Below are positions 1 to 64,000 of a DNA stretch of 64,000 nt, in pieces. The stretch covers positions 3,351,501-3,415,500 of the forward strand of contig NZ_CP040751.1 in the NCBI RefSeq assembly GCF_008001235.1, given 5' to 3'. This DNA comes from Salidesulfovibrio onnuriiensis (GTDB lineage Bacteria > Desulfobacterota > Desulfovibrionia > Desulfovibrionales > Desulfovibrionaceae). The number at the start of each line of letters is the position of its first letter. The first letter of the stretch is position 1. The notes beneath the pieces are model-generated. The model searched no databases and had not been told where the DNA came from. It saw nothing but the letters and a program-made list of their open reading frames with translations. The translations under genes were made by a program, and so were the position numbers.

Positions 1-38
1 CCGTGCGGAACGATTTCAGCCAAGGCAGGTAACCCCGT

Positions 39-350
39 ATGCTCAGAGACATTTCCCGAAAATACTACGCCGATGAATTTGAACTGGATACCGCGGATGT
101 GGAGGATCTCATCAACGAAGCCCTGGTCACCCTGCAACGGAACATCACCGTCTTCGAAAAACTTTTTGCCGACGGCAATGACCGGGGGGCGATCCGGGAA
201 GCCGCCCATGCCATCAAGGGCAACCTGTTGAACATGGGGCTGGACGACCAGGCGCAGCTGGCGCTGGACATTGAACTGAATGCGGAAACGGACCTGGAAA
301 CGGCCCGGGAACGTTTTTCAGCCCTGAAAAAGGAACTGGAAAGATTCTAA
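39..350 (+). CDS. Free-standing histidine phosphotransfer (HPt) protein
   Basis: This 103-residue protein is almost entirely one HPt domain. The motif AHAIKG places the phospho-accepting histidine at residue 57, with the usual Lys/Gly two to four residues later and a helical, acidic sequence on both sides. HPt proteins relay phosphate between response-regulator receiver domains in multistep phosphorelays. The next gene, a REC-PAS-PAS regulator, starts 10 bases after this stop, and a hybrid histidine kinase follows, so the three genes probably form one relay. The upstream sequence CAAGGCAGGT is a plausible ribosome site. Only 38 bases precede the gene in the window, so anything further upstream is unseen. 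The domain call is secure. The partners are inferred from gene order. Confidence 0.9.
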   Translation: MLRDISRKYYADEFELDTADVEDLINEALVTLQRNITVFEKLFADGNDRGAIREAAHAIKGNLLNMGLDDQAQLALDIELNAETDLETARERFSALKKELERF

Positions 351-360
351 CGGGGAACCT

Positions 361-1617
361 ATGGAAATCACGCCGGAAATCCTTGTCGTCGACGACCAGA
401 AATTCACCCATGTGCTCATGAACAAGGCGCTCAAGGAATTGAACGTACTTGTGGCTTCGGCCTTTTCCGGCCAGGAGGCGCTCGACCTGCTGCCCGAGCA
501 CGACTTCAGCGTGGTGCTCATGGACCTGCGAATGCCCGGCATGGACGGCATTGAAACCGCCCGGCGCATCCGCAGCGCCCCCCGAACCGCGGACCTGCCC
601 ATCATTTTCATTACCGCCGCCACCGGCGACGAGGAACACGCCATGCGGGCCTATAAGCTCGGGGCCGTGGACTTCCTGTACAAGCCGGTCTCCGCGCCGG
701 TGCTCAAGTCCAAGGTTGCCGTGTTCGTGGAGCTTTTCCGCAAGCGCAAGGCCCTGCAGCAACGCAGCGAACAGTACCGGGACGTGCTCGAAGCCATTGC
801 CGAGGGGCTCATCACCGTGGACATGGACTGGAACATCGTGGAAGCCAACGACTCGGCCTGCATCCTGTTCGGGTACGGCCACGAGCACATGAAACGCATG
901 GCCCTGCCCGACCTGATGTTCAAGGAGAACGGCGACCTGCTCCAGGAAATCAACGACGCCATGGAGCACAACGTCACCTTCCAGGTGGAGGCCCAGGCCG
1001 TCCACCGCAACGGGAACATCTTCTGGGCCGAAATCCGGGGCTCCATATTCATGTACAGCGGTTCCCCGCACATCCTGGCCGTGACCCAGGACATCACCGC
1101 GCGCAAGGAAAACGAACTGGAACTGGAAGAACACCGGGTCCGTCTGGACACCCTGGTGGAACAGCGCACCGAGCAGCTCCGCCTCGCCCTGAAGGAACTC
1201 CAGGAAAGGAAGAACGGCCAACAGGCGGCCGCCGTACCGGGGGAGGCCTTCGAATGCAGGCAGGGATTCATGAACGCCCTGCCCGAACCCATGTATCTCA
1301 AGGACACCAAGGGGTTCTTCATCGGCTGCAACACGGCCTTTGCGGACCTTTTCGGCATCGCTCCGCAGGACATTGTCGGCAAGACCGCCCTGGACCTGCA
1401 CCCCTCCGACGTGGCCGCCCTGCTGCAGCAAAAGGACAGCGAGCTCCTCCAGTCCGGGGCAACGCAACAATTCTCCCTGCCGTTTTATACCCCGGACGGC
1501 GCCCGGCACCACGTGCACCTGCACCGGGCCTTGTACAGGGACACGTCCGGCCAGCCAGCGGGCATCGTCTCCGTGGTGCTGAAAACCGACGACGAACAGC
1601 AGCCCGTCTCCGCCTAA
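361..1617 (+). CDS. Response regulator with receiver and two PAS domains
   Basis: The protein has 418 residues. Residues 5-125 form a receiver domain with acidic residues near VVDDQ and the phospho-acceptor Asp55 in LMDLRMPGMDG. A PAS domain follows at about 139-250, then a short coiled coil (EQRTEQLRLALKELQE), then a second PAS domain at about 300-410. There is no DNA-binding, GGDEF, EAL or kinase output domain, so it probably acts by protein contact or as a phosphate sink within the relay. It lies 10 bases after the HPt gene and 174 bases before the hybrid kinase on the same strand. The start codon follows the sequence GGGGAACCT. The effector mechanism is unknown. Confidence 0.88.
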   Translation: MEITPEILVVDDQKFTHVLMNKALKELNVLVASAFSGQEALDLLPEHDFSVVLMDLRMPGMDGIETARRIRSAPRTADLPIIFITAATGDEEHAMRAYKLGAVDFLYKPVSAPVLKSKVAVFVELFRKRKALQQRSEQYRDVLEAIAEGLITVDMDWNIVEANDSACILFGYGHEHMKRMALPDLMFKENGDLLQEINDAMEHNVTFQVEAQAVHRNGNIFWAEIRGSIFMYSGSPHILAVTQDITARKENELELEEHRVRLDTLVEQRTEQLRLALKELQERKNGQQAAAVPGEAFECRQGFMNALPEPMYLKDTKGFFIGCNTAFADLFGIAPQDIVGKTALDLHPSDVAALLQQKDSELLQSGATQQFSLPFYTPDGARHHVHLHRALYRDTSGQPAGIVSVVLKTDDEQQPVSA

Positions 1618-1635
1618 GCTCGTCCCCATACTTCC

Positions 1636-1655
1636 CGGACGCCCGCATGCGTCCG
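1636..1655 (+). other. Hairpin after the response-regulator gene
   Basis: The sequence CGGACGC (1636-1642) pairs with GCGTCCG (1649-1655) around a six-base loop. No T-run follows, so it is not a classical terminator. It could be a processing or attenuation hairpin between the regulator and the kinase. Confidence 0.35.
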
Positions 1656-1791
1656 CACTTCCCCCGACCGAACTTGGCCTCTCCTTTCGCGCATTGGAAA
1701 AATAAACAATCAAGGCTTTTCCCGTGCCCTGTTCCATGTCATTATGATGTATCCATATTGTTGTCTGACGGAAAATCGCCAGGGAAGGGAT

Positions 1792-4083
1792 ATGACGCAC
1801 ACCGGAACTCCGGCGGAAAAAAACCGCACCCCCACATCGCTGAGCCGCAAGTTCAACCTGGCCCAGATCATCATCGTCACCATTGTGGTGGCCATCTTCA
1901 CCGTTGCCATCACCACCTTCACCATCCTGCGCATGAGCAGGCACATGAACAGCCGCCTGGACGAACTGGCCAAGCTGGCCGAGGGCACGCTGGCCACGGC
2001 CATCTGGCAGATGGACAAGCCCGCCATGGTCGGTTTTGTCGACGCCGTCTTCAAGGACCCAAACATCGTCTTCGCCCAGGTGCTCACCGATGCCGAATCC
2101 GCCGCCATCCGGGTCCGCCCGGGCCACGAGATGCACGGCATGGACTACTTCCGCCACAACGCCAACTACCGCGCCCTGACCGTGCCCCTGCACAGGTACG
2201 GGGAAGACATCGGAACCTTTGACGTGGCCTTTTCCCTGGCCCCCATGCGCAGGGAAATATACCTCAGCGCAGGCATCCATGCGGGCCTGGCCCTGGTGCT
2301 CATCCTGACCATCAGCCAGACGTCGATCATCTTCACGCGCCGCCACATATTCAACCGCCTCAGGCGGCTCGAGGAATCCGCCACATCCATTGCCGACGGC
2401 AACCTGGAAACCGACATCGACACCTCGGCCCAGGACGAGATCGGCAATCTGGCCCGCACCTTCCATGACATGCGCAATTCCATCGGCCTGCTCGTCGGCG
2501 ACCTGCGAAAGGCCAACCACAAGCTGGAAGCATACAGCACCACGCTCGAGGAACGGGTCAAGGAGCGCACCGAGGAGCTGGACGGCAAAAACCGGTCCCT
2601 GAACCAGGCGCTGCGCGAAGTGCAGAACGCCCAACACCAGGCAGAAATCGCCAACATGGCCAAGAGCCGATTCCTGGCCAGCATGAGTCATGAAATCAGG
2701 ACTCCCATGAACGCCATCCTCGGCATGGCCGACGTGCTCTGGGAAACCGAACTGGACGAAACGCAACGCAAGTACGTCAAGGTCTTCCGTTCCGCGGGCG
2801 AAAATCTCCTGGAACTGATCAACGACATCCTGGACCTTTCCAAGATCGAGGCGGGCCACATGCAGTTGGGCGACTCGGACTTCGACCTCGAGGAACTGGT
2901 GGAAAAGGCCTGCAACGTCATGCGCCCCAAGGCCGAGCAAAAGGGCCTGAAACTGACCTGCTCGGTGGCCGATGCGATCCCCCCGATCCTCCGGGGCGAC
3001 CCCATCCGGCTGCGCCAGATCCTCATCAATCTGCTGGGCAACGCCGTAAAATTCACCAAGCAGGGCGAAGTGACCCTGAACGTCGAGCACATGCAGGACC
3101 TCGAGGACGGAAGCCTGGAAATCCAGATGGAGGTGCGGGATACGGGCGTGGGCATCCCGCCCGAACAACTGCCCACCATCTTCGACTCCTTTACCCAGGC
3201 CGACGGATCCACCACCAGGGAATACGGGGGCACGGGCCTGGGCCTGGCCATCAGCCGCCAGCTCACGGAGATGATGGGCGGCAGGATATGGGCGGAAAGC
3301 AGGCCGGGACACGGCAGCACATTCTTTGCCACGGCTCGGCTGCAACGCGGCAGCGCCCCCTCGGCCCTGGCCGCCACGGCAGGCCCGATAGAAAACCCGG
3401 ACATGCCCGAACTGAGCATTCTGCTGGTGGAGGATTCCGAATACAACGCCTTTGTCATCGAAACCTATCTCAGGGACACGCCCTGTACGATGACCGTTGC
3501 GAAAAACGGCGAGCAAGGGGTGGCGGCCTTCATGGACGGCGACTTCGACCTGGTGCTCATGGACATCCAGATGCCCCTCATGGACGGCTACGAGGCCACC
3601 AGACAGATTCGCCGCTTTGAGCAGGACACCGGCAAAACACCCGTACCCATCGTGGCCCTCACGGCCTACGCCCTTTCCGGCGACGCGGACAAGAGCCTCG
3701 AGGCCGGAGCCGACCGCCACCTGCCCAAACCGGTCAGGAACGAACAACTCATGCAGGCCATACTCGAACTCTGCAGCCCGGGGGATCCCCTGCCCCATAT
3801 CAATATAGAAGTGGCCCCGAACATGAGGGAAACCGCCCGCCGTTTCATTGGGGACTGCCATGCGGCGGTGGCCGAGGCCGCGACGGCACTAAGCGGCGAG
3901 GACTTTACCGGCGCCAGCCGCATTGGCCAACGGCTGGCCAGGGAAAGCGACTCCCTGGCGCTCAACGATCTCGGCCATATCGGCACCCGGCTGCAGCAGG
4001 CTGCGGACGCGGGCGACAGCCTGCGCGGCGCGAAAGTGCTCGAGGAACTCAAAACGTATTTAAACCATATTGAAATCGCCTGA
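1792..4083 (+). CDS. Hybrid sensor histidine kinase (HAMP-HisKA-HATPase-REC, degenerate HPt tail)
   Basis: The ATG at 1792 is preferred over the in-frame ATG at 1744 because AGGGAAGGGA sits directly before it. The protein has 763 residues. Two membrane segments (about 23-45 and 160-180) flank a periplasmic sensor, followed by HAMP, a coiled coil, and HisKA with the phosphorylated His300 in [11 protein letters not shown]. HATPase_c follows with DTGVGI and [10 protein letters not shown], then a receiver with Asp591 in [11 protein letters not shown]. The last 90 or so residues align with an HPt fold (compare the free HPt gene upstream), but the phospho-accepting histidine is replaced: [10 protein letters not shown] sits where AHxxKG is expected. 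That suggests relay out of the REC domain goes through the separate HPt protein. Confidence 0.92.
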
Positions 4084-4248
4084 TTTTGAATCCGCCTTGA
4101 TTTTTTCTCTCATTCGGTAATATCCTGTCGGCAATAGGAAATTCCATCACACGAGAATGCCCCGACCCTTTTCAAGGCCGTTCGTCACGTCCCATGCCCC
4201 TCCGGGCGGCACGGAACATTGTGGATGGCCGCAACAACGGAGACACCT

Positions 4249-4749
4249 ATGAAGCAAGGCTACCTATGCTGGGCGCACGGGCTGGACGCCCAACCCTGGG
4301 GGGAAAAGAGCAAGGCCATGGCCGAGACGGCCAAAGATATGGGCCTGGAACTGGACGCACCGGACTTCCGGGGCATGACCGACCCGGACCAGCGGGTGGA
4401 AAAGCTCCTGGGTCACATCAAGGGCAAAAAGGGCCCCATCGTCCTGGCCGGTTCCAGCATGGGCGGCTACGTCTGCGCGGCCGCGGCGCAGGAAGTGGAG
4501 GTCGCCGGGCTGTTCCTGGTGGCTCCGGCCTTCTACCTGCCCGGGTACCAGCAACACGTCTTCTTCAACCTGCCTGAAACCATCAAGGTGGTGCACGGCT
4601 GGAAGGACGTGGTGGTTCCGGTGGAAAATTCCATTCGTTTCGCCAAGCTGCACAACGCGGCCCTGCACATCCTGCCCGGAGACCACCGCCTGGGAGGGCT
4701 GGCTTCGGAAGTGGCCTTCCTGTTTTCCGGGTTCCTGAACTCGCTCTGA
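4249..4749 (+). CDS. Small alpha/beta-fold hydrolase
   Basis: The ATG at 4249 is chosen because CGGAGA lies six bases before it. This gives 166 residues beginning MKQGYLCWAHG. The nucleophile elbow is GSSMGG with Ser70. A late Asp in HGWKDVVVP and a His in PGDHRLGG complete a likely catalytic triad. The size and the HGLDAQPWG opening resemble compact YqiA/RBBP9-like serine hydrolases, which act on esters in the cytoplasm. There is no signal peptide. It is a single gene ended by a strong hairpin terminator. Substrate is unknown. Confidence 0.85.
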   Translation: MKQGYLCWAHGLDAQPWGEKSKAMAETAKDMGLELDAPDFRGMTDPDQRVEKLLGHIKGKKGPIVLAGSSMGGYVCAAAAQEVEVAGLFLVAPAFYLPGYQQHVFFNLPETIKVVHGWKDVVVPVENSIRFAKLHNAALHILPGDHRLGGLASEVAFLFSGFLNSL

Positions 4750-4768
4750 GGACTTTCAACAACCAGGG

Positions 4769-4810
4769 GCCGCAGACGGAATTTTCAACATCCCGTCTGC
4801 GGCTCTTTTC
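4769..4810 (+). terminator. Rho-independent terminator after the hydrolase gene
   Basis: An 11-bp perfect stem, GCCGCAGACGG (4769-4779) with CCGTCTGCGGC (4793-4803), is followed by TCTTTTCC. Confidence 0.8.
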
Positions 4811-4954
4811 CATTTCCGCGCCGTACTCCCGGACCTTTTAGCTGCGTTATAATTATCCACATAAAACCAGCCTCTCTGTTCCTAAAGACAATAATCCACC
4901 GCCATGTTTGCACATCCGTCACAGGATTGCCGACCACTTTTTTCTTTATATTCG

Positions 4955-4990
4955 TTGACGCAAATTCCAAAATTCCATTAGTATTGGAAT
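4955..4990 (+). promoter_or_regulatory. Promoter overlapped by an ATTCCA/TGGAAT operator-like repeat
   Basis: TTGACG (4955-4960) and TAGTAT (4979-4984) are spaced 18 bases apart, as in a sigma-70 promoter. ATTCCA occurs as a direct repeat at 4964-4969 and 4972-4977, and the second copy forms a dyad with TGGAAT at 4985-4990 that spans the -10 element. This layout suits a repressor site, possibly for autoregulation by the CII-like protein just downstream. The binding protein is not known. Confidence 0.5.
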
Positions 4991-5026
4991 AAGCCTCAAA
5001 TTTTCAACACGTGGAGGGTGGACAGT

Positions 5027-5344
5027 ATGTTTGAAAAGAGCCTCACGAAGAAAATGCAGGATGTGGTACTGGAAGGCAAAATGCCGGCCAAGGAAGTTTG
5101 TTCAAAGATCAAAAAGCCTTATTCGACCCTGCTCCGCGAACTGAATCCCTTTGATTCCCATGCGAAGCTCGGGGCGGAAACCCTGTTCGACATCGTCAAG
5201 GCGACGCGCAACGTCTCGGTGCTGGAATTCATGGCCGGGGAACTCGGCTATACGCTGCAACCCTGCCAGCGTCCCGCCCGCACCGCCAAGCGCAATGCAA
5301 CCGCAGTGGGCGAAAAGCGCGCCGCAATGCATGCGTCCCTGTAA
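5027..5344 (+). CDS. Phage regulatory CII-like (CP76 family) small DNA-binding protein
   Basis: The ATG at 5027 is used because GGAGGGTG ends nine bases before it. The in-frame GTG at 5018 abuts the ribosome site. The product is 105 residues. An N-terminal helix-turn-helix-like stretch is followed by the block STLLRELNPFD and KLGAETLFDIVKATRN, typical of the CII/CP76 family of phage P2-like regulators. The basic C-terminal tail is unrelated. No phage structural, integrase or lysis gene is near, so this looks like a domesticated host regulator. It is monocistronic, with its own promoter and a strong terminator. Family assignment is by motif pattern only. Confidence 0.72.
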   Translation: MFEKSLTKKMQDVVLEGKMPAKEVCSKIKKPYSTLLRELNPFDSHAKLGAETLFDIVKATRNVSVLEFMAGELGYTLQPCQRPARTAKRNATAVGEKRAAMHASL

Positions 5345-5369
5345 GGGTTTCGACCTGTTTTTTTGGAGA

Positions 5370-5416
5370 ACGAAATAATGGGCAGGCTTTGACTTTGCCC
5401 ATTGTTTCGTTTTATT
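5370..5416 (+). terminator. Rho-independent terminator after the CII-like gene
   Basis: A long stem pairs ACGAAA-TA-ATGGGCA with TGCCCAT-TG-TTTCGT around a short loop and ends in TTTATT. It isolates the CII-like gene from the aldolase-like gene. Confidence 0.8.
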
Positions 5417-5459
5417 GGGCGTGCACCGATCATACTTATCACTTCAGGAGGAAAGGGCT

Positions 5460-6728
5460 ATGTCCCAGAATAAATTCGAACAGGCCTTGGCCGTCGGTCG
5501 CCCGCCGAACGTCGTCAAGAATTTCCCCAATTCCAAAGCACTGATCGTCAGCGGCAAGGTCATCGACCGCGCCTGCCTGGCAAAAGGCAAATGCATGACC
5601 ATTGCGGCAAACGGCCGCAACCTCTTCATTGTCGAGGGAACGCTCAAGGCCGCCCAACGGGCCAATGCAGCCGTCATCCTCGAGATCGCCCGCAGCGAAT
5701 CCACCTACTGCCCCACCACCATGTGGAACCTGGCGCGTCGGGTGGACTACCTCTGCAACAAGCTGGGCATCACCGTGCCGGTGGCCATCCACGCCGACCA
5801 TTACTTCATCAAGAAGTGGGAAGACGTGGCCGAGGCCAAGGCCGAGATTCCCTCCCTGTTCGACAGCGGCGTCACCTCCATTGCGGTGGACGCCTCGCAC
5901 ATGCCGGACGACAGCAACCTGCTGGCCAACATCGAGCTCTCCCCGGTCATTCCGTCCTGGGCCGGTTATGAAACCGAAATCGGCGAGATCAAGGGCAAGT
6001 TCGGCCTGTCCACCCCGGTGGAAGCCAAATTCCTGATCCAGGGTCTCAACGCCCACGGCCTGTGCCCGGACTGGATCGCCCTGAACAACGGCACCACCCA
6101 CGGCATCGAAGCCTCGGGCGAAGGCATCCAGGTGGCCCTGACCGCCGAAATCCACGAAGCCCTGCAGCCCTACGGCACCTCCGGCGCACAGCACGGCACC
6201 TCGGGCAACGACTCCCAGCGTCTGCGCGAAATCGCAGCCAAGACCCACACCACCAAGGCCAACGTCGCCACGGCCCTGCAGATGGTCGGCTGGGGCGTCA
6301 AGGTCAACGACTTCGGCAATGCCATCCTCACCGAGGACGGCAAGTTCGACAAGGTCCCCGGCAAGGGACTCAGCGAGGAACTCTGGGCCGAAATGACCGG
6401 CTGGGCCGATGAAAACGGCATCACCGGCGGCAACTACAAGAAACTCAACCTGCCCTTCGAACGTCGCTGGCAGGGTGAAAGCGCGGAAGTGCGCGAACGC
6501 ATGGCCAAAGAGGTGGAAGACTTCGTCTACAACCTGCTCGTCAACGTGTTCAACGCCGAAAACACCGCAGACTACGCATACGACCTGCTCATCGAAGCCG
6601 GTTCCTACGATCTCGGCCCCAAGACCGAACGTTTTGAAGACCCGGCCGAGTGGACCGAGGAAAAGATCCGCGCCCGCGCCAAGGAAATGGACACGGACAA
6701 GGGTCCGTCCGGCGACTGGGACGACTAG
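5460..6728 (+). CDS. Class II fructose-bisphosphate aldolase family protein
   Basis: The ATG at 5460 follows AGGAGGAAAGGG and is preferred to the in-frame GTG-type start at 5415. The protein has 422 residues with no signal peptide. Class II aldolase features include a TIM-barrel-like opening, His111 and His114 in AIHADHY (equivalent to the zinc-site HxDH), and the glycine-rich GTSGAQHGTSG and ALNNGTTHG blocks. The family cleaves fructose 1,6-bisphosphate or tagatose bisphosphate to triose phosphates using zinc. It is longer than the usual 280-360 residues, with an acidic C-terminal extension, so it belongs to a divergent subgroup and its exact substrate is uncertain. It is monocistronic. Confidence 0.8.
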   Translation: MSQNKFEQALAVGRPPNVVKNFPNSKALIVSGKVIDRACLAKGKCMTIAANGRNLFIVEGTLKAAQRANAAVILEIARSESTYCPTTMWNLARRVDYLCNKLGITVPVAIHADHYFIKKWEDVAEAKAEIPSLFDSGVTSIAVDASHMPDDSNLLANIELSPVIPSWAGYETEIGEIKGKFGLSTPVEAKFLIQGLNAHGLCPDWIALNNGTTHGIEASGEGIQVALTAEIHEALQPYGTSGAQHGTSGNDSQRLREIAAKTHTTKANVATALQMVGWGVKVNDFGNAILTEDGKFDKVPGKGLSEELWAEMTGWADENGITGGNYKKLNLPFERRWQGESAEVRERMAKEVEDFVYNLLVNVFNAENTADYAYDLLIEAGSYDLGPKTERFEDPAEWTEEKIRARAKEMDTDKGPSGDWDD

Positions 6729-6754
6729 AAACTTCCCGGCGCAGTATAGACACG

Positions 6755-6787
6755 AACGCCCGAGGTGCATGCCTCGGGCGTTTTTTG
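6755..6787 (+). terminator. Rho-independent terminator after the aldolase-like gene
   Basis: AACGCCCGAGG and CCTCGGGCGTT form a perfect stem around TGCATG, followed by a T-run. Confidence 0.85.
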
Positions 6788-6907
6788 TTGCAATTTTCTG
6801 CACATGCTTGTCCTGTGGCCGGAGCTGCAGGAAACTTTTCCGATTCAGACCGGCTTTCCGGTCGTCACAGGTTCGTTTCAGAGGCATTGATAAATTTCCT
6901 TAAGGTT

Positions 6908-6970
6908 TTGCAAAACATCCCGCACGCATGTAATAAGTGTATGAGGTGGATCCGGAAATTCCGGTCCACC
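6908..6970 (+). promoter_or_regulatory. Possible promoter and 5' hairpin of the DUF4139 gene
   Basis: TTGCAA (6908-6913) and TAATAA (6931-6936) are 17 bases apart, a weak sigma-70-like pair. Directly after it GGTGGATCCGGAA and TTCCGGTCCACC form a near-perfect stem (about 6945-6970) that would sit in the leader. Confidence 0.35.
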
Positions 6971-6996
6971 GCATGCAATCACTCCATGGAGGACAA

Positions 6997-8391
6997 ATGA
7001 ACTACCTGAAATTCATATTCTTTATCGCACTCTCCCTCGCGATCTCCCCTGCTCTCGCCAGCGCGGCCGGCAAATCCCTGACCGTGACCATCTACAACAA
7101 CGACCGGGCCCTGATAAACGAGGTCCGGCCCATGGAACTGCCCAAGGGGCAGGAACGCGTGGAATTCCTGGGCGTGCCCGAAACCGTGGAGCCCCAATCC
7201 CTGCGCGTGACCTCCAAAACATCGCCCAAGAACTTCCGCGTTCTGGACATGAACTACGAATACGACCTCGTGGGCACCAAGACCCTGCTGGACCGCTACG
7301 TGGGCAAGCAGCTCACCGTGGTGCTGCCCGATCCATCGGACGCCACGGCCCGCATGCTCAAGCAGGCAACGCTCATCGCCAACAACGACCGGCCCGTTTT
7401 CCAGGTGGGCAATGAAATCTATGTGGGCGACTACGAGGCCGTACTGCTGCCCAGCCTGCCCCAGGGGCTGCGGGCCAAGCCCGCCCTGGTCTGGCTGGTG
7501 GACAACAACGGCCCGGCCAAGCAGGACATCGAGGTTTCCTATCTGGCCCGGGGCATGGGCTGGCGGGCGGACTACGTGCTCAAGGTCGACCGCGACAACA
7601 AGGACGCGGGCCTGTCCGGATGGGTGACCCTGACCAACAACTCGGGCATGGCCTTTGAAAAGGCGGCCCTCAAGCTGGTGGCCGGGGATGTCCATGAAGC
7701 GCCGCAACCCGCTCCCACCTACCGGGGCAAGGCATTGATGATGGAAGCCGCCATGGGCGACGGCATGCAGCAGGAGGAATTCTTCGAATACCACCTCTAC
7801 AGCCTGGACCGCCCGGTGGACATCGCCAACAAGCAGATCAAGCAGGTCAGCCTGCTTCAGGCCCCCAAGATCAAGGTGGAAAAGGAACTGGTTTGCGAAT
7901 ACCACGCCGGCGGCAACCAGAAGCAGAAGGCGAAACCGCCCGTGAACGTGCTCCTCAAGCTCAGGAACGACAAGCAGTCCGGCCTGGGCATGCCCCTGCC
8001 CGAAGGCGTTGTGCGCGCCTATCAGGAAAGCTCGGACGGCAGCGTGCTGCTCATCGGCGAGGACCGCATCCAGCACACCCCCAAGGGCGAGGAAATATCC
8101 CTGACCATGGGCAAGGCCTTTGACGTCACCGTGGAGCGCATCCAGACCGCATACCAGAAGATCAGCAAGAATTCCTACAAGATGTCCTGGAAGATCGAAG
8201 TACGCAACGGATCGGACAAGCCCGGCACCATCCTGCTCAGGGATACGCTTCCGGGCCAGTGGAAAGTGACCAGGGCCAGCCGGAAGTACACCAAGATAGG
8301 CTCGGCAGGCATCGAATTCACGGTACAGGCCCCGCCCTCCCATGACGGCAAGGGCACGGTGATCACCTACGAGGCGGAAATCACGTATTAG
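6997..8391 (+). CDS. Exported DUF4139 domain-containing protein
   Basis: The ATG at 6997 is used because TGGAGGACAA precedes it. The 464-residue product begins with a signal peptide (hydrophobic core FIFFIALSLAI, cleavage near ASAAG). The rest matches the DUF4139 architecture: an N-terminal beta domain (VTIYNNDRALINEVR) and a long beta-rich C-terminal region with WRADYVLKVD and a late IEVRNGSDKPGTILLRD block. Family members are periplasmic or surface proteins of unknown function, some related to the mucoidy inhibitor MuiA. The gene runs the same way as the HAD/GH65 pair, with only 16 bases before the next start, so it may be co-transcribed with them. No function is assigned. Confidence 0.85.
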   Translation: MNYLKFIFFIALSLAISPALASAAGKSLTVTIYNNDRALINEVRPMELPKGQERVEFLGVPETVEPQSLRVTSKTSPKNFRVLDMNYEYDLVGTKTLLDRYVGKQLTVVLPDPSDATARMLKQATLIANNDRPVFQVGNEIYVGDYEAVLLPSLPQGLRAKPALVWLVDNNGPAKQDIEVSYLARGMGWRADYVLKVDRDNKDAGLSGWVTLTNNSGMAFEKAALKLVAGDVHEAPQPAPTYRGKALMMEAAMGDGMQQEEFFEYHLYSLDRPVDIANKQIKQVSLLQAPKIKVEKELVCEYHAGGNQKQKAKPPVNVLLKLRNDKQSGLGMPLPEGVVRAYQESSDGSVLLIGEDRIQHTPKGEEISLTMGKAFDVTVERIQTAYQKISKNSYKMSWKIEVRNGSDKPGTILLRDTLPGQWKVTRASRKYTKIGSAGIEFTVQAPPSHDGKGTVITYEAEITY

Positions 8392-8407
8392 CAGCTCAGG
8401 AGGCAGC

Positions 8408-9616
8408 ATGGCCAAGGCCATCCAACAGACTGAACTCGTCACGCTCAAGGATTTCTACCAGCTCATGGAAGCCACGCGCGAGGTGCGCTTCGAGGCGACC
8501 AAAATGATCTCGGCGGGGGAAGCGCCCGCCGGGGACACGGTCCTGTCGCTCAAAAACGCACTGAGTTCCCTGGAGGCTGTCGCCCAGGCGGGCGGCAAGC
8601 GCGTCCTTTCCCTGGACGGCTCCCGGAAAATCGAGCTGGACCTGGACTACGAAATCAATGAAACGCGTAAGGACATCTTTTTCCTGGAAAACGGGGAAAA
8701 GACCTTCATGGGCTACCTGGCCGACCTGCATCCGGAATTCGAGGAGCATGTCGCACGCGGCCGCAACTATCTCGGCGGACGCGAAATAAACTGCTTCATC
8801 ACCGACAGGGACGGCACGGTCAACAACTACTGCGGCCGGTACCGTTCCTCGATCCAGTCCATATACAACGCGGTGCTGCTGACCCGCTTCGCGCAGAGCA
8901 GCGCGGCCAACTCGGTCATCCTGACCTCCGCGCCCCTGGCCAACATCGGCCTGGTGGACATCAGCGTGGCCCCGGAACGGGTCATGTACTACGCGGGGTC
9001 CAAGGGCCGCGAGTGCATCGACCTGGAGGGCAGGCGGCGCGCCTTCCCCGTGGAAAAGGAAAAGCAGGCGCTGCTGGACAAGCTCAACGCAGTGCTCTCG
9101 GGTCTGGTCAAAATGCCGGAGTATGAAAAGTACTCCCTGATCGGATCGGGCCTGCAGTTCAAGTTCGGCCAGACCACCATTGCCCGCCAGGACATCAGCA
9201 AATCCGTGGACGAACAGGAATCCAGGGATTTCCTGCGGCGGCTGGGGGAAGTGGTGGCCGACCTGGACCCGGACGGCACCAACTTCCGCATCGAGGACAC
9301 GGGACTGGACGTGGAAATCATCCTGACCATCGAATCCGGGGACGAAGGTCCCAAGGATTTCGACAAAGGAGACGGCGTGCGGTTCCTGAACACGGAATTC
9401 AACTTCGGCATGTTCCACGGCCCCAACCTCATCTGCGGCGACACCGGAAGCGATGTGCCCATGCTGGAGGCCGCCATGGAAATGTCCAAGGAAACCAAAT
9501 CGATATTTGTCACATCAAAGGACGAACTGGCCACAAGGGTAAAAGGGGTTTGTCCCGATGCGCTCATCGTGCCCGAACCGGACATGCTCGTAACCATACT
9601 GGGAACCCTGACCTAG
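8408..9616 (+). CDS. HAD-superfamily protein related to trehalose-6-phosphate phosphatase
   Basis: The product has 402 residues. The HAD motif I is ITDRDGTVNN with Asp133 (nucleophile) and Asp135. Motif IV is CGDTGSDVPMLEA near residue 345. A cap region lies between them. The layout and the GDTGSDVPML block resemble trehalose-6-phosphate phosphatases, which release trehalose from trehalose 6-phosphate, but about 130 residues precede motif I and the substrate pocket is not recognisable. AGGAGGCAGC precedes the ATG. The next gene, a beta-phosphoglucomutase/GH65 fusion, starts 31 bases later, supporting a disaccharide-metabolism role. The substrate is inferred from this context. Confidence 0.75.
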   Translation: MAKAIQQTELVTLKDFYQLMEATREVRFEATKMISAGEAPAGDTVLSLKNALSSLEAVAQAGGKRVLSLDGSRKIELDLDYEINETRKDIFFLENGEKTFMGYLADLHPEFEEHVARGRNYLGGREINCFITDRDGTVNNYCGRYRSSIQSIYNAVLLTRFAQSSAANSVILTSAPLANIGLVDISVAPERVMYYAGSKGRECIDLEGRRRAFPVEKEKQALLDKLNAVLSGLVKMPEYEKYSLIGSGLQFKFGQTTIARQDISKSVDEQESRDFLRRLGEVVADLDPDGTNFRIEDTGLDVEIILTIESGDEGPKDFDKGDGVRFLNTEFNFGMFHGPNLICGDTGSDVPMLEAAMEMSKETKSIFVTSKDELATRVKGVCPDALIVPEPDMLVTILGTLT

Positions 9617-9647
9617 CAGAACAGCAAGCAAAACCTGCGAGGCTGCC

Positions 9648-12600
9648 ATGGAACTGAAAGGCGTAGTTTTTGATCTGGACGGAGTCATCACCAGAACCGC
9701 GAAGGTCCATGCCCAATCCTGGGAGGAAGCGTTCAACCAGCTGCTCAAGCACAGGGCGGAAACGGATAATGTGCCGTTCCAGCCCTTTGACCGCATCCAC
9801 GACTACCACAACTACGTGGACGGCAAGCCCCGCTTTGAAGGCGTTCTGAGCTTCCTCAAGTCCAGGAACATCCAGCTCCCCCCGGGCACGCCCGAGGACG
9901 AGCCCAGCCTGGATTCCATCTGCGGGGTGGGCAACCTGAAAAACTCGATATTCCAGGAAGTCCTGCGCAGGGAAGGCCCGGAGGTGTTCAAGAGCTCGGT
10001 GGAGCTGGTGAACGAACTCGTGCGGCGCGGCATCCAGGTGGCCATCGCCACCTCCAGCCGCAACTGCCAGCTCGTGCTGCAGCTTGCCGGCCTGGAAGAC
10101 CTGTTCGAGGTCAAGGTGGACGGCGTGGTTTCGGCCAAGCTGGAACTCAAGGGCAAGCCTGACCCGGACATCTTCATCACCGCGGCCAAGGAACTGGGGC
10201 TTACCCCGGGCCAGTGCATCGTGGTGGAAGACGCCATTTCCGGGGTCCAGGCGGGCCGGGCCGGCAACTTCGGCATGACCCTGGGAGTGGCCCGAAACGT
10301 GGCGGGCGAACTGCTCAAGCGGTTCGGCGCGGACCAGGTGGTCACCGACCTCGCGGAGATCACCGTGGACGACATGATCGAATGGTTCGAATCCGGCATG
10401 GCCACGGACGACTGGTTCGTGACCTACAACGGGTTCGACCCCGGTGACGAAAAGCTGCGCGAAACCCTGACCACGGTGGGCAACGGTTACCTCGGCACAC
10501 GCGGCGCATACGAATGCGAGTGCGCCTCCTACTACTTCTATCCGGGCACCTACATCGCGGGCATCTTCAACAAGGTTCCCAGCAAGGTGCAAGGCAAGGA
10601 AATCTGGAACAACGATTTCGTCAACTGCCCCAACTGGCTGCCGGTCTCGTTCAAGGTGGGCAACGGCGAATTCATGAGCCCCCTGTCCATGGAGATCCTG
10701 AGTTATTGCCACAGCCTGAACATGCGCGATGCGGTCATGGAACGCCACATGGTGGTCAAGGACAAGGTGGGACGCCTCACCCGCGTTTCCAGCACGCGCT
10801 TCGCCAGCATGGCGGACCCGCATCTGTGCGTGCTCAAGTTCGATTTCACGCCCCTCAACTACTCCGGCAAGATCACCATCCGCTCGGCCATCGACGGCAA
10901 CGTCATCAATGGCGGCGTGGCCAGATACAGCACCCTGACCTCCAAGCACCTGAGCCGGGTCGCGGGCGGCAAGATAGGCAACGGCATCTACCTGCACGTG
11001 GAAACCAGCCACTCCCGCTACCAGATAGTGACCACGGCCAAGACAACCATGTTCGAAAACCACAAGCCCATGGAGGTCAAGAAGCGGGTCTTCCAGGAAA
11101 AGGCCAAGGTCGTGGAGGAAATGAAGTTCACGGCCGAGGAAAACCACAGCTATTCCCTGGAAAAGTTCGTGGATATCCGCACCTCCCTGGACCATGACGC
11201 CACTGCGGAACTGCAGGTCCAGGGCATGGACGCCCTGCACGAGGTCAAGACCTTCCAGGGCGCCTACGGCCCGCACACCCGCGCCTGGGCGGCCTTGTGG
11301 AACAAGGCGGATATCCGCCTGGACGGCGACCGCTTTGTCCAGCGCGTGCTGCGGTTGCACACCTACCACCTGCTGGTGACGGCCAGCCCGCACAACATGA
11401 ACATCGACGCGGGAATGCCCGCCCGGGGCCTGAGCGGCGAGGCCTATCGCGGCCACATCTTCTGGGATGAGGTCTACATCCAGCCGTTCTTCGACATGCA
11501 CTTCCCCATGGTTTCCCGGGCGCTGCTCAAGTACCGCTACAACCGGCTCACTGCGGCCCGCACCTATGCGCGGGAAAACGGCTACGTGGGTGCCATGTTC
11601 CCCTGGCAGACCGCGGACGACGGTTCCGAGGAAACCCAGGAGATCCACTACAACCCGGAATCCAAGAAATGGGACCCGGACCTCTCCCGCCGCCAGCGGC
11701 ATGTATCCATCGCCGTGTTCGTCAACACCTGGCGCTACGTGGAAGCCACCGGCGACAGGACCTTCCTCAAGAAATACGGCGCAGAGCTGATGCTCGACAT
11801 CGCCCGGTTCTGGGGCGACATAGCCCATTTCGATGAAAAGTCCGGCAAGTATCACATCTCCGGGGTCATGGGACCGGACGAATTCCACGAGCAATTGCCC
11901 GGCTCCAAGAAACACGGAATCAAGGACAATGCCTACACCAACATCATGGTGGTCTGGCTGCTCGAAAAGGCGTTGCGCCTGCTCAAGGATCTACCTCCCA
12001 AGGCCTTGATGACCGTGCGCAACCGCATCGGCCTGACCGATTCGGAGATAGAAAAGTGGCAGGACATGACCACCAAGCTCAACGTGATCATGACCGAGGA
12101 CGGCATCATCAGCCAGTTCGACGGCTACATGGACCTCAAGGAGCTGGATTGGGAAAGCTACCGGAAGCGCTTCTATTCCATTCACAGAATGGACCGCATC
12201 CTCAAGGCCGAGGGCGACACCCCGGACAACTACAAGGTGGCAAAGCAGGCCGACGTGCTCATGACCTGGTACCTCATCGATCCCAACGAGGTGGCCCGCA
12301 TCCTGACGCAGCTCGGCCACGAGGTGGACGACCCCATCAAGCTGCTCCGGAGCAACTACGACTATTACGAGCAGCGCACCAGCCACGGGTCCACCCTCTC
12401 CAAGGTGGTACATTCGGTCATTGCCGGACATATCTACCCCAGCAACGTGGCCTGGGACTGGTTCATGGAGGCCATGCGCTCCGACATCTACGACACCCAG
12501 GGCGGAACCACCATCGAAGGCATCCACACCGGCGTCATGGCCGGAACGCTTGAGGTCATCAAGCAGGACTTCGCCGGAATCGATCTCTCGGGCAGAAGCG

Positions 12601-12815
12601 TGATCATCAATCCCGACCTGCCGCCCCACTGGGGCAACATGATCTTCAAGTTCTGCCACCGCAAGCACTGGTACCATGTGACCATCACCCAGGAAAAGGT
12701 GCACCTGTGCGTTTCCGGCAAGAACGGCGACAAGGAAGTGCGTGTCAGGATCGCGGGGAAGCGGCAAAAGCTGACCCAGGATACTGCATACGAATTCCCG
12801 CTCAACGAAAAGTAG
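9648..12815 (+). CDS. Beta-phosphoglucomutase-GH65 glycoside phosphorylase/hydrolase fusion
   Basis: The protein has 1055 residues with no signal peptide. Residues 1-255 are a HAD phosphatase/mutase of the beta-PGM type, with Asp9 and Asp11 in FDLDGVITR and a late VVEDAISGVQAG motif. Residues 260-1040 are a GH65 enzyme with an N-terminal super-beta-sandwich (WFVTYNGFDPGDEKLRETL), an alpha/alpha barrel, and the catalytic Glu745 in MGPDEFHE. GH65 enzymes phosphorolyse or hydrolyse alpha-glucosides such as trehalose, kojibiose or maltose. Phosphorolysis gives beta-glucose 1-phosphate, which a beta-PGM converts to glucose 6-phosphate, so the fusion joins consecutive steps. Mycobacterial OtsB1 (Rv2006) combines similar domains with a TPP domain, here encoded separately just upstream. 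The exact sugar is unknown. Confidence 0.9.
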   Translation: MELKGVVFDLDGVITRTAKVHAQSWEEAFNQLLKHRAETDNVPFQPFDRIHDYHNYVDGKPRFEGVLSFLKSRNIQLPPGTPEDEPSLDSICGVGNLKNSIFQEVLRREGPEVFKSSVELVNELVRRGIQVAIATSSRNCQLVLQLAGLEDLFEVKVDGVVSAKLELKGKPDPDIFITAAKELGLTPGQCIVVEDAISGVQAGRAGNFGMTLGVARNVAGELLKRFGADQVVTDLAEITVDDMIEWFESGMATDDWFVTYNGFDPGDEKLRETLTTVGNGYLGTRGAYECECASYYFYPGTYIAGIFNKVPSKVQGKEIWNNDFVNCPNWLPVSFKVGNGEFMSPLSMEILSYCHSLNMRDAVMERHMVVKDKVGRLTRVSSTRFASMADPHLCVLKFDFTPLNYSGKITIRSAIDGNVINGGVARYSTLTSKHLSRVAGGKIGNGIYLHVETSHSRYQIVTTAKTTMFENHKPMEVKKRVFQEKAKVVEEMKFTAEENHSYSLEKFVDIRTSLDHDATAELQVQGMDALHEVKTFQGAYGPHTRAWAALWNKADIRLDGDRFVQRVLRLHTYHLLVTASPHNMNIDAGMPARGLSGEAYRGHIFWDEVYIQPFFDMHFPMVSRALLKYRYNRLTAARTYARENGYVGAMFPWQTADDGSEETQEIHYNPESKKWDPDLSRRQRHVSIAVFVNTWRYVEATGDRTFLKKYGAELMLDIARFWGDIAHFDEKSGKYHISGVMGPDEFHEQLPGSKKHGIKDNAYTNIMVVWLLEKALRLLKDLPPKALMTVRNRIGLTDSEIEKWQDMTTKLNVIMTEDGIISQFDGYMDLKELDWESYRKRFYSIHRMDRILKAEGDTPDNYKVAKQADVLMTWYLIDPNEVARILTQLGHEVDDPIKLLRSNYDYYEQRTSHGSTLSKVVHSVIAGHIYPSNVAWDWFMEAMRSDIYDTQGGTTIEGIHTGVMAGTLEVIKQDFAGIDLSGRSVIINPDLPPHWGNMIFKFCHRKHWYHVTITQEKVHLCVSGKNGDKEVRVRIAGKRQKLTQDTAYEFPLNEK

Positions 12816-12835
12816 CGAAGCGACAGAAACATCAT

Positions 12836-12858
12836 GGGGGCCTTTGGGCCCCCTTTTT
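12836..12858 (+). terminator. Rho-independent terminator after the GH65 fusion gene
   Basis: GGGGGCC (12836-12842) pairs with GGCCCCC (12847-12853), followed by TTTTT. Confidence 0.8.
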
Positions 12859-12877
12859 CATTCCCAACCGGGAGCGC

Positions 12878-12919
12878 AAAAACCATTGAACCCCGCTGCT
12901 TGGGCACAGCGGGGTTCAA
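12878..12919 (-). terminator. Terminator of the small zinc-ribbon gene
   Basis: Read on the minus strand, TTGAACCCCGCTG (rc of 12907-12919) pairs with CAGCGGGGTTCAA (rc of 12886-12898), then GGTTTTT. The 13-bp perfect stem plus T-run lies just downstream of the minus-strand gene at 12969-13136. Confidence 0.8.
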
Positions 12920-12968
12920 CAAACGGGGAATGGAGGGTGCAGATTCCCAAAAGGGTGGGAAAGGGAAT

Positions 12969-13136
12969 CTAGCGGAGAGTGTTTATATCAAGCGGCATGC
13001 CGCAGCCCGGGCAGAGGCGGATGGCCGCAACTATTTTCTTGTCGGCGGTCAGGAAAACCGGATTACGGGACATTCTGTCATTGGTGCCGTACTGAACCAA
13101 AACCATCTTTCCACACGTGCAAAAACGTTCCTGCAT
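12969..13136 (-). CDS. 55-residue zinc-ribbon protein
   Basis: On the minus strand the ATG at 13136 follows GAGGAGAAAGGTC, a strong ribosome site, and the frame runs to TAG at 12969. The peptide starts MQERFCTCGK and ends LCPGCGMPLDINTLR. Cys6/Cys8 (CTC) and Cys42/Cys45 (CPGC) make a plausible four-cysteine zinc knuckle. It has no hydrophobic segment. It has its own promoter-like and operator-like sequence upstream and a perfect terminator downstream, good evidence that this short frame is a real gene. The half-sites in its promoter recur before the S24 repressor gene at 13327-13992, so that regulator may control it. Function is unknown. Possible roles are nucleic-acid binding or an adaptor. 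Confidence 0.75.
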   Translation of the reverse strand: MQERFCTCGKMVLVQYGTNDRMSRNPVFLTADKKIVAAIRLCPGCGMPLDINTLR

Positions 13137-13197
13137 GACCTTTCTCCTCTATGCTTCAAAATAATTGAATGCTCTTGTCAACCGACCATGGAACACA

Positions 13198-13248
13198 AGT
13201 ATACAAACGCCAGATTAATGTCAATATAAAATTGACATTAATTGACAT
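13198..13248 (-). promoter_or_regulatory. Promoter with TAATGTCAAT palindrome (likely S24 repressor operator)
   Basis: TAATGTCAAT (13216-13225), five bases, ATTGACATTA (13231-13240) is a perfect 10-bp dyad, followed directly by another ATTGACAT (13241-13248). On the minus strand the -35-like TTGACA (13224-13219) lies inside the dyad and TATACT (13203-13198) could be the -10, although the 15-base spacing is short. Repressor binding would block transcription of the zinc-ribbon gene. Confidence 0.6.
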
Positions 13249-13274
13249 AAAAATACACTTTTTTCTTGCGCCAC

Positions 13275-13298
13275 AAAAAAAGGCGGCCGAAGCCGCCT
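13275..13298 (-). terminator. Terminator of the S24 repressor gene
   Basis: On the minus strand AGGCGGC-TTCG-GCCGCCT is followed by a run of T (rc of 13275-13280). Confidence 0.85.
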
Positions 13299-13326
13299 GT
13301 TCTCTTGTACCATAACGAGTTGGTCT

Positions 13327-13992
13327 TTAACGGTATTCCCGTCCCACCCAGAGCACCTTGCCGATGATGCGAACCGTGTTCAGCTCGTCCCCGGCCAGAT
13401 GAATGGGCGAATAGTCGGTGTTGTCGCTGTGCAGCACCAGGGTGCCGGGAAGGCGCTCCACCCGCTTGACCATGACCGTGTCCTCCACGCCCACGGCGTA
13501 CATGCCGCCCGAGAGGACGTCATTCCGGGACTGGTCGATGAGCACGTCGTCGCCTTCCTTGAGCTCGGGCTCCATGCTGTTGCCCACCACTTCCATGATG
13601 ACCATGTTGCGCGGGTTGCCCCGTGCATGCAGCCATTCGGAGCGGAAGGAATGGTAGCCCTCTATGCTGCCCTCGGTCTCGAAGGAGCCGCCGCCCGCGC
13701 ACAGACGGGCGCGCACCTTGGGCACGCGTTCATAATACAGGCCGTCCTCGTCCTCATGGGAGGCGGAAGCCCGGGCCTGGGGTTCGCCTCGGCCGGTTTC
13801 GAGCCAGATGGGATCAAGCTCGAACTTGGACGCCAGGTCCAGGATCCAGCGCGGAGGCACGGAATCCTTTTTCTTTGCCAGGGAGACAGCAGCCCGGCCC
13901 AGGCCCAGAACGCGGGCCAGGTCGGACTGGTTGCGGATGTCGCTCGCCGAGCGGAGCCGCTCGAAAAAACCGTCAAAACCGATGTTGCTCAT
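13327..13992 (-). CDS. CI-like repressor: helix-turn-helix plus S24 (LexA-type) peptidase domain
   Basis: Translation probably starts at the ATG at 13992 (AAGGCAG upstream), giving 221 residues. The longer frame from 14040 has no ribosome site. Residues 7-66 form an HTH of the phage CI type (SDLARVLGLGRAAVSLAKK). Residues 90-215 form an S24 peptidase domain with the catalytic dyad Ser139 (VGNSMEPEL) and Lys176 (VMVKRVERLPG) and a possible Ala99-Gly100 cleavage bond. Such repressors inactivate themselves when RecA filaments form. No phage genes are nearby. The ATGTCAAT half-site lies before its own start (14051-14058) and in the zinc-ribbon promoter, so auto- and cross-regulation is likely. 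Confidence 0.88.
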   Translation of the reverse strand: MSNIGFDGFFERLRSASDIRNQSDLARVLGLGRAAVSLAKKKDSVPPRWILDLASKFELDPIWLETGRGEPQARASASHEDEDGLYYERVPKVRARLCAGGGSFETEGSIEGYHSFRSEWLHARGNPRNMVIMEVVGNSMEPELKEGDDVLIDQSRNDVLSGGMYAVGVEDTVMVKRVERLPGTLVLHSDNTDYSPIHLAGDELNTVRIIGKVLWVGREYR

Positions 13993-14050
13993 TGTCGCTG
14001 CCTTGTTGTCTACTTGCAGTTGCGAATCAGTCAACCACAACTAAACATCT

Positions 14051-14058
14051 ATGTCAAT
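14051..14058. promoter_or_regulatory. ATGTCAAT half-site upstream of the S24 repressor gene
   Basis: ATGTCAAT here matches the half-site of the dyad at 13216-13240. On the minus strand it reads as a TTGACA-containing sequence placed where a -35 element or an operator of the repressor gene would be. Single half-sites of this length can arise by chance. Confidence 0.4.
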
Positions 14059-14268
14059 ATCGAATTTCACCATTTCCGCATGACATGCGGGCACGCCTTC
14101 AGCCCTCGCCTGGTCCGCCCCGCCAAAAACGTCAATCACTTCAAGGCTGTCAAGAAGGGGCCGGATGCGCGGCGCAACAGAAAGCCAGCCCGCAGCGTAT
14201 AAACTATACGTGAGGACCTGGCTTTCTTGCGGCAACAAGGCAGACGGCCCCTTATCGGCAGCCTTGCC

Positions 14269-16455
14269 CTACACCAGATCCTTGTAATCCATGGCCGCCG
14301 CAACCACGGACTGAAGCACGAAATTCAATTCCAGCCGTTCCAGGTCCGCATATTCCAGCATGACCTCCACTTCCTGGCCGATGGTGAAGGCGCGGCCCGT
14401 GCGCTCGCCCACGAGCATTTCGCGGTGCGGCCAGTAGGCGTAGTAGTCGTCGTCCAGGCTGGAAAGCCGGATGATGCCCTCGGCCATCTCCTCCTTGAGC
14501 TCGATGCGGAACCCGAAATCCATGATCTGGGAGATGACGCCCATGAAAGTCTTGCCCACCTTGCTGCGCATGTAGAGCACGGACAGGCGCTTGTAGATCT
14601 CACGTTCGGCGTCCATGGCCGTGCGCTCGCGGCCCGACAGGTTGCCCGCGACCTTGGTCATCTTCTTGCCGCCCGGGATGTTCAGGGGCGCATCGTCGGT
14701 GCCCAGGGCGGTCTTGACCAGCCGGTGCACCATGAGGTCGGCATAGCGCCGGATGGGCGAAGTGAAATGGCAGTAGCATTCCGAGGCCAGGCCGAAATGG
14801 CCCTCGTTCACCGGCGAATACTTGGCCTGCTTCATGGACCGCAGCAGCAGCCGGTTGACCACGAATTCGCGCGGCGATCCCGCCACCTTGCGGATGAGCT
14901 CCTGCAGGGCCTTGGGCGTGATGGACTTGGGCCGTTCGATGTCCGGGTCCGTGAGATGCAGGAACCGGAACAGATTGGCCAGCTTTTCCGCGTCCGCCTC
15001 GGGGTGGATGCGGAACATGCAGGGCAGCCCCTCTTCCACGAGATAGCGGGCCACGGCCTCGTTGGCCGCGATCATGAATTCCTCGATGATCTGGTGGCCG
15101 AAATGGCGGTGCGCCGGGTGGATGCCCAGGATGTGCCCATCCTCATCCACGTCGGCCTTGGGCTCGGGAAGCTCGAAATCCAGGCTGCCGCGCAGGCTGC
15201 GCAGCTTGTTGATCTTGCGGGCCAGCTCCTCGCACAGTTCCAGCATGGGCAGCAGGCTCGCGTCGATGCCCGCCCGCGCCTCGGGCTTCCTGTCCAGGAT
15301 GGCGTCCTTGATCTGGGTATAGGTCAGCCGCGCATGGCTCTCGATCACGGCAGCGAACATCCGGGATTCCTTGACCACGCCCTTTTCCGACATTTCCATG
15401 ACCACGCCCATGGACAGGCGCGGCACGTGCGGGTTGAGGCTGCACAGGCCGTTGGAAAGCTTCTCCGGGAACATGGGCTCCACGGACAACGGGAAATAAT
15501 AGGAGTTGCCTCGTTCCAGAGCCTCGCGGTCCAGGGCGGACCCCTCGGGCACGTAATGCGCCACGTCCGCAATGGCCACCCAAAGCCGGTAGCCCTTGCC
15601 CGAACGCTCCACGAACACCGCGTCGTCGAAGTCGCGGGCGGTCTCGCCGTCGATGGTCACGAACGGGATGTGACGCAGATCCTCGCGGCCCCTGAAATCC
15701 TCTTCGGACGGCACCGCGGGCAGGACCTCGGCCTCGGCCAGCACGTCGGACTGGAACCGGGTGCGGATGTTGTTGTTGGACTTGACCAGTGCCTCCTGCA
15801 CGCGGACGTCGGATTCGGGGCCCAGTTTTTCCACCAGCTCCCCTTCCCACATGAACCGGTCCAGCTGCTCGCCGGGCTCGGCCTGGGCAATGTCGCCCCG
15901 CTGCAGCTCCATGCCCTGGGGCGCGGTGACGATCATGCCGAAATCCAGCTTGGGGTCCGTGGGCCTGGCGGCCCAGTCACCGTCGCCCAGGGGCTTGAGC
16001 ACCTTGACGGGCAGCAGATCGCGGCCCCGCTCCAGCACGCGCACGATGCGGCCCTCGGCGCTCTTCCTGCCGCTGCGCTCGCTCATGATGGCGCAGGACA
16101 CGCGGTCGCCGTGCCAGGCGCCGCCCATGTTCTTCTGGTGGATGAAAATATCGCTGCGCCGCACGTCGTCGGGAATGACGAAACCCATGCCGGAGCGGGT
16201 CATTTCCAGCCGCCCGGAGACCAGATTCATGGCCCCGGCCAGGCCATAGGCCCGCCGGATGCGGATGAGCTTGCCCTCCTGCATCAGGTCCCGGAGCAAA
16301 TCCTTGAGGGGACGCTTGTCGGCCTTGCGCAGGTTCATGCGCCGCTGAATCTCGGCGCGGGAAAGGGGCTGCTTGGCGTCCTTGAACAGCCGCAGCAGGC
16401 TCTCGGGGGTCAGGGGCATGCTCTGGGGCTGCCGTTTGCTAGTCTTTCGCGCCAT
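14269..16455 (-). CDS. rnr: Ribonuclease R
   Basis: The protein has 728 residues. An N-terminal winged-helix region (about 17-75) is followed by cold-shock-type OB domains (about 80-235), the RNB catalytic domain from about residue 250 to 590, and an S1 domain at about 630-715. The catalytic metal-binding aspartates sit in IDGETARDFDDAV (Asp269 to Asp278). HFTSPIRRYADLMVHR, a hallmark of the RNB family, is present. The enzyme is a processive 3'-to-5' exoribonuclease that degrades structured RNA and takes part in rRNA and mRNA quality control. It lacks the long Lys-rich C-terminal tail of the E. coli enzyme. Its start overlaps the lpxK end by 17 bases, implying translational coupling. Confidence 0.95.
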   Translation of the reverse strand: MARKTSKRQPQSMPLTPESLLRLFKDAKQPLSRAEIQRRMNLRKADKRPLKDLLRDLMQEGKLIRIRRAYGLAGAMNLVSGRLEMTRSGMGFVIPDDVRRSDIFIHQKNMGGAWHGDRVSCAIMSERSGRKSAEGRIVRVLERGRDLLPVKVLKPLGDGDWAARPTDPKLDFGMIVTAPQGMELQRGDIAQAEPGEQLDRFMWEGELVEKLGPESDVRVQEALVKSNNNIRTRFQSDVLAEAEVLPAVPSEEDFRGREDLRHIPFVTIDGETARDFDDAVFVERSGKGYRLWVAIADVAHYVPEGSALDREALERGNSYYFPLSVEPMFPEKLSNGLCSLNPHVPRLSMGVVMEMSEKGVVKESRMFAAVIESHARLTYTQIKDAILDRKPEARAGIDASLLPMLELCEELARKINKLRSLRGSLDFELPEPKADVDEDGHILGIHPAHRHFGHQIIEEFMIAANEAVARYLVEEGLPCMFRIHPEADAEKLANLFRFLHLTDPDIERPKSITPKALQELIRKVAGSPREFVVNRLLLRSMKQAKYSPVNEGHFGLASECYCHFTSPIRRYADLMVHRLVKTALGTDDAPLNIPGGKKMTKVAGNLSGRERTAMDAEREIYKRLSVLYMRSKVGKTFMGVISQIMDFGFRIELKEEMAEGIIRLSSLDDDYYAYWPHREMLVGERTGRAFTIGQEVEVMLEYADLERLELNFVLQSVVAAAMDYKDLV

Positions 16456-17602
16456 GTTCCTCCCCGGCTTCGTCCTCGGGGCCGGAGTCCTTTTCCCGGA
16501 CCGGCCGTCCGGCGTCGGGAATCTCCAGCATCAGATTGTTGAAACGGCGGTTCCACCAGGTGCTGAACTTGCCGTTCTGGGCAAAGTGCGACGGCCCGAA
16601 GTCCACGCGGGTGTCGAATGCCCAGAAATCGGGAGTGCACATGGGGCCGAGCTTGACCGCATCCTTCTGGGTGCAGAGGATGTACTTGGCCTTCTTGCGC
16701 CGGGCCGTGGCGATGATGTCCAACACGTCGGTCTTGGTGTAGGTGTGGTGATCCCGGTAGACCATGTGGTCCACGGGCTTGTAGTTGAAATACTTGATGG
16801 CGGCGCGGTGCACCTGCCGGGGATCGCCGATGCCCGAGACCAACAGGAACGGCTCGCCGAAAAAGTCCTTTTCCTTCCTGCCGGTTAGCACCTGCACGAA
16901 GCCCTTGGGGGACAGGGAAAAATTGAAGACCGGCCGGTTGAACTGCTCCAGCCGGGTGCGGATGTGTTCCCCGAGCTTGTCGAAATATTCAGGCGAACCC
17001 TTGATCATGAAACAATCGGCGCGGCGCAGGGCCGTATAGTCCTCGCGCCAGGATCCGGACGGGATGACCCGGTTCCAGTGCTGGGCCAGGTCCGAGGGGC
17101 GCAGCAGCACGATGTCCACGTGCCGCTTCACGGCCATGTGCTGGAATCCGTCGTCCAGCACCACCAGCTTGGGATTGTAGTGCTCGAAAAGCCACTTTCC
17201 GCCACGGCTGCGCACCGGGTCCACAATGATGCGCGCCTCCGGGAACTCCTTGGCCAGCATGAGGGGCTCGTCACCGGCCTCCTCCACCAGATTCCCGGGC
17301 TGTACCAGGAAGGGATAGGTTGCGGGCCTGGCCCGGTAGCCACGGGTCAGCACCCCGGCCTCCATGCCCCGGTTGGCGGCCCACTTGAGCATCCACCCGG
17401 TCATGGGCGTCTTGCCCGTGCCGCCCCAGCTCACGTTGCCGATGGAGACCGTGACCGCCGGAGCCTCCCACTGACGCAGGATGCCCCGGCCATAGAGCCG
17501 GGAGCGCAGGCGCATGAAGCGGGCGTTGAGCCATGCTGCGGGCGCAAGCAGCGGACGAAAGCGCTGCTGGAGTTCTTCGACGGGCTTGTACTCTTTTCTC
17601 AT
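16439..17602 (-). CDS. lpxK: Tetraacyldisaccharide 4'-kinase
   Basis: The protein has 387 residues. The Walker A motif GGTGKT at about 60-65 lies in the LpxK-specific block SIGNVSWGGTGKTP, and VLDDGFQH follows near residue 150, both diagnostic of LpxK. The enzyme phosphorylates the 4' position of the lipid A disaccharide at the inner face of the inner membrane, so this organism makes lipopolysaccharide. An amphipathic N-terminal helix would anchor it. No msbA or other lpx gene is adjacent. Its last codons overlap the rnr start. A terminator on the same strand sits just upstream, separating it from the Bax-inhibitor gene. The acidic C-terminal tail (EDEAGEEHG) is probably disordered. Confidence 0.95.
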   Translation of the reverse strand: MRKEYKPVEELQQRFRPLLAPAAWLNARFMRLRSRLYGRGILRQWEAPAVTVSIGNVSWGGTGKTPMTGWMLKWAANRGMEAGVLTRGYRARPATYPFLVQPGNLVEEAGDEPLMLAKEFPEARIIVDPVRSRGGKWLFEHYNPKLVVLDDGFQHMAVKRHVDIVLLRPSDLAQHWNRVIPSGSWREDYTALRRADCFMIKGSPEYFDKLGEHIRTRLEQFNRPVFNFSLSPKGFVQVLTGRKEKDFFGEPFLLVSGIGDPRQVHRAAIKYFNYKPVDHMVYRDHHTYTKTDVLDIIATARRKKAKYILCTQKDAVKLGPMCTPDFWAFDTRVDFGPSHFAQNGKFSTWWNRRFNNLMLEIPDAGRPVREKDSGPEDEAGEEHGAKD

Positions 17603-17606
17603 AACG

Positions 17607-17631
17607 AAAAAGGGAGGCCCGAAGGCCTCCC
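17607..17631 (-). terminator. Terminator of the Bax inhibitor-1 family gene
   Basis: On the minus strand GGGAGGCC-TTCG-GGCCTCCC is followed by TTTTT, right after the BI-1 gene and before lpxK. Confidence 0.85.
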
Positions 17632-17641
17632 CGGATGTGCC

Positions 17642-18373
17642 TTATCGCCTGTTGCCCATGATGCGCAGCAGCATGAGGAACAGATTGATGAAGTCGAGAT
17701 ACAGGGTCAGGGCCCCGAGGATGGAGCCGCGGCGGACGGCTGCGGCGTCGTTGGGCATCACCTCGCCCATGGTCTTGAACTTCTGGGTGTCATAGGCGGT
17801 CAGGCCGGTGAAAAGCACCACGCCCACGCCGGAAATGACGAAGCTCATCATCTGGCTCTGCAGAAAGATGTTGACCACCATGGCGATGATCATGCCGATG
17901 AGCCCCATGAACAGCAGGCTGCCCCAGGAGGTCAGGTCCTTCTTGGTCAGCAGGCCGTAAAGGCTCATGGCCCCGAACATGCCCGCGGAGACAAAGAAGG
18001 TGGCCGCCACGGACTGGCCGGTGTAGGCCAGCAGGATCGGGGACAGGGTCACGCCGTTGAGCCCGCTGTAAAGCAGGAACAGGCCGGTGGCCGTGCCCGG
18101 GTTCATGCTCGCCACGCGGGCGGAAAGATAGAACACGATGCCCAGCTCGGCCAGGAACAGGCCGTAGAGCAGCACCGGGGTTCCCTGGGTGCCGGTGGCG
18201 AAGTCGATATTCAGCAGCAGGCCGAGTGCGGCCGGGGTGTTGGCCACCCACCATGCCAGCACGGCGGTCAGGGCCAGGCCCGCGCCCATCCAGGCGTAAA
18301 TGCCGCGCATGAAGGCGTTGACCACCTCGGCATTGGCGGCGCGGCTGGGAAACGATCTCGTGTAATTGTTCAT
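17642..18373 (-). CDS. Bax inhibitor-1/YccA family membrane protein
   Basis: The ATG at 18373 is chosen because AGAGGAATTCAA precedes it, giving 243 residues. Seven hydrophobic segments run through the protein, with the family-typical NAFMRGIYAWMGAGL start and the C-terminal block GVVLFTGLTAYDTQKFK carrying paired acidic positions. BI-1 proteins form pH-sensitive calcium-leak channels in the inner membrane. The bacterial YbhL/YccA members interact with membrane proteases such as FtsH. The gene is transcribed alone and ended by a strong hairpin. The divergent neighbour is a binding protein. The family assignment is firm, the cellular role is not. Confidence 0.92.
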   Translation of the reverse strand: MNNYTRSFPSRAANAEVVNAFMRGIYAWMGAGLALTAVLAWWVANTPAALGLLLNIDFATGTQGTPVLLYGLFLAELGIVFYLSARVASMNPGTATGLFLLYSGLNGVTLSPILLAYTGQSVAATFFVSAGMFGAMSLYGLLTKKDLTSWGSLLFMGLIGMIIAMVVNIFLQSQMMSFVISGVGVVLFTGLTAYDTQKFKTMGEVMPNDAAAVRRGSILGALTLYLDFINLFLMLLRIMGNRR

Positions 18374-18556
18374 TTGAATTCCTCTCAAACGTTTTTCAAT
18401 GCAGGACCAAGACCATTGGGTCCGAGTTTTTTAAATAATCAGCTTTTTCGGGCATGGCAAGGGAATCCCATGGGAAAACATCCGTCGCCAAACCCACGCT
18501 TGGCCGGACGATAATCATACCTTGCATACCTGGCCAGTGATATTTCTTATATAGCC

Positions 18557-19285
18557 ATGTCGAAAACCATTGCCGCAACCAAATACCTGCTGGCCGCATT
18601 CCTTCTGCTGGCCTGCCTGCAGGGCACGCCCTCGGCGGACCAGCACTTCGTCATCGGCTATTTCTGGCACAGCCGGTACACCGATGCCGCGAAACAGATC
18701 ATGGCCAGGGCATACCAGCATTGCGGCATCCTGGTGGATTTCGAATTCCTCCCCGGCGAACGTTCGCTCCTGCTCGCCGACACGGGTGAGGTGGACGCGT
18801 CCCTGTTCCGTTCCGAAGGCGTGACCCAGAAGTATTCCAACCTGGTCATGGTCCCGGTGCATCTGTTCGTGGCGCAACCCACGGTCTTCAGGCGGACCGG
18901 CCAGATCCTGGAATGTCCCGTGCGCTCCTGGGACGACTTGGCCCCCTACCGGCTGGCCTTCCGGCGCGGGGCAATGGAAGTGGAAAAGCACGCCAAACGC
19001 CTCCAGATGATCTACTTTGTGGCGGAATCCGACGAGAAGGCCTTCCAGATGCTCCACGAAGGAAGGGTGGACATCGTGGTGACCGACTACATCAACGGTC
19101 TGGGGACTCTCAAGAAAACCGGGTTGCAGGGCATCGAGCCGGAAAACCCGCCCTTTGACAGCCACAGGCTCTACCACTACGTCAACCGCCGCCACCGGGG
19201 ACTGGTGGACTGCCTGGCCAGGGAGCTGCGCCGCATGGCCGACTCCGGCGAGATCGGACGCATCCTCGAGGAAAGCGCCCCCTAG
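18557..19285 (+). CDS. Orphan periplasmic substrate-binding (SBP_bac_3-like) protein
   Basis: The product has 242 residues. The N-terminus is a signal sequence ending in LLLACLQG, which could be a lipobox with Cys as the first mature residue or a normal cleavage site. The mature part has the two-lobe layout of family 3 binding proteins, with ARAYQHCGILVDFEFLPGERS near the front and AESDEKAFQMLHEGRVDIVVTD in the second lobe. There is no good Shine-Dalgarno sequence before the ATG. No ABC permease or ATPase gene is next to it, so it may feed an unlinked transporter or act as a sensor protein. Its end overlaps yccF convergently by four bases. The ligand is unknown. Confidence 0.78.
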   Translation: MSKTIAATKYLLAAFLLLACLQGTPSADQHFVIGYFWHSRYTDAAKQIMARAYQHCGILVDFEFLPGERSLLLADTGEVDASLFRSEGVTQKYSNLVMVPVHLFVAQPTVFRRTGQILECPVRSWDDLAPYRLAFRRGAMEVEKHAKRLQMIYFVAESDEKAFQMLHEGRVDIVVTDYINGLGTLKKTGLQGIEPENPPFDSHRLYHYVNRRHRGLVDCLARELRRMADSGEIGRILEESAP

Positions 19286-19740
19286 CCCCGGCGAACCCTG
19301 TCCACAAAGGAGGCGGCATTGTCCTGGCGCGCCGCGTCCGCCACTTCGTAAGGCACCACGGTCTTGCCGATGGGTGCCAGGGAAATGGAGGCCAGCTTGA
19401 GGTGCTGGACGCCGAAGGGGATGCCGATGATGGTGATGAAGCAGGCCACGGCCGAGACCACGTGCCCGATGGCCAGCCACAGGCCGAAAAGCAGGAACCA
19501 GATCACGTTGCCGATGAAGCCGAAGGGGCTGGTGCCGATGTCCTCCTGGCCCGTGAGTTCGTCCCGGCTGATGACCGTACGGCCGAACGGGAAAAAGGAA
19601 AATCCGGCAATGACGAAGCAGGCCCGGCCCCAGGGGATGCCGATGATGGAGATGAACATGAGCAGCCCGGCCAGCGCCCAGCCGATGCCCATGAAAATGC
19701 CGCCAAGAATGAACCACAGAACATTCAGGATAGTACTCAT
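19282..19740 (-). CDS. yccF: YccF domain-containing inner membrane protein
   Basis: The 152-residue protein has four hydrophobic segments in two repeats, each containing the YccF signature (SIIGIPWGRACFVIA and TIIGIPFGVQHLKLA). The block FSFFPFGRTV is also typical. The family is widespread in Gram-negative inner membranes with no known function. It is about the usual length of 120-150 residues. The start follows AGGAGATGAAAGATT. It is convergent with the binding-protein gene, overlapping it by four bases. Naming is by family only. Confidence 0.88.
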   Translation of the reverse strand: MSTILNVLWFILGGIFMGIGWALAGLLMFISIIGIPWGRACFVIAGFSFFPFGRTVISRDELTGQEDIGTSPFGFIGNVIWFLLFGLWLAIGHVVSAVACFITIIGIPFGVQHLKLASISLAPIGKTVVPYEVADAARQDNAASFVDRVRRG

Positions 19741-19854
19741 AATCTTTCATCTCCTTTTCAAATATTCAAAGGGATACAAACCGAACCTAAGGCCGTTCTG
19801 AAAGGTTTTTGTGCCAGGCACGACAACGCAATCAGGCCTTTATGGACAGCCGCG

Positions 19855-20784
19855 CTATCCCAGAAAATCCCTGCCCCAACGGATCAGGTTAATCCCCACC
19901 AGCAACGCCCCTTCCCAGCGCCGCACCTTCCAGCCCGTGCGCAGAAATATGAGCACCAGGGCCACCATGCCCACCAGGACCATGAGGCTGCCGCGCGCCT
20001 CCTCGGAAACGCCCAGGGGCCGCATGAGACAGGTCAGGCCCAGAACTCCCGCGAAGTTGAAGAAATCGCTACCTATGAGGTTGCCCAGCAGCATGTCGTT
20101 GCGCCCCTTGACCGAGGCGGCCAGACAGGTGACCAACTCGGGCAGCGAGGTGCCGGCGGCCACGATGGTCACGCCGATGACCCAGGAGGAAACGCCGAGC
20201 GCAGTGGCGATGGACGTGGCGGCGGTGACCATAAGATGGCCGCCCAGGGCGATGCCCGCGAACCCGCCCAGCAGCAGGAACCAGTCGTACCATTTGGCCC
20301 CGCGCTCGGGCAGGTCCTCCAGCTCGTCCTCGCCCGGGGATTCCTTGATCCGCGCCAGCCAGAACAGGTAGACCGCCAGGGTGACCATGAGCGCAAGGCC
20401 GAACATGCGGCCCAGTTCGCCGGTAAAGGACATGAGCAGAATGGCCACGCAGCAGCCGAAGAGCAGCAGACCGTCGCGATAGATGAGCTTCGGGCCTGTG
20501 GGCAGCGGCTTGATCATGGCCATGAGCCCGAGAATGAAGCCCAGGTTGAAGATGTTGGAGCCGACCACGTTGGACAGGGAAATGGCCTCGTGGCCGCGCA
20601 AGGCCGCGTTCACCGTGACCAGGAATTCCGGCGCGGAGGTGCCGAAGGCCACGATGGTCAGGCCGATTACCAGTTCCGAGACATTGAACTTGCGCGCGAT
20701 GAGCGAGGCGGAGGTGACGATCCAGTTGGCCCCGCCCCAGAGCAGGACCACGGCCAGCAGAAAATAGACGATATTCAGGAACAT
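19855..20784 (-). CDS. Calcium/sodium antiporter, CaCA superfamily
   Basis: The 309-residue protein has about ten membrane segments and the two inverted alpha repeats that define CaCA exchangers: VAFGTSAPEFLV in the first half and VAAGTSLPELVT in the second, each followed by a GSNIFN or GSDFFN block. These carry the acidic residues that bind calcium. The family uses the sodium (or proton) gradient to expel calcium and resembles E. coli YrbG. The ATG follows a weak ribosome site, and the gene is downstream of the PP-loop gene on the same strand across a 106-base gap that contains a hairpin. Confidence 0.92.
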   Translation of the reverse strand: MFLNIVYFLLAVVLLWGGANWIVTSASLIARKFNVSELVIGLTIVAFGTSAPEFLVTVNAALRGHEAISLSNVVGSNIFNLGFILGLMAMIKPLPTGPKLIYRDGLLLFGCCVAILLMSFTGELGRMFGLALMVTLAVYLFWLARIKESPGEDELEDLPERGAKWYDWFLLLGGFAGIALGGHLMVTAATSIATALGVSSWVIGVTIVAAGTSLPELVTCLAASVKGRNDMLLGNLIGSDFFNFAGVLGLTCLMRPLGVSEEARGSLMVLVGMVALVLIFLRTGWKVRRWEGALLVGINLIRWGRDFLG

Positions 20785-20827
20785 GAAAAATCCTTGGTTG
20801 TTTGGTCACCCTGTAATGCAATAGGCA

Positions 20828-20867
20828 TGGGGCGGAAGCAAGGGGTTATTTCCCTGCTTCCGCCCCA
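20828..20867. terminator. 13-bp hairpin between the PP-loop gene and the antiporter gene
   Basis: TGGGGCGGAAGCA (20828-20840) pairs perfectly with TGCTTCCGCCCCA (20855-20867). Neither side has a strong T-run (only CGCTTTT on the plus strand), so termination of the minus-strand PP-loop transcript is plausible but not certain. Confidence 0.45.
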
Positions 20868-20890
20868 CGCTTTTGATCGTCCTGGCAGAT

Positions 20891-21961
20891 TCAGCCCTGG
20901 GCTTCGAGCTGCGCCTGCTTCCAGGGCTTGACGATGTCCTGCTTGGGCTCCTGCCAGTCCACGGAGGTCTCGCGCCGGGGCTCCACACGGATTTCAGCGG
21001 TCTCGCCCTTGTGGATCACCGCCACGGTCACGGGCTCGCCAGTGGCCTCGAAGTGCCGCACGGCCTTGGAGGCATAAGAGGCGGTCAGCTCGGCGGCGGC
21101 CCGGATGCTCACCTCGTCCCAGTCCCCGGCGTCCGTGGGCCTGCCCAGAGCGACCGGACCGGGGAAGTTCACGGTCTTGAAAAAGTAATCGGTATCGCGG
21201 GCCAGCTTTTCCAGTCGCTGGTTCTCCACCTGCTTCCGCCCCATGGACAGCCAGCGATGCCCGGCCCAGACCTGGCGGCCGATCTGCGCCACCACGAAAT
21301 CCATGGGATGCGGACTGTCCTTTTCCTCCATGACCCTGATGAAGCGACCGGCAGCGCTGGCCTCGGCCAGCACGCAGCCTCCGGCCGGGGTGGGGATCTC
21401 CCTGAAGCCGTATCTTTCTTTGGCCATCTCCAGCTGCGGCTTGCGGGTACGGCCCACAATGCCCATGAGACGGCTGCGGTCCACCAGCCCGCTCTTCTCC
21501 ATGGGGGTCGGCTCCAGCTTGAGCGCACTCAGGGGCCGGAGCAGCACGTCCTGCACGCCCGCCTGCTTGCGGATCAGGCTCATGGAGTCGCGGCGCTGGC
21601 TCATGGGGCGCTGGCCCATGACTTCCCCGGAAATGATGAATTTCGCGCCGTACTTTTCCATGAGCGCCCGCGCCTTGCCAAGCATCATGATCTTGCAGTC
21701 CACGCAGGGGTTGAGCCATTTGCCGAAACCGTTCGGCGGCCCCTGGAGCATCATGTTCACGTAGTCCCGGCTGATGTCCACCTCCACCACGTCGATGCCG
21801 TAGAGCTCCTTCCAGGAATCGAACCGATGGCTCTTGCCGAAAAAGGGCGAGGTGAAGTGCAGGCCCAGCACGGTCAGTCCCTGGTCCTGGATAAGCTTCA
21901 CCGCCAATATGGAGTCCAGCCCGCCCGAAAGCAGGGCCAATGCGTCGTATTGTTTTGCCAT
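20891..21961 (-). CDS. PP-loop ATPase (MnmA/ThiI-like thiouridylase) with NFACT-R-like C-terminal domain
   Basis: Starting at the ATG at 21961 (AAGGGACGGC upstream) the product has 356 residues. The PP-loop SGGLDS lies at about residues 12-17, and NPCVDCK near 85 is the first catalytic-type cysteine motif of MnmA-like tRNA thiolases. A second block, EIPTPAGGCVLAE, holds another Cys. The last 110 or so residues (IRAAAELTASYASKAVRHFE) look like the NFACT-R domain found in some RNA-binding and RNA-modification proteins. This architecture is known in deltaproteobacteria and often annotated as thiouridylase. The substrate is probably tRNA, but it is not the housekeeping MnmA. The hairpin at 20828-20867 may end it. 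Confidence 0.82.
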   Translation of the reverse strand: MAKQYDALALLSGGLDSILAVKLIQDQGLTVLGLHFTSPFFGKSHRFDSWKELYGIDVVEVDISRDYVNMMLQGPPNGFGKWLNPCVDCKIMMLGKARALMEKYGAKFIISGEVMGQRPMSQRRDSMSLIRKQAGVQDVLLRPLSALKLEPTPMEKSGLVDRSRLMGIVGRTRKPQLEMAKERYGFREIPTPAGGCVLAEASAAGRFIRVMEEKDSPHPMDFVVAQIGRQVWAGHRWLSMGRKQVENQRLEKLARDTDYFFKTVNFPGPVALGRPTDAGDWDEVSIRAAAELTASYASKAVRHFEATGEPVTVAVIHKGETAEIRVEPRRETSVDWQEPKQDIVKPWKQAQLEAQG

Positions 21962-22205
21962 GCGCCGTCCCTTACGCGAGGTTTTGAGCAGAGGCAAGAA
22001 GCCGTGCCCCCTCTCCCCCGCGTGCGGTGTGAACACGCGGCAAATTACCTCCCGGCGAAGTCGACATTATGCCGTCATATTAGGACGTTATTTTCTTTCG
22101 AATCTTATTTACGGTGAATAAATATAGGCAAATGGTCTAATCCTGGGATACGTGTCATCCCATATCGAAATTGCGGTAGCGCGAAATCACAGCCAAGGAG
22201 ATACC

Positions 22206-24182
22206 ATGCTTAACGACTTGAAATTAGGTGTAAAACTCGGGACGGGTTTTGGACTTGTCCTGGTGTTGACGGTCGTGGTTGCCTTCATCGGATTCAGGGG
22301 CATGAGCAATGTTGAGGATCGTGTCGACAAGGCTGATGATGTGAACAGGCTCGTCCGCTTCATCGTTGAAAGCCGCGTTCAGGAAAAGAACTACATGCTG
22401 CGCAAGGACGAAAAGGTTCTCACCTCCCACGCGGATATCGTCAAGAAGCTCCATGAGCAGGCCAAGGCCACGAGCGACAAGTTCGACCAGAAGATCAACA
22501 AGGACCAGATGGCGCAGGTCTCGGCGGCCGTCACCGAATACGAGCAGGCCTTCTCCCGCTACCTCCAGCTGGAAAAGGGCAAGAACAACGCCATGCAGCA
22601 AATGCGCAGCAACGCCAAGATCGCGTTGGGGGAAACCGAAGCCCTCCGCGCGGACCAGAAGCAGCAGTTCGCAAAGCTCCTGGAGTCGGGCGTCGCCAGC
22701 AATGCGGACCTGCAGGACAAGCTGCTCAAGGCCGATGACGCCAACCGCATGATCAAGTGGTTCCTGGATGCCCGTAAAAACGAAAAGGAATTCATCATTT
22801 CCCGGGATCAGGGATACCTGACCCAGAACCTGGAAGGCCTGACCAAGATCACCGCCCTTGCGGAAAATTTGAAGAAGCGGTTCCGCAACCAGGCCAACAT
22901 CGCCCAGCTCGACAGGGTGGGCAAGGCGCTGCAGCAGTACCAAAGCGAATTCAAGCAGTTCACGGACAGCATGGAACAGCAGACGGTGGCGGAAGCGGCC
23001 ATGGTGGCCTCGGCCCGAAAGGCCGACGAAGTCTGCCGCGCCGCACGCGCTGACCAGAAGGCCAAAATGATTGACGAAATGAGCACCGCCAACATGACCA
23101 GCCTCATCACCGCCGGTGTCGCCCTTGTCTTTGGCGTGGGCATCGCCATCTTCCTGACCACGGCCATTACGCGGCCCGTCCGCATGGGGGTGGATTTCGC
23201 CAGGAACCTCTCCGAGGGCGACCTCACGCAAACCATCGCAATCCACCAGAAGGACGAGATCGGCGTGCTGGCCGAAGCCCTGCGGAATATGAAGGACAGG
23301 CTGTCCGAGGTCGTGGCCAACGTCCAGTCGGCCACGGAAAACGTGGCTGCGGGCAGCGAGGAGCTTTCCGCATCCTCCCAGTCCCTTTCCCAGGGAGCCA
23401 CGGAGCAGGCGGCATCCATTCAGGAAGTCTCCTCTTCCATGGAGCAGATGGCGTCCAACATCAGCCAGAACGCGGCCAATGCCCGGGAAACCGACACCCT
23501 GGCCGCAAAGGCGGCATCCGACGCCAAGGAAAGCGGCACGGCCGTCAGCCAGACCGTGGAGGCCATGAAGAGCATTGCGGAAAAGATCTCCATCATCGAG
23601 GAGATCGCCCGCCAGACCAACCTGCTGGCCCTGAACGCCGCCATCGAGGCGGCCCGCGCAGGCGAGCACGGCAAGGGATTCGCAGTGGTGGCTGCCGAGG
23701 TGCGCAAGCTGGCGGAACGTTCCGGCACGGCGGCCTCCGAGATCAGCGAGCTCTCCACCAACAGCGTCGAGGTGGCGGAAAAAGCCGGTTCCATGCTGCA
23801 ACAGCTGGTGCCGGACATCGAAAAGACCGCGTCCCTGGTCCAGGAAATCACCTCGGCCAGCGATGAGCAGAACGCGGGCGCCACCCAGATCAACCAGGCC
23901 ATCAGCCAGCTCGACACGGTCATCCAGCAGAACGCATCGGCCTCCGAGGAAATGGCCTCCACCAGCGAGGAACTTTCCGGCCAGGGGCAGCAGCTCCAGG
24001 CGACCATGGCTTTCTTCACCGTGAACAGTAACGGCCATGGCAAGTCCGCCCGCAGGCTGGTTGCCACCACGGTTCCCAGGGCCGCCCTGCCCGAGGCATC
24101 GGTTCCCCAGGCCACGGCAAGAACCACCGGGGTCGAATTCAGGATGGACGACGATTCGGAACAGGACTTCGAACGGTTCTAG
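22206..24182 (+). CDS. Methyl-accepting chemotaxis protein with helical periplasmic sensor
   Basis: The ATG at 22206 follows CAAGGAGATACC. The upstream in-frame start at 22152 has no ribosome site. The 658 residues comprise a membrane segment at about 10-32, a long, helical, charged periplasmic domain to about 297 resembling HBM sensors of small ligands, a second membrane segment at about 298-322, HAMP, and the MCP signalling hairpin with its tip near residue 464 ([16 protein letters not shown]). The C-terminus ends in DFERF with no NWETF-type CheR pentapeptide. It signals to CheA/CheW in the chemotaxis array. It is monocistronic with a strong terminator. The ligand is unknown. Confidence 0.93.
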
Positions 24183-24202
24183 TCAATAATCATTACAACC
24201 AA

Positions 24203-24248
24203 GCGAGGGAAAACCTTTTGAAAAAGGTTTTCCCTCGCGCTCTTTTTC
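24203..24248 (+). terminator. Rho-independent terminator after the MCP gene
   Basis: GCGAGGGAAAACCTTTT (24203-24219) pairs with AAAAGGTTTTCCCTCGC (24222-24238), followed by TCTTTTT. Confidence 0.85.
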
Positions 24249-24545
24249 CAAAACTTCTTGGCTATCGCTTGGCGATATTCACGTCCACTCAACAACTCCC
24301 CACTCATATTCAGGCCGGCGAGAAGGGTGCAGATACGCGGAGTATAAAAAATCAGACCCGACGTACATTAAGCATACACAAGGGGCTGTGCTTTATTGAA
24401 ACGACACCGCAATCAAGCCCTTCCCGCCGGCCCGACGCCCCTAATGGTTGTTGCCCACCATAGAATGATCTGCTATCGAGTGGAGTTGCTCATATTGTCG
24501 TTGTCAAAACCCGGCTGATCCGCCGGTTCCCCCGAAGGAGAAAAC
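24249..24545. other. recA upstream region with a 120-bp inverted-repeat-bounded segment
   Basis: No convincing gene lies here. GGCCGGCGAGAAGGG (24313-24327) and CCCTTCCCGCCGGCC (24418-24432) are inverted repeats with 14 of 15 positions matching, bounding 120 bp of lower-GC DNA. TTGCCC and TATCGA spaced 17 bases, about 24447-24475, are a weak promoter candidate for recA. I could not recognise a LexA box. Confidence 0.45.
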
Positions 24546-25607
24546 ATGGCCAGGAAAACTTCAAGCCCTGAAGACCTGCGCAAGGAAGCACTCGGCACCG
24601 CCATCACCACCATCGAACGCAAGTTCGGGAAGGGATCCATCATGCGCATGGACGATGCAGCGCTGACCTCGATCCCGGTCATCCCCACCGGTTCCATCGG
24701 CCTGGACATGGCCCTGGGCGTGGGCGGCATCCCGAAAGGCCGCGTCATCGAGGTGTACGGTCCCGAATCCTCCGGTAAGACAACACTTTCCCTGCATCTC
24801 GTTGCCGAGACGCAGAAGGCCGGCGGCACCGCCGCCTTCATCGACGCCGAGCACGCGCTGGATATGAACTACGCCAAGCGCCTCGGCGTGAACACAGAGG
24901 ATCTGCTCATCTCCCAGCCCGACTACGGCGAGCAGGCCCTGGAAATCGCGGACCTGCTGGTGCGCTCCGGCGCCGTGGACATCGTGGTCGTGGACTCCGT
25001 GGCCGCGCTCATCCCGCAGGCCGAGCTGGAAGGCCAGATGGGAGAAACCCAGGTGGGCGGCCAGGCGCGCCTCATGTCGCACGCCCTGCGCAAGCTCACC
25101 GGCTCCATCCACAAGTCCAAATGCTCCGTGGTCTTCATCAACCAGATCCGCATGAAGATCGGCATGACCGGCTACGGCAACCCCGAAACCACCACCGGCG
25201 GTAACGCGCTCAAGTTCTACGCTTCCGTGCGCATGGACATCCGCCGCATCCAGACCCTCAAGGACAAGGACGAGTCCTACGGCATCCGCGCCCGCATCAG
25301 GGTCATCAAGAACAAGGTGGCCCCGCCCTTCCGCGAGGCGCTGGTGGACATCCTCTACGGCACCGGCATGTCGCGCGAAGGCGAGCTGCTGGACATGGGC
25401 GTGGAGATGGGCGTGGTGGACAAGTCCGGCGCATGGTACGCCTTCGGGTCCGAGCGCCTGGGCCAGGGCAAGGAAAACGTACGGCAATACCTGCTTGAAA
25501 ATCAGGATATTGCCGTACAGATAGAGGCAAAGCTGAAAGAACACCTCGGCATCAATCCTCCCGAGATCTCCGTTTCGGAGGACGCCGCAGAGGAAGTCGA
25601 GGCGTAA
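24546..25607 (+). CDS. recA: Recombinase RecA
   Basis: The 353-residue protein is the standard length for RecA. The Walker A motif GPESSGKTT spans 72-80, the catalytic Glu follows in DAEHALD, and [16 protein letters not shown] (Walker B), the L1 loop and L2 region ([15 protein letters not shown]) are intact. RecA forms ATP-dependent filaments on single-stranded DNA, drives strand exchange, and stimulates self-cleavage of LexA-type repressors, which could include the S24 repressor at 13.3 kb. The acidic C-terminus (EDAAEEVEA) is typical. CGAAGGAGAAAAC precedes the ATG. A hairpin terminator separates it from alaS. Confidence 0.99.
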
Positions 25608-25625
25608 CGATATTACCCGTCGAGG

Positions 25626-25662
25626 ACGCCCCGGATTCGTCCGGGGCGTTTCGTCGTCTTGA
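25626..25662 (+). terminator. Terminator between recA and alaS
   Basis: ACGCCCCGGA (25626-25635), TTCG loop, TCCGGGGCGT (25640-25649), then a T-rich tail TTCGTCGTCTT. Confidence 0.75.
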
Positions 25663-25696
25663 AAGACCCATTTTTTTGTCAGAGAGAGTGAACCAA

Positions 25697-28336
25697 ATGA
25701 AGGCCGCTGAAATTCGTAAACGTTTCCTGGAATATTTCAAAAAGAACGGACACGCCGAGGTGGAATCCTCGCCGCTGATCCCCAAGGACGACCCCACCCT
25801 GCTGTTCACCAACGCGGGCATGGTCCAGTTCAAGAAACTCTTCCTGGGGCAGGAAAAGCGCGACTACACCCGCGCCACCACCTCCCAGAAATGCCTGCGG
25901 GTCGGCGGCAAGCACAACGACCTGGAAAACGTGGGCCGCACGGCGCGCCACCACACCTTCTTCGAAATGCTGGGCAACTTTTCCTTCGGCGACTACTTCA
26001 AGGAAGACGCCATCAAGTTCTGCTGGCAGTTCCTGACCGAGGAAGTGGGCCTGGACAAGGATCGCCTCTACATTACCATATACAAGGACGACGACGAGGC
26101 CGGCGAGCTGTGGCAGAAGCTCTGCGGCATCCCGGCCGAGCGCATCTACCGCCTGGGCGAGAAGGACAACTTCTGGTCCATGGGCGACACCGGCCCCTGC
26201 GGCCCCTGCTCCGAAGTCCACTTCGACCAGGGCGAGCACATGTGCTGCGGCCCGGACTGCGGCATCGGCAAGTGCGACTGCGACCGCTACCTGGAAATCT
26301 GGAACCTCGTGTTCATGCAGTACGACCAGGCCGAGGACGGCACCCGCACCAACCTGCCCCGCCCGTCCATCGACACGGGCATGGGCCTGGAGCGCATCGC
26401 GGCCGTGTGCCAGGGCGTCAATTCCAACTATGACACCGACCTGTTCCAGTCCATCATCGGCTACACCGCCGAGCTGGCGGGCGTCGAATACGGCAAGGAC
26501 GAGGACATCGACACGGCCCTGCGCGTCATCGCGGACCACAGCCGAGCCATCGCCTTCCTGATCCCGGACCAGGTGCTGCCCTCCAACGAGGGCCGGGGCT
26601 ACGTGCTGCGCCGCCTCATCCGCCGCGCCTACCGCTTCGGCAAGCTCATGGGCATGGAGGACGCCTTCCTGTACAAGACCGCCTCCAAGGTCTGCGACGA
26701 CATGGGCGGCCACTATCCGGAGCTCAACAGGCACCGCGACTTCATGGTCAAGGTGGTCACCGAGGAGGAGGAACGCTTTGCCAAGACCCTGGACAAGGGC
26801 CTGGCCATGCTCGAAGAACAGCTGGAAGCCCTCAAGAAGGCCAAGGCCGCGCTGGTTCCCGGCGACGTGACCTTCCAGCTCTACGACACCTTCGGCTTCC
26901 CCATCGACATCGTGCGCGACGTGGCTGAAAAGCACGGCCTGGGCGTGGACGAGCCCGGCTTCGACAAGCTCATGGCCGAGCAGAAGGAACGTTCCAAGGC
27001 CGCCTGGAAAGGCTCCGGCGAAAAGGACGTGGCCTCCACCTTCCAGGTGCTGCTCGAGGAATCCATGACCTCCGTATTTACCGGCTACGAAACCCTGACC
27101 GACGACTCCACGGTCACCGCCCTGCTGGACGCGAAAGGCAACCGTGTTGATTCGCTCTCCGAGGGCGACAACGGCTGGCTGGTGGCCCAGGCCACCCCGT
27201 TCTACGGCGAGTCCGGCGGCCAGCTGGGCGATATCGGCCTCATCGAAACCCCGGCGGGCACCGCCGAGGTGGCCGACACGCTCAAGCCCGCTCCGGGTCT
27301 GACCGGCCACAAGATTTCCGTGACCGCCGGCTCCATCAAGGTGGGTGACACCGCCGGCCTCATGGTGGACTACGAAAACCGCGCCGCCTCCATGCGCAAC
27401 CACACCGTGACGCACCTGCTGCACGCCGCGCTCAAGGAAGTGCTGGGCGACCACGCCAACCAGTCCGGCTCCCTGGTGGGCCCGGACCGTCTGCGGTTCG
27501 ACTTCACCCACATCAAGGGGCTTTCCGACGAGGAGATCGCCCGCGTCGAGGAGCTGGTCAACAAGGCCATCCTCGACAACCACGAGGTGGTGCGCGAGGT
27601 CATGAGCATTGACGCGGCCCGCGCCAAGGGCGCAACCGCCCTGTTCGGCGAAAAGTACGGCGACGAGGTCTGCGTGGTGGAAGTGCCCGGCGTTTCCATG
27701 GAACTGTGCGGCGGCACGCACCTGAAAACCACAGGCCAGGCCGGTTCCTTCGTGATCGTTTCCGAGGCGGGCGTCGCTTCCGGCATCCGCCGCATCGAGG
27801 CCGCCACCGGCTGGAACGCGCTGCGGTACATGAACGAGCGCCGCGCCGCCGTGGCCGAGACCGGCAAACTGCTCAAGGCCCAGCCCGAAACCCTGGCCGC
27901 CAAGGTCAAGGACCTCCAGAAGCAGGTCAAGGACATGCAGAAGGAGATGGAAAAGCTCCAGGCCAAGATGGCTTCGGGCGCGGGCAAGGACCTCATGAGC
28001 GAGGCCGAGGAGATAGGCGGCGTCAAGGTGCTGGCCACCAGCATCGAGGCCCCGAACATGAAGATCATGCTCGACCAGATGGACAACCTGCGTTCGCGCA
28101 TGGAGTCCGGCATCATCTGCCTGGTGGCGGGGCACGAGGACGGCAAGGTGTCCGTTGCCCTGGCCGTGACCAAGGACCTGCAGGACAGGTTCAAGGCCGG
28201 TGAGCTGATCCGGCCCGTGGCCGCCGAGGTGGGCGGTTCCGGCGGCGGTCGCCCGGACCTGGCACGCGCCGGCGGTTCGGATGCCTCCGGCATCGACAAG
28301 GCTGTCGCCAAGGTGAAAGAGCTTATCGCCGGCTAA
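25697..28336 (+). CDS. alaS: Alanyl-tRNA synthetase
   Basis: The ATG at 25697 (GAGAGAGTG upstream) gives 879 residues, the normal AlaRS length. The class II catalytic core is at the N-terminus ([10 protein letters not shown], then [17 protein letters not shown] and TGMGLERIA motif 3). The editing domain carries zinc ligands in [11 protein letters not shown] and [10 protein letters not shown]. The C-terminal oligomerisation domain ends with [15 protein letters not shown]. The enzyme charges tRNA-Ala and hydrolyses mischarged Ser or Gly. The gene is cotranscriptionally placed after recA but separated by a hairpin, so it may have its own promoter. Confidence 0.99.
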
Positions 28337-28360
28337 TTACAAACTTGCACTGAAACGAAA

Positions 28361-28394
28361 AACGCCCAGCAGGATTGTTCCTGCTGGGCGTTTT
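28361..28394 (+). terminator. Terminator after alaS
   Basis: AACGCCCAGCAGGA (28361-28374) pairs with TCCTGCTGGGCGTT (28379-28392), followed by TTT. Confidence 0.85.
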
Positions 28395-28419
28395 ATCAAC
28401 TCAAGTACGCCATCACAGA

Positions 28420-29526
28420 TTAATGATACCCATACTCCTTGAGATCATAGCCGATTTTTGAGGATAACTCACGGTTATCTTCGGCGTGAACCTTCATGAT
28501 TTCCCGAGACATCTCCTCTGTCAAAATCGGCACCTTCACTTTGACCACTTTGTCGACAAGAAGCAGGATCTTTTCGAGCGATAACGTGGAAAAGAATTTT
28601 TCAAATGTCGACCACCACTTTGAAAGCAGGTAATCCTTATTAAAGACCCTGCACCGCAAAAAATTACGCCCAAAGCCCTCGTTGACAACTTGCCCATGAG
28701 TTGCCTTCCACTGATCACGATACTTGACCCGCCTGCAACGGCAAAACTTGGCCGGAGGCGTTTCCAACGGTTTTTCAGGGCTGGGAATAAACCCGAGTGA
28801 ATTGTAAGGACGGATAAGAAACCTGTTAACCACCCGCATAAAATAGATCCAACCGTTTGATACGGACGGGTTGATCACCTTATACCGGGGGGGATAATAG
28901 GGCTCTAATTCAAAAAACTCATATATTTCATTCAAAAATTTTTCTTTATCCCTCAGAAATAATTCAAAGGGAATGACTTTGACATTCTCGGCGCCGAACT
29001 GCGAATGGTAGAGATTCACCAAATTAAGAATCGAAATCTGGTCGACCTGTATGTTGGGAAAAGCCCTTGAGCGCCACGGGAGAAACCGTCCCTTCCTATA
29101 ATTGATGAACGACCTGAACGACATTGAATACCCATAGGAAATCATCTGCTTATACAGGGATTCAAGCCACTTGTCCTGCCGTCTGACGACGATAAGTATC
29201 TTTCCATTGGGAAATAGCGTATGCAGAGCCTCTGCTATGCTTTTCTTGTCTCTGAAATCCGCATTAACATGCCCTTCAAACCATTCTTCCGATACAAGGA
29301 CACTCTCTTCATCAATTTGGCTAATATATTTATTAACTTTCTGCCTCAATTCTTCTATATCAAAATTATGAAAGCATTCGTTAATGATTGTTAACGATGC
29401 AGATTTTATAGGATTTTGTCCTTCTCGAGCATTTTTGCAATTCGAGATATACGGAAAAACTCTGGATTGCAAAAAAGACGACAGAGCCTTTCCCATGCCA
29501 ACATGGATAACTACATTCTTTCCCAT
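28420..29526 (-). CDS. Putative sulfotransferase-fold protein, AT-rich
   Basis: This is a low-GC gene within GC-rich neighbours, suggesting recent acquisition. The start at 29526 puts the nucleotide-binding strand-loop NVVIHVGMGKALSSFLQ at the N-terminus as in sulfotransferases. A longer frame from 29589 adds 21 residues. Neither has a strong ribosome site. The second cofactor motif, ILIVVRRQDKWLESLYKQ, matches the 3'-phosphate-binding region of PAPS-dependent enzymes. The usual KTGTT of the first loop is replaced by KALSS. A basic, Cys-containing C-terminal half is unassigned. Likely role is sulfation of a surface sugar or lipid, with an acyltransferase next door. Family call is moderate. 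Confidence 0.65.
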   Translation of the reverse strand: MGKNVVIHVGMGKALSSFLQSRVFPYISNCKNAREGQNPIKSASLTIINECFHNFDIEELRQKVNKYISQIDEESVLVSEEWFEGHVNADFRDKKSIAEALHTLFPNGKILIVVRRQDKWLESLYKQMISYGYSMSFRSFINYRKGRFLPWRSRAFPNIQVDQISILNLVNLYHSQFGAENVKVIPFELFLRDKEKFLNEIYEFFELEPYYPPRYKVINPSVSNGWIYFMRVVNRFLIRPYNSLGFIPSPEKPLETPPAKFCRCRRVKYRDQWKATHGQVVNEGFGRNFLRCRVFNKDYLLSKWWSTFEKFFSTLSLEKILLLVDKVVKVKVPILTEEMSREIMKVHAEDNRELSSKIGYDLKEYGYH

Positions 29527-29589
29527 AACACCTATACACCAATAGAGTAATCCGAAAAGCAGTCTATTCCTATACCCTTTTTTTTCCAT

Positions 29590-30046
29590 AACTCAAGTCG
29601 TGCACAACTAATGCACATAAACATCCAATCACCTTGATAGAGATGACGGAAACGCAATAAGAAAAGTTACTATTTATATACGAATAGGAGAGGAAAAGGT
29701 CACCAAGCACAGAGAAAAACGAAAAATTAAATAACATATTTCTGCAATTTCAAATAGATAGCCGCAAGACTTCGGCGTAAGTCTTAACGTCCATAAGTTC
29801 ATAACAATCACCAAATGATCGAAATAGCCGTGAAGAACTACTTGCTTAGCCCTTTTCTAAAACAAATTTGCCCCAAAACAAGCCGAAGTTCGATCACTGG
29901 GAAGGCATTAAATAAAATTCAGTCGCCTTCAGAGCGACCCCTGAAAACGACTGATTACTTTCAACCAATTATTGTCTGCGCGTCAGCGCACCCGCCAGAC
30001 ATGGCGAACGCACCCTCCCCGCACCATTACTATATATACTAACAAA
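29590..30046. other. AT-rich gene-free gap
   Basis: About 450 bases of AT-rich sequence between the sulfotransferase-like and acyltransferase genes. I see no supported gene, tRNA or transposon end. Short open frames here have no ribosome site or recognisable residues. The composition shift begins near 28.4 kb and ends near 30.05 kb. Confidence 0.6.
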
Positions 30047-31099
30047 CTACGACACGACCCGAACCGGCGCAGCCGCCCACCTTCCCCCAATCCTCTTCTT
30101 GAGCAGCGCCACGCCCGGCTCGAACAAACAATGCACCAGCACGGCCAGCGCCAGGGACACGAGCAGTATCCCGACGCCCAAAGGCTCCTCGAAGTTCGCC
30201 TCGAACACGGCGATGACGCTGAAATGCACCAGATAGAACGGGTAGCTGATCTTGCCCACAAGCCGGTCCCAGCTGAACCGCCGGAACCAGCGGAAGATGA
30301 ACGGCATGGTCAGAAGGGTCGCGCCGGGCAGGAAGAACGGCTCGATGGCGTCCGGCACCTCGTCGGCGACAATGACCATGCACACCAGCAGCGCAAAGGC
30401 CAGCAGATCATAAAAACGCGCCCGCCCAGGCAGCCGCCTGTGTAGCCTATAAGCCAGAATCCCCAGCCCGAAGAGCCAGAACTCCAGCGGGAAGAACCGC
30501 CGCAGGATGGATACCTCGTTGCCGCCCAGGGCGATGACCACGAGCTTCAGGCACAGGCTGGCCCCCACCAGACAGAGCAACTGCCTGCTGCGCAGCCGCA
30601 CCAGGAACGGGGCCAGCGCATAAAAGCACAGCTCCAGCGAAAGGGACCAGGCCTGCGGCAGCAACGCCATGGACCACAACGCCCCGTGACTGTGGGCGAC
30701 CATTCCGAGCCCGCCGCCCGTTGCCGGGGCCAGGCAGAACAGGAACTCCTGGCCCACAAGACAGAGCGAGGTCCAGGCCATGACCGCGAAACCGGCCGGA
30801 TCGACCAGCACGGCGTGCAGCTTGGCCGAGGCCACCATGGGATGGATGCCCAGGGACACGAACAACCCCGCGCTCAGAAGCAGCGCGAACACGTACATGG
30901 GATACAGCGTCAGGAACCGGCTGAGATAGAAATGCCCCCTGGACCGGTAGGTCTGGTCCAGGATCAGGGCCATGTAGAAGCCGGAAATGGCGAAAAAGGC
31001 CAGGACAGCCTCGTGCCCGTCCACGACCATCAGATCCTCGTGGATGGGAAAGTGCGAATGCAACACGGCAACAGCCAGTAAAAGCCGAATGATACCCAC
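30047..31099 (-). CDS. Acyltransferase 3 (OafA-like) membrane protein
   Basis: The family usually begins MGxIRxxLA. The GTG at 31099 gives that start (VGIIRLLLAVAVLHSHFP) with GGAG eight bases upstream. An ATG at 31123 is the main alternative. About ten membrane segments are present, with the conserved His in LHSHFP and the block FYLSRFLTLYPMYVFALL typical of acyltransferase 3 enzymes, which O-acetylate or acylate polysaccharides or peptidoglycan at the inner membrane. Composition is GC-rich again, unlike the neighbouring sulfotransferase. Both genes read the same way and may modify the same surface glycan. Confidence 0.85.
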   Translation of the reverse strand: MGIIRLLLAVAVLHSHFPIHEDLMVVDGHEAVLAFFAISGFYMALILDQTYRSRGHFYLSRFLTLYPMYVFALLLSAGLFVSLGIHPMVASAKLHAVLVDPAGFAVMAWTSLCLVGQEFLFCLAPATGGGLGMVAHSHGALWSMALLPQAWSLSLELCFYALAPFLVRLRSRQLLCLVGASLCLKLVVIALGGNEVSILRRFFPLEFWLFGLGILAYRLHRRLPGRARFYDLLAFALLVCMVIVADEVPDAIEPFFLPGATLLTMPFIFRWFRRFSWDRLVGKISYPFYLVHFSVIAVFEANFEEPLGVGILLVSLALAVLVHCLFEPGVALLKKRIGGRWAAAPVRVVS

Positions 31100-31448
31100 T
31101 GCATACACTCCGCCGCACGGCATGGCCGGCGCTCTTGAATTGTATGAGACCCTCATGCCCCGGAACGGGGGACAGCACAATATACGCGCTCTGCAAACTC
31201 CTTTGCAACGGGAAAAACATGGCCCGGCAACCCGGACCGGGAACGGGCCCTGTTAGAAAAGTGAAAAATACGGCAAAAAAAACTTTATTTTTCTTTCCAA
31301 CCGCGTTATCAAACCCGCCCGGACCAAAAGTCTGGAAGTATATTTCTTTCGATGAAGCGGCGCCCTACGGCCCTTTGCGCAGCCGGACATCCCCGTCCCA
31401 ACCCGTTCCTGGCTACGCCGAGGCAGCTCGTGACAGCTGCGACATCGC
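31100..31448. other. Intergenic region between the acyltransferase and rplM
   Basis: About 350 bases with no supported gene. The segment 31255-31330 is rich in A and T with poly-A/poly-T runs. It probably holds the divergent promoters of the acyltransferase gene. I see no leader hairpin that I could assign to L13 autoregulation. Confidence 0.5.
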
Positions 31449-31477
31449 TTGACATGTGTGGACATTGCCCGTAAATG
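31449..31477 (+). promoter_or_regulatory. Promoter candidate for rplM-rpsI
   Basis: A perfect TTGACA (31449-31454) is followed 17 bases later by TAAATG (31472-31477), about 35 bases before the rplM start. The -10 match is weak, so confidence is moderate. Confidence 0.5.
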
Positions 31478-31511
31478 TCCCGTTCCAAGTTTGTGCAAGG
31501 AGCATTTTATT

Positions 31512-31940
31512 ATGAAGACATATAGCCCGACTCCCGAAGACGTCCGTCAGGACTGGTACGTCGTGGACGCAACTGACAAGGTTCTCGGCCGCCTGGCCAC
31601 CGAGATCGCCAACACCCTGCGCGGCAAGAACAAGCCGGAGTACTCCCATCACATAGATATGGGCGACTTCGTGGTTGTCATCAACGCCGACAAGATCAAG
31701 GTGACCGGCGACAAGCTGAACCAGAAGATGTATTACAAGCACACCGGTTTCCCCGGTGGCATCAAGTCCAAGTCTCTGGGCGAGATGCTGGAGAAGAAGC
31801 CCGAGCTGGTGATCACCACCGCAGTCAAGGGCATGCTTCCCAAGAACCGCCTGGCACGCAAGCAGATCAAAAAGCTGAAAGTGTACGCTGGTTCCGAGCA
31901 TCCTCACGCTTCCCAGCAGCCCAAAACCTTGGAATTTTAA
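31512..31940 (+). CDS. rplM: 50S ribosomal protein L13
   Basis: The ATG at 31512 follows CAAGGAGCATTTTATT. The 142-residue protein is the standard L13 length, opening [23 protein letters not shown] with the family block [24 protein letters not shown] and the closing [17 protein letters not shown]13 is an early-assembly 23S rRNA-binding protein of the large subunit. The rpsI gene follows 12 bases later on the same transcript, the order seen across bacteria. Confidence 0.99.
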
Positions 31941-31952
31941 GGGGAAGAAACG

Positions 31953-32342
31953 ATGAGCGATTTCAACTACGGTACCGGTAAAAGGAAGAACGGCATCGCC
32001 CGTACCCGTCTGTACGCTGGCTCCGGTCAGATCACCATCAACGGTCGCCCGTATGATGAGTACTTTCCGCGCAAGACCCTGCAGATGATCATCCAGCAGC
32101 CGCTGAAGATGACCAAGACCATCGACAAGCTCGACGTCAAGGTCACCTGCTCCGGCGGCGGTGTGGCAGGACAGGCCCAGGCCGTCCGTCACGGCATTGC
32201 CCGCGCCCTGTGCGAGTACGATCCGGAACTGCGCTCCGTGCTGAAGAAAGCCGGATTCCTGACCCGCGACGCTCGTAAGAAAGAACGTAAGAAGTACGGC
32301 CTGCGTGGTGCACGCGCCAGCTTCCAGTTCTCCAAGCGTTAA
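31953..32342 (+). CDS. rpsI: 30S ribosomal protein S9
   Basis: The 129-residue protein has the S9 core ([20 protein letters not shown] and [20 protein letters not shown]) and ends in the invariant basic tail with [16 protein letters not shown], whose C-terminal Lys-Arg contacts P-site tRNA. AAGGGGAAGAAACG precedes the ATG. It forms the usual rplM-rpsI operon and is followed at once by a terminator. Confidence 0.99.
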
Positions 32343-32371
32343 GCCGAGCGAAAGCTGCCATACGACTCTAC

Positions 32372-32402
32372 AAGGTCGGTGCCTTCGGGCGCCGACCTTT
32401 TG
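32372..32402 (+). terminator. Terminator after rplM-rpsI
   Basis: AAGGTCGGTGCC (32372-32383), TTCG loop, GGCGCCGACCTT (32388-32399) with one mismatch, then TTTG. Confidence 0.8.
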
Positions 32403-32527
32403 TCGTTGTCCGCGCCATACAGTCCGCAACCGGGGTTTCGGGCGGGGATTTTCATCTACCGTGACGGGAATATTATATTTTATCAGCACTTCTTGCCACC
32501 GGTGGGCATTATCCCTATAGTCCGGCC

Positions 32528-33790
32528 ATGGCTACGAAAAAGAAACCGCAACCACGACTGCTCTTTTCCGACGAACAAGGCCAGATATACGATCACCCCG
32601 ACCTGCTGCTCATGGTGCGCAGGGGCTCGGAGTTCGGCCTTCCCCGTCCCGATGAAATCATGCCGCTCCCCGAGGAGAGCGAATTCTTCATGCTCCCGGG
32701 CCGCCACGCCGTCGGCTACAACGAAAAAGCCGGCCAGGTGGAGGTCATGGAAGAACTGGCCGTGGCCGCATTCGCCTGTCCGGGCCATACGGTCACCGGC
32801 GTCTCGGCCTATGAATCCGACCCCGACGCCCGGCCCCTGCCCCTGCTCTCCTACGCCGCCATAGGCTACGCCGAGGGCAAGTTCTGGGTCTGCGCCAAGA
32901 AGGTGGACTCGGACAAGCGCCAGGTGTTCAAGAATATTTCCCCGGACCGCATCGAAGCGGGCGCGCACCAGCTTATGCAGGAAATGCCGGGCAACCGCCT
33001 GGTCAACCACCTGGCTGGCTGCGCCCTGACCCATGGCTGTCCCGCAGCCAAGAACCTGGCCTTGGGCCGGTTCGAGTGTCCGCTGCCCACGGCCCGGACC
33101 TGCAACGCCCGTTGCGTGGGCTGCATTTCTGAGCAGCCCGAGGATTCCGGGTTCCCCTCTCCCCAGTGCCGCATCAGCTTCACGCCCTCGGCCCGGGAGA
33201 TCGTGGACATCATGCGCCGCCACGAATCGCGCGAACGCCGTCCCATCTTCTCCTTCGGCCAGGGCTGCGAAGGCGAGCCCCTCACCGAGGTGGAGCTGCT
33301 GGTGGAGGCCATCAAGGCCTATCGCCACGAGGGCGGCACCGGCACCATCAACATCAACACCAACGGGTCCCGGCCCCCGGCCATGCCCGCGCTCAAGATC
33401 GCCGGAGCCAACTCCATCCGCGTCAGCCTGAACAGCGCGCGCAAGGAGCCCTACGAGGCCTACTACCGGCCCAAAGGCTACGTCTGGGAGGACGTGCGCG
33501 AAACCATCTGCAAGGCGCACGAGGTGGGCCTGCACGTCTCGCTCAACCTGCTCTACTTCCCGGGCGTCACCGACACCGAGGAAGAGCTGGAAGGGCTCAT
33601 CAAGCTGGGCGAGGAGTGCCACTACGATTTCGTGCAACTCCGCAACCTGAACCTGGACCCGGAACTGTACCTCAAGCTCATGAAGCCGTTCGACTTCGGC
33701 CCCTGCATGGGCTTCATGAACTTCAAGAAGCGGCTCAAGAAGGCCCTGCCCTGGCTTGAGTACGGCTACTTCAACCCGTATCTCGGATAA
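32528..33790 (+). CDS. Radical SAM protein of unknown function
   Basis: The 420-residue protein has a radical SAM CxxxCxxC cluster at Cys192, Cys196 and Cys199 (CNARCVGC), binding a 4Fe-4S cluster and S-adenosylmethionine. The SAM-binding GCEGEPLT and a TNGSRPP-type strand follow. Around 170 residues before the cluster form an extra N-terminal domain with Cys in LAGCALTHGCPAAKN. The substrate is not predictable. It is a stand-alone gene with its own terminator. Similar proteins in sulfate reducers are annotated only as radical SAM proteins. Confidence 0.85.
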   Translation: MATKKKPQPRLLFSDEQGQIYDHPDLLLMVRRGSEFGLPRPDEIMPLPEESEFFMLPGRHAVGYNEKAGQVEVMEELAVAAFACPGHTVTGVSAYESDPDARPLPLLSYAAIGYAEGKFWVCAKKVDSDKRQVFKNISPDRIEAGAHQLMQEMPGNRLVNHLAGCALTHGCPAAKNLALGRFECPLPTARTCNARCVGCISEQPEDSGFPSPQCRISFTPSAREIVDIMRRHESRERRPIFSFGQGCEGEPLTEVELLVEAIKAYRHEGGTGTININTNGSRPPAMPALKIAGANSIRVSLNSARKEPYEAYYRPKGYVWEDVRETICKAHEVGLHVSLNLLYFPGVTDTEEELEGLIKLGEECHYDFVQLRNLNLDPELYLKLMKPFDFGPCMGFMNFKKRLKKALPWLEYGYFNPYLG

Positions 33791-33796
33791 GTCACA

Positions 33797-33822
33797 GGGG
33801 AGGCCATGGCCTCCCCTTTTCT
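33797..33822 (+). terminator. Terminator after the radical SAM gene
   Basis: GGGGAGGC-CATG-GCCTCCCC (33797-33816) followed by TTTTC. Confidence 0.8.
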
Positions 33823-33951
33823 TCCCCAGCCCCTTTTCCTGCGCCTTTTGGCGTGTACGGCGGCCAAACCGTAGCCATAATGAAGCAACATAGATTGAGA
33901 AAAATATCACAATCACGAACCGCCAATTCATGTTTTGGAACCCGACTCCAC

Positions 33952-33975
33952 TTGTGAAAGTTATATTTTTCACAA
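33952..33975. promoter_or_regulatory. TTGTGAAA-N8-TTTCACAA palindrome upstream of the DUF169 gene
   Basis: TTGTGAAA (33952-33959) and TTTCACAA (33968-33975) are a perfect 8-bp dyad with an eight-base spacer, 24 bp in all, about 110 bases before the DUF169 start. The half-site resembles CRP/FNR-family sites, but the standard spacing (TGTGA-N6-TCACA) does not match, since the TGTGA and TCACA cores are 12 bases apart here. It may be the site of another dimeric regulator. Confidence 0.5.
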
Positions 33976-34084
33976 TCAAGGTCTTCACTACCCCCTTTCC
34001 GACACAGCTATTAGTGACTGCCCACTGTCGGCATGCAAACGATGATTCCCGGCCACAGAGGAAATATACCCAGGAGGACAAATC

Positions 34085-34861
34085 ATGACTTACAAGGAAA
34101 TGCAGGACGTGCTCATGAAGGAGCTGCGTCTGTATCACTACCCCGTCGCAGTCAAGTTTTTCTATGACCAGGCCGAGCTGGACGCCTTCCAGGCCGCAGC
34201 TCCCGAGATCCACACCCCGGTGAAGCCCATGACCTTCTGCCAGTGGGAAATCGCCGCGCGCATGCAGGGACAGATCGTCTTTTCCGACGTGAACGGCCTC
34301 GGCTGCGGCAACGCGAAATTCTGTTTCGGCTGGAAGGACCTGGACGAAAGCGAAATCAAGGGCCACCGCAAGTACACTCGCGACCAGGACCAGGCCGACC
34401 GCTTCGTGCGCACCAAGCCCCGCCTCAAGGAAGGGCTGCTGGGCGTGGTCACGGCCCCCCTGGGCGCCATCGACGGCCTGTTCGAGCCGGACACCGTCCA
34501 TTTCTACTGCGACAACATGCAGGCCTACCACCTGGCCGTCGACTACATGGCCGCCACGGACACCCACCCCCTGCGTCCGAACATCACCATGAACTCCTCG
34601 GCCTGCGGCGGCAACGTCCATTCCTGGATGGACCAGGAATTCAACATGCTCCCGGCCTGCTCCGGCAGCTACAATGCGGGCAAGACCGAGCGCGGCGAGA
34701 TCAACGTGATCATCCCGGGCAAGAAGTTCGGCGCCGTCATGGACAGACTCATGGACCGCATCAACGCCGCCAGCAGCTCCATCACCCGCCCCGGCGACGG
34801 ATTCCCCGGCGCGGACATCTGCAAGAACTGTCCGCTCATCGTCTTCAAGAAAACCAAATAA
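34085..34861 (+). CDS. DUF169 domain-containing protein
   Basis: The 258-residue protein starts after CAGGAGGACAAATC. It has the DUF169 features: YHYPVAVKFFYDQAEL near the N-terminus, MTFCQWEIAARMQGQ, GLGCGNAKFCFG, and a late CKNCPLIVFKK with paired Cys. The family is common in anaerobes and poorly characterised. The conserved cysteines suggest metal or Fe-S binding. It is monocistronic, with a clear terminator and a strong 24-bp palindrome upstream. No function is claimed. Confidence 0.88.
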   Translation: MTYKEMQDVLMKELRLYHYPVAVKFFYDQAELDAFQAAAPEIHTPVKPMTFCQWEIAARMQGQIVFSDVNGLGCGNAKFCFGWKDLDESEIKGHRKYTRDQDQADRFVRTKPRLKEGLLGVVTAPLGAIDGLFEPDTVHFYCDNMQAYHLAVDYMAATDTHPLRPNITMNSSACGGNVHSWMDQEFNMLPACSGSYNAGKTERGEINVIIPGKKFGAVMDRLMDRINAASSSITRPGDGFPGADICKNCPLIVFKKTK

Positions 34862-34899
34862 GGGCCGGACGCCATCAGCGTCCCCCTCGGCAACAAATG

Positions 34900-34932
34900 A
34901 ACGCCGCGTTCCCGGGAACGCGGCGTTTTTCC
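34900..34932 (+). terminator. Terminator after the DUF169 gene
   Basis: AACGCCGCGTTCCC (34900-34913) pairs with GGGAACGCGGCGTT (34914-34927) followed by TTTCC. Confidence 0.85.
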
Positions 34933-35114
34933 TGTTCTATCCGATCAACCACATCCTGCCGGCATCCCTCCATCTTTTTCGCACTGTCCTTCCTCGCCAT
35001 TTATTTCCCGCCCAAAAATATCGTTTTAGGCGCAATCCTTGCTGGCTACCTACGGCGACTTATGTCCGGCAAATATTGCCGCCCTTTCAAACCTTCAACC
35101 CAAAGGAGAGCATG

Positions 35115-35864
35115 ATGAGCATCTCTGCACTGGGCAGCTCAAGCACGGCCAGCACGTTCTTTCAGCTGCAGCAGAAGTCACGTTCCGGCAAAGGGGAAGG
35201 TCCAAGCTCAGACGACATCGCCGCATCGATCATCCAGAAGGACGATGCGGACGGCGACGGCCTGCTGAGTCTTGAGGAAACGCCTCTTGACGAGGAACGC
35301 TTCACCGCCATCGATACCGACGGCGACGGCTTCATCTCGGCGGAGGAACTGAGCGCCGACGCGCAGAAACGGCAGCAGGCCATGAACGAAATGTTCGGCC
35401 AGGTGAACATGAAGATGCAGGGCGTGGACCCCGCGGAAATGGCCGCCTCCATCGTCGAGCATGACGACACGGACGGCGACGGCGTGTTGAGTCTGAGCGA
35501 AACGCCCCTTGACGAGGAACGGTTCAATGCCATTGACGCGGACGGCGACGGCTTCATCACCACCGAGGAACTGAGCGCCGACATGGAGGAAAACATGGCC
35601 GAGGGCGCACCCGTCGTGGCCCAAGGTTCCGAACAGCTGGCGTCCGCAGCGTCCGGTGCCGCCTCCGAAAGCAGCGAGAGCGATGAGGACTACGACAAGT
35701 ATGACCTGAACGAGGACGGCGTGGTCAGCATGGACGAACTGCTGCAGGCCTTCCGCAACGGCGACACCAGCCTGGGCCCCCTGCTTCAGGGAATGGGCAA
35801 CGGCAGCCTCTCCGCCATGATGCAGCGCCAGGCCATGGAAGCCTATCAGCAGCAGATGCTGTAA
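35115..35864 (+). CDS. EF-hand calcium-binding protein with duplicated EF pair
   Basis: The second of two adjacent ATGs (35115) sits six bases after AAGGAG. The 249-residue protein carries five EF-hand loops, at about residues 44-55 (DADGDGLLSLEE), 67-78 (DTDGDGFISAEE), 118-129 (DTDGDGVLSLSE), 141-152 (DADGDGFITTEE) and 197-208 (DLNEDGVVSMDE). The first and second pairs repeat with a 74-residue period. Acidic residues occupy the calcium positions. The N-terminus is Ser-rich, not a classical signal peptide, so it may be cytoplasmic or exported by another route. It probably buffers or senses calcium. It is monocistronic. No partner is evident. Confidence 0.85.
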   Translation: MSISALGSSSTASTFFQLQQKSRSGKGEGPSSDDIAASIIQKDDADGDGLLSLEETPLDEERFTAIDTDGDGFISAEELSADAQKRQQAMNEMFGQVNMKMQGVDPAEMAASIVEHDDTDGDGVLSLSETPLDEERFNAIDADGDGFITTEELSADMEENMAEGAPVVAQGSEQLASAASGAASESSESDEDYDKYDLNEDGVVSMDELLQAFRNGDTSLGPLLQGMGNGSLSAMMQRQAMEAYQQQML

Positions 35865-36016
35865 CTGAACCTCCACCTCCGGCTGGCAGGACTGCCTGCC
35901 CGGAATTCTAGGCCCATGTGGCCGCACTTTGCCAGACTGCACGCATCTCCCTCACGGAGGAGAGAGATGCCATTTTCCTTTCCCGCACCACGCCCACGGC
36001 CCGTTTCCGACCAAAC

Positions 36017-36045
36017 AAAAAGGCCACGCCCGAAGGCATGACCTT
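36017..36045 (-). terminator. Terminator of the YqhD-like dehydrogenase gene
   Basis: On the minus strand AAGGTCATGCC-TTCG-GGCGTGGCCTT (with two G-U pairs) is followed by TTTTG. Confidence 0.65.
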
Positions 36046-36070
36046 GTTGTTCGATAATAAGGAGCCGACC

Positions 36071-37243
36071 CTAGCGAGAGGCTTCAAGCACCTGGAGGGA
36101 AACCTCCAGGTTCAGGTCGCCATGTTCCGAAAGCGCGGTCATGCCGTGCTTTTCCAGGGAGGCGATCACCGCGTCGAAGTGCTCCTCGGTGATGCCCAGG
36201 TCGGAAAGGCGGGTGCTCACGCCCAGGCTGTGGAAGAAGTCCTCGGTCCTGGCAATGGCCGCATCGATGCGCTCGTCGTCAGAGCCCTCGCGGATTCCCC
36301 AGACGCGCTCGGCGTATTGCAGGAGCTTTTCACGCTTCTGGCCCCTGCGCACGCGCCACATGCCCGGCAGCACCGCCGCCAGGGAGCGGCCGTGGTCCAC
36401 CCCGTGCAGCGCGGTCAGCTCATGGCCGATCATGTGCACGGCCCAGTCCTGGGGGACGCCGGAACCGATCAGCCCGTTCAGGGCCATGGTGGCGCTCCAG
36501 ACCAGGTTGGCGCGGGCGTCGTAATCCTGCGGATCGTCCTTGGTCCGGCGGCCCACCTCGATGAGCGTTTGCAAGATGCCTTCGGCGAACCGGTCCTGCA
36601 ACCGCCCCTCCACCGGGAAGGTCACGTACTGCTCCACCACATGCACGAAGGTGTCCACGATGCCGTTGGCCACCTGGTTTTCAGGCAGGGTACAGGTCAG
36701 TTCCGGGTCCAGGATGGAGAACGTGGGGAACACCAGCGGACTCATGACCACCAGCTTGTCCTCGCCTTTGCTGATGACCGCGCCCATATTCATTTCCGAC
36801 CCCGTGGCCGGAAGCGTGACCACGGTGCCCAGCGGAACGGCAGCCTGCGCGGGTACCCCGGCGAATCCGTAGGACAGGACCGCTTCCTCCCTGCCCTTGA
36901 ATTCGTCGTTGGCCGACGCCAATGAAATGAACTTGGTGCCGTCCATGACCGAGCCGCCGCCCACGGCCAGGAGGAAGTCCACCTTTTCGGCGCGGACGAT
37001 CTCCACGGCCTTCATGAGCGTGGCAAACTGGGGGTTGGGCTCGATGCCGCCGAACTCCAGCACGGTTCTGCCCGACCGGTCCAGTTCGGCCTTGACCCTG
37101 TCCAGCAGACCGGTTCGCCTGGCGCTGCCGCCGCCAAAGGTGATCAGCACGCGGGCGTCGGCCGGGACCAGGGTATCGAGTTCCCGGAGCTGGTCCTTGC
37201 CGAATACGATTCGGGTGGGGTTGTGAAAATTGAAATTGAACAT
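36071..37243 (-). CDS. yqhD: Iron-containing alcohol/aldehyde dehydrogenase, YqhD-like
   Basis: The ATG at 37243 follows AAGGAGTTGCAT. The TTG six bases further up is not favoured. The 390-residue protein starts with MFNFNFHNPTRIVFGKDQL and has the NADP-binding GGGSVMDGTKFI and the metal site in DTFVHVVEQY and MIGHELTALHGVDHG. YqhD enzymes are NADPH-dependent aldehyde reductases that clear short-chain aldehydes and glyoxal-type electrophiles. A divergent AraC-type gene lies 180 bases away, as in the yqhC-yqhD pair of E. coli. A weak terminator follows. Confidence 0.93.
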   Translation of the reverse strand: MFNFNFHNPTRIVFGKDQLRELDTLVPADARVLITFGGGSARRTGLLDRVKAELDRSGRTVLEFGGIEPNPQFATLMKAVEIVRAEKVDFLLAVGGGSVMDGTKFISLASANDEFKGREEAVLSYGFAGVPAQAAVPLGTVVTLPATGSEMNMGAVISKGEDKLVVMSPLVFPTFSILDPELTCTLPENQVANGIVDTFVHVVEQYVTFPVEGRLQDRFAEGILQTLIEVGRRTKDDPQDYDARANLVWSATMALNGLIGSGVPQDWAVHMIGHELTALHGVDHGRSLAAVLPGMWRVRRGQKREKLLQYAERVWGIREGSDDERIDAAIARTEDFFHSLGVSTRLSDLGITEEHFDAVIASLEKHGMTALSEHGDLNLEVSLQVLEASR

Positions 37244-37385
37244 ATGCAACTCCTTGCGGTTGGTTCTGATTTTCGTGGGCCCACTATGGCGGAAGGCCGG
37301 GCCGCCATGAATACATGATTGCGCGGAAGGCTTGCCTAATCCTGCGAATATGCGGCCAGGGCTTTTCAGGGCAGGGAAATATGCT

Positions 37386-37397
37386 TAGGTAAACCTA
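37386..37397. promoter_or_regulatory. TAGGT-AA-ACCTA palindrome in the yqhD/yqhC-type divergent promoter region
   Basis: A 12-bp palindrome (TAGGT, AA, ACCTA) lies 26 bases before the AraC-type start codon, in the shared intergenic region. Possible operator, unproven. Confidence 0.35.
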
Positions 37398-37423
37398 CGG
37401 ATAAACAAAAACAGGTAAAGACC

Positions 37424-38320
37424 ATGCTTGATACCCTTGTGAAGACCCTGGAGGGACTGGCCCCTACCCCCGGCTGCGCCAGCACTTTTCTCGACGACGT
37501 GATCCTGTTCCGGGCCGACTCCCCCTCTCCCCGGAAACCCCTCATCTATGACCAGTGCCTGTGCATCGCCGTGCAGGGCAAGAAAATCATCCACCTCTCG
37601 GAACGGTCCTTCACCTACGACCCCAGCCATTTCCTGGTGGTTCCCACCGTGGTGCCCATCGAGTGCGAAACCTTTGCCTCGCCCAAGAAGCCCTTCTTCG
37701 CCATCACCATCCTCATCGATTTCGCCACCGTCCAGGAGATCATCGGACAACTGGGAGATGCGTTCTCCGAGGCCAGCGCCTCCATGGCTCCCCAGCCCGG
37801 CGTGTACCTGGAGTCCCTCACCGACGACATCATCGAACCGCTCATCCGGCTGCTCAAAAGCCTGGGAACCGAAGGCGAGACAAAGGTGCTGGGCAAACAG
37901 ATCCTGCGCGAAATCTACTACCGTGTGCTACTGGGAGGGCACGGGCATATCCTGGCCTCGGCCGCACGCGGAGAGACCGCCTACGCCCGCATCGCCACCT
38001 CGCTCAGAACCATCCACGAGAACTACGCCGAAACCCTGGACGTGCCCCAACTGGCCGAATCCGCCAACATGAGCGTGCGCTCCTTCCACGACCACTTCAA
38101 GGCCGTGACCCAGCACACGCCCGTGCAGTACCTCAAACGCATCCGCCTGGAAAAGGCGCGCCGGTTCATGGCCGGCCAGGGCCTTCAGGCAAGCGTCACC
38201 GCGCACATGGTGGGCTATGAAAGCTCCTCCCAATTCAGCAGGGAGTTCAAGCGCCACTTCGGCTATCCGCCCAGCGAGGCGCGTGCTCGCGACGACTCCC
38301 ATACCTTTGCAAAAGTATAG
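37424..38320 (+). CDS. AraC-family transcriptional regulator
   Basis: The 298-residue protein has an AraC_N-type sensing domain in the first 170 residues (LIYDQCLCIAVQGKK, FLVVPTVVPIEC) and a C-terminal HTH_18 region of two helix-turn-helix motifs (LDVPQLAESANMSVRSFHDHFK and VTAHMVGYESSSQFSREFKRHFGYPPSEAR). Cysteines near residue 42 (QCLCIA) and in IECETFA are placed to sense aldehydes or redox change. Divergent from the YqhD-like gene, it is probably its activator, as YqhC is in E. coli. The operator is not known. The gene ends 71 bases before the ArsR-type gene. Confidence 0.9.
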   Translation: MLDTLVKTLEGLAPTPGCASTFLDDVILFRADSPSPRKPLIYDQCLCIAVQGKKIIHLSERSFTYDPSHFLVVPTVVPIECETFASPKKPFFAITILIDFATVQEIIGQLGDAFSEASASMAPQPGVYLESLTDDIIEPLIRLLKSLGTEGETKVLGKQILREIYYRVLLGGHGHILASAARGETAYARIATSLRTIHENYAETLDVPQLAESANMSVRSFHDHFKAVTQHTPVQYLKRIRLEKARRFMAGQGLQASVTAHMVGYESSSQFSREFKRHFGYPPSEARARDDSHTFAKV

Positions 38321-38355
38321 GCAATACATGAAAAAACCGAATTGGCTACGGACAT

Positions 38356-38390
38356 TTGACATTGCAACAGAAACCAATTAGAGTTCGAAA
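38356..38390 (+). promoter_or_regulatory. ArsR-gene promoter with AGTTCGAAA element
   Basis: TTGACA (38356-38361) and TAGAGT (38379-38384) are spaced 17 bases. AGTTCGAAA (38382-38390) overlaps the -10 and the likely start point, and the same nine bases recur at 38740-38748 before the flavoprotein gene. The predicted start point falls close to the ArsR ATG at 38392, so this message may be nearly leaderless. Confidence 0.5.
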
Positions 38391-38391
38391 C

Positions 38392-38721
38392 ATGTCGAAG
38401 TTTGAGCAACCAGTGGATCCTCAGGAGCTGGAAGAAGCGGCCCGCATGTTCAAGGCGCTCTCCAACCCGCACCGCCTGCGCATTTTCAAGGAGCTATCCT
38501 CCTGCCTGGCCGGAAAGGTCATCAACGAGCCGCCCGAGGACATCCAGAACTGCCAGCGCAACTTCGCCGAGCACCTTGGTCTGGCGCCGTCCACTGTCTC
38601 CCACCACTTCAAGGAGCTCCGCAACGCCGGACTCATCCACATGAAACGCGAGGGCAAGAACGTGCTCTTCTGGGTGGATGAAAAGGCGGCCAAGGCCCTG
38701 CAGTCCCTTTTGGCGCTGTAA
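38392..38721 (+). CDS. ArsR/SmtB-family transcriptional repressor
   Basis: The ATG at 38392 is used, giving 109 residues; there is no strong ribosome site, and the promoter position suggests a short or absent leader. The winged helix-turn-helix is clear: LEEAARMFKALSNPHRLRIFKELSSC, then FAEHLGLAPSTVSHHFKELRNAGLIHMKREGKNVLFWVDE. Cys residues in SSCLAG and IQNCQRN may sense metals or thiols, but do not match the ArsR metal motif exactly. The flavoprotein gene lies 59 bases downstream and shares an upstream AGTTCGAAA, so it is a likely target. The regulator may also repress itself. Confidence 0.9.
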   Translation: MSKFEQPVDPQELEEAARMFKALSNPHRLRIFKELSSCLAGKVINEPPEDIQNCQRNFAEHLGLAPSTVSHHFKELRNAGLIHMKREGKNVLFWVDEKAAKALQSLLAL

Positions 38722-38739
38722 TATATTTTTTAACCTTAA

Positions 38740-38748
38740 AGTTCGAAA
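38740..38748 (+). promoter_or_regulatory. Second AGTTCGAAA element before the flavoprotein gene
   Basis: AGTTCGAAA lies 32 bases before the flavoprotein ATG and repeats the element over the ArsR gene start. TTCGAA itself is palindromic. It is a candidate half or whole operator for the ArsR-type protein. Confidence 0.4.
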
Positions 38749-38780
38749 GATTTCAAAGCCTAAACATCAAGGAGTCTACA

Positions 38781-39350
38781 ATGAACGTCGTAACCATTCT
38801 GGGAAGTCCGAGGAAGAAGGGCAACTCCAGCTCCATCGCCAGGGCTTTTACCGAAACCGCGCAGGAACTGGGGGCGCAGACTCGTACCTATCATCTCAAC
38901 AGCCTGGATTTCAGGGGCTGCCAGGGATGCTACGCCTGCAAGACGAAACAGGAAACCTGCATCCTCAAGGACGACCTCACGGAAGTGCTCCAGGCCATCC
39001 ACGAGGCGGACGTGGTGGTCATGGCGTCGCCGGTCTACTACTGGGACGTCAGCGGCCAGTTCAAATCCTTTGTTGACCGCACCTATTCCTTTTTGCGGCC
39101 CGACTTCTTCAACCGCCCCGATCCCTGCCGCCTGCCCGCGGGCAAGAAGGGACTGCTCGTCCTCACCCAGGGAGCCGAGGCAAAGGAGCATCAGGACGTA
39201 CCGCAAAAGTACGAACACTTCATGGAGTTTTATGGGATGACGGTCAGAAAGACCATTCGGGCCTCGGCCATCTACGAATCCGCCTCCGCCCAGGAAAGGG
39301 ACTCCCATGTGCGGGAAGCCGAAGCACTGGCCCGGGAGTGGTGCGGCTAG
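38781..39350 (+). CDS. NAD(P)H-dependent FMN reductase / iron-sulfur flavoprotein-like oxidoreductase
   Basis: The 189-residue protein begins with the flavodoxin-fold phosphate loop VTILGSPRKKGNSSS at about residues 4-18. CQGCYACK near residue 48 is a cysteine cluster seen in iron-sulfur flavoproteins, although it lacks the full spacing of the classical ISF motif. MASPVYYWDVSGQFKSFVDR follows, binding the flavin ring. The family reduces quinones, FMN or metals with NAD(P)H. AAGGAGTCTACA precedes the ATG. It lies downstream of the ArsR regulator and probably under its control. Its end overlaps the convergent MscS gene by four bases. Confidence 0.87.
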   Translation: MNVVTILGSPRKKGNSSSIARAFTETAQELGAQTRTYHLNSLDFRGCQGCYACKTKQETCILKDDLTEVLQAIHEADVVVMASPVYYWDVSGQFKSFVDRTYSFLRPDFFNRPDPCRLPAGKKGLLVLTQGAEAKEHQDVPQKYEHFMEFYGMTVRKTIRASAIYESASAQERDSHVREAEALAREWCG

Positions 39351-40213
39351 TAGACGATTTCGAGGCCGTTGTCCTTGAAGTCCCGCAGGATGCGGGTCCA
39401 GATGTGGTTCTCGCTGTCCCGGCGGCGCTTGGGCCTGCACAGGTAGCGCAGGTTGAGCTTCACCCCGCCGTCGGCCACGCGGACATACACCTTGGGCGTG
39501 GTTTTCCTGTAGAACACGAATTCCGAGTCATCGTGCATTTCCGCGCTGGGCGGCGCGCCGTACTCGCCGTAGAAATCCTTCACGGCCACGGCGAGCAGCT
39601 CCTGGGCCCGTTCCCAGTCGGAATCCTTGTTCACCACCACGGAGATCTCATTCCAGATGTAGCCCACGCCCTTGGAATAGTTGGCCACGGGCGTGGTCAG
39701 CACCAAGCTGTTGGGAACGCGTACGGTCCGGCCCGTGCTCTGGTCCGCATCCACCCAGTTGCCCACTTCCACCAGGGTGAAGAAAAGCGGCCCCTTACGG
39801 GCCACGTCGCCCACGTAGTCGCCCACCTGGATACGGTCGCCGTGGGAAAACAGGTCGCGCCAGGCAATGACCCACATGGCCACGAAGTTGAGGATCAGTT
39901 CCTTGCAGACAATGGTCAGGGCTGCGGCCACCAGGCCCAGGTAGGTGACGAAGTTGGCAAAGCCGTCGAACCAGATCCGCACCACGGCAAAGGCCAGGAT
40001 CAGATAGAACAGCATGGCCGTGACGCTGTGGGCGCTGTCCAGCAGACGGGCGTCGCTACGGCGGTGGATGAACTGAAGCACCAGCTTGCGGAGCAGCCAC
40101 AGCAGAGCGAAAAGCGCTGCCGTGGAGAGCAGCTTCAGGGCCACCTCCGGGCTGGAGGTGGTCAGGGAGTGCCAGACGTCCTCAAGGATTTTCTCATAGC
40201 GCTTCAGCGTCAT
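39347..40213 (-). CDS. MscS-family mechanosensitive ion channel
   Basis: The 288-residue protein has three or more membrane segments in the first 125 residues, followed by the MS_channel beta domain (ISHG-type FSHGDRIQVGDYVGDVARKG) and an NSLVLTTPVANYSKG strand of the cytoplasmic vestibule. MscS channels open on membrane tension to release solutes in hypo-osmotic shock. The length matches the E. coli MscS prototype (286 residues). The gene is nine bases after the end of purM in the same direction, so purM-mscS read-through is likely. Confidence 0.92.
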   Translation of the reverse strand: MTLKRYEKILEDVWHSLTTSSPEVALKLLSTAALFALLWLLRKLVLQFIHRRSDARLLDSAHSVTAMLFYLILAFAVVRIWFDGFANFVTYLGLVAAALTIVCKELILNFVAMWVIAWRDLFSHGDRIQVGDYVGDVARKGPLFFTLVEVGNWVDADQSTGRTVRVPNSLVLTTPVANYSKGVGYIWNEISVVVNKDSDWERAQELLAVAVKDFYGEYGAPPSAEMHDDSEFVFYRKTTPKVYVRVADGGVKLNLRYLCRPKRRRDSENHIWTRILRDFKDNGLEIVY

Positions 40214-40222
40214 TCACTGTCC

Positions 40223-41281
40223 TCAGGAGAAATTGACCACAACCTGTTCGGTTCCGGGCTTGTGCTCCACGATACGGCCGATGTTCCAGGCCTCCTGGCC
40301 GAGTTCCTTCAGGCAGGAGAGTACCTCGCCCGCGTCCTTCTTGTCCACGGCCAGGATATAGCCGACGCCGCAGTTGAAGATCTGGAGCATTTCAGGCCAG
40401 GACAGCTCGCCCTGCTCGCGCAGCCACTCGAAGACCGGCAGCATGGGCCAGGAGCCGAAATCGAACTCGGCGGCCACGTTCTCGGGCAGGACGCGGGGCA
40501 CGTTGTCGTAGAACCCGCCGCCCGTCACATGGACCATGCCCTTGATGTCGAACCGCTTCAGCAGCTCCAGCACCGGCTGCACGTAGATGCGCGTGGGCTG
40601 GATGAGCACTTCGGCCGCGGTACGGTCCGTGCCCGGGAAAATGTCGTCCTTTCCAAGGCCGGAAGCGTCGAAAATCTTGCGGATCAGGGAATAGCCGTTG
40701 GAATGCGGTCCGGTGGCGGCCAGGCCGATGAGCACGTCGCCTTCGCTGATGCGCTCGCCCGTGACCACCTTGGGGCTGTCCACCATGCCCACGCAGAAGC
40801 CGGAAAGGTCGTATTCACCGTCGGCATAGAAGCCGGGCATTTCGGCGGTTTCGCCGCCCAGCAGCGCGCACTTGGACTGCTTGCAGCCTTCCACCACGCC
40901 CTGGAGCACCTGCTCGGCCACGCCGGATTCCAGCTTGCCCGTGGCGAAATAGTCCAGGAAAAAGAGAGGGGCCGCGCCCTGCACCAGCACGTCGTTGACG
41001 CTCATGGCCACCAGGTCGATGCCGATGGTGTCGTGCTTGTCGAAGACAAAGGCCAGCTTGAGCTTGGTGCCCACGCCGTCCGCGCCGGCCACCAGCATGG
41101 GGGCCTCCATTCCCGCGACATCCGGCCGGAACAGACCGCCGAAGCCGCCGATTCCCGTGGCCACGCCGGGGGTGAAGGTGCTGGCCACCATGTTCTTGAT
41201 GCGGCCGATGAAACGGTTGGCTTCCTCAATATCGACGCCTGCGGCGGTGTAGGCTTCGGAACGTTTTGCACTGTCGGTCAT
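40223..41281 (-). CDS. purM: Phosphoribosylformylglycinamidine cyclo-ligase (AIR synthetase)
   Basis: The ATG at 41281 is used because GGAGCAGGAAA precedes it. The long upstream frame is not coding. The 352-residue protein has the PurM landmarks: YTAAGVDIEEANRFI at the N-terminus, GADGVGTKLKLAF, MSVNDVLVQGAAPLFFLDY, and ALLGGETAEMPG. The enzyme closes the imidazole ring of 5-aminoimidazole ribonucleotide using ATP in purine biosynthesis. The MscS gene is nine bases downstream. There is a 184-base gap to the binding protein. Confidence 0.98.
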   Translation of the reverse strand: MTDSAKRSEAYTAAGVDIEEANRFIGRIKNMVASTFTPGVATGIGGFGGLFRPDVAGMEAPMLVAGADGVGTKLKLAFVFDKHDTIGIDLVAMSVNDVLVQGAAPLFFLDYFATGKLESGVAEQVLQGVVEGCKQSKCALLGGETAEMPGFYADGEYDLSGFCVGMVDSPKVVTGERISEGDVLIGLAATGPHSNGYSLIRKIFDASGLGKDDIFPGTDRTAAEVLIQPTRIYVQPVLELLKRFDIKGMVHVTGGGFYDNVPRVLPENVAAEFDFGSWPMLPVFEWLREQGELSWPEMLQIFNCGVGYILAVDKKDAGEVLSCLKELGQEAWNIGRIVEHKPGTEQVVVNFS

Positions 41282-41465
41282 TTTCCTGCTCCATGGGCAA
41301 TGTTCTGGGGATTGGGCTTTGGTTGGTGGGGTTATAGGCGGTTGTCGTCCCAAGTTCAAGGAATTGCTTAGGCGGCTCACTAATTGGGCTTCTGCCGTCT
41401 GCCGACAGGCGTTTCGCCAAGCGAAAAGGCGGCTTGCAAAGCCTTCCGGCAGGGGAAAAAAATCC

Positions 41466-42212
41466 TCAGCGACACAGGTAATCTTCGGCGAGTCGTTCAT
41501 TCAGCCCTTCGGCGGCAAGGCGGGCAAAGGCGCGGCGCAGCTTTTCCACCAAAACGGGATCGGACTGCAGGCCGGTCGCCAGATAGTAGCCATCCTCCTT
41601 CAAGATGCAGCTGTAGGCCACAAACACGTCCTCCAGCTGTCCGGCCCTGATCATGTACTTGAGGCTATAGGGATTGATGGCGGCGAAATCCGCATGTTTT
41701 TCCTGAACCATCTTGGGGCACTGGTGCACGGCAAACCCCGACAGCTGATAGATGTTCTCCTCGGGGAAATTGAGCGACAGCAGCCACTCATGGGCCGCGT
41801 CATCCCTGATTACGCACGGCCGGGTCTTGTGCCGCAACTCCTCAAAGGGCAGCTGGGCCAGGTCGTCCCGGTCCCTGTGCCTGTAGAGGATGAGCTCCCG
41901 GTCAAAGAGTTTGCCGACCCAGGCATATTCGTCTTCGCGGCTCGGGGTGCGGGCCATGGTGTAGACGAAGGTGTTGGGCGACGACTTGATTTCCGCCATT
42001 GCACGCCGCCACTTGCAGAGGGAAATGGTGTATTCCACCCCGGCCAGCTGGAAGGCGGCCTCCACAACGGCGGTGGAAATGCCGCCGACCTTTCCGCCCT
42101 CCATGTAATTGAACGGCGGGAACTCTTCGGTGAAAATCCGCACCGGATCGCCGGCGTGAACCGGAAGGGCGCAACACAGCGTAACCAATATGAAGATCAG
42201 CGAACGTACCAT
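41466..42212 (-). CDS. Periplasmic substrate-binding protein (family 3-like)
   Basis: The second Met (42212) follows AGGAG at six bases and opens a signal peptide, MVRSLIFILVTLCCALPVHA, leaving a mature protein near 228 residues. It has the family 3 fold (VRIFTEEFPPFNYMEGGKVGGISTAVVEAAFQLAG) and a late block DPVLVEKLRRAFARLAAEG. The opening EEFPPFNY is typical of amino-acid and related polar-solute binders and of orphan sensor-type binding proteins. No ABC permease or ATPase is adjacent. The gene lies upstream of purM on the same strand. The ligand is unknown. Confidence 0.82.
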   Translation of the reverse strand: MVRSLIFILVTLCCALPVHAGDPVRIFTEEFPPFNYMEGGKVGGISTAVVEAAFQLAGVEYTISLCKWRRAMAEIKSSPNTFVYTMARTPSREDEYAWVGKLFDRELILYRHRDRDDLAQLPFEELRHKTRPCVIRDDAAHEWLLSLNFPEENIYQLSGFAVHQCPKMVQEKHADFAAINPYSLKYMIRAGQLEDVFVAYSCILKEDGYYLATGLQSDPVLVEKLRRAFARLAAEGLNERLAEDYLCR

Positions 42213-42421
42213 CATGCACTCCTGCCTTGCTCGAAAACTCCCTTCCCTTCCTGACATAACAGCTTTTGCCCCCTTCCAGCAAACCAAAGGCATGATAATG
42301 TGGGCCTCTCGCAGCCAACACACCCGCCGTCCCCACTTATCCCGGCGCATTAATTGCATTGCCTAATGAGTCGCAGAGGCATATATGATTGAATGAACGC
42401 GCGAATATCCGGAGGAGCGCA

Positions 42422-42799
42422 ATGAACCGTACTGCAAGCATTTTCTTCGCCATCCTGGCCGTTGCCCTTTTGACGCTCGGCACCGCCCAGGCCCAGGGCA
42501 AATTCAAAAACAAGGATACGGCCACCAACCGCCAGGACAGCACCTGGGGCACGTCCGACGGCCAATCCCCCACCGGTGACAGCGTGTTCGGCACGGACCC
42601 GGCCACGGGCGACTCGACCATGGAGGCCGACCCCGGACCCAAGAAGGAACCCGTGGACTGGTACGACAAGGTCATCATCACCGTGAATCCGAACGTGGAC
42701 TACCCCTACAACAAGGACGGGGTGAGCACGACCACCACGACCACCTACAACAACGCCACGGACACCCAAACCACCAGCACCACGACCACAACCGACTAG
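42422..42799 (+). CDS. Small exported threonine-rich protein
   Basis: The ATG at 42422 follows GGAGGAGCGCA. The 125-residue product opens with a signal peptide (MNRTASIFFAILAVALLTLG, cleavage near AQA). The mature part is polar, with a repeated Gly-Asp-Ser theme (TGDSVFG, TGDSTME), then the conserved-looking KKEPVDWYDKVIITVNPNVDYPYN, and ends in a threonine-only tract interrupted by TYNNATDTQTT. No family is recognised. The tail could be a glycosylation or attachment region. AmrS begins 18 bases downstream, so the two may be co-transcribed. Confidence 0.7.
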   Translation: MNRTASIFFAILAVALLTLGTAQAQGKFKNKDTATNRQDSTWGTSDGQSPTGDSVFGTDPATGDSTMEADPGPKKEPVDWYDKVIITVNPNVDYPYNKDGVSTTTTTTYNNATDTQTTSTTTTTD

Positions 42800-42817
42800 A
42801 CCGCCAGGGAGGAAGAC

Positions 42818-43834
42818 ATGGTCGAAGCACGGCTCTGGAAAGGCCTCAAGGACGGCAAGGTGCAGTGCCGGTTGTGCAACCATTTCTGCGCCATCAGGCC
42901 CGGCGAACTGGGCCGGTGCGGGGTGCGCAAGAATGTGGACGGCACACTCCACGCGCTCAACTACGGCAAGATCGCGGCCCTGAATCTGGACCCGGTGGAA
43001 AAGAAGCCGCTCTATCATTTCCAGCCAGGCTCCCGGACCTTTTCCTTTGCCACCATGGGCTGCAACCTGGGATGCAGGTTCTGCCAGAACGCCTCCCTTT
43101 CCCAGCCGCCGCGCACCGGCAGGCCCCCGGCGGGCACCGACATGACCGCCGAGGAGCTGGTGGCGGGCGCCCTGGAACACGGGGCGGCCAGCATTTCCTA
43201 TACCTACTCCGAGCCGACCATCTTTTTCGAGATCATGCAGGATACCGCCCGGCTGGCCGTGGAGCATGGGCTGAAGAACATCATGGTATCCAACGGATTC
43301 ATGAGTTCGGAATGTCTGGAGGAACTGGCCCCGGTCATGCACGCGGCCAACATCGACCTCAAGGGCTTTACCGAGGATTTCTACAAGAAGCAGTGCGACG
43401 CGCGTCTGGCGCCGGTGCTGGACAACCTCAGGCACATCCGGTCCCTGGGCTGGTGGCTGGAGGTCACCACCCTGCTCATCCCCGGGCTCAACGACTCGCG
43501 CTCCGAGCTGGAGTCCATGGCCCGGTTCCTGGCCGAAGAGCTCGGCCCCGAAGTGCCGTGGCATCTCTCGCGCTTCCACCCGGACTACAAGATGCAGGAC
43601 CGCCCCCCCACCAGCGTGGACAGCCTGGAAATGGCCCATGCCATCGGCCGTGAAGCGGGCCTGCATTACGTCTACATCGGCAACGTGCCGGGCAACGACT
43701 ACGCCAAGACCCTCTGCCCCGGCTGCGGAACCGTGCTCATGGACCGACTGGGCTTTTCCGTGGGCGCGAGCCTGATCAGGGACGGCAAATGTACCCGGTG
43801 CGGGCGGGTCATCGACGGGGTGGACCTGGGCTGA
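42818..43834 (+). CDS. amrS: AmmeMemoRadiSam system radical SAM enzyme
   Basis: The 338-residue protein has the cluster motif MGCNLGCRFCQN with Cys82, Cys86 and Cys89, plus an N-terminal CRLCNHFC zinc-like element and a C-terminal CPGCG...CTRCG pair of cysteine motifs. These are diagnostic of the AmrS family, a radical SAM enzyme usually linked to AMMECR1 and MEMO1 proteins. Neither partner gene is in this window. AmrS acts as a pyruvate-formate-lyase-activating-like enzyme with an unknown substrate. AGGGAGGAAGAC lies before the ATG. Confidence 0.92.
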   Translation: MVEARLWKGLKDGKVQCRLCNHFCAIRPGELGRCGVRKNVDGTLHALNYGKIAALNLDPVEKKPLYHFQPGSRTFSFATMGCNLGCRFCQNASLSQPPRTGRPPAGTDMTAEELVAGALEHGAASISYTYSEPTIFFEIMQDTARLAVEHGLKNIMVSNGFMSSECLEELAPVMHAANIDLKGFTEDFYKKQCDARLAPVLDNLRHIRSLGWWLEVTTLLIPGLNDSRSELESMARFLAEELGPEVPWHLSRFHPDYKMQDRPPTSVDSLEMAHAIGREAGLHYVYIGNVPGNDYAKTLCPGCGTVLMDRLGFSVGASLIRDGKCTRCGRVIDGVDLG

Positions 43835-43883
43835 AGGAACTTGCCAAGGGGGGGCATTTCAAGTAGGACATCCCTCCTGACGT

Positions 43884-43960
43884 CGGAGCGTGGCGCAGTT
43901 TGGTAGCGCGCCTGCTTTGGGAGCAGGATGCCGGGAGTTCAAATCTCTCCGCTCCGACCA
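43884..43960 (+). tRNA. tRNA-Pro (anticodon UGG)
   Basis: The 77-base sequence folds as a cloverleaf: acceptor CGGAGCG (43884-43890) with CGCTCCG (43950-43956), anticodon stem CCTGC/GCAGG around loop TTTGGGA giving anticodon TGG, and a GTTCAAAT T-loop. CCA is encoded at 43958-43960 after discriminator A43957. It lies just after amrS and before a terminator. Confidence 0.95.
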
Positions 43961-43970
43961 CGAAAAATAG

Positions 43971-44004
43971 AACGGCCTCAAGCACATGCTTGGGGCCGTT
44001 TTTC
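43971..44004 (+). terminator. Terminator after tRNA-Pro
   Basis: AACGGCCTCAAGCA (43971-43984) with TGCTTGGGGCCGTT (43987-44000), one mismatch, then TTTCATT. Confidence 0.8.
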
Positions 44005-44152
44005 ATTGCACACATTAGAATCATTATAAAATTCCGTACGGCTGTTGTACACGGGCACGGAACACGATACCAATGAAGTATCCTTACCCGCATAATGCCA
44101 GGCGGAGAGGGGATCAGTGTCCATGCCACATTAACAAGCGAGAAACAGCACC

Positions 44153-45868
44153 ATGCCCGAAGTCGATGCAATGGAAATACCCGTGGTCGAAGAAAAGCAA
44201 ACGCCGACCCCGAAGCCCAGGCGCAAGCGCGGCGGCCTCGAATTCAAGATCCTGCTGGTCATCGTCATAGCGGTCACCACGATCCTCTCCGGTTTCGGCG
44301 TGTACGAATACTACACCATGAGAAAGGAACTGACCGCAGAGCTGAACAAGACCGCTGCCAATGCCGCGGAACGGTTGAGCCAGAACCTGGTCACCGCCTT
44401 CTGGGATTTCGATACGGACATGGCGGCGAACGCCCTCATCAGTGAAATGAAGGAGGACGTGGTCCACACCATCCTGGCCACGGAAAAGGACGGGGAAACC
44501 ATCTTCTCGGGCATGACCCGCGACGAGGAGTGGAAGCCCGCCCCCACGGACAAGCCCGTGGAAGGCAGCTTCATCGGCACGACCATGGACGTGACGCGCG
44601 AAGGCAAGGCCATCGGCCACGTCACGGTGCTGCTGACCGAAAAATTCATGCACGAGGCCCTGATGAGCGAGGTCTACCGCATCGCCCTCAAGACCGTGGC
44701 CATCGACCTGGCCATCGTGCTGGTGCTGGCCGTGTTCATCCGCGGCTTTGTCATGGGCCCGCTGGGCCGCATCCAGTCCTTCGCCTCCCGCGTGGGCGAC
44801 GGCGACCTGGCCTGCACCATCGACCCGGGCCGCTATACCGACGAACTCCTGGTGCTCAAGGAGGCCATGGAAAGCATGGTCTGCGCGCTCACGGAAAAAA
44901 TGGAAGAGGTCAAGGAACGCCAGGCCGAGGCCGAGGAGCAGACCCGGCTGGCCAAGGAATCCGCCGAGCAGGCCGAGGAGGCCCGCCTCAAGGCCGAATC
45001 CGCCAAGCAGGAAGGCATGATGCACGCGGCCAGGACTCTGGAGGGAATCGTTTCGCGCATCAACGAATCCGCCAAGCAGATCGGGAAGCAGGTGGATGAA
45101 ACCAGCGAAGGCGCCGCCCGCCAGTCCCAGCGTTCCGCGGAAACCGCCACGGCCATGGAAGAAATGAACGCCACGGTGCTCGAGGTGGCCCGCAACGCTG
45201 GCGAAACCTCGGCCCAGGCAGACGAGGCCCGCGCCAAGGCCCAGGAGGGCGCGGAGATCGTGCGTCAGGCCGTGGAGACCATCGACATGGTGGACGCCAA
45301 GACCGACGAGCTCATGGAAAACATGGCCACCCTGAACACCCTGGCCCAGAACACCGGGCAAATTCTCGGCGTGATCACCGATATTGCCGACCAGACCAAC
45401 CTGCTGGCGCTCAATGCGGCCATCGAGGCGGCGCGCGCCGGTGAAGCCGGGCGCGGGTTCGCCGTGGTGGCGGACGAGGTCCGCAAACTGGCCGAAAAAA
45501 CCATGGACGCCACCAAGCAGGTGGAGGAATCCATCAGAGGCATCCGCTCCAGCGCGGACATGAGCCGTAACACCACCGAGGAGGCCAACTCCGTGGTCAA
45601 GAAGGCCACGGAACTGGCCAGCCAGTCCGGGACGGCCCTGGACCAGATCCTGGAACTGGTGGAAGGGACCTCGGTTCGCATCGCCTCCATCGCCACGGCC
45701 GCAGAACAGCAGTCCGCCACCTCCGAGGAAATCAACCGAAGCGTGGACGAGGTCAACTCCATCACGGGCGAGACTTCGCGCGGCATGGTCGTCGCCGCCC
45801 AGGAGGTGAGCGACCTCAAGTCCCTGGTCAGCGAGCTGGAAAACCTCATCGCCAATCTCAAGCAGTAA
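44153..45868 (+). CDS. Methyl-accepting chemotaxis protein (short periplasmic domain)
   Basis: The 571-residue protein has a polar, basic N-terminus ([10 protein letters not shown]), then membrane segments at about 28-48 and 180-202 flanking a short periplasmic domain, HAMP (about 203-255), a coiled coil, and the MCP signalling tip near residue 412 ([20 protein letters not shown]). The C-terminus (ENLIANLKQ) has no CheR pentapeptide. It transduces stimuli to CheA. The signalling region is identical over 101 bp to the convergent MCP gene at 45942-48017. The start is not certain; AGCGAGAAACAGCACC is a weak ribosome site and an ATG 15 bases further in is possible. Confidence 0.92.
45386..45486 (+). 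repeat. 101-bp perfect inverted repeat, copy 1 (MCP tip)
   Basis: Positions 45386-45486 are identical to the reverse complement of 46342-46442. The bases encode the MCP signalling tip in both genes, and third codon positions also match, which the third MCP in this window (22.2 kb) does not share. Confidence 0.95.
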
Positions 45869-45887
45869 CCCGGAATACAAACAAAAA

Positions 45888-45917
45888 AAGGCCGGCGGGA
45901 ATTTCCCGTCGGCCTTG
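45888..45917. terminator. Bidirectional terminator between the convergent MCP genes
   Basis: AAGGCCGGCGGGA with TCCCGTCGGCCTT (one G-U pair). The plus side continues GTTCTTTT. The minus side is followed by a run of T (rc of AAAAAAA at 45883-45889). Confidence 0.85.
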
Positions 45918-45941
45918 TTCTTTTCTCGGCTCAGGATCGTC

Positions 45942-48017
45942 CTATTCCGATCCCCGGGCCTCGTCCTTCATCTCCTGAATCAGATGGGACAGCCCGTTGA
46001 TCTGGTTGGCCAGTTCGGCCACCGCCGAAGCGGTGTCCGCCGCGCCCCGCGCCGTGTCTTCGGTAATGCTGTTGATCTCCTCCACCGAGCGGTTGATCTC
46101 TTCCGAGGTGGCCGACTGTTCCTCGGCGGCGGTGGCAATGCTCTGGATCTGTGAGGCCGAGGCCTCCACCTGGGTCTCAATGGCCTTGAGCGCGCTGCCG
46201 GATTCCTGGGTCAGCTCGGCAACCCGGGCCAGATCCTTCATGGCCACGCCCATGGCGGCCATATTTTCCTTGGAGGCGTTCTGGATGGTGGTGACCACCG
46301 TTCCCACCTCGGTGGTTGCCTGCATGGTCTTTTCCGCCAGCTTGCGGACCTCGTCCGCCACCACGGCGAACCCGCGCCCGGCTTCACCGGCGCGCGCCGC
46401 CTCGATGGCCGCATTGAGCGCCAGCAGGTTGGTCTGGTCGGCTATGTCGTTGATGACGTTCATGACGCTGCCGATGGATTCCACCTCGGTTCCCAGGCGG
46501 TTCATGCTCTCACGCAGCTGCTCGGTGCGGGACCGGGTCGCCTCCATGGCTTCCACGGCCTGCTGCACCACATGCATGCCCTCGCTGGCCTTTTGCTGGG
46601 CGTCCTTGCCCACCTCTGCGGCCTGGGAGGAGTTGCGGGCCACTTCCAGCACAGTGGCGTTCATCTCCTCCATGGCCGTGGCCGTGGAATGAACGCGCTC
46701 GCTCTGGATGTCGGTGCCCCGGTGGATCTCGTCGGACTGGCGGGAAATGGCCTCGGAGGTACGGCGCACCTCCTCCACGAAATCCTCCAGACGACGGGCG
46801 GCATCCAGCATGCCCTGGCTCTTGGCGCGCTCGGCCAGAGCCTTGGCTTCCTGCGCCTCGGCCGTGGCCTTTTCCGCGGCAAGGGCCTTTTCCTCGGCCT
46901 CCTCGGTCTTGTGGCTCACCTCACGGATCTTCTCCTTGAGGGTAGTCACCATGATCCGCAGGGCGTCGGAAAGATCACCGATCTCGTCGGTGCGGCGCAC
47001 GGCCAACTGACGGTCGAGATCGCCCTCGGCCACGGCCTTGGCGAAAAGCACGCTCTGGCTCAGGGCCCGGGTGATGCCACGCACGAACACGAAGCCCACG
47101 CCAACGCCCAGGGCCAACAGCAGCAGACTGCTGAGCACGGTGGTCATGAGCGCGGAGTTCATGTCGCTGAACAGTTCGGCATGGCTGGCCTCGGTGACCA
47201 GGTACCAGTCCAGTTCGGGAATGTACTTGGTCATGACCGAAACCGTGTCGTCGCCCGTGTCATAGGAAAAACGGGATTCGCCCTTGTTGAAGATGTTGAC
47301 CAGATGTCCCGTGTAGCCGGGCTGGGTGTTCAGGTTTTCGCTGTTGATCAGGGCCTTGTCCGCATGCAGGCGGATCACGCCCTTGCTGTCCACCATGAAG
47401 GTGGAACCGTGCTGCCCGATGGTCATGCCCGTAATGGTGTTGACGAATTCGTCCAGGCCGATGGCGATGGAGGTCAGGCCGAGAAACTCGCCGTGGTCCT
47501 CGATTCGCCGGTTGATGAAGGCGATGGACCCGAAATCCTTGTGATTGACGTAGACGTTAATGCCCAGGGTCTGGCCGCTCTGCTTGAAGGCCGGAAACCA
47601 GGAATCCTTGTCCCCGCCCACCGTGCGCCGCTTCTGCTCTCCCCCGGAATATTCGTGGTAGATCTTGGTGCCCCAGGAAACAAAGGAGCAGCCGTAGGTC
47701 TTGTAATGGTTGGCCACGGTGGCCAGGAGTCCGTAGGCCTGGGCATACTCCTCTTCCGGCTCGCCCTGCTTGATCCAATCCAGAAAAAAGGGATCATTGG
47801 CCACGATGGCGAGCCCGGCCGTGGGCTCCAGCAGCTTCTTGTCCACCACCCCGATGATGTTGCCCACCGTGGCGGGCATCTGCACCTCGAAAAGCTGCTT
47901 TTCCAGGCTCTGGCGAGCCATGAGGTTGTTGATGAGGGTGATGACCACACAGGACACCACCAGCAAGACAATCACGATGAGATTGAGCTTCTGACCTATC
48001 TTGAAATTCATGCGCAT
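45942..48017 (-). CDS. Methyl-accepting chemotaxis protein with dCache-type sensor
   Basis: The ATG at 48017 follows GGAGGAAAACCAT. The 691-residue protein has a membrane segment at about 13-32, a large periplasmic domain to about 283 with the dCache look ([42 protein letters not shown]), a second membrane segment at about 285-308, HAMP, and the MCP hairpin. The C-terminus, KDEARGSE, lacks a CheR pentapeptide. dCache sensors bind small organic ligands such as amino acids or carboxylates. Its tip is DNA-identical to the neighbouring MCP. It is convergent with that gene across the shared terminator. Confidence 0.93.
46342..46442 (-). repeat. 101-bp perfect inverted repeat, copy 2 (MCP tip)
   Basis: Reverse complement identical to 45386-45486. 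The two copies are about 0.96 kb apart and face opposite directions. Confidence 0.95.
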
Positions 48018-48229
48018 ATGGTTTTCCTCCGCTAATTCCTTAGGAAGCTAAGAAGGGTGCCTACAGCAGGAAAAAAGTTTTCTCAATACCAATGAAGACA
48101 AAATTATCAGGCCGAATTGTCCGCCTCTCCATTGCCGTCCTTCTAAACCATGGAAATCAATGAGAACAACGCCACGGCTTCTTTTCACGCAATTGCCACA
48201 CTTCCGTGCCCTTGGCGGCCCGACGCGCA

Positions 48230-48257
48230 TTGACTCTCGGCCTTCAGGCCATACTAT
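48230..48257 (+). promoter_or_regulatory. Promoter candidate for the small Cys-pair membrane protein
   Basis: TTGACT (48230-48235) and TACTAT (48252-48257) are spaced 16 bases, about 35 bases before the ATG at 48293. Confidence 0.5.
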
Positions 48258-48292
48258 ATATAGAGAAGGTAATTTCAGCGGAGGTGGCAGCC

Positions 48293-48523
48293 ATGATCAG
48301 GGCTCTCTGCAAATTGTGCGATATTTCGAATCGCCTGAACCTGCAGGACATCGCCTACCTGATGTTCATCACGGGAGGCGTGTTGGCGCTCTTCTCGCTG
48401 GTCGTCTGGCCGCTGATCCTCGTCAGCCCGGTTCTGTTCGCCCTCGGCCTTGTCATGGCCTTCAGCAAAAAGACGTGCACCGCCTGCGGGCTGCCGCCCG
48501 AACACACCCAGGATTCGGGGTGA
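48293..48523 (+). CDS. Small two-helix membrane protein with CxxC pairs
   Basis: The ATG at 48293 is preferred because GGAGG lies eight bases ahead; the longer frame from 48206 would begin inside the promoter. The 76-residue product has Cys6/Cys9 (CKLC), two membrane helices (about 20-36 and 38-57), and Cys62/Cys65 (CTAC) near the C-terminus. The paired CxxC motifs on either side of a membrane hairpin may bind zinc or form disulfides. It is monocistronic and ended by a hairpin. No family is recognised. Confidence 0.62.
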   Translation: MIRALCKLCDISNRLNLQDIAYLMFITGGVLALFSLVVWPLILVSPVLFALGLVMAFSKKTCTACGLPPEHTQDSG

Positions 48524-48550
48524 ACCGGCTCCGGTCCACAAAACATGAAA

Positions 48551-48586
48551 AAGCCCGGCTGCACACATGCGGCCGGGCTTGCTTTT
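48551..48586. terminator. Bidirectional terminator between the small membrane gene and the MFS gene
   Basis: AAGCCCGGC (48551-48559) with GCCGGGCTT (48572-48580), then GCTTTTG on the plus strand; a T-run (rc of GAAAAAG upstream) serves the minus-strand MFS gene. Confidence 0.75.
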
Positions 48587-48600
48587 GTATTTTGCTACGA

Positions 48601-50001
48601 TCAGCGGCGCTCCACCGGGTCGCCCAGGCGGCGCAGGGGCTTGCCCGCAAACAGGTTGGCCTCGATATCCTCCAGGGGCCTGTCCTTGGTTTCGGGCAGA
48701 AAGATGAAGGCCGCCGCCATGCAGCCCACGGTCATGCAGGCATAGAGCAGATAGATGGGCCCCAGGCCCACCGCATGACGCAGGGCCAGGTAGGTCCCGG
48801 AAACCAGCAGGTTCATGCCCCAGTTCATGCAGCTCCCCAGGGCCATGCCCGGGCCGCGCACCTTGAGGGGAAACAGCTCGCCCAGCATGACCCAGGGCAC
48901 GCCGCCCAGGCTGCAGGTAAAGAAAAGCACATAGGACAGGATGCTCGCGAGCCGCACCCAGCGCAGGTCAACGCCCGGGGGAAACGCGCCCATGTAGCTG
49001 CCCCCCAGCGCGCACAGGCAGAGCACGGACAGGGCGCTGCCCCAGAGCAGCAGCTTGCGGCGGCCCAGCCTTTCCACGAGCACGGACCCCGGAATGACCG
49101 AGGCCACGTTCATGACCCCGAGCAGGGTGGCGGCAAAGAGCGCCCCGCCGCCCGCCTCGAACCCGGCCGCCTCGAACACCTGGGTGGCATAGCAGGTCAC
49201 AGCGGCCACGCCCGCGGCCTGTTGCATGAAAAAAAGCCCGGCTCCGGCCAGGGCCAGAGGCAGGTAGCGCCGACTCAGCAGGCTTGCCCATCCGCCCGAG
49301 CCGTGCCCCAGCGTCTCGTGGATGCTCCGGATTTCCCGCTCCACGTCCTGCCGGCCCAGGGTCAGGCGCAGCACGTTGCGCGCCTCCTGATCGTTGCCGC
49401 CCAGCACCAGCATGCGCGGGCTGTTGGGTGCCTTGAGCATGCCCAGCCCGAGAACGGCGGCCAGGGCAAACTCCGCGCCGCAGACCCAGCGCCAGAGCTC
49501 CCCGCCGCCGAGCAGCCAGAAGGTCCCGAAGGAAAGCAGGAAGCCGAAGCTGATGGCGGCCTGAAAAAAGAACAGGGCCGTGCCCCGGATCTCGGGAGGC
49601 GATATCTCCGAGACATACATGGGTACGATGACCGCCGAGATGCCGACGGCCACGCCCACGAGCATCTTGCCGCCGAATCCGAAGGCATAGGTCGAGGACA
49701 GGGCCACGCACAGCGAGCCCAGCCCGAAAAGCATGGCGCAGAGGATGATGGACTCCCTGCGCCCGAACCGGGTGGCCATGAAGCTGGCCAGCACGGCCCC
49801 GGCAAGCCCTCCCCAGAAAATGCCGCTCACGAGCAGCCCGGTCAGGCCATGATCCGAGGCGCCCAAACCATAGACAGCCGCCATGTGCCCCAAGGCGCTG
49901 GAAGTCAGGCCTATGTCGAAGCCCAGCAGCAGCCCGGCAATGGAGGCCAGCCCGGCCACGGCAAAGACATAGGTTTTGTTGATGGTCGTATTATCAGACA
50001 T
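48601..50001 (-). CDS. MFS sugar porter family transporter
   Basis: The ATG at 50001 follows GAGGAAATC; the longer frame reads through the Rrf2 terminator. The 466-residue protein has about twelve membrane segments and sugar-porter signatures: FDIGLTSSALGH near the start, GRRESIILCA after helix 2, VPMYVSEISPPEIRG (PESPR-like) after helix 4, and FLPETKDRPLEDIE near the end. It probably moves a hexose or related polyol by proton symport, though the substrate is unknown. A hairpin terminator separates it from the upstream Rrf2 gene. Confidence 0.9.
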   Translation of the reverse strand: MSDNTTINKTYVFAVAGLASIAGLLLGFDIGLTSSALGHMAAVYGLGASDHGLTGLLVSGIFWGGLAGAVLASFMATRFGRRESIILCAMLFGLGSLCVALSSTYAFGFGGKMLVGVAVGISAVIVPMYVSEISPPEIRGTALFFFQAAISFGFLLSFGTFWLLGGGELWRWVCGAEFALAAVLGLGMLKAPNSPRMLVLGGNDQEARNVLRLTLGRQDVEREIRSIHETLGHGSGGWASLLSRRYLPLALAGAGLFFMQQAAGVAAVTCYATQVFEAAGFEAGGGALFAATLLGVMNVASVIPGSVLVERLGRRKLLLWGSALSVLCLCALGGSYMGAFPPGVDLRWVRLASILSYVLFFTCSLGGVPWVMLGELFPLKVRGPGMALGSCMNWGMNLLVSGTYLALRHAVGLGPIYLLYACMTVGCMAAAFIFLPETKDRPLEDIEANLFAGKPLRRLGDPVERR

Positions 50002-50091
50002 GATTTCCTCATGGACTTGCGAGAGACGAAATGCACTCCCGCGACATGCGGGATTTACCCCAGCCGAGGGATTTCGACAACCCGTCGGGTC

Positions 50092-50120
50092 AAAAAAAAG
50101 GCCCGCACACAGTGCGGGCC
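50092..50120 (-). terminator. Terminator of the Rrf2 gene
   Basis: On the minus strand GGCCCGCAC-TGT-GTGCGGGCC is followed by a run of seven T. Confidence 0.85.
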
Positions 50121-50146
50121 GCAATCACTTTTTATCGATCAAAAAG

Positions 50147-50593
50147 TTACTTCAGAGGGGGATTGATATTCTCGGGGCTCTCACATTTTTCAATGCCGCT
50201 GAGCAAATCGGCAAGGGAAATCTCGTTCAGGGTGTCATACATGGCGTCCGAGGCCCGCACCCAGAGATTCCGGGTGACACAGTCCTCGAAACGGGGACAT
50301 GCCGACCGCTTGCTCTTACATTCCACCAGGGAGAAATCCCCTTCCAGCACCCGGACGATTTCCCCCACCAGGATATCCTCGGGCTGCTTGGCCAGCATGT
50401 GGCCGCCCTTGGGCCCACGCTTGCTGCGGATGAAACCAGCCTGTTTGAGCTCGCGAATGAGCTTTTCCAAATACTTCACGGATACGCCCTGTCGATGGGC
50501 GATATCACTGATCCTCACCGGCTTTTCCGCACCGTTCTGGGCGATGTCCAGAGCCATGCGGGTGCCGTACCTACTTCTCGTCGTCAATTTCAT
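50147..50593 (-). CDS. Rrf2-family [Fe-S]-type transcriptional regulator
   Basis: The ATG at 50593 (GAGGTAAAACC upstream) gives 148 residues. The winged helix opens MKLTTRSRYGTRMALDIAQN, as in IscR-type regulators, with GVSVKYLEKLIRELKQAGFI in the recognition region. Cys92, Cys99 and Cys105 (CKSKRSACPRFEDC) match the IscR cluster ligands closely, so it likely senses iron-sulfur or redox status. No isc or suf operon is adjacent, so its targets are unlinked or it acts on its own operon. It has its own terminator and a GC-poor promoter region upstream. Confidence 0.9.
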   Translation of the reverse strand: MKLTTRSRYGTRMALDIAQNGAEKPVRISDIAHRQGVSVKYLEKLIRELKQAGFIRSKRGPKGGHMLAKQPEDILVGEIVRVLEGDFSLVECKSKRSACPRFEDCVTRNLWVRASDAMYDTLNEISLADLLSGIEKCESPENINPPLK

Positions 50594-50770
50594 TGGTTTT
50601 ACCTCACTGCCCTCAGGCAGGAACAATTAACAGATGTGCAAGTCACCTGTCCACCTGTTCATACGTTTTTTTACACATCAATACAGACTTTGATGGTATA
50701 AAAAACGCCGTCCTAAATCAAGCGAGAGACAACAGAGATAAAACATTGCTAATACGCCGTAGACACGGAA

Positions 50771-51364
50771 CTATTTTTTCCGCGAGCGCAGGTAGGCAAT
50801 GATCCCGGCAATACCGATGAGATAGCCGAAACCCGCCGCGACTTCCTTGAGTCCAGGGTCCTCATTGTGCATTTCCGCGATCATTTTCTTCAGGGGAGCC
50901 ACTTCTTCCACAACCACTTTTTTCACAGCCCTTCGGACAACATTCTCGAGTTTTTCTGCATTTTCCACAGGCAGGCTCGACACCTCCACCGGCGCAGCGG
51001 ATTCTTCAACAACCGGTTCATCGCCTCCCCCGTACTCCGAATATTCAATCACCCACTCGGATCGATGGCCCTGGCTGGCGTCGAGGACAAGGCGCAGGTT
51101 CATCTTCTTGTCCCGCGCCTCCTGGGGGATGGAAAAAGAAAAACTGCCGTTGTCGTCCGTAACCCCACTCAAAAGCACTGCGCCGGTCTCGGCGTCCAAC
51201 ACGTGTACGCTGCCGCCCTGAACCCGTTTGGTCTTGCTGAACCCGCACTCCGCATGCACGGTATCGCCCTCGACGTAGGCGAAGATGTTCACCTTGTGTG
51301 CATGGGCCGGCGCGGAAAGACAGAAGACCAACAAAAACAACAAAGGAAAAAGTCGTTTGATCAT
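50771..51364 (-). CDS. Nickel/cobalt transport accessory protein, NikL/CbiL-like
   Basis: The ATG at 51364 is seven bases after GGAG. An ATG at 51370 is too close to it. The 197-residue protein has a signal peptide (LFPLLFLLVFCLSAPAHAH) followed by a His-rich mature start (HKVNIFAYVEGDTVHAECGF), a beta-rich middle (DNGSFSFSIP), a helical hinge rich in Val and Glu, and a C-terminal membrane helix (FGYLIGIAGIIAYLRSRK). This matches the NikL/CbiL-type accessory subunits that replace CbiN in some nickel and cobalt ECF transporters. It lies 17 bases after cbiM. No NikQ/NikO or CbiQ/CbiO genes follow. Confidence 0.72.
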   Translation of the reverse strand: MIKRLFPLLFLLVFCLSAPAHAHKVNIFAYVEGDTVHAECGFSKTKRVQGGSVHVLDAETGAVLLSGVTDDNGSFSFSIPQEARDKKMNLRLVLDASQGHRSEWVIEYSEYGGGDEPVVEESAAPVEVSSLPVENAEKLENVVRRAVKKVVVEEVAPLKKMIAEMHNEDPGLKEVAAGFGYLIGIAGIIAYLRSRKK

Positions 51365-51381
51365 GAACATACTCCAAGGAA

Positions 51382-51987
51382 TCAGGCGGCGACGCCCTTG
51401 AGGATTTCGGGTTTGACCCGGGACAGGAAGGAATAGACGAAGCCGGTGACCACTCCCTCGATGGCCATGACCGGCAGGTGAACCAGGAACAGGGCCTTGG
51501 CCGCAGGCAGGAATTCATCGCCCGAAAGCGCCAGCGCCCCCGAAGTCAGCACCGTGCTCATCAGCACGGCCAGAAAGCCCACGCAGAAGGCCCCGGCAAA
51601 GCGGCTGCCGTTGCCGCGGCGCAGCATGGGACGGAACAGGTAAAAGCAGAGCACGGCCGGTGCGGCCATGTTGAAGGTGTTCAGCCCCAGGACCGTCAGG
51701 CCTCCATACTGGAAAAGCACCGCCTGAAGCAGCAGGGCCACGAAGATGGACGGGAACGCGGCCCATCCCAACACCACGCCCAGGAGCCCGTTGAGAATCA
51801 GGTGCGCGCTGCTCACCCCCACGGGCACATGCACCAGGGAGGCCACGAAAAACGCCGCGGACAGGATGGCCACGCTCATGATGCGGTCATAGTCCACATG
51901 CTTGAGCCCCATGCCTATACCGCCCGCAGCCAGGACAGCGCCGCTCACCAGCACCGGTGCGCTCAGAACCCCTTCGGAAATGTGCAT
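51382..51987 (-). CDS. cbiM: Nickel/cobalt ECF transporter S component, CbiM/NikM
   Basis: The 201-residue protein begins MHISEG; residue His2 with the free N-terminal amine is the metal ligand in CbiM/NikM proteins. About six membrane segments follow, with VHVPVGVSSAHLILNGLLG and the block FNMAAPAVLCFYLFRPMLRR characteristic of the family. GGGGGGAGGA precedes the ATG. It works with an ATPase and T protein (CbiQO/NikQO) to import nickel or cobalt; these must be encoded elsewhere since no such gene is in the neighbourhood. NikL-like follows. A dyad upstream (see regulatory entry) could be a nickel-responsive site. Confidence 0.92.
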   Translation of the reverse strand: MHISEGVLSAPVLVSGAVLAAGGIGMGLKHVDYDRIMSVAILSAAFFVASLVHVPVGVSSAHLILNGLLGVVLGWAAFPSIFVALLLQAVLFQYGGLTVLGLNTFNMAAPAVLCFYLFRPMLRRGNGSRFAGAFCVGFLAVLMSTVLTSGALALSGDEFLPAAKALFLVHLPVMAIEGVVTGFVYSFLSRVKPEILKGVAA

Positions 51988-52005
51988 TCCTCCCCCCTTT
52001 CGTGC

Positions 52006-52053
52006 GTGTTAAAAAAACAGGATACGTATACACGATGCGCCGCGAAACAACAA
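52006..52053 (-). promoter_or_regulatory. cbiM promoter with a GTGTTAA...TATACAC dyad
   Basis: On the minus strand TTGTTG (rc of 52048-52053) and TATACG (rc of 52025-52030) are spaced 17 bases. GTGTTAA (52006-52012) and TATACAC (52027-52033) form an imperfect dyad of GTGT...ACAC type with a 14-base gap that overlaps the -10. The outline resembles NikR sites of delta-proteobacteria, but the inner bases of the right half differ, so this is a hypothesis. Confidence 0.4.
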
Positions 52054-52131
52054 GGCGTATGCAGGATAGTATAGGGCAATTAAAAAGCTGACCCCAATCA
52101 AAAAGGAGGGAATTCGGCAGGTTGCGAGAGG

Positions 52132-53376
52132 CTAATCGAAATCAGCCAGCAAAGAGCTGACCTGGATGCCCGCGACCTCGGGGGTGTCGTTGTATCGCTG
52201 ACGGATACGGAACAGAGCCTGATGGAGCTGGTCCGAGGAAATGCCGTTGCGCAGGGCGGTGTGGGCCTCGATATAGGCGGCGATGCTGTCGCAGACCTTG
52301 AGCAGTTCACCGTCCTTGGGATCCAGGGAATCCAGGTTGCACTCCCCGGCAAGATCCTCTGAAAGCACCTCCTCCACCACGCCGTCGCGCATGATGGTGG
52401 CCTTGAACTCGGACCCCACTTCCAGGCCCAGGAAATAGGCCATGCGCTCGGCGATGTCCTCGTAGCCGCCCTGACGCAGGGGGGCCAGCACCACCCGTTC
52501 CAGTTCGCGCTCCTCGTACTCCCGGATCAGGTCCCCGATCTCCTGGGAGGCGCTCTTCACCGGCGAAATGATGTCGCGGGTCAGGAGCTCGGGCAGGTCA
52601 TGGATGAGCCCGGAAAAAAAGTTGTTCTGCATGCGGGCGCGGCAGGCCCCCACCTCCATGCTGAAAAACCAGGAATAGGCGGCCACGATGTACATGTGGC
52701 CCAGCACCGAGGTCTCGGGCACGCGCGGTGTCTGGGACCAGCGCTTCTGAAACCGGAGCCGTCCGCACATGCGCGCGAACTGGCCCAGCACCGTACCCTC
52801 GTCCAGCAGCTCGGCGACCCCCTTGATGTCGGTCAGGGCACCCAGGCGATCCACAAAACTCTGCTCGATCTCCTGGAGCTCGTGATCCATGCTGTTGATG
52901 GTCTTGAGCAGCTTGAATTCCGAATAGCTGGCGTAAAGATGGGCCGCCTGCAGGATGCGCCGGGCCAGGCCCTTTTCCTCGGGCTCCATGAGATAGGAGG
53001 TAAGCCGCTTGGTGAAGTCGGGCCCCAGGGGCATGATGCGCGGCGTGAGCTGGCCGATGACCCATCGGGTCAGGCGCTGGTAGTCCTCGCGGTTCTCCTT
53101 GATGCGGTAGAAGACCGGAGGCTTGATGTCGGTGATGATCAGCCTGTAGAGGTAGTCGAACAGACCTCCCTCCACCACGGATTCACCCAGGGCGCGCTTG
53201 CGGGCCACATCCATGTCCCGCGAATTGAGCACGAACAGGATCCAGGCCACGAGCATCTTGTGGGCCTGCTTGTCCACCTCCACCAGTTCCATGGGCCGCA
53301 GCTTGTCGTTCCAGCGTTTCATGAACGCGCCGGTAAAGACAAGCTCCAGAAGACTCTTGCGGATAATGACGGACAT
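52132..53376 (-). CDS. HD-domain protein (YfbR-like phosphohydrolase fold)
   Basis: The 414-residue protein has a helical HD domain with the metal-ligand pairs HMYIVAAYS (first His) and GLIHDLPELLTRD (His-Asp), the pattern of YfbR-type or related nucleotidases. About 200 residues before it and 130 after are uncharacterised, so the substrate is unknown. GAGTCGCC precedes the ATG. It lies 79 bases downstream of the RimK-like ligase on the same strand and could be the last gene of that operon, although no shared function is evident. Confidence 0.78.
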   Translation of the reverse strand: MSVIIRKSLLELVFTGAFMKRWNDKLRPMELVEVDKQAHKMLVAWILFVLNSRDMDVARKRALGESVVEGGLFDYLYRLIITDIKPPVFYRIKENREDYQRLTRWVIGQLTPRIMPLGPDFTKRLTSYLMEPEEKGLARRILQAAHLYASYSEFKLLKTINSMDHELQEIEQSFVDRLGALTDIKGVAELLDEGTVLGQFARMCGRLRFQKRWSQTPRVPETSVLGHMYIVAAYSWFFSMEVGACRARMQNNFFSGLIHDLPELLTRDIISPVKSASQEIGDLIREYEERELERVVLAPLRQGGYEDIAERMAYFLGLEVGSEFKATIMRDGVVEEVLSEDLAGECNLDSLDPKDGELLKVCDSIAAYIEAHTALRNGISSDQLHQALFRIRQRYNDTPEVAGIQVSSLLADFD

Positions 53377-53455
53377 GGCGACTCCGGGTTCGATTCAATG
53401 ACTGGGCCAAAGAGTGCCGAAAATACAGCGGAAAGGCAATGCGCAATCGCGCGGG

Positions 53456-54403
53456 CTAGCCACGGCGGAAGTTGGCCACGGAAAAGGCCACCCGTTCCTC
53501 CACGGAATCACGTCCGGGTTCCAAAGTTTCAATCAGCTCCAGGCGGGGCCTCAGGCCCTGGCCGTTGGCCATCTGAATGGCCAGGCCCGGCCGGGCGTTG
53601 AGCTCCAGCAGCAGCGGGCCCCGGCTGGCGTCCAGCACCAGGTCCACGCCCAGGTACCCCAGGCCGGTCATTTCGTGGCACCGGGAGGCAAGGTGCAGAA
53701 AATCCTGCCAGTCGGGAATGACCAACTCGCGCAGTTCGCGCCCGGTATCCGGGTGGTGATCCACGGGCAGGCTGTGCTGGGTGGCCAGAAGCGCCCTGCC
53801 CGTGCCGATGTCCACACCCACGCCCACGGCGCCCTGATGCAGGTTTGCCTTGCCGTCCGAGGCGGCAGTGGAAAGCCGGGCCATGGCCATGACCGGGTAG
53901 CCCTTGTAGACGATGACGCGGATGTCGGGCACGCCCTGGAAGGTGAACCCGTCAAACACGTCCGAAAAATCAATTTTCTCTTCCAGCATGGCCACGTCGG
54001 GATTGCCCCCGAGGCTGAACAGGCCGCTCAGGGTATTGGAGACGTGGCGGTGCAGCCCGACCTCCCCGATGCGCTCGCCGCTGGACTTAATGAACCGGTC
54101 GCCGTCCCGCCCGGAGATCACCAGGATACCCTTGCCGCCGCTGCCCTTGGCAGGCTTGACCACAAAGCTTTCCTGCCCCTCCAGGAAGGGGATCAGCTGC
54201 CGGACGTGCCGCTGGACGCTGACCACGCCGAGCAGCCGGGGCGCGGCAATGCCCGCCTCCTCGGCCAGCTTCTTGGTCTTGAGCTTGTCGTCCACCAGCG
54301 AATACAGGTGCCGGGGGTTGTTTTCGGCAATGAAGCGGACATTGCGCATGTTCATGCCCACAACGCCCTTGCTCCTGAGCTGGGAGGGAAGAATGAAGCG
54401 CAC
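53456..54403 (-). CDS. RimK-like ATP-grasp alpha-L-glutamate ligase-type protein
   Basis: The 315-residue protein is an ATP-grasp enzyme. Its nucleotide-binding region is VVKPAKGSGGKGILVI, and the metal-binding end is DLVLDASRGPLLLELNARPGLA. It matches the RimK-related ligase family whose members join an acidic amino acid to a substrate through an acyl phosphate. The natural substrate is unknown in this subfamily. The gene starts seven bases after the 7TM gene and is always found with the same two partners in other bacteria (7TM inactive transglutaminase and retropepsin lipoprotein), suggesting one pathway at the envelope. Confidence 0.85.
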   Translation of the reverse strand: MRFILPSQLRSKGVVGMNMRNVRFIAENNPRHLYSLVDDKLKTKKLAEEAGIAAPRLLGVVSVQRHVRQLIPFLEGQESFVVKPAKGSGGKGILVISGRDGDRFIKSSGERIGEVGLHRHVSNTLSGLFSLGGNPDVAMLEEKIDFSDVFDGFTFQGVPDIRVIVYKGYPVMAMARLSTAASDGKANLHQGAVGVGVDIGTGRALLATQHSLPVDHHPDTGRELRELVIPDWQDFLHLASRCHEMTGLGYLGVDLVLDASRGPLLLELNARPGLAIQMANGQGLRPRLELIETLEPGRDSVEERVAFSVANFRRG

Positions 54404-54409
54404 GATCCG

Positions 54410-55948
54410 CTACTCCCTGCCCAGGGGCTCGAAACGGCGCAGTTCGCTGAGACGGAACCCGGTATAACTGCCGATCATGAGGATGGCCGCCAGGACCACC
54501 AGCAGCAGCTCGGGGAAGGAATAGGCCAGATGGCCCACCAGGCGGCTGGAAAGCAGCAGGTAGATCAGGCTGGAGGTCAGCAGGGAGCCGCCCCCCTGGA
54601 TGAAGACCTCCTTGAAGCCCTCCTCCTCCCAGAGAATGGACATGCGTTCAATGGTCCAGGAAATGATGATCATGGGGAAGAAGGTCACCAGCAGCCCGAT
54701 ATCGCTGCCCATCTTGTGGCTGATGACCGAGATGGCCAGATAGATGATGATCACGAACACGAGCACCGCGGAGATGCGCGGCACCAGCAGCAGGTTGAGC
54801 TGGTTCAAGTACGAGCGCAGCACCAGCCCCAGGCCCACGATAAGCACGAACAGAGCCAGCCCGATAAAGAGGGAAGTCTGCAGGAAGGTCAGGGCGATGA
54901 GGATGGGCAGAAAGGTGCCCGAGGTCCTGATGCCCACTAGGTTGCGCATGATCGCCACCACCAGGGCACCAAAGGGAATGAGCAGCAGAAGCTTGAAGGA
55001 GGTCTGGGCGTGCACCGGCAAGGTGTAGATGGAAAAATCCACCAAGGGCGTCTTGCCCAGCTCGGACTCGATGGCCACCTTGTTGGCCATGACCGAGTTC
55101 TCCACCGAGGCGAACGAAACCTTGGAGTTGGTGCCGCCCATCACTTCCAGCAGGGATTCGTTGTTGCGCTGCCAGATCAGGAAGGCGTTGGAATCCACCA
55201 CCACCAGCTCCCGGGGATCCAGCATGAACCAGGTATTCCCGGCCAGGACCTCAAGGTAGCTCTTGAGCGAATTGTGGCCCGTCTCGTTCAGAAACACCCC
55301 CCGGACCACGCGGGAGGTCACTCCGGCGCGGCGCAGCAGGGAGCGCGCCAGTTCGAGGGAGCCGCCGAAAGTATCCTTCATTTCCAGCAGGCTGGAGGCG
55401 CTGGTGTTGTTTTCCGGCAGGTTGAGCTGGAACAGAAGCTCGCGGGCCAGGGACACGGGATCCTCAGACCCCTTTGCCCGGACGTCCATGAGCAGCGAAT
55501 CGGCCAGCTGTTTCGCCGACCCGCTCAGGGGCACCACCTTGGGCGGGGCCTCGTTCAGCTTGGCTTCCCGGCCCTTGCCCGTTTCCAGACGGTAGACGTT
55601 GAGCCGCTGATAGATTTTCTGGGGGCCCTGTGCATGGTCCTTGGACCAGACGCCACGCCGCACTCCGTCCTGTTCCTCCACCCGGTAGGCGTAGTCCGCG
55701 TTTTCATCCACCACGTCCACGACCACCAGGTCGTTGAGATTGTCCGGCAGGTTCACGGAGACCTCAACGGGGCCTCCCTGGGCCAGGAAGGATATTTCCG
55801 CCTCCACGGTCCAGACCGTCTGGCGTTCGGAAGGCGAAAGCGCAAAGCCAAGGAAGAGCACCTTGTAGAGGGTGACTCCCAATCCCAGGCAGAGCAGTAC
55901 GCCCACCAGTATCATGAGTTGTCTTTTATTGCTTTTCATTACTGTCAT
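54410..55948 (-). CDS. Inactive-transglutaminase domain fused to seven membrane helices
   Basis: The product is about 512 residues. A membrane anchor at about 10-33 is followed by a periplasmic region with the transglutaminase fold (LARSLLRRAGVTSRVVRGV near residue 200), in which the catalytic Cys is not evident, then seven C-terminal membrane helices beginning near residue 310. The architecture is that of 'inactive transglutaminase fused to 7TM' proteins, which accompany RimK-like ligases. The lost catalytic residue suggests a peptide- or protein-binding role. Its start overlaps the retropepsin gene by 23 bases and the ligase follows after six bases, so translation is coupled. A start at 55939 is possible. 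Confidence 0.85.
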   Translation of the reverse strand: MTVMKSNKRQLMILVGVLLCLGLGVTLYKVLFLGFALSPSERQTVWTVEAEISFLAQGGPVEVSVNLPDNLNDLVVVDVVDENADYAYRVEEQDGVRRGVWSKDHAQGPQKIYQRLNVYRLETGKGREAKLNEAPPKVVPLSGSAKQLADSLLMDVRAKGSEDPVSLARELLFQLNLPENNTSASSLLEMKDTFGGSLELARSLLRRAGVTSRVVRGVFLNETGHNSLKSYLEVLAGNTWFMLDPRELVVVDSNAFLIWQRNNESLLEVMGGTNSKVSFASVENSVMANKVAIESELGKTPLVDFSIYTLPVHAQTSFKLLLLIPFGALVVAIMRNLVGIRTSGTFLPILIALTFLQTSLFIGLALFVLIVGLGLVLRSYLNQLNLLLVPRISAVLVFVIIIYLAISVISHKMGSDIGLLVTFFPMIIISWTIERMSILWEEEGFKEVFIQGGGSLLTSSLIYLLLSSRLVGHLAYSFPELLLVVLAAILMIGSYTGFRLSELRRFEPLGRE

Positions 55949-56639
55949 TCAGGGGAGAGGTTATGTATTCCCGGGTCACGTCCACCACGGCCCTGCCATG
56001 CAGCAGGGAGCGGCCGATGAGTACGGGCATTTTGAAGTCGGAACGATCCGTGAGGGAAAATTCAGTGGTGCATTTTTGCGAGCCCAACTGGACCTGCAGT
56101 TCCACCACATAGCGCCGCTGGCCGTCGCCCTCGTGCTGCTTGATGCGCACCGTGCGTTTCAGGGGACGCTCCAGCACCACGGCCTTTCCGGAAGCCGGGT
56201 CGGTAATGGTGAACCGAAGCCAGTCCTCACCGTCCCGCTCATACTGCTGGAGGTCGGTGGCGTCGATGGACGAGGTGGTTGCCCCGGTATCGATCCGCGC
56301 GGGAAGCTTCATCTTCAACTGGTCGAAGTAGACGTATTCCTTCTGACCGATGATCAGCAGGTTCTCGAACTTGACCTTGGGCTCGGCGGCCTTGCGCGCG
56401 GCAAACTTCTTCTTGAATTCCTTGCGCAGTTTTTTTTCCAGTTTCTTCCGTTCCTCGGCACAGACGTCGAAGGGATCCCCTTCACAGGCCCCGGTGCAGT
56501 TGCCGTCCCCGTACCATTCCAGCAGGGGCGGAGCCGTCTGCGGCCCGTACACGGGGTCGAAGGAAGGCTGATTCTTGGGGGTACAGGCGGCACAAACCAC
56601 CATGGCCAGGCACAAAGCCACACATAAAAAAACTCTCAT
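55926..56639 (-). CDS. RimB-like retropepsin (putative ATP-dependent zinc protease family) lipoprotein
   Basis: The second Met (56639) is six bases after GGAG and gives 237 residues. The signal peptide ends AMVVCAACTPK, so it is probably a lipoprotein. A helical Lys/Glu-rich spacer (EERKKLEKKLRKEFKKKF) leads to the retropepsin-like core with the catalytic Asp117 in ARIDTGATTSSIDA and a flap-like strand further on. The Zn_protease name (PF05618) is historical; the aspartate motif indicates an aspartyl peptidase. It heads the ligase operon and overlaps the 7TM gene by 23 bases. It may trim or recognise the peptide made by the RimK-like ligase. Confidence 0.82.
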   Translation of the reverse strand: MRVFLCVALCLAMVVCAACTPKNQPSFDPVYGPQTAPPLLEWYGDGNCTGACEGDPFDVCAEERKKLEKKLRKEFKKKFAARKAAEPKVKFENLLIIGQKEYVYFDQLKMKLPARIDTGATTSSIDATDLQQYERDGEDWLRFTITDPASGKAVVLERPLKRTVRIKQHEGDGQRRYVVELQVQLGSQKCTTEFSLTDRSDFKMPVLIGRSLLHGRAVVDVTREYITSPLNDSNEKQ

Positions 56640-56843
56640 CATCCACTCCAGCCGGAATCAACCGGCCTCTAAACCAAAGCCCCGGCCAAACGGCAGAGGC
56701 TGTATTTCAAGATCTTTTCCCAACCTAAAAGACGCATAATTCCGTAGCGCAGTTGGCCGGCAGACACAAGGGGCTGCATGAATTTGCACAGGAATAGGCA
56801 GAACGGGGCACAAGAATGCACAACCCGCCCAGACCCGCGAAAC

Positions 56844-58220
56844 TCATGAATTCCTTTTCTGCAGAAGGGCCACGGTCTCCACGTGGTGGGTATGGGGGAA
56901 CATGTCCACAGCCCGCGCACGGACCAGCGCATACGCATCCGACAGCCTGTTCACATCCCGTGCCAGAGTTGACGGATCGCAGGAAACCGCCACCACCTGA
57001 TCCGGACCCAGGCGCAAAATGGCCCGAACCACTTCGTCATGCATGCCGGATCTCGGGGGATCGCAGACAATGATATCCGGCCGGGGCATGTCCTCCAGGC
57101 CACGCAGGCCGCCCTCCAGGCTGCCCGCATGAAATTCGCAATTGTGAAAACTGTTCATCCGCGCATTGACCCGCGCGTCTTCCACGGACTCCTCGGAAAG
57201 CTCGAAGCCCTGGACCCGCCGGACGCCGGGGGCCAGGAACAGCCCTATCCCGCCCGCGCCGCAGTAGAGATCCAGCACGGCCGATTCCCCGGAAAAGGCT
57301 CCCATTTCCAACACGGCCCCGAACAGGGCGGAAGCGCCTTCCGTGTTGGTCTGGAAAAAGGAGTTGGGCGAAATGCGGTAGCGGACTTCCGTTTCGCCAC
57401 GGTTAAGACATTCCTCCACGTAGCCCTGCCCGGCCGTGTATTCCACACGCTCGCCAAAGGCCAGGGTGCGGCGGCTGCGGCGGCTGGAATGCACGAAGGA
57501 AGTGATGGACGGGATTTCCAGGCGCAGGCCGTCGCCCAGTTCCGCGGCGGTTTCGTGATGTCGCGCCTCGTCGGAGGTGATCAGATGCACCATGACCTGG
57601 TCCAGCGAGGTGTGACGGATGATGCAGTGCCGCCAATAGCCCCGGCCCGAGCGGGGATCGTATGCGGGAAGGCCGCTTTCCCGGCAGGCGCGGCGTACGG
57701 CGGCAAGGGCCGTCATGGTCGCCTCCGAGCACAAATGGCATTCCTCCAGGTCCAGGACATCGCCCTGCCCCTTCTGCCCGGGCAAAAGCCGCTTGCGCAG
57801 CCCGAGCCGGAGTTCCTCGCCCTCGAAGGCGAACTCCATCTTGTTGCGGTAATGGAAAACATGCGGCGAGCCGACCGGCTCCGACATTACGGGCTCCACC
57901 CGGCCGATGCGGCGCAGGGTATCCTCCACCTGCCGGGCCTTCTGGCGCAGCTGCTCGGCATAATCCAGGTCCTGCATGGCGCAACCGCCACACTCCCCGT
58001 AATGGGGACATACCGGCTGTACCTGGTGGGGCGACGGCCGCAGCGTCTGCATGGCCACGGCCTCGGCAAAGCGTTTCTTGGCCCTGGTCACCCGGGCCTG
58101 CACGCGCTGGCCGGGCAATGCGGCCTGCACAAATACGGCCATGCCGTCCACGCGGGCCACACCGGCTCCGCCGAACGCCAAGGATTCAATGTCACATTCG
58201 ATGATGTCGTCTTTCTGCAT
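56844..58220 (-). CDS. rlmD: 23S rRNA (uracil-C5)-methyltransferase, RlmD/RumA family
   Basis: The 458-residue protein has an N-terminal TRAM domain (GGAGVARVDGMAVFVQ), a 4Fe-4S motif with Cys71, Cys77 and Cys80 (CPHYGECGGC) and a fourth Cys near 162, and a SAM-binding fold (VLDLYCGAGGIGLFLA). The catalytic Cys is in VSCDPSTLARD near residue 412, followed by DMFPHTHHVETVALL. This matches enzymes that methylate uridine in 23S rRNA (U1939 in E. coli RlmD) or close relatives such as RlmCD. GGAGCATTTCTCTATC precedes the ATG. It is divergent from the small gene at 58307. Confidence 0.92.
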   Translation of the reverse strand: MQKDDIIECDIESLAFGGAGVARVDGMAVFVQAALPGQRVQARVTRAKKRFAEAVAMQTLRPSPHQVQPVCPHYGECGGCAMQDLDYAEQLRQKARQVEDTLRRIGRVEPVMSEPVGSPHVFHYRNKMEFAFEGEELRLGLRKRLLPGQKGQGDVLDLEECHLCSEATMTALAAVRRACRESGLPAYDPRSGRGYWRHCIIRHTSLDQVMVHLITSDEARHHETAAELGDGLRLEIPSITSFVHSSRRSRRTLAFGERVEYTAGQGYVEECLNRGETEVRYRISPNSFFQTNTEGASALFGAVLEMGAFSGESAVLDLYCGAGGIGLFLAPGVRRVQGFELSEESVEDARVNARMNSFHNCEFHAGSLEGGLRGLEDMPRPDIIVCDPPRSGMHDEVVRAILRLGPDQVVAVSCDPSTLARDVNRLSDAYALVRARAVDMFPHTHHVETVALLQKRNS

Positions 58221-58247
58221 GATAGAGAAATGCTCCTGAGGCCGTGT

Positions 58248-58277
58248 TTGACAGGTTTCCTCGGTCCTGTCTATCCT
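58248..58277 (+). promoter_or_regulatory. Promoter candidate for the 94-residue protein gene
   Basis: TTGACA (58248-58253) and TATCCT (58272-58277) are spaced 18 bases. The predicted start point is about 58284, so an ATG at 58286 would be leaderless while the ATG at 58307 has a 20-base leader with AAGG. Confidence 0.45.
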
Positions 58278-58306
58278 CCCGATTCATGATCAACAAGGCC
58301 ACCGCC

Positions 58307-58591
58307 ATGGAAGCCGTACTGGAGCGGCTCAAGGCCCTGCCCCCGGGCCAGGCCATCGACCTGCGCACCTACAAGCGCAACCGCTCGGTGGTCATCAAGC
58401 GCACGGGCGAGGACGAATTCCTGATCATCCAGGACGGCTACGAGCAGGCCCGCTACACCGAACCGTTCAAGAGGATGCGCAAGCTGCTCAAGGCGCTGTT
58501 CAAGAAGGAATTTCCGAGGTCGACCAAGATCAGGCTCTACAACCTGGGAGAGGTGGAGGTGGGTGAGGCGGTACAGCGAAAGAAAATATGA
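58307..58591 (+). CDS. Small conserved-looking protein of unknown function
   Basis: The ATG at 58307 is preferred because AAGG lies eight bases before it, giving 94 residues. An ATG at 58286 would be essentially leaderless. The product starts MEAVLERLKALPPGQAIDLRTYKRNRSVVIKR and is basic, with a helical C-terminal half (RMRKLLKALFKKEFPRS). There is no signal peptide, membrane segment or cysteine. I recognise no family. It may be a nucleic-acid- or ribosome-associated protein by charge alone, which is weak evidence. It is followed by a bidirectional terminator. Confidence 0.55.
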   Translation: MEAVLERLKALPPGQAIDLRTYKRNRSVVIKRTGEDEFLIIQDGYEQARYTEPFKRMRKLLKALFKKEFPRSTKIRLYNLGEVEVGEAVQRKKI

Positions 58592-58666
58592 ATCATACAT
58601 TCCGTGCCCTCCGGGTAACTTCACAAGTATGTCTTACCTATGCTGTCGCCCGGAGGACGCAAATAC

Positions 58667-58700
58667 AAAAAGCCTTCAGGGCAAAACCTGAAGGCTTTTT
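58667..58700. terminator. Bidirectional terminator between the small gene and the DUF3108 gene
   Basis: AAAAAGCCTTCAGG (58667-58680) with CCTGAAGGCTTTTT (58687-58700), giving T-runs in both directions. Confidence 0.85.
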
Positions 58701-58730
58701 AATTTTCACTTACGCGCAAACGCTCTCACG

Positions 58731-59504
58731 TCACTTCTGCGCGACCTCCGCAGCCCGACCGGCCTTGTAATCAACCAGCTCCATGGTGAAATGGCCGACA
58801 ACCACCTTTGACTTCACCTTCACCGGGATCCGCCGCGCATCCGCCGAAAACCAGACAATGAGCTCGGCATCGTCCGACTTCTTGAACACGCCGGAAAGAT
58901 GCTTCACGTTGAGCCGCACCCGAAAACAGGGAATCTCGCCCATGGGGGTTTCCACGGTTTCCGTGTCCTCCACGTACGCCTCGCCCAGCACGCTGATCTT
59001 GCCGTCGGTCACCGGGCCGGAAAAGCGCATGGTCTTGTAAAGGATATGCTTGCGGAACTGGAAAAGGATGGACAGCGGGTCAAAGACCTGCTCCGGCTGG
59101 TCCAGGGTATGTTTGAGCTCGCCGCGCACGTACCGGTAGCTCCTGTTCTCGTCCCAGTCGAACTTGAGCTCCACATCCTTTTCGTACGTGCCTTCGCGCT
59201 GTTTCTTCAGGTAAAGCAGAGAACGGTTCACGTCCGCGTCGGTCCAGGACTCGATGCGGTCGCGCACCTTGTAGAAATTATCCACAAACGGCGTGCTCCG
59301 GGCCTCGGCCAGAAAACCGAGCGCGGGCACGCCCTCCCTTTCCTCTTCGGGCAGCACGGTCAGCGTGGCCGACCCGGCATGCACCACGGTCCAGTATATT
59401 TCATAGCTGAGGGTTTCGCCGGGGGCGAACGGCATGGAACCGGCAGTTGCGGGCCGGGCTCCGAGCAGCACCAAGGCCATGAGCATGAATATGATTCTTT
59501 TCAT
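58731..59504 (-). CDS. Exported DUF3108 domain-containing protein
   Basis: The 257-residue protein starts with a signal peptide (MKRIIFMLMALVLLGARPATAG). The mature part matches DUF3108, beginning FAPGETLSYEIYWTVVHAGSATLTV and continuing with a beta-rich lipocalin-like body and the block DPLSILFQFRKHIL. This family is predicted to be periplasmic and linked to envelope biogenesis in some species, with no proven activity. A bidirectional terminator lies after its stop. The promoter is probably in the AT-rich gap at 59505-59560. Confidence 0.88.
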   Translation of the reverse strand: MKRIIFMLMALVLLGARPATAGSMPFAPGETLSYEIYWTVVHAGSATLTVLPEEEREGVPALGFLAEARSTPFVDNFYKVRDRIESWTDADVNRSLLYLKKQREGTYEKDVELKFDWDENRSYRYVRGELKHTLDQPEQVFDPLSILFQFRKHILYKTMRFSGPVTDGKISVLGEAYVEDTETVETPMGEIPCFRVRLNVKHLSGVFKKSDDAELIVWFSADARRIPVKVKSKVVVGHFTMELVDYKAGRAAEVAQK

Positions 59505-59559
59505 ACGCCGATAGTGTGCACTACCCGTGCAAAGTCAAGTTTGTGCAAAGTCGGGACAC

Positions 59560-59597
59560 AAGAAGAAGGGAGCATCAGCTCCCTTCTTCTTGTTAAT
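59560..59597 (-). terminator. Terminator of the exported protein gene at 59608
   Basis: AAGAAGAAGGGAGC (59560-59573), ATCA loop, GCTCCCTTCTTCTT (59578-59591), T-rich on both sides. Confidence 0.75.
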
Positions 59598-59607
59598 TTA
59601 CAATTAG

Positions 59608-60111
59608 TTAGAACGGCTGATCACCGTTGATGGATGTTTGAGATAATCCAAGACGATTTCCATCCTTTTTATACAAGTGCTGCTTTGCAATGAGAGCTTT
59701 TCTGAGACGCTTGTCCGTTGAATTCCACTCTATAATAGCACTGCCATAAACAAATACATTCACGCTATCGGAAAGGTAGACATACCTTGTTGCGTGCGCT
59801 GGAAGCTTGAAGGAAGAAGAGCCTGGCCCGACAGTTATTGGAGAACTACCGCTATTGCCTGTTAAAACAGTACTGTAGGCGGAAATATTTTTACCATCGT
59901 GGTCGTAATACGTTACTTTGCAGTTCACCTCACCATCGGTGATATTGGTTACGAAAATACCATATTTAACGACATCAGTTGTCTGAAACCGGGCAAGGAT
60001 ACCGGTCGTAATCGCGCTTCCCTGAGCCATAAAATCATCACTGGCAGCTGACATCCCACACAGCAATACAACAAGCGCAATGGCCATAAAAATCGATCTC
60101 AAAAACTTCAT
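59608..60111 (-). CDS. Small exported protein of unknown function
   Basis: The 167-residue product begins with a signal peptide (MKFLRSIFMAIALVVLLCG, cleavage near SAASD). The mature region is polar, with a VTNITDGEVNCKVTYYDHDGKN stretch and a beta-rich pattern (PITVGPGSSSFKLPAHATRYVYLS), similar in feel to an Ig- or pilin-like secreted protein, but no family is identified. One Cys remains. AGGATGTAAATG is before the start. The gene lies alone between hairpins, and its composition is more AT-rich than its neighbours. Confidence 0.7.
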   Translation of the reverse strand: MKFLRSIFMAIALVVLLCGMSAASDDFMAQGSAITTGILARFQTTDVVKYGIFVTNITDGEVNCKVTYYDHDGKNISAYSTVLTGNSGSSPITVGPGSSSFKLPAHATRYVYLSDSVNVFVYGSAIIEWNSTDKRLRKALIAKQHLYKKDGNRLGLSQTSINGDQPF

Positions 60112-60337
60112 TTACATCCTCCGGAAACTGTTATTTTAAAATAAAACCATAATGCAGATCCATTTCAACCTCAATATAAAACAATAAATACACAATACCA
60201 CACGCACATCATCTCAACATGCATTAACGACAGGAAAGAGAAAACAAACACAGAACGGTGGACAAAGCCCCAGGGACAAGCTACAAAGAAAGCTAGGCAA
60301 CGTGTTGATTTCATTCCCATTGAAAGGAGACACCTCT

Positions 60338-60823
60338 ATGATGCTCAGAAAACGGGCCTGGGACATGATGCGCGACGAATTCGCCACGGTCCAGGAAGAC
60401 GCAAGCCTTGCCGAAGCCATCCGCGTCATGCGCGACTCCATGTCCGAATCCCCGGAAAACACGGCCGTGGTTGTCAAGAACAAGGCCGGAAAACTTGCGG
60501 GCGTCATCTCCATCTGGAGCATCCTCAAGGCCGTGGAAAAATCCGTGCTCAAGGATGAGAACCTCCGGCAGGTGGGAGAAACCGACTGGGATCAGGCCTT
60601 CAAGAACGCCTGCCTGATCTGCACCCAGCTGCGCCTGGACGAATACATCGAGCGCGACGTGCCCGTGGTCAAGCCCAACGACCCGGCCCTGCTGGTGCTG
60701 GATCACTTCCTCAAGCGCAAGCGGCACTGGGCCGTGGTGGAGGAAGGCGGCCGCACCATGGGCATCATCAACATCGCAGATCTTTACCGCGAAATGACGC
60801 GGGACATGATACAACTTTTCTAG
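60338..60823 (+). CDS. CBS-domain pair protein
   Basis: The ATG at 60338 follows AAAGGAGACACCTCT. The second adjacent ATG (60341) is also possible. The 161-residue protein is two CBS motifs: DEFATVQEDASLAEAIRVMRDS followed by PENTAVVVKNKAGKLAGVISIWSILKAVE, and RDVPVVKPNDPALLVLDHFLKRKRHWAVVEEGGRTMGIINIADLYREM. CBS pairs bind adenosyl nucleotides and regulate other proteins. There is no attached effector domain, so it may act in trans. It is monocistronic and ends in a hairpin. Confidence 0.85.
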   Translation: MMLRKRAWDMMRDEFATVQEDASLAEAIRVMRDSMSESPENTAVVVKNKAGKLAGVISIWSILKAVEKSVLKDENLRQVGETDWDQAFKNACLICTQLRLDEYIERDVPVVKPNDPALLVLDHFLKRKRHWAVVEEGGRTMGIINIADLYREMTRDMIQLF

Positions 60824-60846
60824 ATTCCCCCTAGAATCGAGAAAAA

Positions 60847-60885
60847 AAAGCCCCGCTTCTTCTGAAGAAGCGGGGCTTTGGTTTT
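60847..60885. terminator. Bidirectional terminator between the CBS-pair gene and the HD-GYP gene
   Basis: AAAGCCCCGCTTCTT (60847-60861) with AAGAAGCGGGGCTTT (60865-60879), then GGTTTT. An A-run before the stem gives a T-run on the minus strand for the HD-GYP gene. Confidence 0.8.
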
Positions 60886-60898
60886 CACATGGGAAACG

Positions 60899-61915
60899 CT
60901 ACTTGAGCTTGAGCAGGGTCACCATCTTGCGCAGCACGCCGGTCATCTGCTGGTCATACGCCTTGTCCGAAAGCAGCTTGTTGGCCGCTTCGTCCGGCGT
61001 CATGTTCTGCTTGTAGGGGCGCTTGCCCACCATGGCGCAGAACGAATCCGCCAGGGCGCACAGCCTGCCGTTGAAGCTCAGGGTCTGGCCCGAGATCTTC
61101 TGCGGATAGCCGCTGCCGGTAACGCGCTCGTGGTGCTCCAGAACACACTGCTCCACCTCGGGATACTTGAGGTCCAGCTTGGCCAGCATCTGGTAACCGA
61201 GGTTGGGATGCTGGTTGACCTTCTGGCGCTCGTCCGTGGTCAGGGGCTTGTCCTTCTGCATGATGAACCCGGGCAGTTTGGTCATGCCCAGGTCGTGCAG
61301 AAACAGGCCCGCTGCCAGGCGGTCGAACATCTGGCGCTTGACGCCCCCTTCCTTGAAGTCGTTCTCCCGCAGCTGCCCGAACAGTGCCAGCCCGATGAAA
61401 CCGCTGTTCACGGCGTGGTGTTCCAGGCCGTGCTCCTTGGTCAGGCGACGAGCCAGGGCGCAGGAGCGGTGGATATCCTGAAACAGGTATTCGGTCAGCA
61501 CCATGAGGTCGGTCCAAAAGGCCTCGAAGACCACCGGCACCGGCTGCTCGAAGAACTCCTTGCACCGGCGCGTGAGCGCCTGGGTGAAGATGTCCGCGAT
61601 TTCGCGTTCCTTGAGGTTCTTGTCGACGAGCACGAGATCAAGCTGGTAGCTGATATGCTTGACGTACACGGGGTGGTCGTCGCGGGAAACGAAGATGTCC
61701 CCCTCTTTCGTCAGTTCCGCCAGCTCCTCGATCTGCTCGCTGGAAAGCCGGCCGCCCACCTTGTAATAAGGTATGATGCGGGCGACGTCCTCGTCGAAAC
61801 GATAGATGTTCAACGGAGGACGGAACTTGTTGAAACTCCCCAGAATATCCGGATTGATCTGATAGTATTCCTCGTTCAGACCATCCGAGATATCGTGCTT
61901 CATCGACGTGCTCAT
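60899..61915 (-). CDS. HD-GYP domain protein (putative c-di-GMP phosphodiesterase)
   Basis: The 338-residue protein has a poorly characterised N-terminal half and a C-terminal HD-GYP domain. The metal-binding HD occurs in FLHDLGMTKLP, and HHERVTGSGYP supplies the GYP motif. The usual HDxGK lysine is Met and HHExxDG has Thr for Asp, so activity is likely but unusual. HD-GYP enzymes cleave cyclic di-GMP, controlling motility or biofilm. Pyk starts 7 bases after its stop across a convergent border in the same strand direction. A short N-terminus, MSTSMKHDISDGL, carries no sensor. Confidence 0.82.
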   Translation of the reverse strand: MSTSMKHDISDGLNEEYYQINPDILGSFNKFRPPLNIYRFDEDVARIIPYYKVGGRLSSEQIEELAELTKEGDIFVSRDDHPVYVKHISYQLDLVLVDKNLKEREIADIFTQALTRRCKEFFEQPVPVVFEAFWTDLMVLTEYLFQDIHRSCALARRLTKEHGLEHHAVNSGFIGLALFGQLRENDFKEGGVKRQMFDRLAAGLFLHDLGMTKLPGFIMQKDKPLTTDERQKVNQHPNLGYQMLAKLDLKYPEVEQCVLEHHERVTGSGYPQKISGQTLSFNGRLCALADSFCAMVGKRPYKQNMTPDEAANKLLSDKAYDQQMTGVLRKMVTLLKLK

Positions 61916-61922
61916 AGACTCC

Positions 61923-63353
61923 CTACTTCACAAAGAGCTTAACGACGTTCGTCTGCGTCTTGGTGGCGTCCTTGTTGGGGTCCGGCTGTCCGGCCGCGAT
62001 GATGATGGTATCGCCCTGCTCGAAAGCGGGATGATTCTTGACGAACTCCTCGGCCCGCTCCTGATGGTTGCTGAGGCTTGTATCAGGCGCTCCCGGAATA
62101 ACCCCCCACGACAAGTTACAGAAATGCCTTGCAATGCTGTCGGATGTCAAGGCGTATACGCTCTGCTTGGGACGGCAGGAGGAAAGGATGCGCGCGGTCG
62201 CACCGGAAGTGGAGTGGCAAACCAGGCCCTTGGCGTCGGTCTTTCCGGCCAGCATGGCGGCCGCATAGGCCAGGTAGGTGGCCGGGTGCTCCAGGTCGCC
62301 GGGATGCAGGGCCACTTCGTCCTGCTGCTCGAAATAGAACTGTTCGATCTCGTAGGCGATGGTGCGCATGAAATCGACAGCTTCATAAGGATAGCTGCCG
62401 ATGGCTGTTTCCTCGGAAAGCATGATGCAGTCCGCGCCGTCCAGGATGGCGTTGGCCACGTCCGTGGTTTCCGCGCGGGTGGCCATGGGCGTCTTGACCA
62501 TGGAGAGCAGCATCTGGGTGGCCACGATAACCGGCATGCCGCGCTTGTTGCACGCGCGGATGATGCGCTTCTGGGTGGCGGGCAGCTCGGCCAGGTTCAT
62601 TTCCAGGCCCAGGTCGCCGCGGGCGACCATGACGCCGTCGGTTTCATCCAGGATGCTGTCCAGGTTGTCGATGGCGGCGGTGGTTTCCAGCTTGGTGATG
62701 ATGGGCAGGCGGCGTCCGAGCTTGTCCATCTCGGCCTTGAGCACCTTCAGGTCGTCGGCGGTCTGGACGTAGCTCAGGGCCACGCAGTCCACGCCGAGGC
62801 CCATGCCGAAGGCCAGGTCTTCCTTGTCCTTCTCGGTCATGGCGTCCAGCGGAGTGACCTTGCCCGGGAAAGCAATGCCCTTGCGGGGCGGCGCAATGCC
62901 GGAGTTGATGGCGCGCAGGCGGACCAGGTGCTCGTTTTCACGCTTAATGGCCGTGAAACGGAGCATGCCGTCGGAAAGGGCCACGGAGTCGCCTTCCTTG
63001 ATAACCTCGATCAGCTCGGGCATGTCCAGGCAGATAAAGGCGTCGCCGCCCTTGTCGGCCATGGCGCTGGTGCCGAGCATGACTTCGTCGCCCTTGTTGA
63101 TGTCCAGGGTACCCTTGCCCACGTCGGACGTACGCACCTTGGGACCGGAAAGGTCCTGCAGGATGGTCAGGGTGTAGCCGGTTTCCTCTTCCAGCTTGCG
63201 GATGATCTTCACGCGTTCGCTGAAGAATTCCTTGTCGCCGTGGGAGAAGTTCAGGCGGAAAATCTTGGCGCCGGAATGCACCAACTTCCTGATCTGGTCT
63301 TCTTCCTGGGTTGCGGGCCCGATGGTCGCAACGATCTTGATATGTCTGTCCAT
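61923..63353 (-). CDS. pyk: Pyruvate kinase
   Basis: The ATG at 63353 follows GGAGGATTATTTTTT, and the frame further upstream is not coding. The 476-residue protein is a normal length for pyruvate kinase. HIKIVATIGPAT opens the barrel. LNFSHGD, LQDLSGPKVR, MVARGDLGLEM (substrate- and metal-binding Asp/Glu) and MLSEETAIGSYP are all typical. It converts phosphoenolpyruvate and ADP to pyruvate and ATP, the last step of glycolysis. The HD-GYP gene follows seven bases after the stop, so both may be co-transcribed. A promoter candidate lies at 63483-63511. Confidence 0.97.
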   Translation of the reverse strand: MDRHIKIVATIGPATQEEDQIRKLVHSGAKIFRLNFSHGDKEFFSERVKIIRKLEEETGYTLTILQDLSGPKVRTSDVGKGTLDINKGDEVMLGTSAMADKGGDAFICLDMPELIEVIKEGDSVALSDGMLRFTAIKRENEHLVRLRAINSGIAPPRKGIAFPGKVTPLDAMTEKDKEDLAFGMGLGVDCVALSYVQTADDLKVLKAEMDKLGRRLPIITKLETTAAIDNLDSILDETDGVMVARGDLGLEMNLAELPATQKRIIRACNKRGMPVIVATQMLLSMVKTPMATRAETTDVANAILDGADCIMLSEETAIGSYPYEAVDFMRTIAYEIEQFYFEQQDEVALHPGDLEHPATYLAYAAAMLAGKTDAKGLVCHSTSGATARILSSCRPKQSVYALTSDSIARHFCNLSWGVIPGAPDTSLSNHQERAEEFVKNHPAFEQGDTIIIAAGQPDPNKDATKTQTNVVKLFVK

Positions 63354-63482
63354 AAAAAATAATCCTCCGGAATGGAGCTGGCGCATTTGGGGGAGGCGCC
63401 GTAAGACGTTATTAAGCAACCAGCAACTACCTCATTGAAATTGCTGGCTTTCCATTCTCTCCCGAAGCATTACTACCCCGCG

Positions 63483-63511
63483 ATAGTAGGCACACAACCC
63501 CGAAAAAGCAA
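63483..63511 (-). promoter_or_regulatory. Promoter candidate for pyk
   Basis: On the minus strand TTGCTT (rc of 63506-63511) and TACTAT (rc of 63483-63488) are spaced 17 bases, about 130 bases before the pyk ATG. Confidence 0.4.
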
Positions 63512-63582
63512 CAGTATACTGATAATTTCCCCACCTATTTTACTCTTTTCTGGTTGACAAATGGGGGAATATCATTCACGTG

Positions 63583-63628
63583 TGGTAAAAAGTGGGACAA
63601 AGTAGAACATCTGGGTAAGAAAGTGGGA
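63583..63628 (+). promoter_or_regulatory. Candidate MraZ-box direct repeats before mraZ
   Basis: TGGT (63583), TGGGA (63593, in AAGTGGGAC), TAGAA (63603, in AAGTAGAAC), TGGGT (63612) and TGGGA (63624) follow each other at 9-12-base intervals just before mraZ. MraZ binds tandem TGGGN-type repeats in its own promoter in other bacteria, so this is likely the autoregulatory site. Confidence 0.6.
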
Positions 63629-63652
63629 CCACTTTACCACAAAGGGGAATGA

Positions 63653-64000
63653 ATGCGATTTCGCGGTCACGCACATAGGAGCCTCGACGACAAGGGTAGG
63701 CTCATATTGCCTCCGGACTTCAAGGACAAGATCCTTGCCGAAGTTCCGGACGGCAGGCTCGTGCTGACCATCTGGGAAAAGCATGTCATCGGAATATCCC
63801 CCGCCCAGTGGGACCGGCTGGAGGAAGAACTTGAGAAGATCAAGGCTCCCAGCCGCCAGATGCAGAACATCATCCGAATATTCTATTCCGGCTACGAGGA
63901 AGTGACTGTGGCCAAGAATGGCCGCATAGCCATCCCCGCCCACCTGAGAAAGAGCGGGAAGCTGGACAAGGATATAGTGGTGATGGGCGCGGGCAGGCGC
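63653..64000 (+). CDS. mraZ: Transcriptional regulator MraZ (partial, runs off the window end)
   Basis: The ATG at 63653 follows AAAGGGGAATGA. The reading frame stays open to base 64000 with no stop, so only the first 116 residues of a protein normally about 145-150 long are visible. The AbrB-like duplicated fold is clear: MRFRGHAHRSLDDKGRLILP with DKGR, then EEVTVAKNGRIAIPAHLRK with the second NGRIAIP. MraZ is a DNA-binding protein whose gene usually heads the division/cell-wall (dcw) cluster with rsmH/mraW next. It probably autoregulates through the repeats just upstream. Confidence 0.95.
   Translation, partial: MRFRGHAHRSLDDKGRLILPPDFKDKILAEVPDGRLVLTIWEKHVIGISPAQWDRLEEELEKIKAPSRQMQNIIRIFYSGYEEVTVAKNGRIAIPAHLRKSGKLDKDIVVMGAGRR

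Follow-up and report, generated by a model that had tools for sequence, protein, structure and literature searches.

An rloABC operon in Salidesulfovibrio onnuriiensis, probably for making, moving and trimming glutamate chains in the cell envelope

What might a retropepsin-like peptidase, a transglutaminase-like membrane protein and an ATP-grasp ligase, encoded by three tightly packed genes of Salidesulfovibrio onnuriiensis, do together, and does the HD-domain gene behind them take part? The genes lie in a 64,000-nucleotide stretch of DNA that was analysed as a whole (hereafter, the window), and an earlier note had taken them for a poorly described system. The features are as follows.

55926..56642, minus strand: rloA-like gene, 238 amino acids; secreted retropepsin-like aspartic peptidase, probable lipoprotein (Cys20)
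56280..56291, minus strand: RloA active-site motif D118-T-G-A, read from the translation
54410..55948, minus strand: rloB-like gene, 512 amino acids; periplasmic inactive transglutaminase-like domain and 7TM domain
55088..55822, minus strand: RloB residues 43-287, transglutaminase/Cys-protease-like fold without the catalytic Cys and His
54434..55015, minus strand: RloB residues 312-505, membrane domain with two broken-helix motifs, placed by conserved columns in 54 RloBs and the helix map of the model
53456..54403, minus strand: rloC-like gene, 315 amino acids, GTG start; ATP-grasp alpha-L-glutamate ligase-like protein
52132..53376, minus strand: HD gene, 414 amino acids; PF13023

Open reading frame coordinates bear out the existence, placement and spacing of the trio as first described: the rloA-like and rloB-like genes overlap by 23 bases (55926-55948), 6 bases (54404-54409) separate the rloB-like from the rloC-like gene, and the HD gene follows on the same strand after a gap of 79 bases. 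Predicted signals near the operon are uninformative on its ends, with 3 terminator-like sites against 5.6 expected by shuffling and 1 promoter-like site against 1.3. Base composition gives no clear sign of a recent arrival of the trio, as judged by the G+C fractions of RloA (0.58), RloB (0.61) and RloC (0.65) beside those of HD (0.62), RlmD (0.64) and the window (0.60).

Proximity to the rloC-like gene on the same strand, in an arrangement that recurs in the closest relative (G021), speaks for the earlier suggestion that the HD gene might be a fourth operon member, a reading that we nevertheless consider highly improbable. The conserved linkage that a functional module would need is absent: HD was found in 36/36 genomes of the genus and rlo in only 5 of the 36, and the three remaining rlo-bearing genomes have HD on a different contig or at a distance of 1.7 Mb. 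Of the 28 HD loci that have no rlo next to them, 10 show RlmD immediately upstream of HD, and 34 other HD copies are full length with 77-90% identity, one further copy being cut by a contig end. We conclude that HD belongs to the ordinary core genes and lies outside the rlo operon, although read-through may lead to co-transcription of the two in this one strain.

The ligase exceeds the cut-off of TIGR02291 (420.8 bits; cut-off 314.2) and also matches PF14397. Its earlier description as a 'RimK-like' ligase was right as to the ATP-grasp ligase, but the RimK label fits weakly (PF08443, 44 bits) and the specific family is TIGR02291. RimB-RimK, which PMC11957791 links to glutamylation of ribosomal protein S6, likewise combines a related retropepsin with an ATP-grasp glutamate ligase; it differs in being cytosolic, in lacking RloB and a signal peptide, and in the ATP-grasp family of its ligase. 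An assignment of the window trio to RimB-RimK was rejected, the ligase scoring 24.8 bits with PRK10446 (cut-off 331) and the RimK of this genome lying elsewhere (486.6 bits); a separate RimB-RimK pair is found at L013 5983-7343.

The peptidase belongs to PF05618 (140.7 bits in the profile search; cut-off 27) and matches a crystallised RloA family member (9g58; E 2.4e-21), whereas the NCBIfam models of RloA1, RloA2 and RloA3 (93-103 bits) and of RimB (85.9 bits) remain under their cut-offs of 210-280 and 200, respectively. It is probably a secreted lipoprotein, as its N terminus is hydrophobic and Cys20 aligns with the lipobox Cys of four relatives; the alignment column was used here in place of a count by lipobox pattern, which gave 71 of 91 rows but is loose and matched the window RloA at the wrong place. 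The four polyglutamate contacts of P. aeruginosa RloA (K46, R92, R114 and R137; PMC12239564) correspond, by the offset from the 9g58 alignment, to R116, R163, R177 and R200, positions at which 75, 69, 75 and 76 of 80 operon RloAs, respectively, have R or K.

RloB exceeds the cut-offs of PF14402 (326.4 bits) and PF14400 (110.6 bits), and the NF052267 RloB model aligns across its whole length at 319.9 bits, under a cut-off of 900. Its AF2 model has a mean pLDDT of 81.6 and a pTM of 0.62. Neither Cys nor His occupies the triad columns of the alignment, and the broken-helix motifs of the membrane domain are G339..P348 and P425..W431..E434-R435. Elsewhere, further RloB variants carry an inserted stretch or have no recognisable transglutaminase part.

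A set of this kind, rloABC, was characterised in Pseudomonas aeruginosa in 2025 (PA14_41690-41710-41730, that is, PA1768-1766; PMC12239564), so that the system can no longer be called undescribed. The published account agrees with the earlier domain calls, operon and dead transglutaminase, and fits the idea of an envelope amino-acid or peptide system with synthesis, anchoring and trimming (PMC12239564). The three families and their order are identical in the two organisms, with an inactive transglutaminase on a 7TM domain, an ATP-grasp ligase, and an RloA whose motif and poly-Glu-binding positions are kept here. The differences are that P. aeruginosa has three redundant RloAs and the present genome one, that the RloA described here has an N-terminal extension of about 90 residues with a probable lipid anchor, and that the host is a sulfate reducer; the words 'lipoprotein' and 'Desulf' are absent from the main text of PMC12239564. 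In addition, the window RloA lacks Cys in the columns that hold the disulfide pair of crystallised RloAs in some relatives (L014, L015 and L021), as is also the case in L018 and L017; these cysteines were not used in PMC12239564 to define the operon. Judged by its sequence, the S. onnuriiensis trio is an rlo operon (RloA-RloB-RloC), whose probable role is to make, move and trim glutamate chains in the cell envelope. A 2009 amidoligase paper is said to have predicted gene clusters of this type. In P. aeruginosa, the operon has effects on osmotic survival, biofilm, cell shape and sensitivity to antibiotics; among the open-licence PMC papers found by literature search, a single primary paper uses the name rlo and none names the product.

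Named genomes gave 565 confirmed RloB stretches, and conservation was assessed in the best 80 of these, picked on RloB alone. All 80 have A-B-C in the same order and on the same strand, in keeping with the conserved neighbourhood that the earlier proposal presupposed, and so do 8 of another 9 loci from the same taxonomic order, the ninth ending at a contig edge after A-B. Of 8 more divergent loci of the phylum selected for inspection, the full trio occurs in 3, a B-C pair lacking A in 4, and B on its own within about 5 kb in 1. The genomes G151, G429 and G115, which are 98-100% complete, encode an RloB-RloC pair and no PF05618 match. Fourteen residues of RloC that we take to belong to its active site (K83, E267, N269 and 11 others) are invariant at 80/80 operon loci, including those at which RloA is broken. 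Considering the RloA-free genomes, RloAs without the Asp (see below) and the invariant RloC residues together, the system seems to have RloB and RloC as its core and the protease RloA as an add-on. This split between a 7TM-ligase core and a dispensable protease comes from the comparisons made here, in which the RloA-free pairs, the Asp-less RloAs and the RloC invariance are new.

The Asp-less proteins raise the question of whether RloA is mainly a non-proteolytic partner of RloB and RloC (that is, a poly-Glu binder or a tuner of the ligase), with proteolysis secondary and lost in some lineages. D118 is present in 77 of the 80 operon RloAs and replaced by Asn or Ser in three Cellvibrio-type operons (L098, L104 and L113), which keep R177 and R200; the only other PF05618 protein found in these draft genomes is immediately followed by RimK and resembles cytosolic RimB. 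The stimulation of RimK by RimB offers an analogy. However, four operons of the 80 (three from Haliea, one from Kineobactrum) have an RloA that lost the motif Gly and most poly-Glu contacts, which makes decay no less likely than a new role; with RloA expected in the periplasm and RloC in the cytosol, direct tuning of the ligase would need RloB; and rescue in P. aeruginosa requires the catalytic Asp of RloA (PMC12239564). We therefore regard a mainly non-proteolytic RloA as improbable.

Our best model, to which we give about an even chance, is that RloC synthesises poly-glutamate, which RloB takes across the inner membrane and RloA trims. Cytosolic RloC would spend ATP on linking glutamate, or some other acidic residue, into a chain, free or on some acceptor; the 7TM domain of RloB would then let the chain pass through the inner membrane, its dead transglutaminase-like domain would hold the chain in the periplasm, and lipoprotein-tethered RloA would cut it to length. 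RloB and RloC would thus form the core, and RloA would cap the amount or length of the accumulating product. P. aeruginosa RloA cleaves poly-glutamate in runs of at least 8 glutamates and needs its own Asp, and cells lacking all three RloAs are rescued by loss of rloB or rloC (PMC12239564). A limit set by RloA on product build-up would account for the failure of RloA-less cells at low osmolarity, and for its absence when RloB or RloC is lost as well. These genetics support the model together with the family assignments, the gene order at 80/80 loci, the RloA contacts, RloC invariance, the RloA-free genomes and the RimK/RimB precedent, RimK with RimB making poly-alpha-glutamate in vitro (PMC11957791). 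The natural variants (RloA-free, with an Asp-less RloA, or with an RloB that has an insert or no recognisable transglutaminase) allow synthesis, export and trimming to be tested directly, in hosts that have one RloA rather than three redundant ones.

The chain may instead be a tag. RloC would then glutamylate a specific acceptor (protein, lipid, glycan or peptidoglycan precursor), RloB would carry or present the tagged acceptor and RloA would take the tag off again. The envelope would thus be modified reversibly, much as ribosomal protein S6 is by RimK/RimB, for which PMC11957791 provides the precedent. PF14397 bears the name 'sugar-transfer associated ATP-grasp', PA1766-PA1768 insertions are listed in a suppressor-screen table of an exopolysaccharide paper (PMC7314104) and disruption of a Shewanella inactive-transglutaminase gene alters vesicle output (PMC12096838). 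No linked acceptor gene was found, however: across 10 loci, of which 9 carry rlo and one is the RimB locus, with antisense frames over the trio set aside, no other family occurs in more than 3. We consider such tagging possible, if somewhat doubtful.

Returning to free-chain synthesis and export, a bolder and rather unlikely version makes rlo a Gram-negative poly-alpha-glutamate machine, the counterpart of Gram-positive PgsBCA: RloC would polymerise, RloB would be a PgsC-like conduit with a substrate-gripping pseudo-transglutaminase in the periplasm, and optional RloA would cut, the minimal machine being RloB-RloC. PgsBCA/CapBCA is a poly-gamma-glutamate synthase whose Mur-type ligase is unrelated in family to the ATP-grasp ligase of rlo; by this functional analogy, both would combine an amide ligase, a small multi-TM protein and an outer-face partner. 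Profile comparison of RloB with PgsC/CapC was not significant (hhalign E 0.06-0.95, reversed controls equal or better), 8-21 of 300 shuffles reached the conserved-letter score, so that neither test lends the link statistical support, and PF14102 is absent among the 25 families listed, of 28, for the 54 RloBs. What RloB does share with PgsC is the order of its helices and a G-x4-G-x3-P motif with P-x2-[IL]-x2-W lying 77 or 79 residues further on.

Four minus-strand open reading frames were found in the window, with the overlap and gaps exactly as the earlier note had claimed, and Pfam and NCBIfam models assign them as listed.

Genes of the rlo region in the window.
55926-56642, minus strand: RloA, PF05618, retropepsin-like (Pfam name 'putative ATP-dependent zinc protease')
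54410-55948, minus strand: RloB, PF14400 plus PF14402, inactive transglutaminase plus 7TM
53456-54403, minus strand: RloC, PF14397/TIGR02291, ATP-grasp, 'alpha-L-glutamate ligase-like'
52132-53376, minus strand: HD protein, PF13023

The trio had been put forward as poorly described, yet it is of a known kind: NCBIfam holds named models for RloA1-3, RloB and RimB, and the rlo system is the subject of a 2025 paper. In the parts consulted of that paper (Lormand et al., mBio 2025, PMC12239564), P. aeruginosa has three redundant secreted RloA proteases that are jointly required at low osmolarity; RloA requires its catalytic Asp and cleaves stretches of eight or ten glutamates, leaving those of six or fewer uncut, the triple rloA mutant is rescued by deletion of rloB or rloC, and neither a product is assigned to RloC nor a role to RloB. 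Disruption of an inactive-transglutaminase gene in Shewanella is reported to raise vesicle output (PMC12096838), and a suppressor-screen table includes insertions in PA1766-1768 (PMC7314104). The window RloA (55926-56642) carries an N-terminal extension that has a Lys-rich stretch and three cysteines more (C-x3-C-x7-C). An extension of this sort is not part of the crystallised RloA chains, which are 159 and 152 residues long.

A search with an RloB alignment gave at least 565 confirmed stretches, the best 80 of which were taken for a gene-order scan with RloA, RloB and RloC profiles. The earlier note had named lack of conservation as evidence against its proposal; A-B-C was found in the same order and on the same strand at all 80, with a second PF05618-type frame at two of them. 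Within the Desulfovibrionales, the whole trio is present at eight of nine further loci, and the ninth contig stops after A-B. Of eight hand-picked divergent loci of the phylum, three carry all of A-B-C (L196, L198 and L199), and, within the stretch seen, four have B-C without A (L192-L195) and one has B alone (L197). The four B-C loci belong to three genomes of 100, 99 and 98% completeness (G151, G429 and G115, the last with two RloB-RloC pairs), in which a genome-wide search for PF05618 gave no match. RloC lies alongside in each case, and RloB is longer in L192 (3114-5630, with a stretch lacking a Pfam name between the transglutaminase and 7TM parts) and L193 (3730-6303); in L194 (4986-6344), Pfam recognised no transglutaminase part.

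RloA also varies within complete operons. In three of the best 80 of at least 565, the catalytic Asp is replaced by Asn or Ser, while the columns of R177 and R200 (window positions matching poly-Glu-contacting residues of P. aeruginosa RloA) are kept.

Operon RloAs without the catalytic Asp.
L104, ~5.0-5.9 kb: Cellvibrio mixtus
L113, 1.3-2.2 kb: Cellvibrio sp.
L098, ~5.0-5.9 kb: gammaproteobacterial MAG

In four of the 80 (L099, L112, L116 and L122, from Haliea and Kineobactrum), DTA replaces DTG and most basic substrate contacts are gone, apparently an independent decay; in three more (L096, L102 and L105), DTG is followed by Ser or Thr. PF05618 was searched in ten draft genomes, that is, nine of the ten altered cases (L122 left out) and L119, the RloA of which is intact. 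Each has a single PF05618 protein besides the operon RloA (a missed third copy is possible), and RimK lies right behind that second protein in five of the ten, including L098, L104 and L113. RloC motif residues are retained at all seven loci with an Asp-less or Gly-less RloA, so the protease motif can evidently be lost with the ligase retained.

According to the mBio paper (PMC12239564), RimB-RimK is also present in most rlo organisms. By contrast, among nine Desulfovibrionales rlo genomes checked for PF05618 (G000, G003, G015, G021, G031, G036, G037, G039 and G048; G054 left out), only the window genome (G000) and G015 have a second such protein, and in the other seven the lone PF05618 protein is the operon RloA, so rlo can do without RimB. 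The second protein of the window genome adjoins RimK (486.6 bits) as a separate RimB-RimK pair (L013, 5983-7343).

The operon occurs sporadically: with the own genome included in both counts, 10 of 60 relatives carry it, as do 35 of 395 genomes of the phylum. Because the RloBs of G031 and G015, from the window's own genus, are less like the window RloB (~35-36% identity) than Nitrosomonas copies are (43-47%), separate acquisitions within the genus are suggested; a sign of recent arrival was looked for in rlo base composition and none was seen.

The possibility that the HD gene belongs to the operon did not survive comparison: HD occurs in 36 of 36 genus genomes, RloB in 5 of the same 36. Besides the own HD copy, 34 are complete or almost complete, with 77-90% identity, and the remaining one is truncated where its contig stops. 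HD lies beside rlo in two of the five genomes with RloB, the window's and G021; HD and rlo are on separate contigs in G003 and G031 and 1.7 Mb apart in G015. In the window, trio and HD are flanked by RlmD upstream and by CbiM and NikL downstream. Of 30 HD loci examined, rlo adjoins HD in two, and in 10 of the 28 without rlo (L029, L030, L032, L033, L038, L041, L043, L044, L046 and L056) RlmD is directly upstream in the same orientation, and its match stops no more than ~320 bases away (~80 in G017); in the others RlmD is at a greater distance, a different gene adjoins HD, or the contig runs out inside the ~4 kb seen. On this pattern, rlo has the look of an accessory block lying between RlmD and HD in the window's lineage.

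We infer that RloC may produce poly-Glu, which RloB would pass across the membrane and RloA would trim, an untrimmed polyanion in the periplasm presumably being dangerous at low osmolarity. We suggest this model because it fits the suppression of RloA loss by loss of RloB or RloC and the poly-Glu cleavage preference of RloA, both as published, and the pattern of a B-C core with A as an add-on.

A structural link between the RloB 7TM domain and PgsC/CapC, the membrane subunit of poly-gamma-glutamate synthase, was tested and lacks statistical support; it is retained as a speculative reading. The conserved G339-x4-G344-x3-P348 and P425-x2-I-x2-W431 of RloB resemble G24-x4-G29-x3-P33 and P112-x2-I-x2-W118 of PgsC (proline-to-proline spacing 77 versus 79 residues), and helix order is similar in the two structure models; however, profile comparisons were not significant, a conserved-letter test was borderline, and RnfA-type chains listed for the RloB model are absent from the list for the PgsC model. 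Separately, L061 (1-1977) represents a family of ~1080 aa with two N-terminal CapC repeats and a long remainder without a Pfam match, whose named matches come mainly from sulfate reducers, and some from Thiodiazotropha and Mariprofundus.
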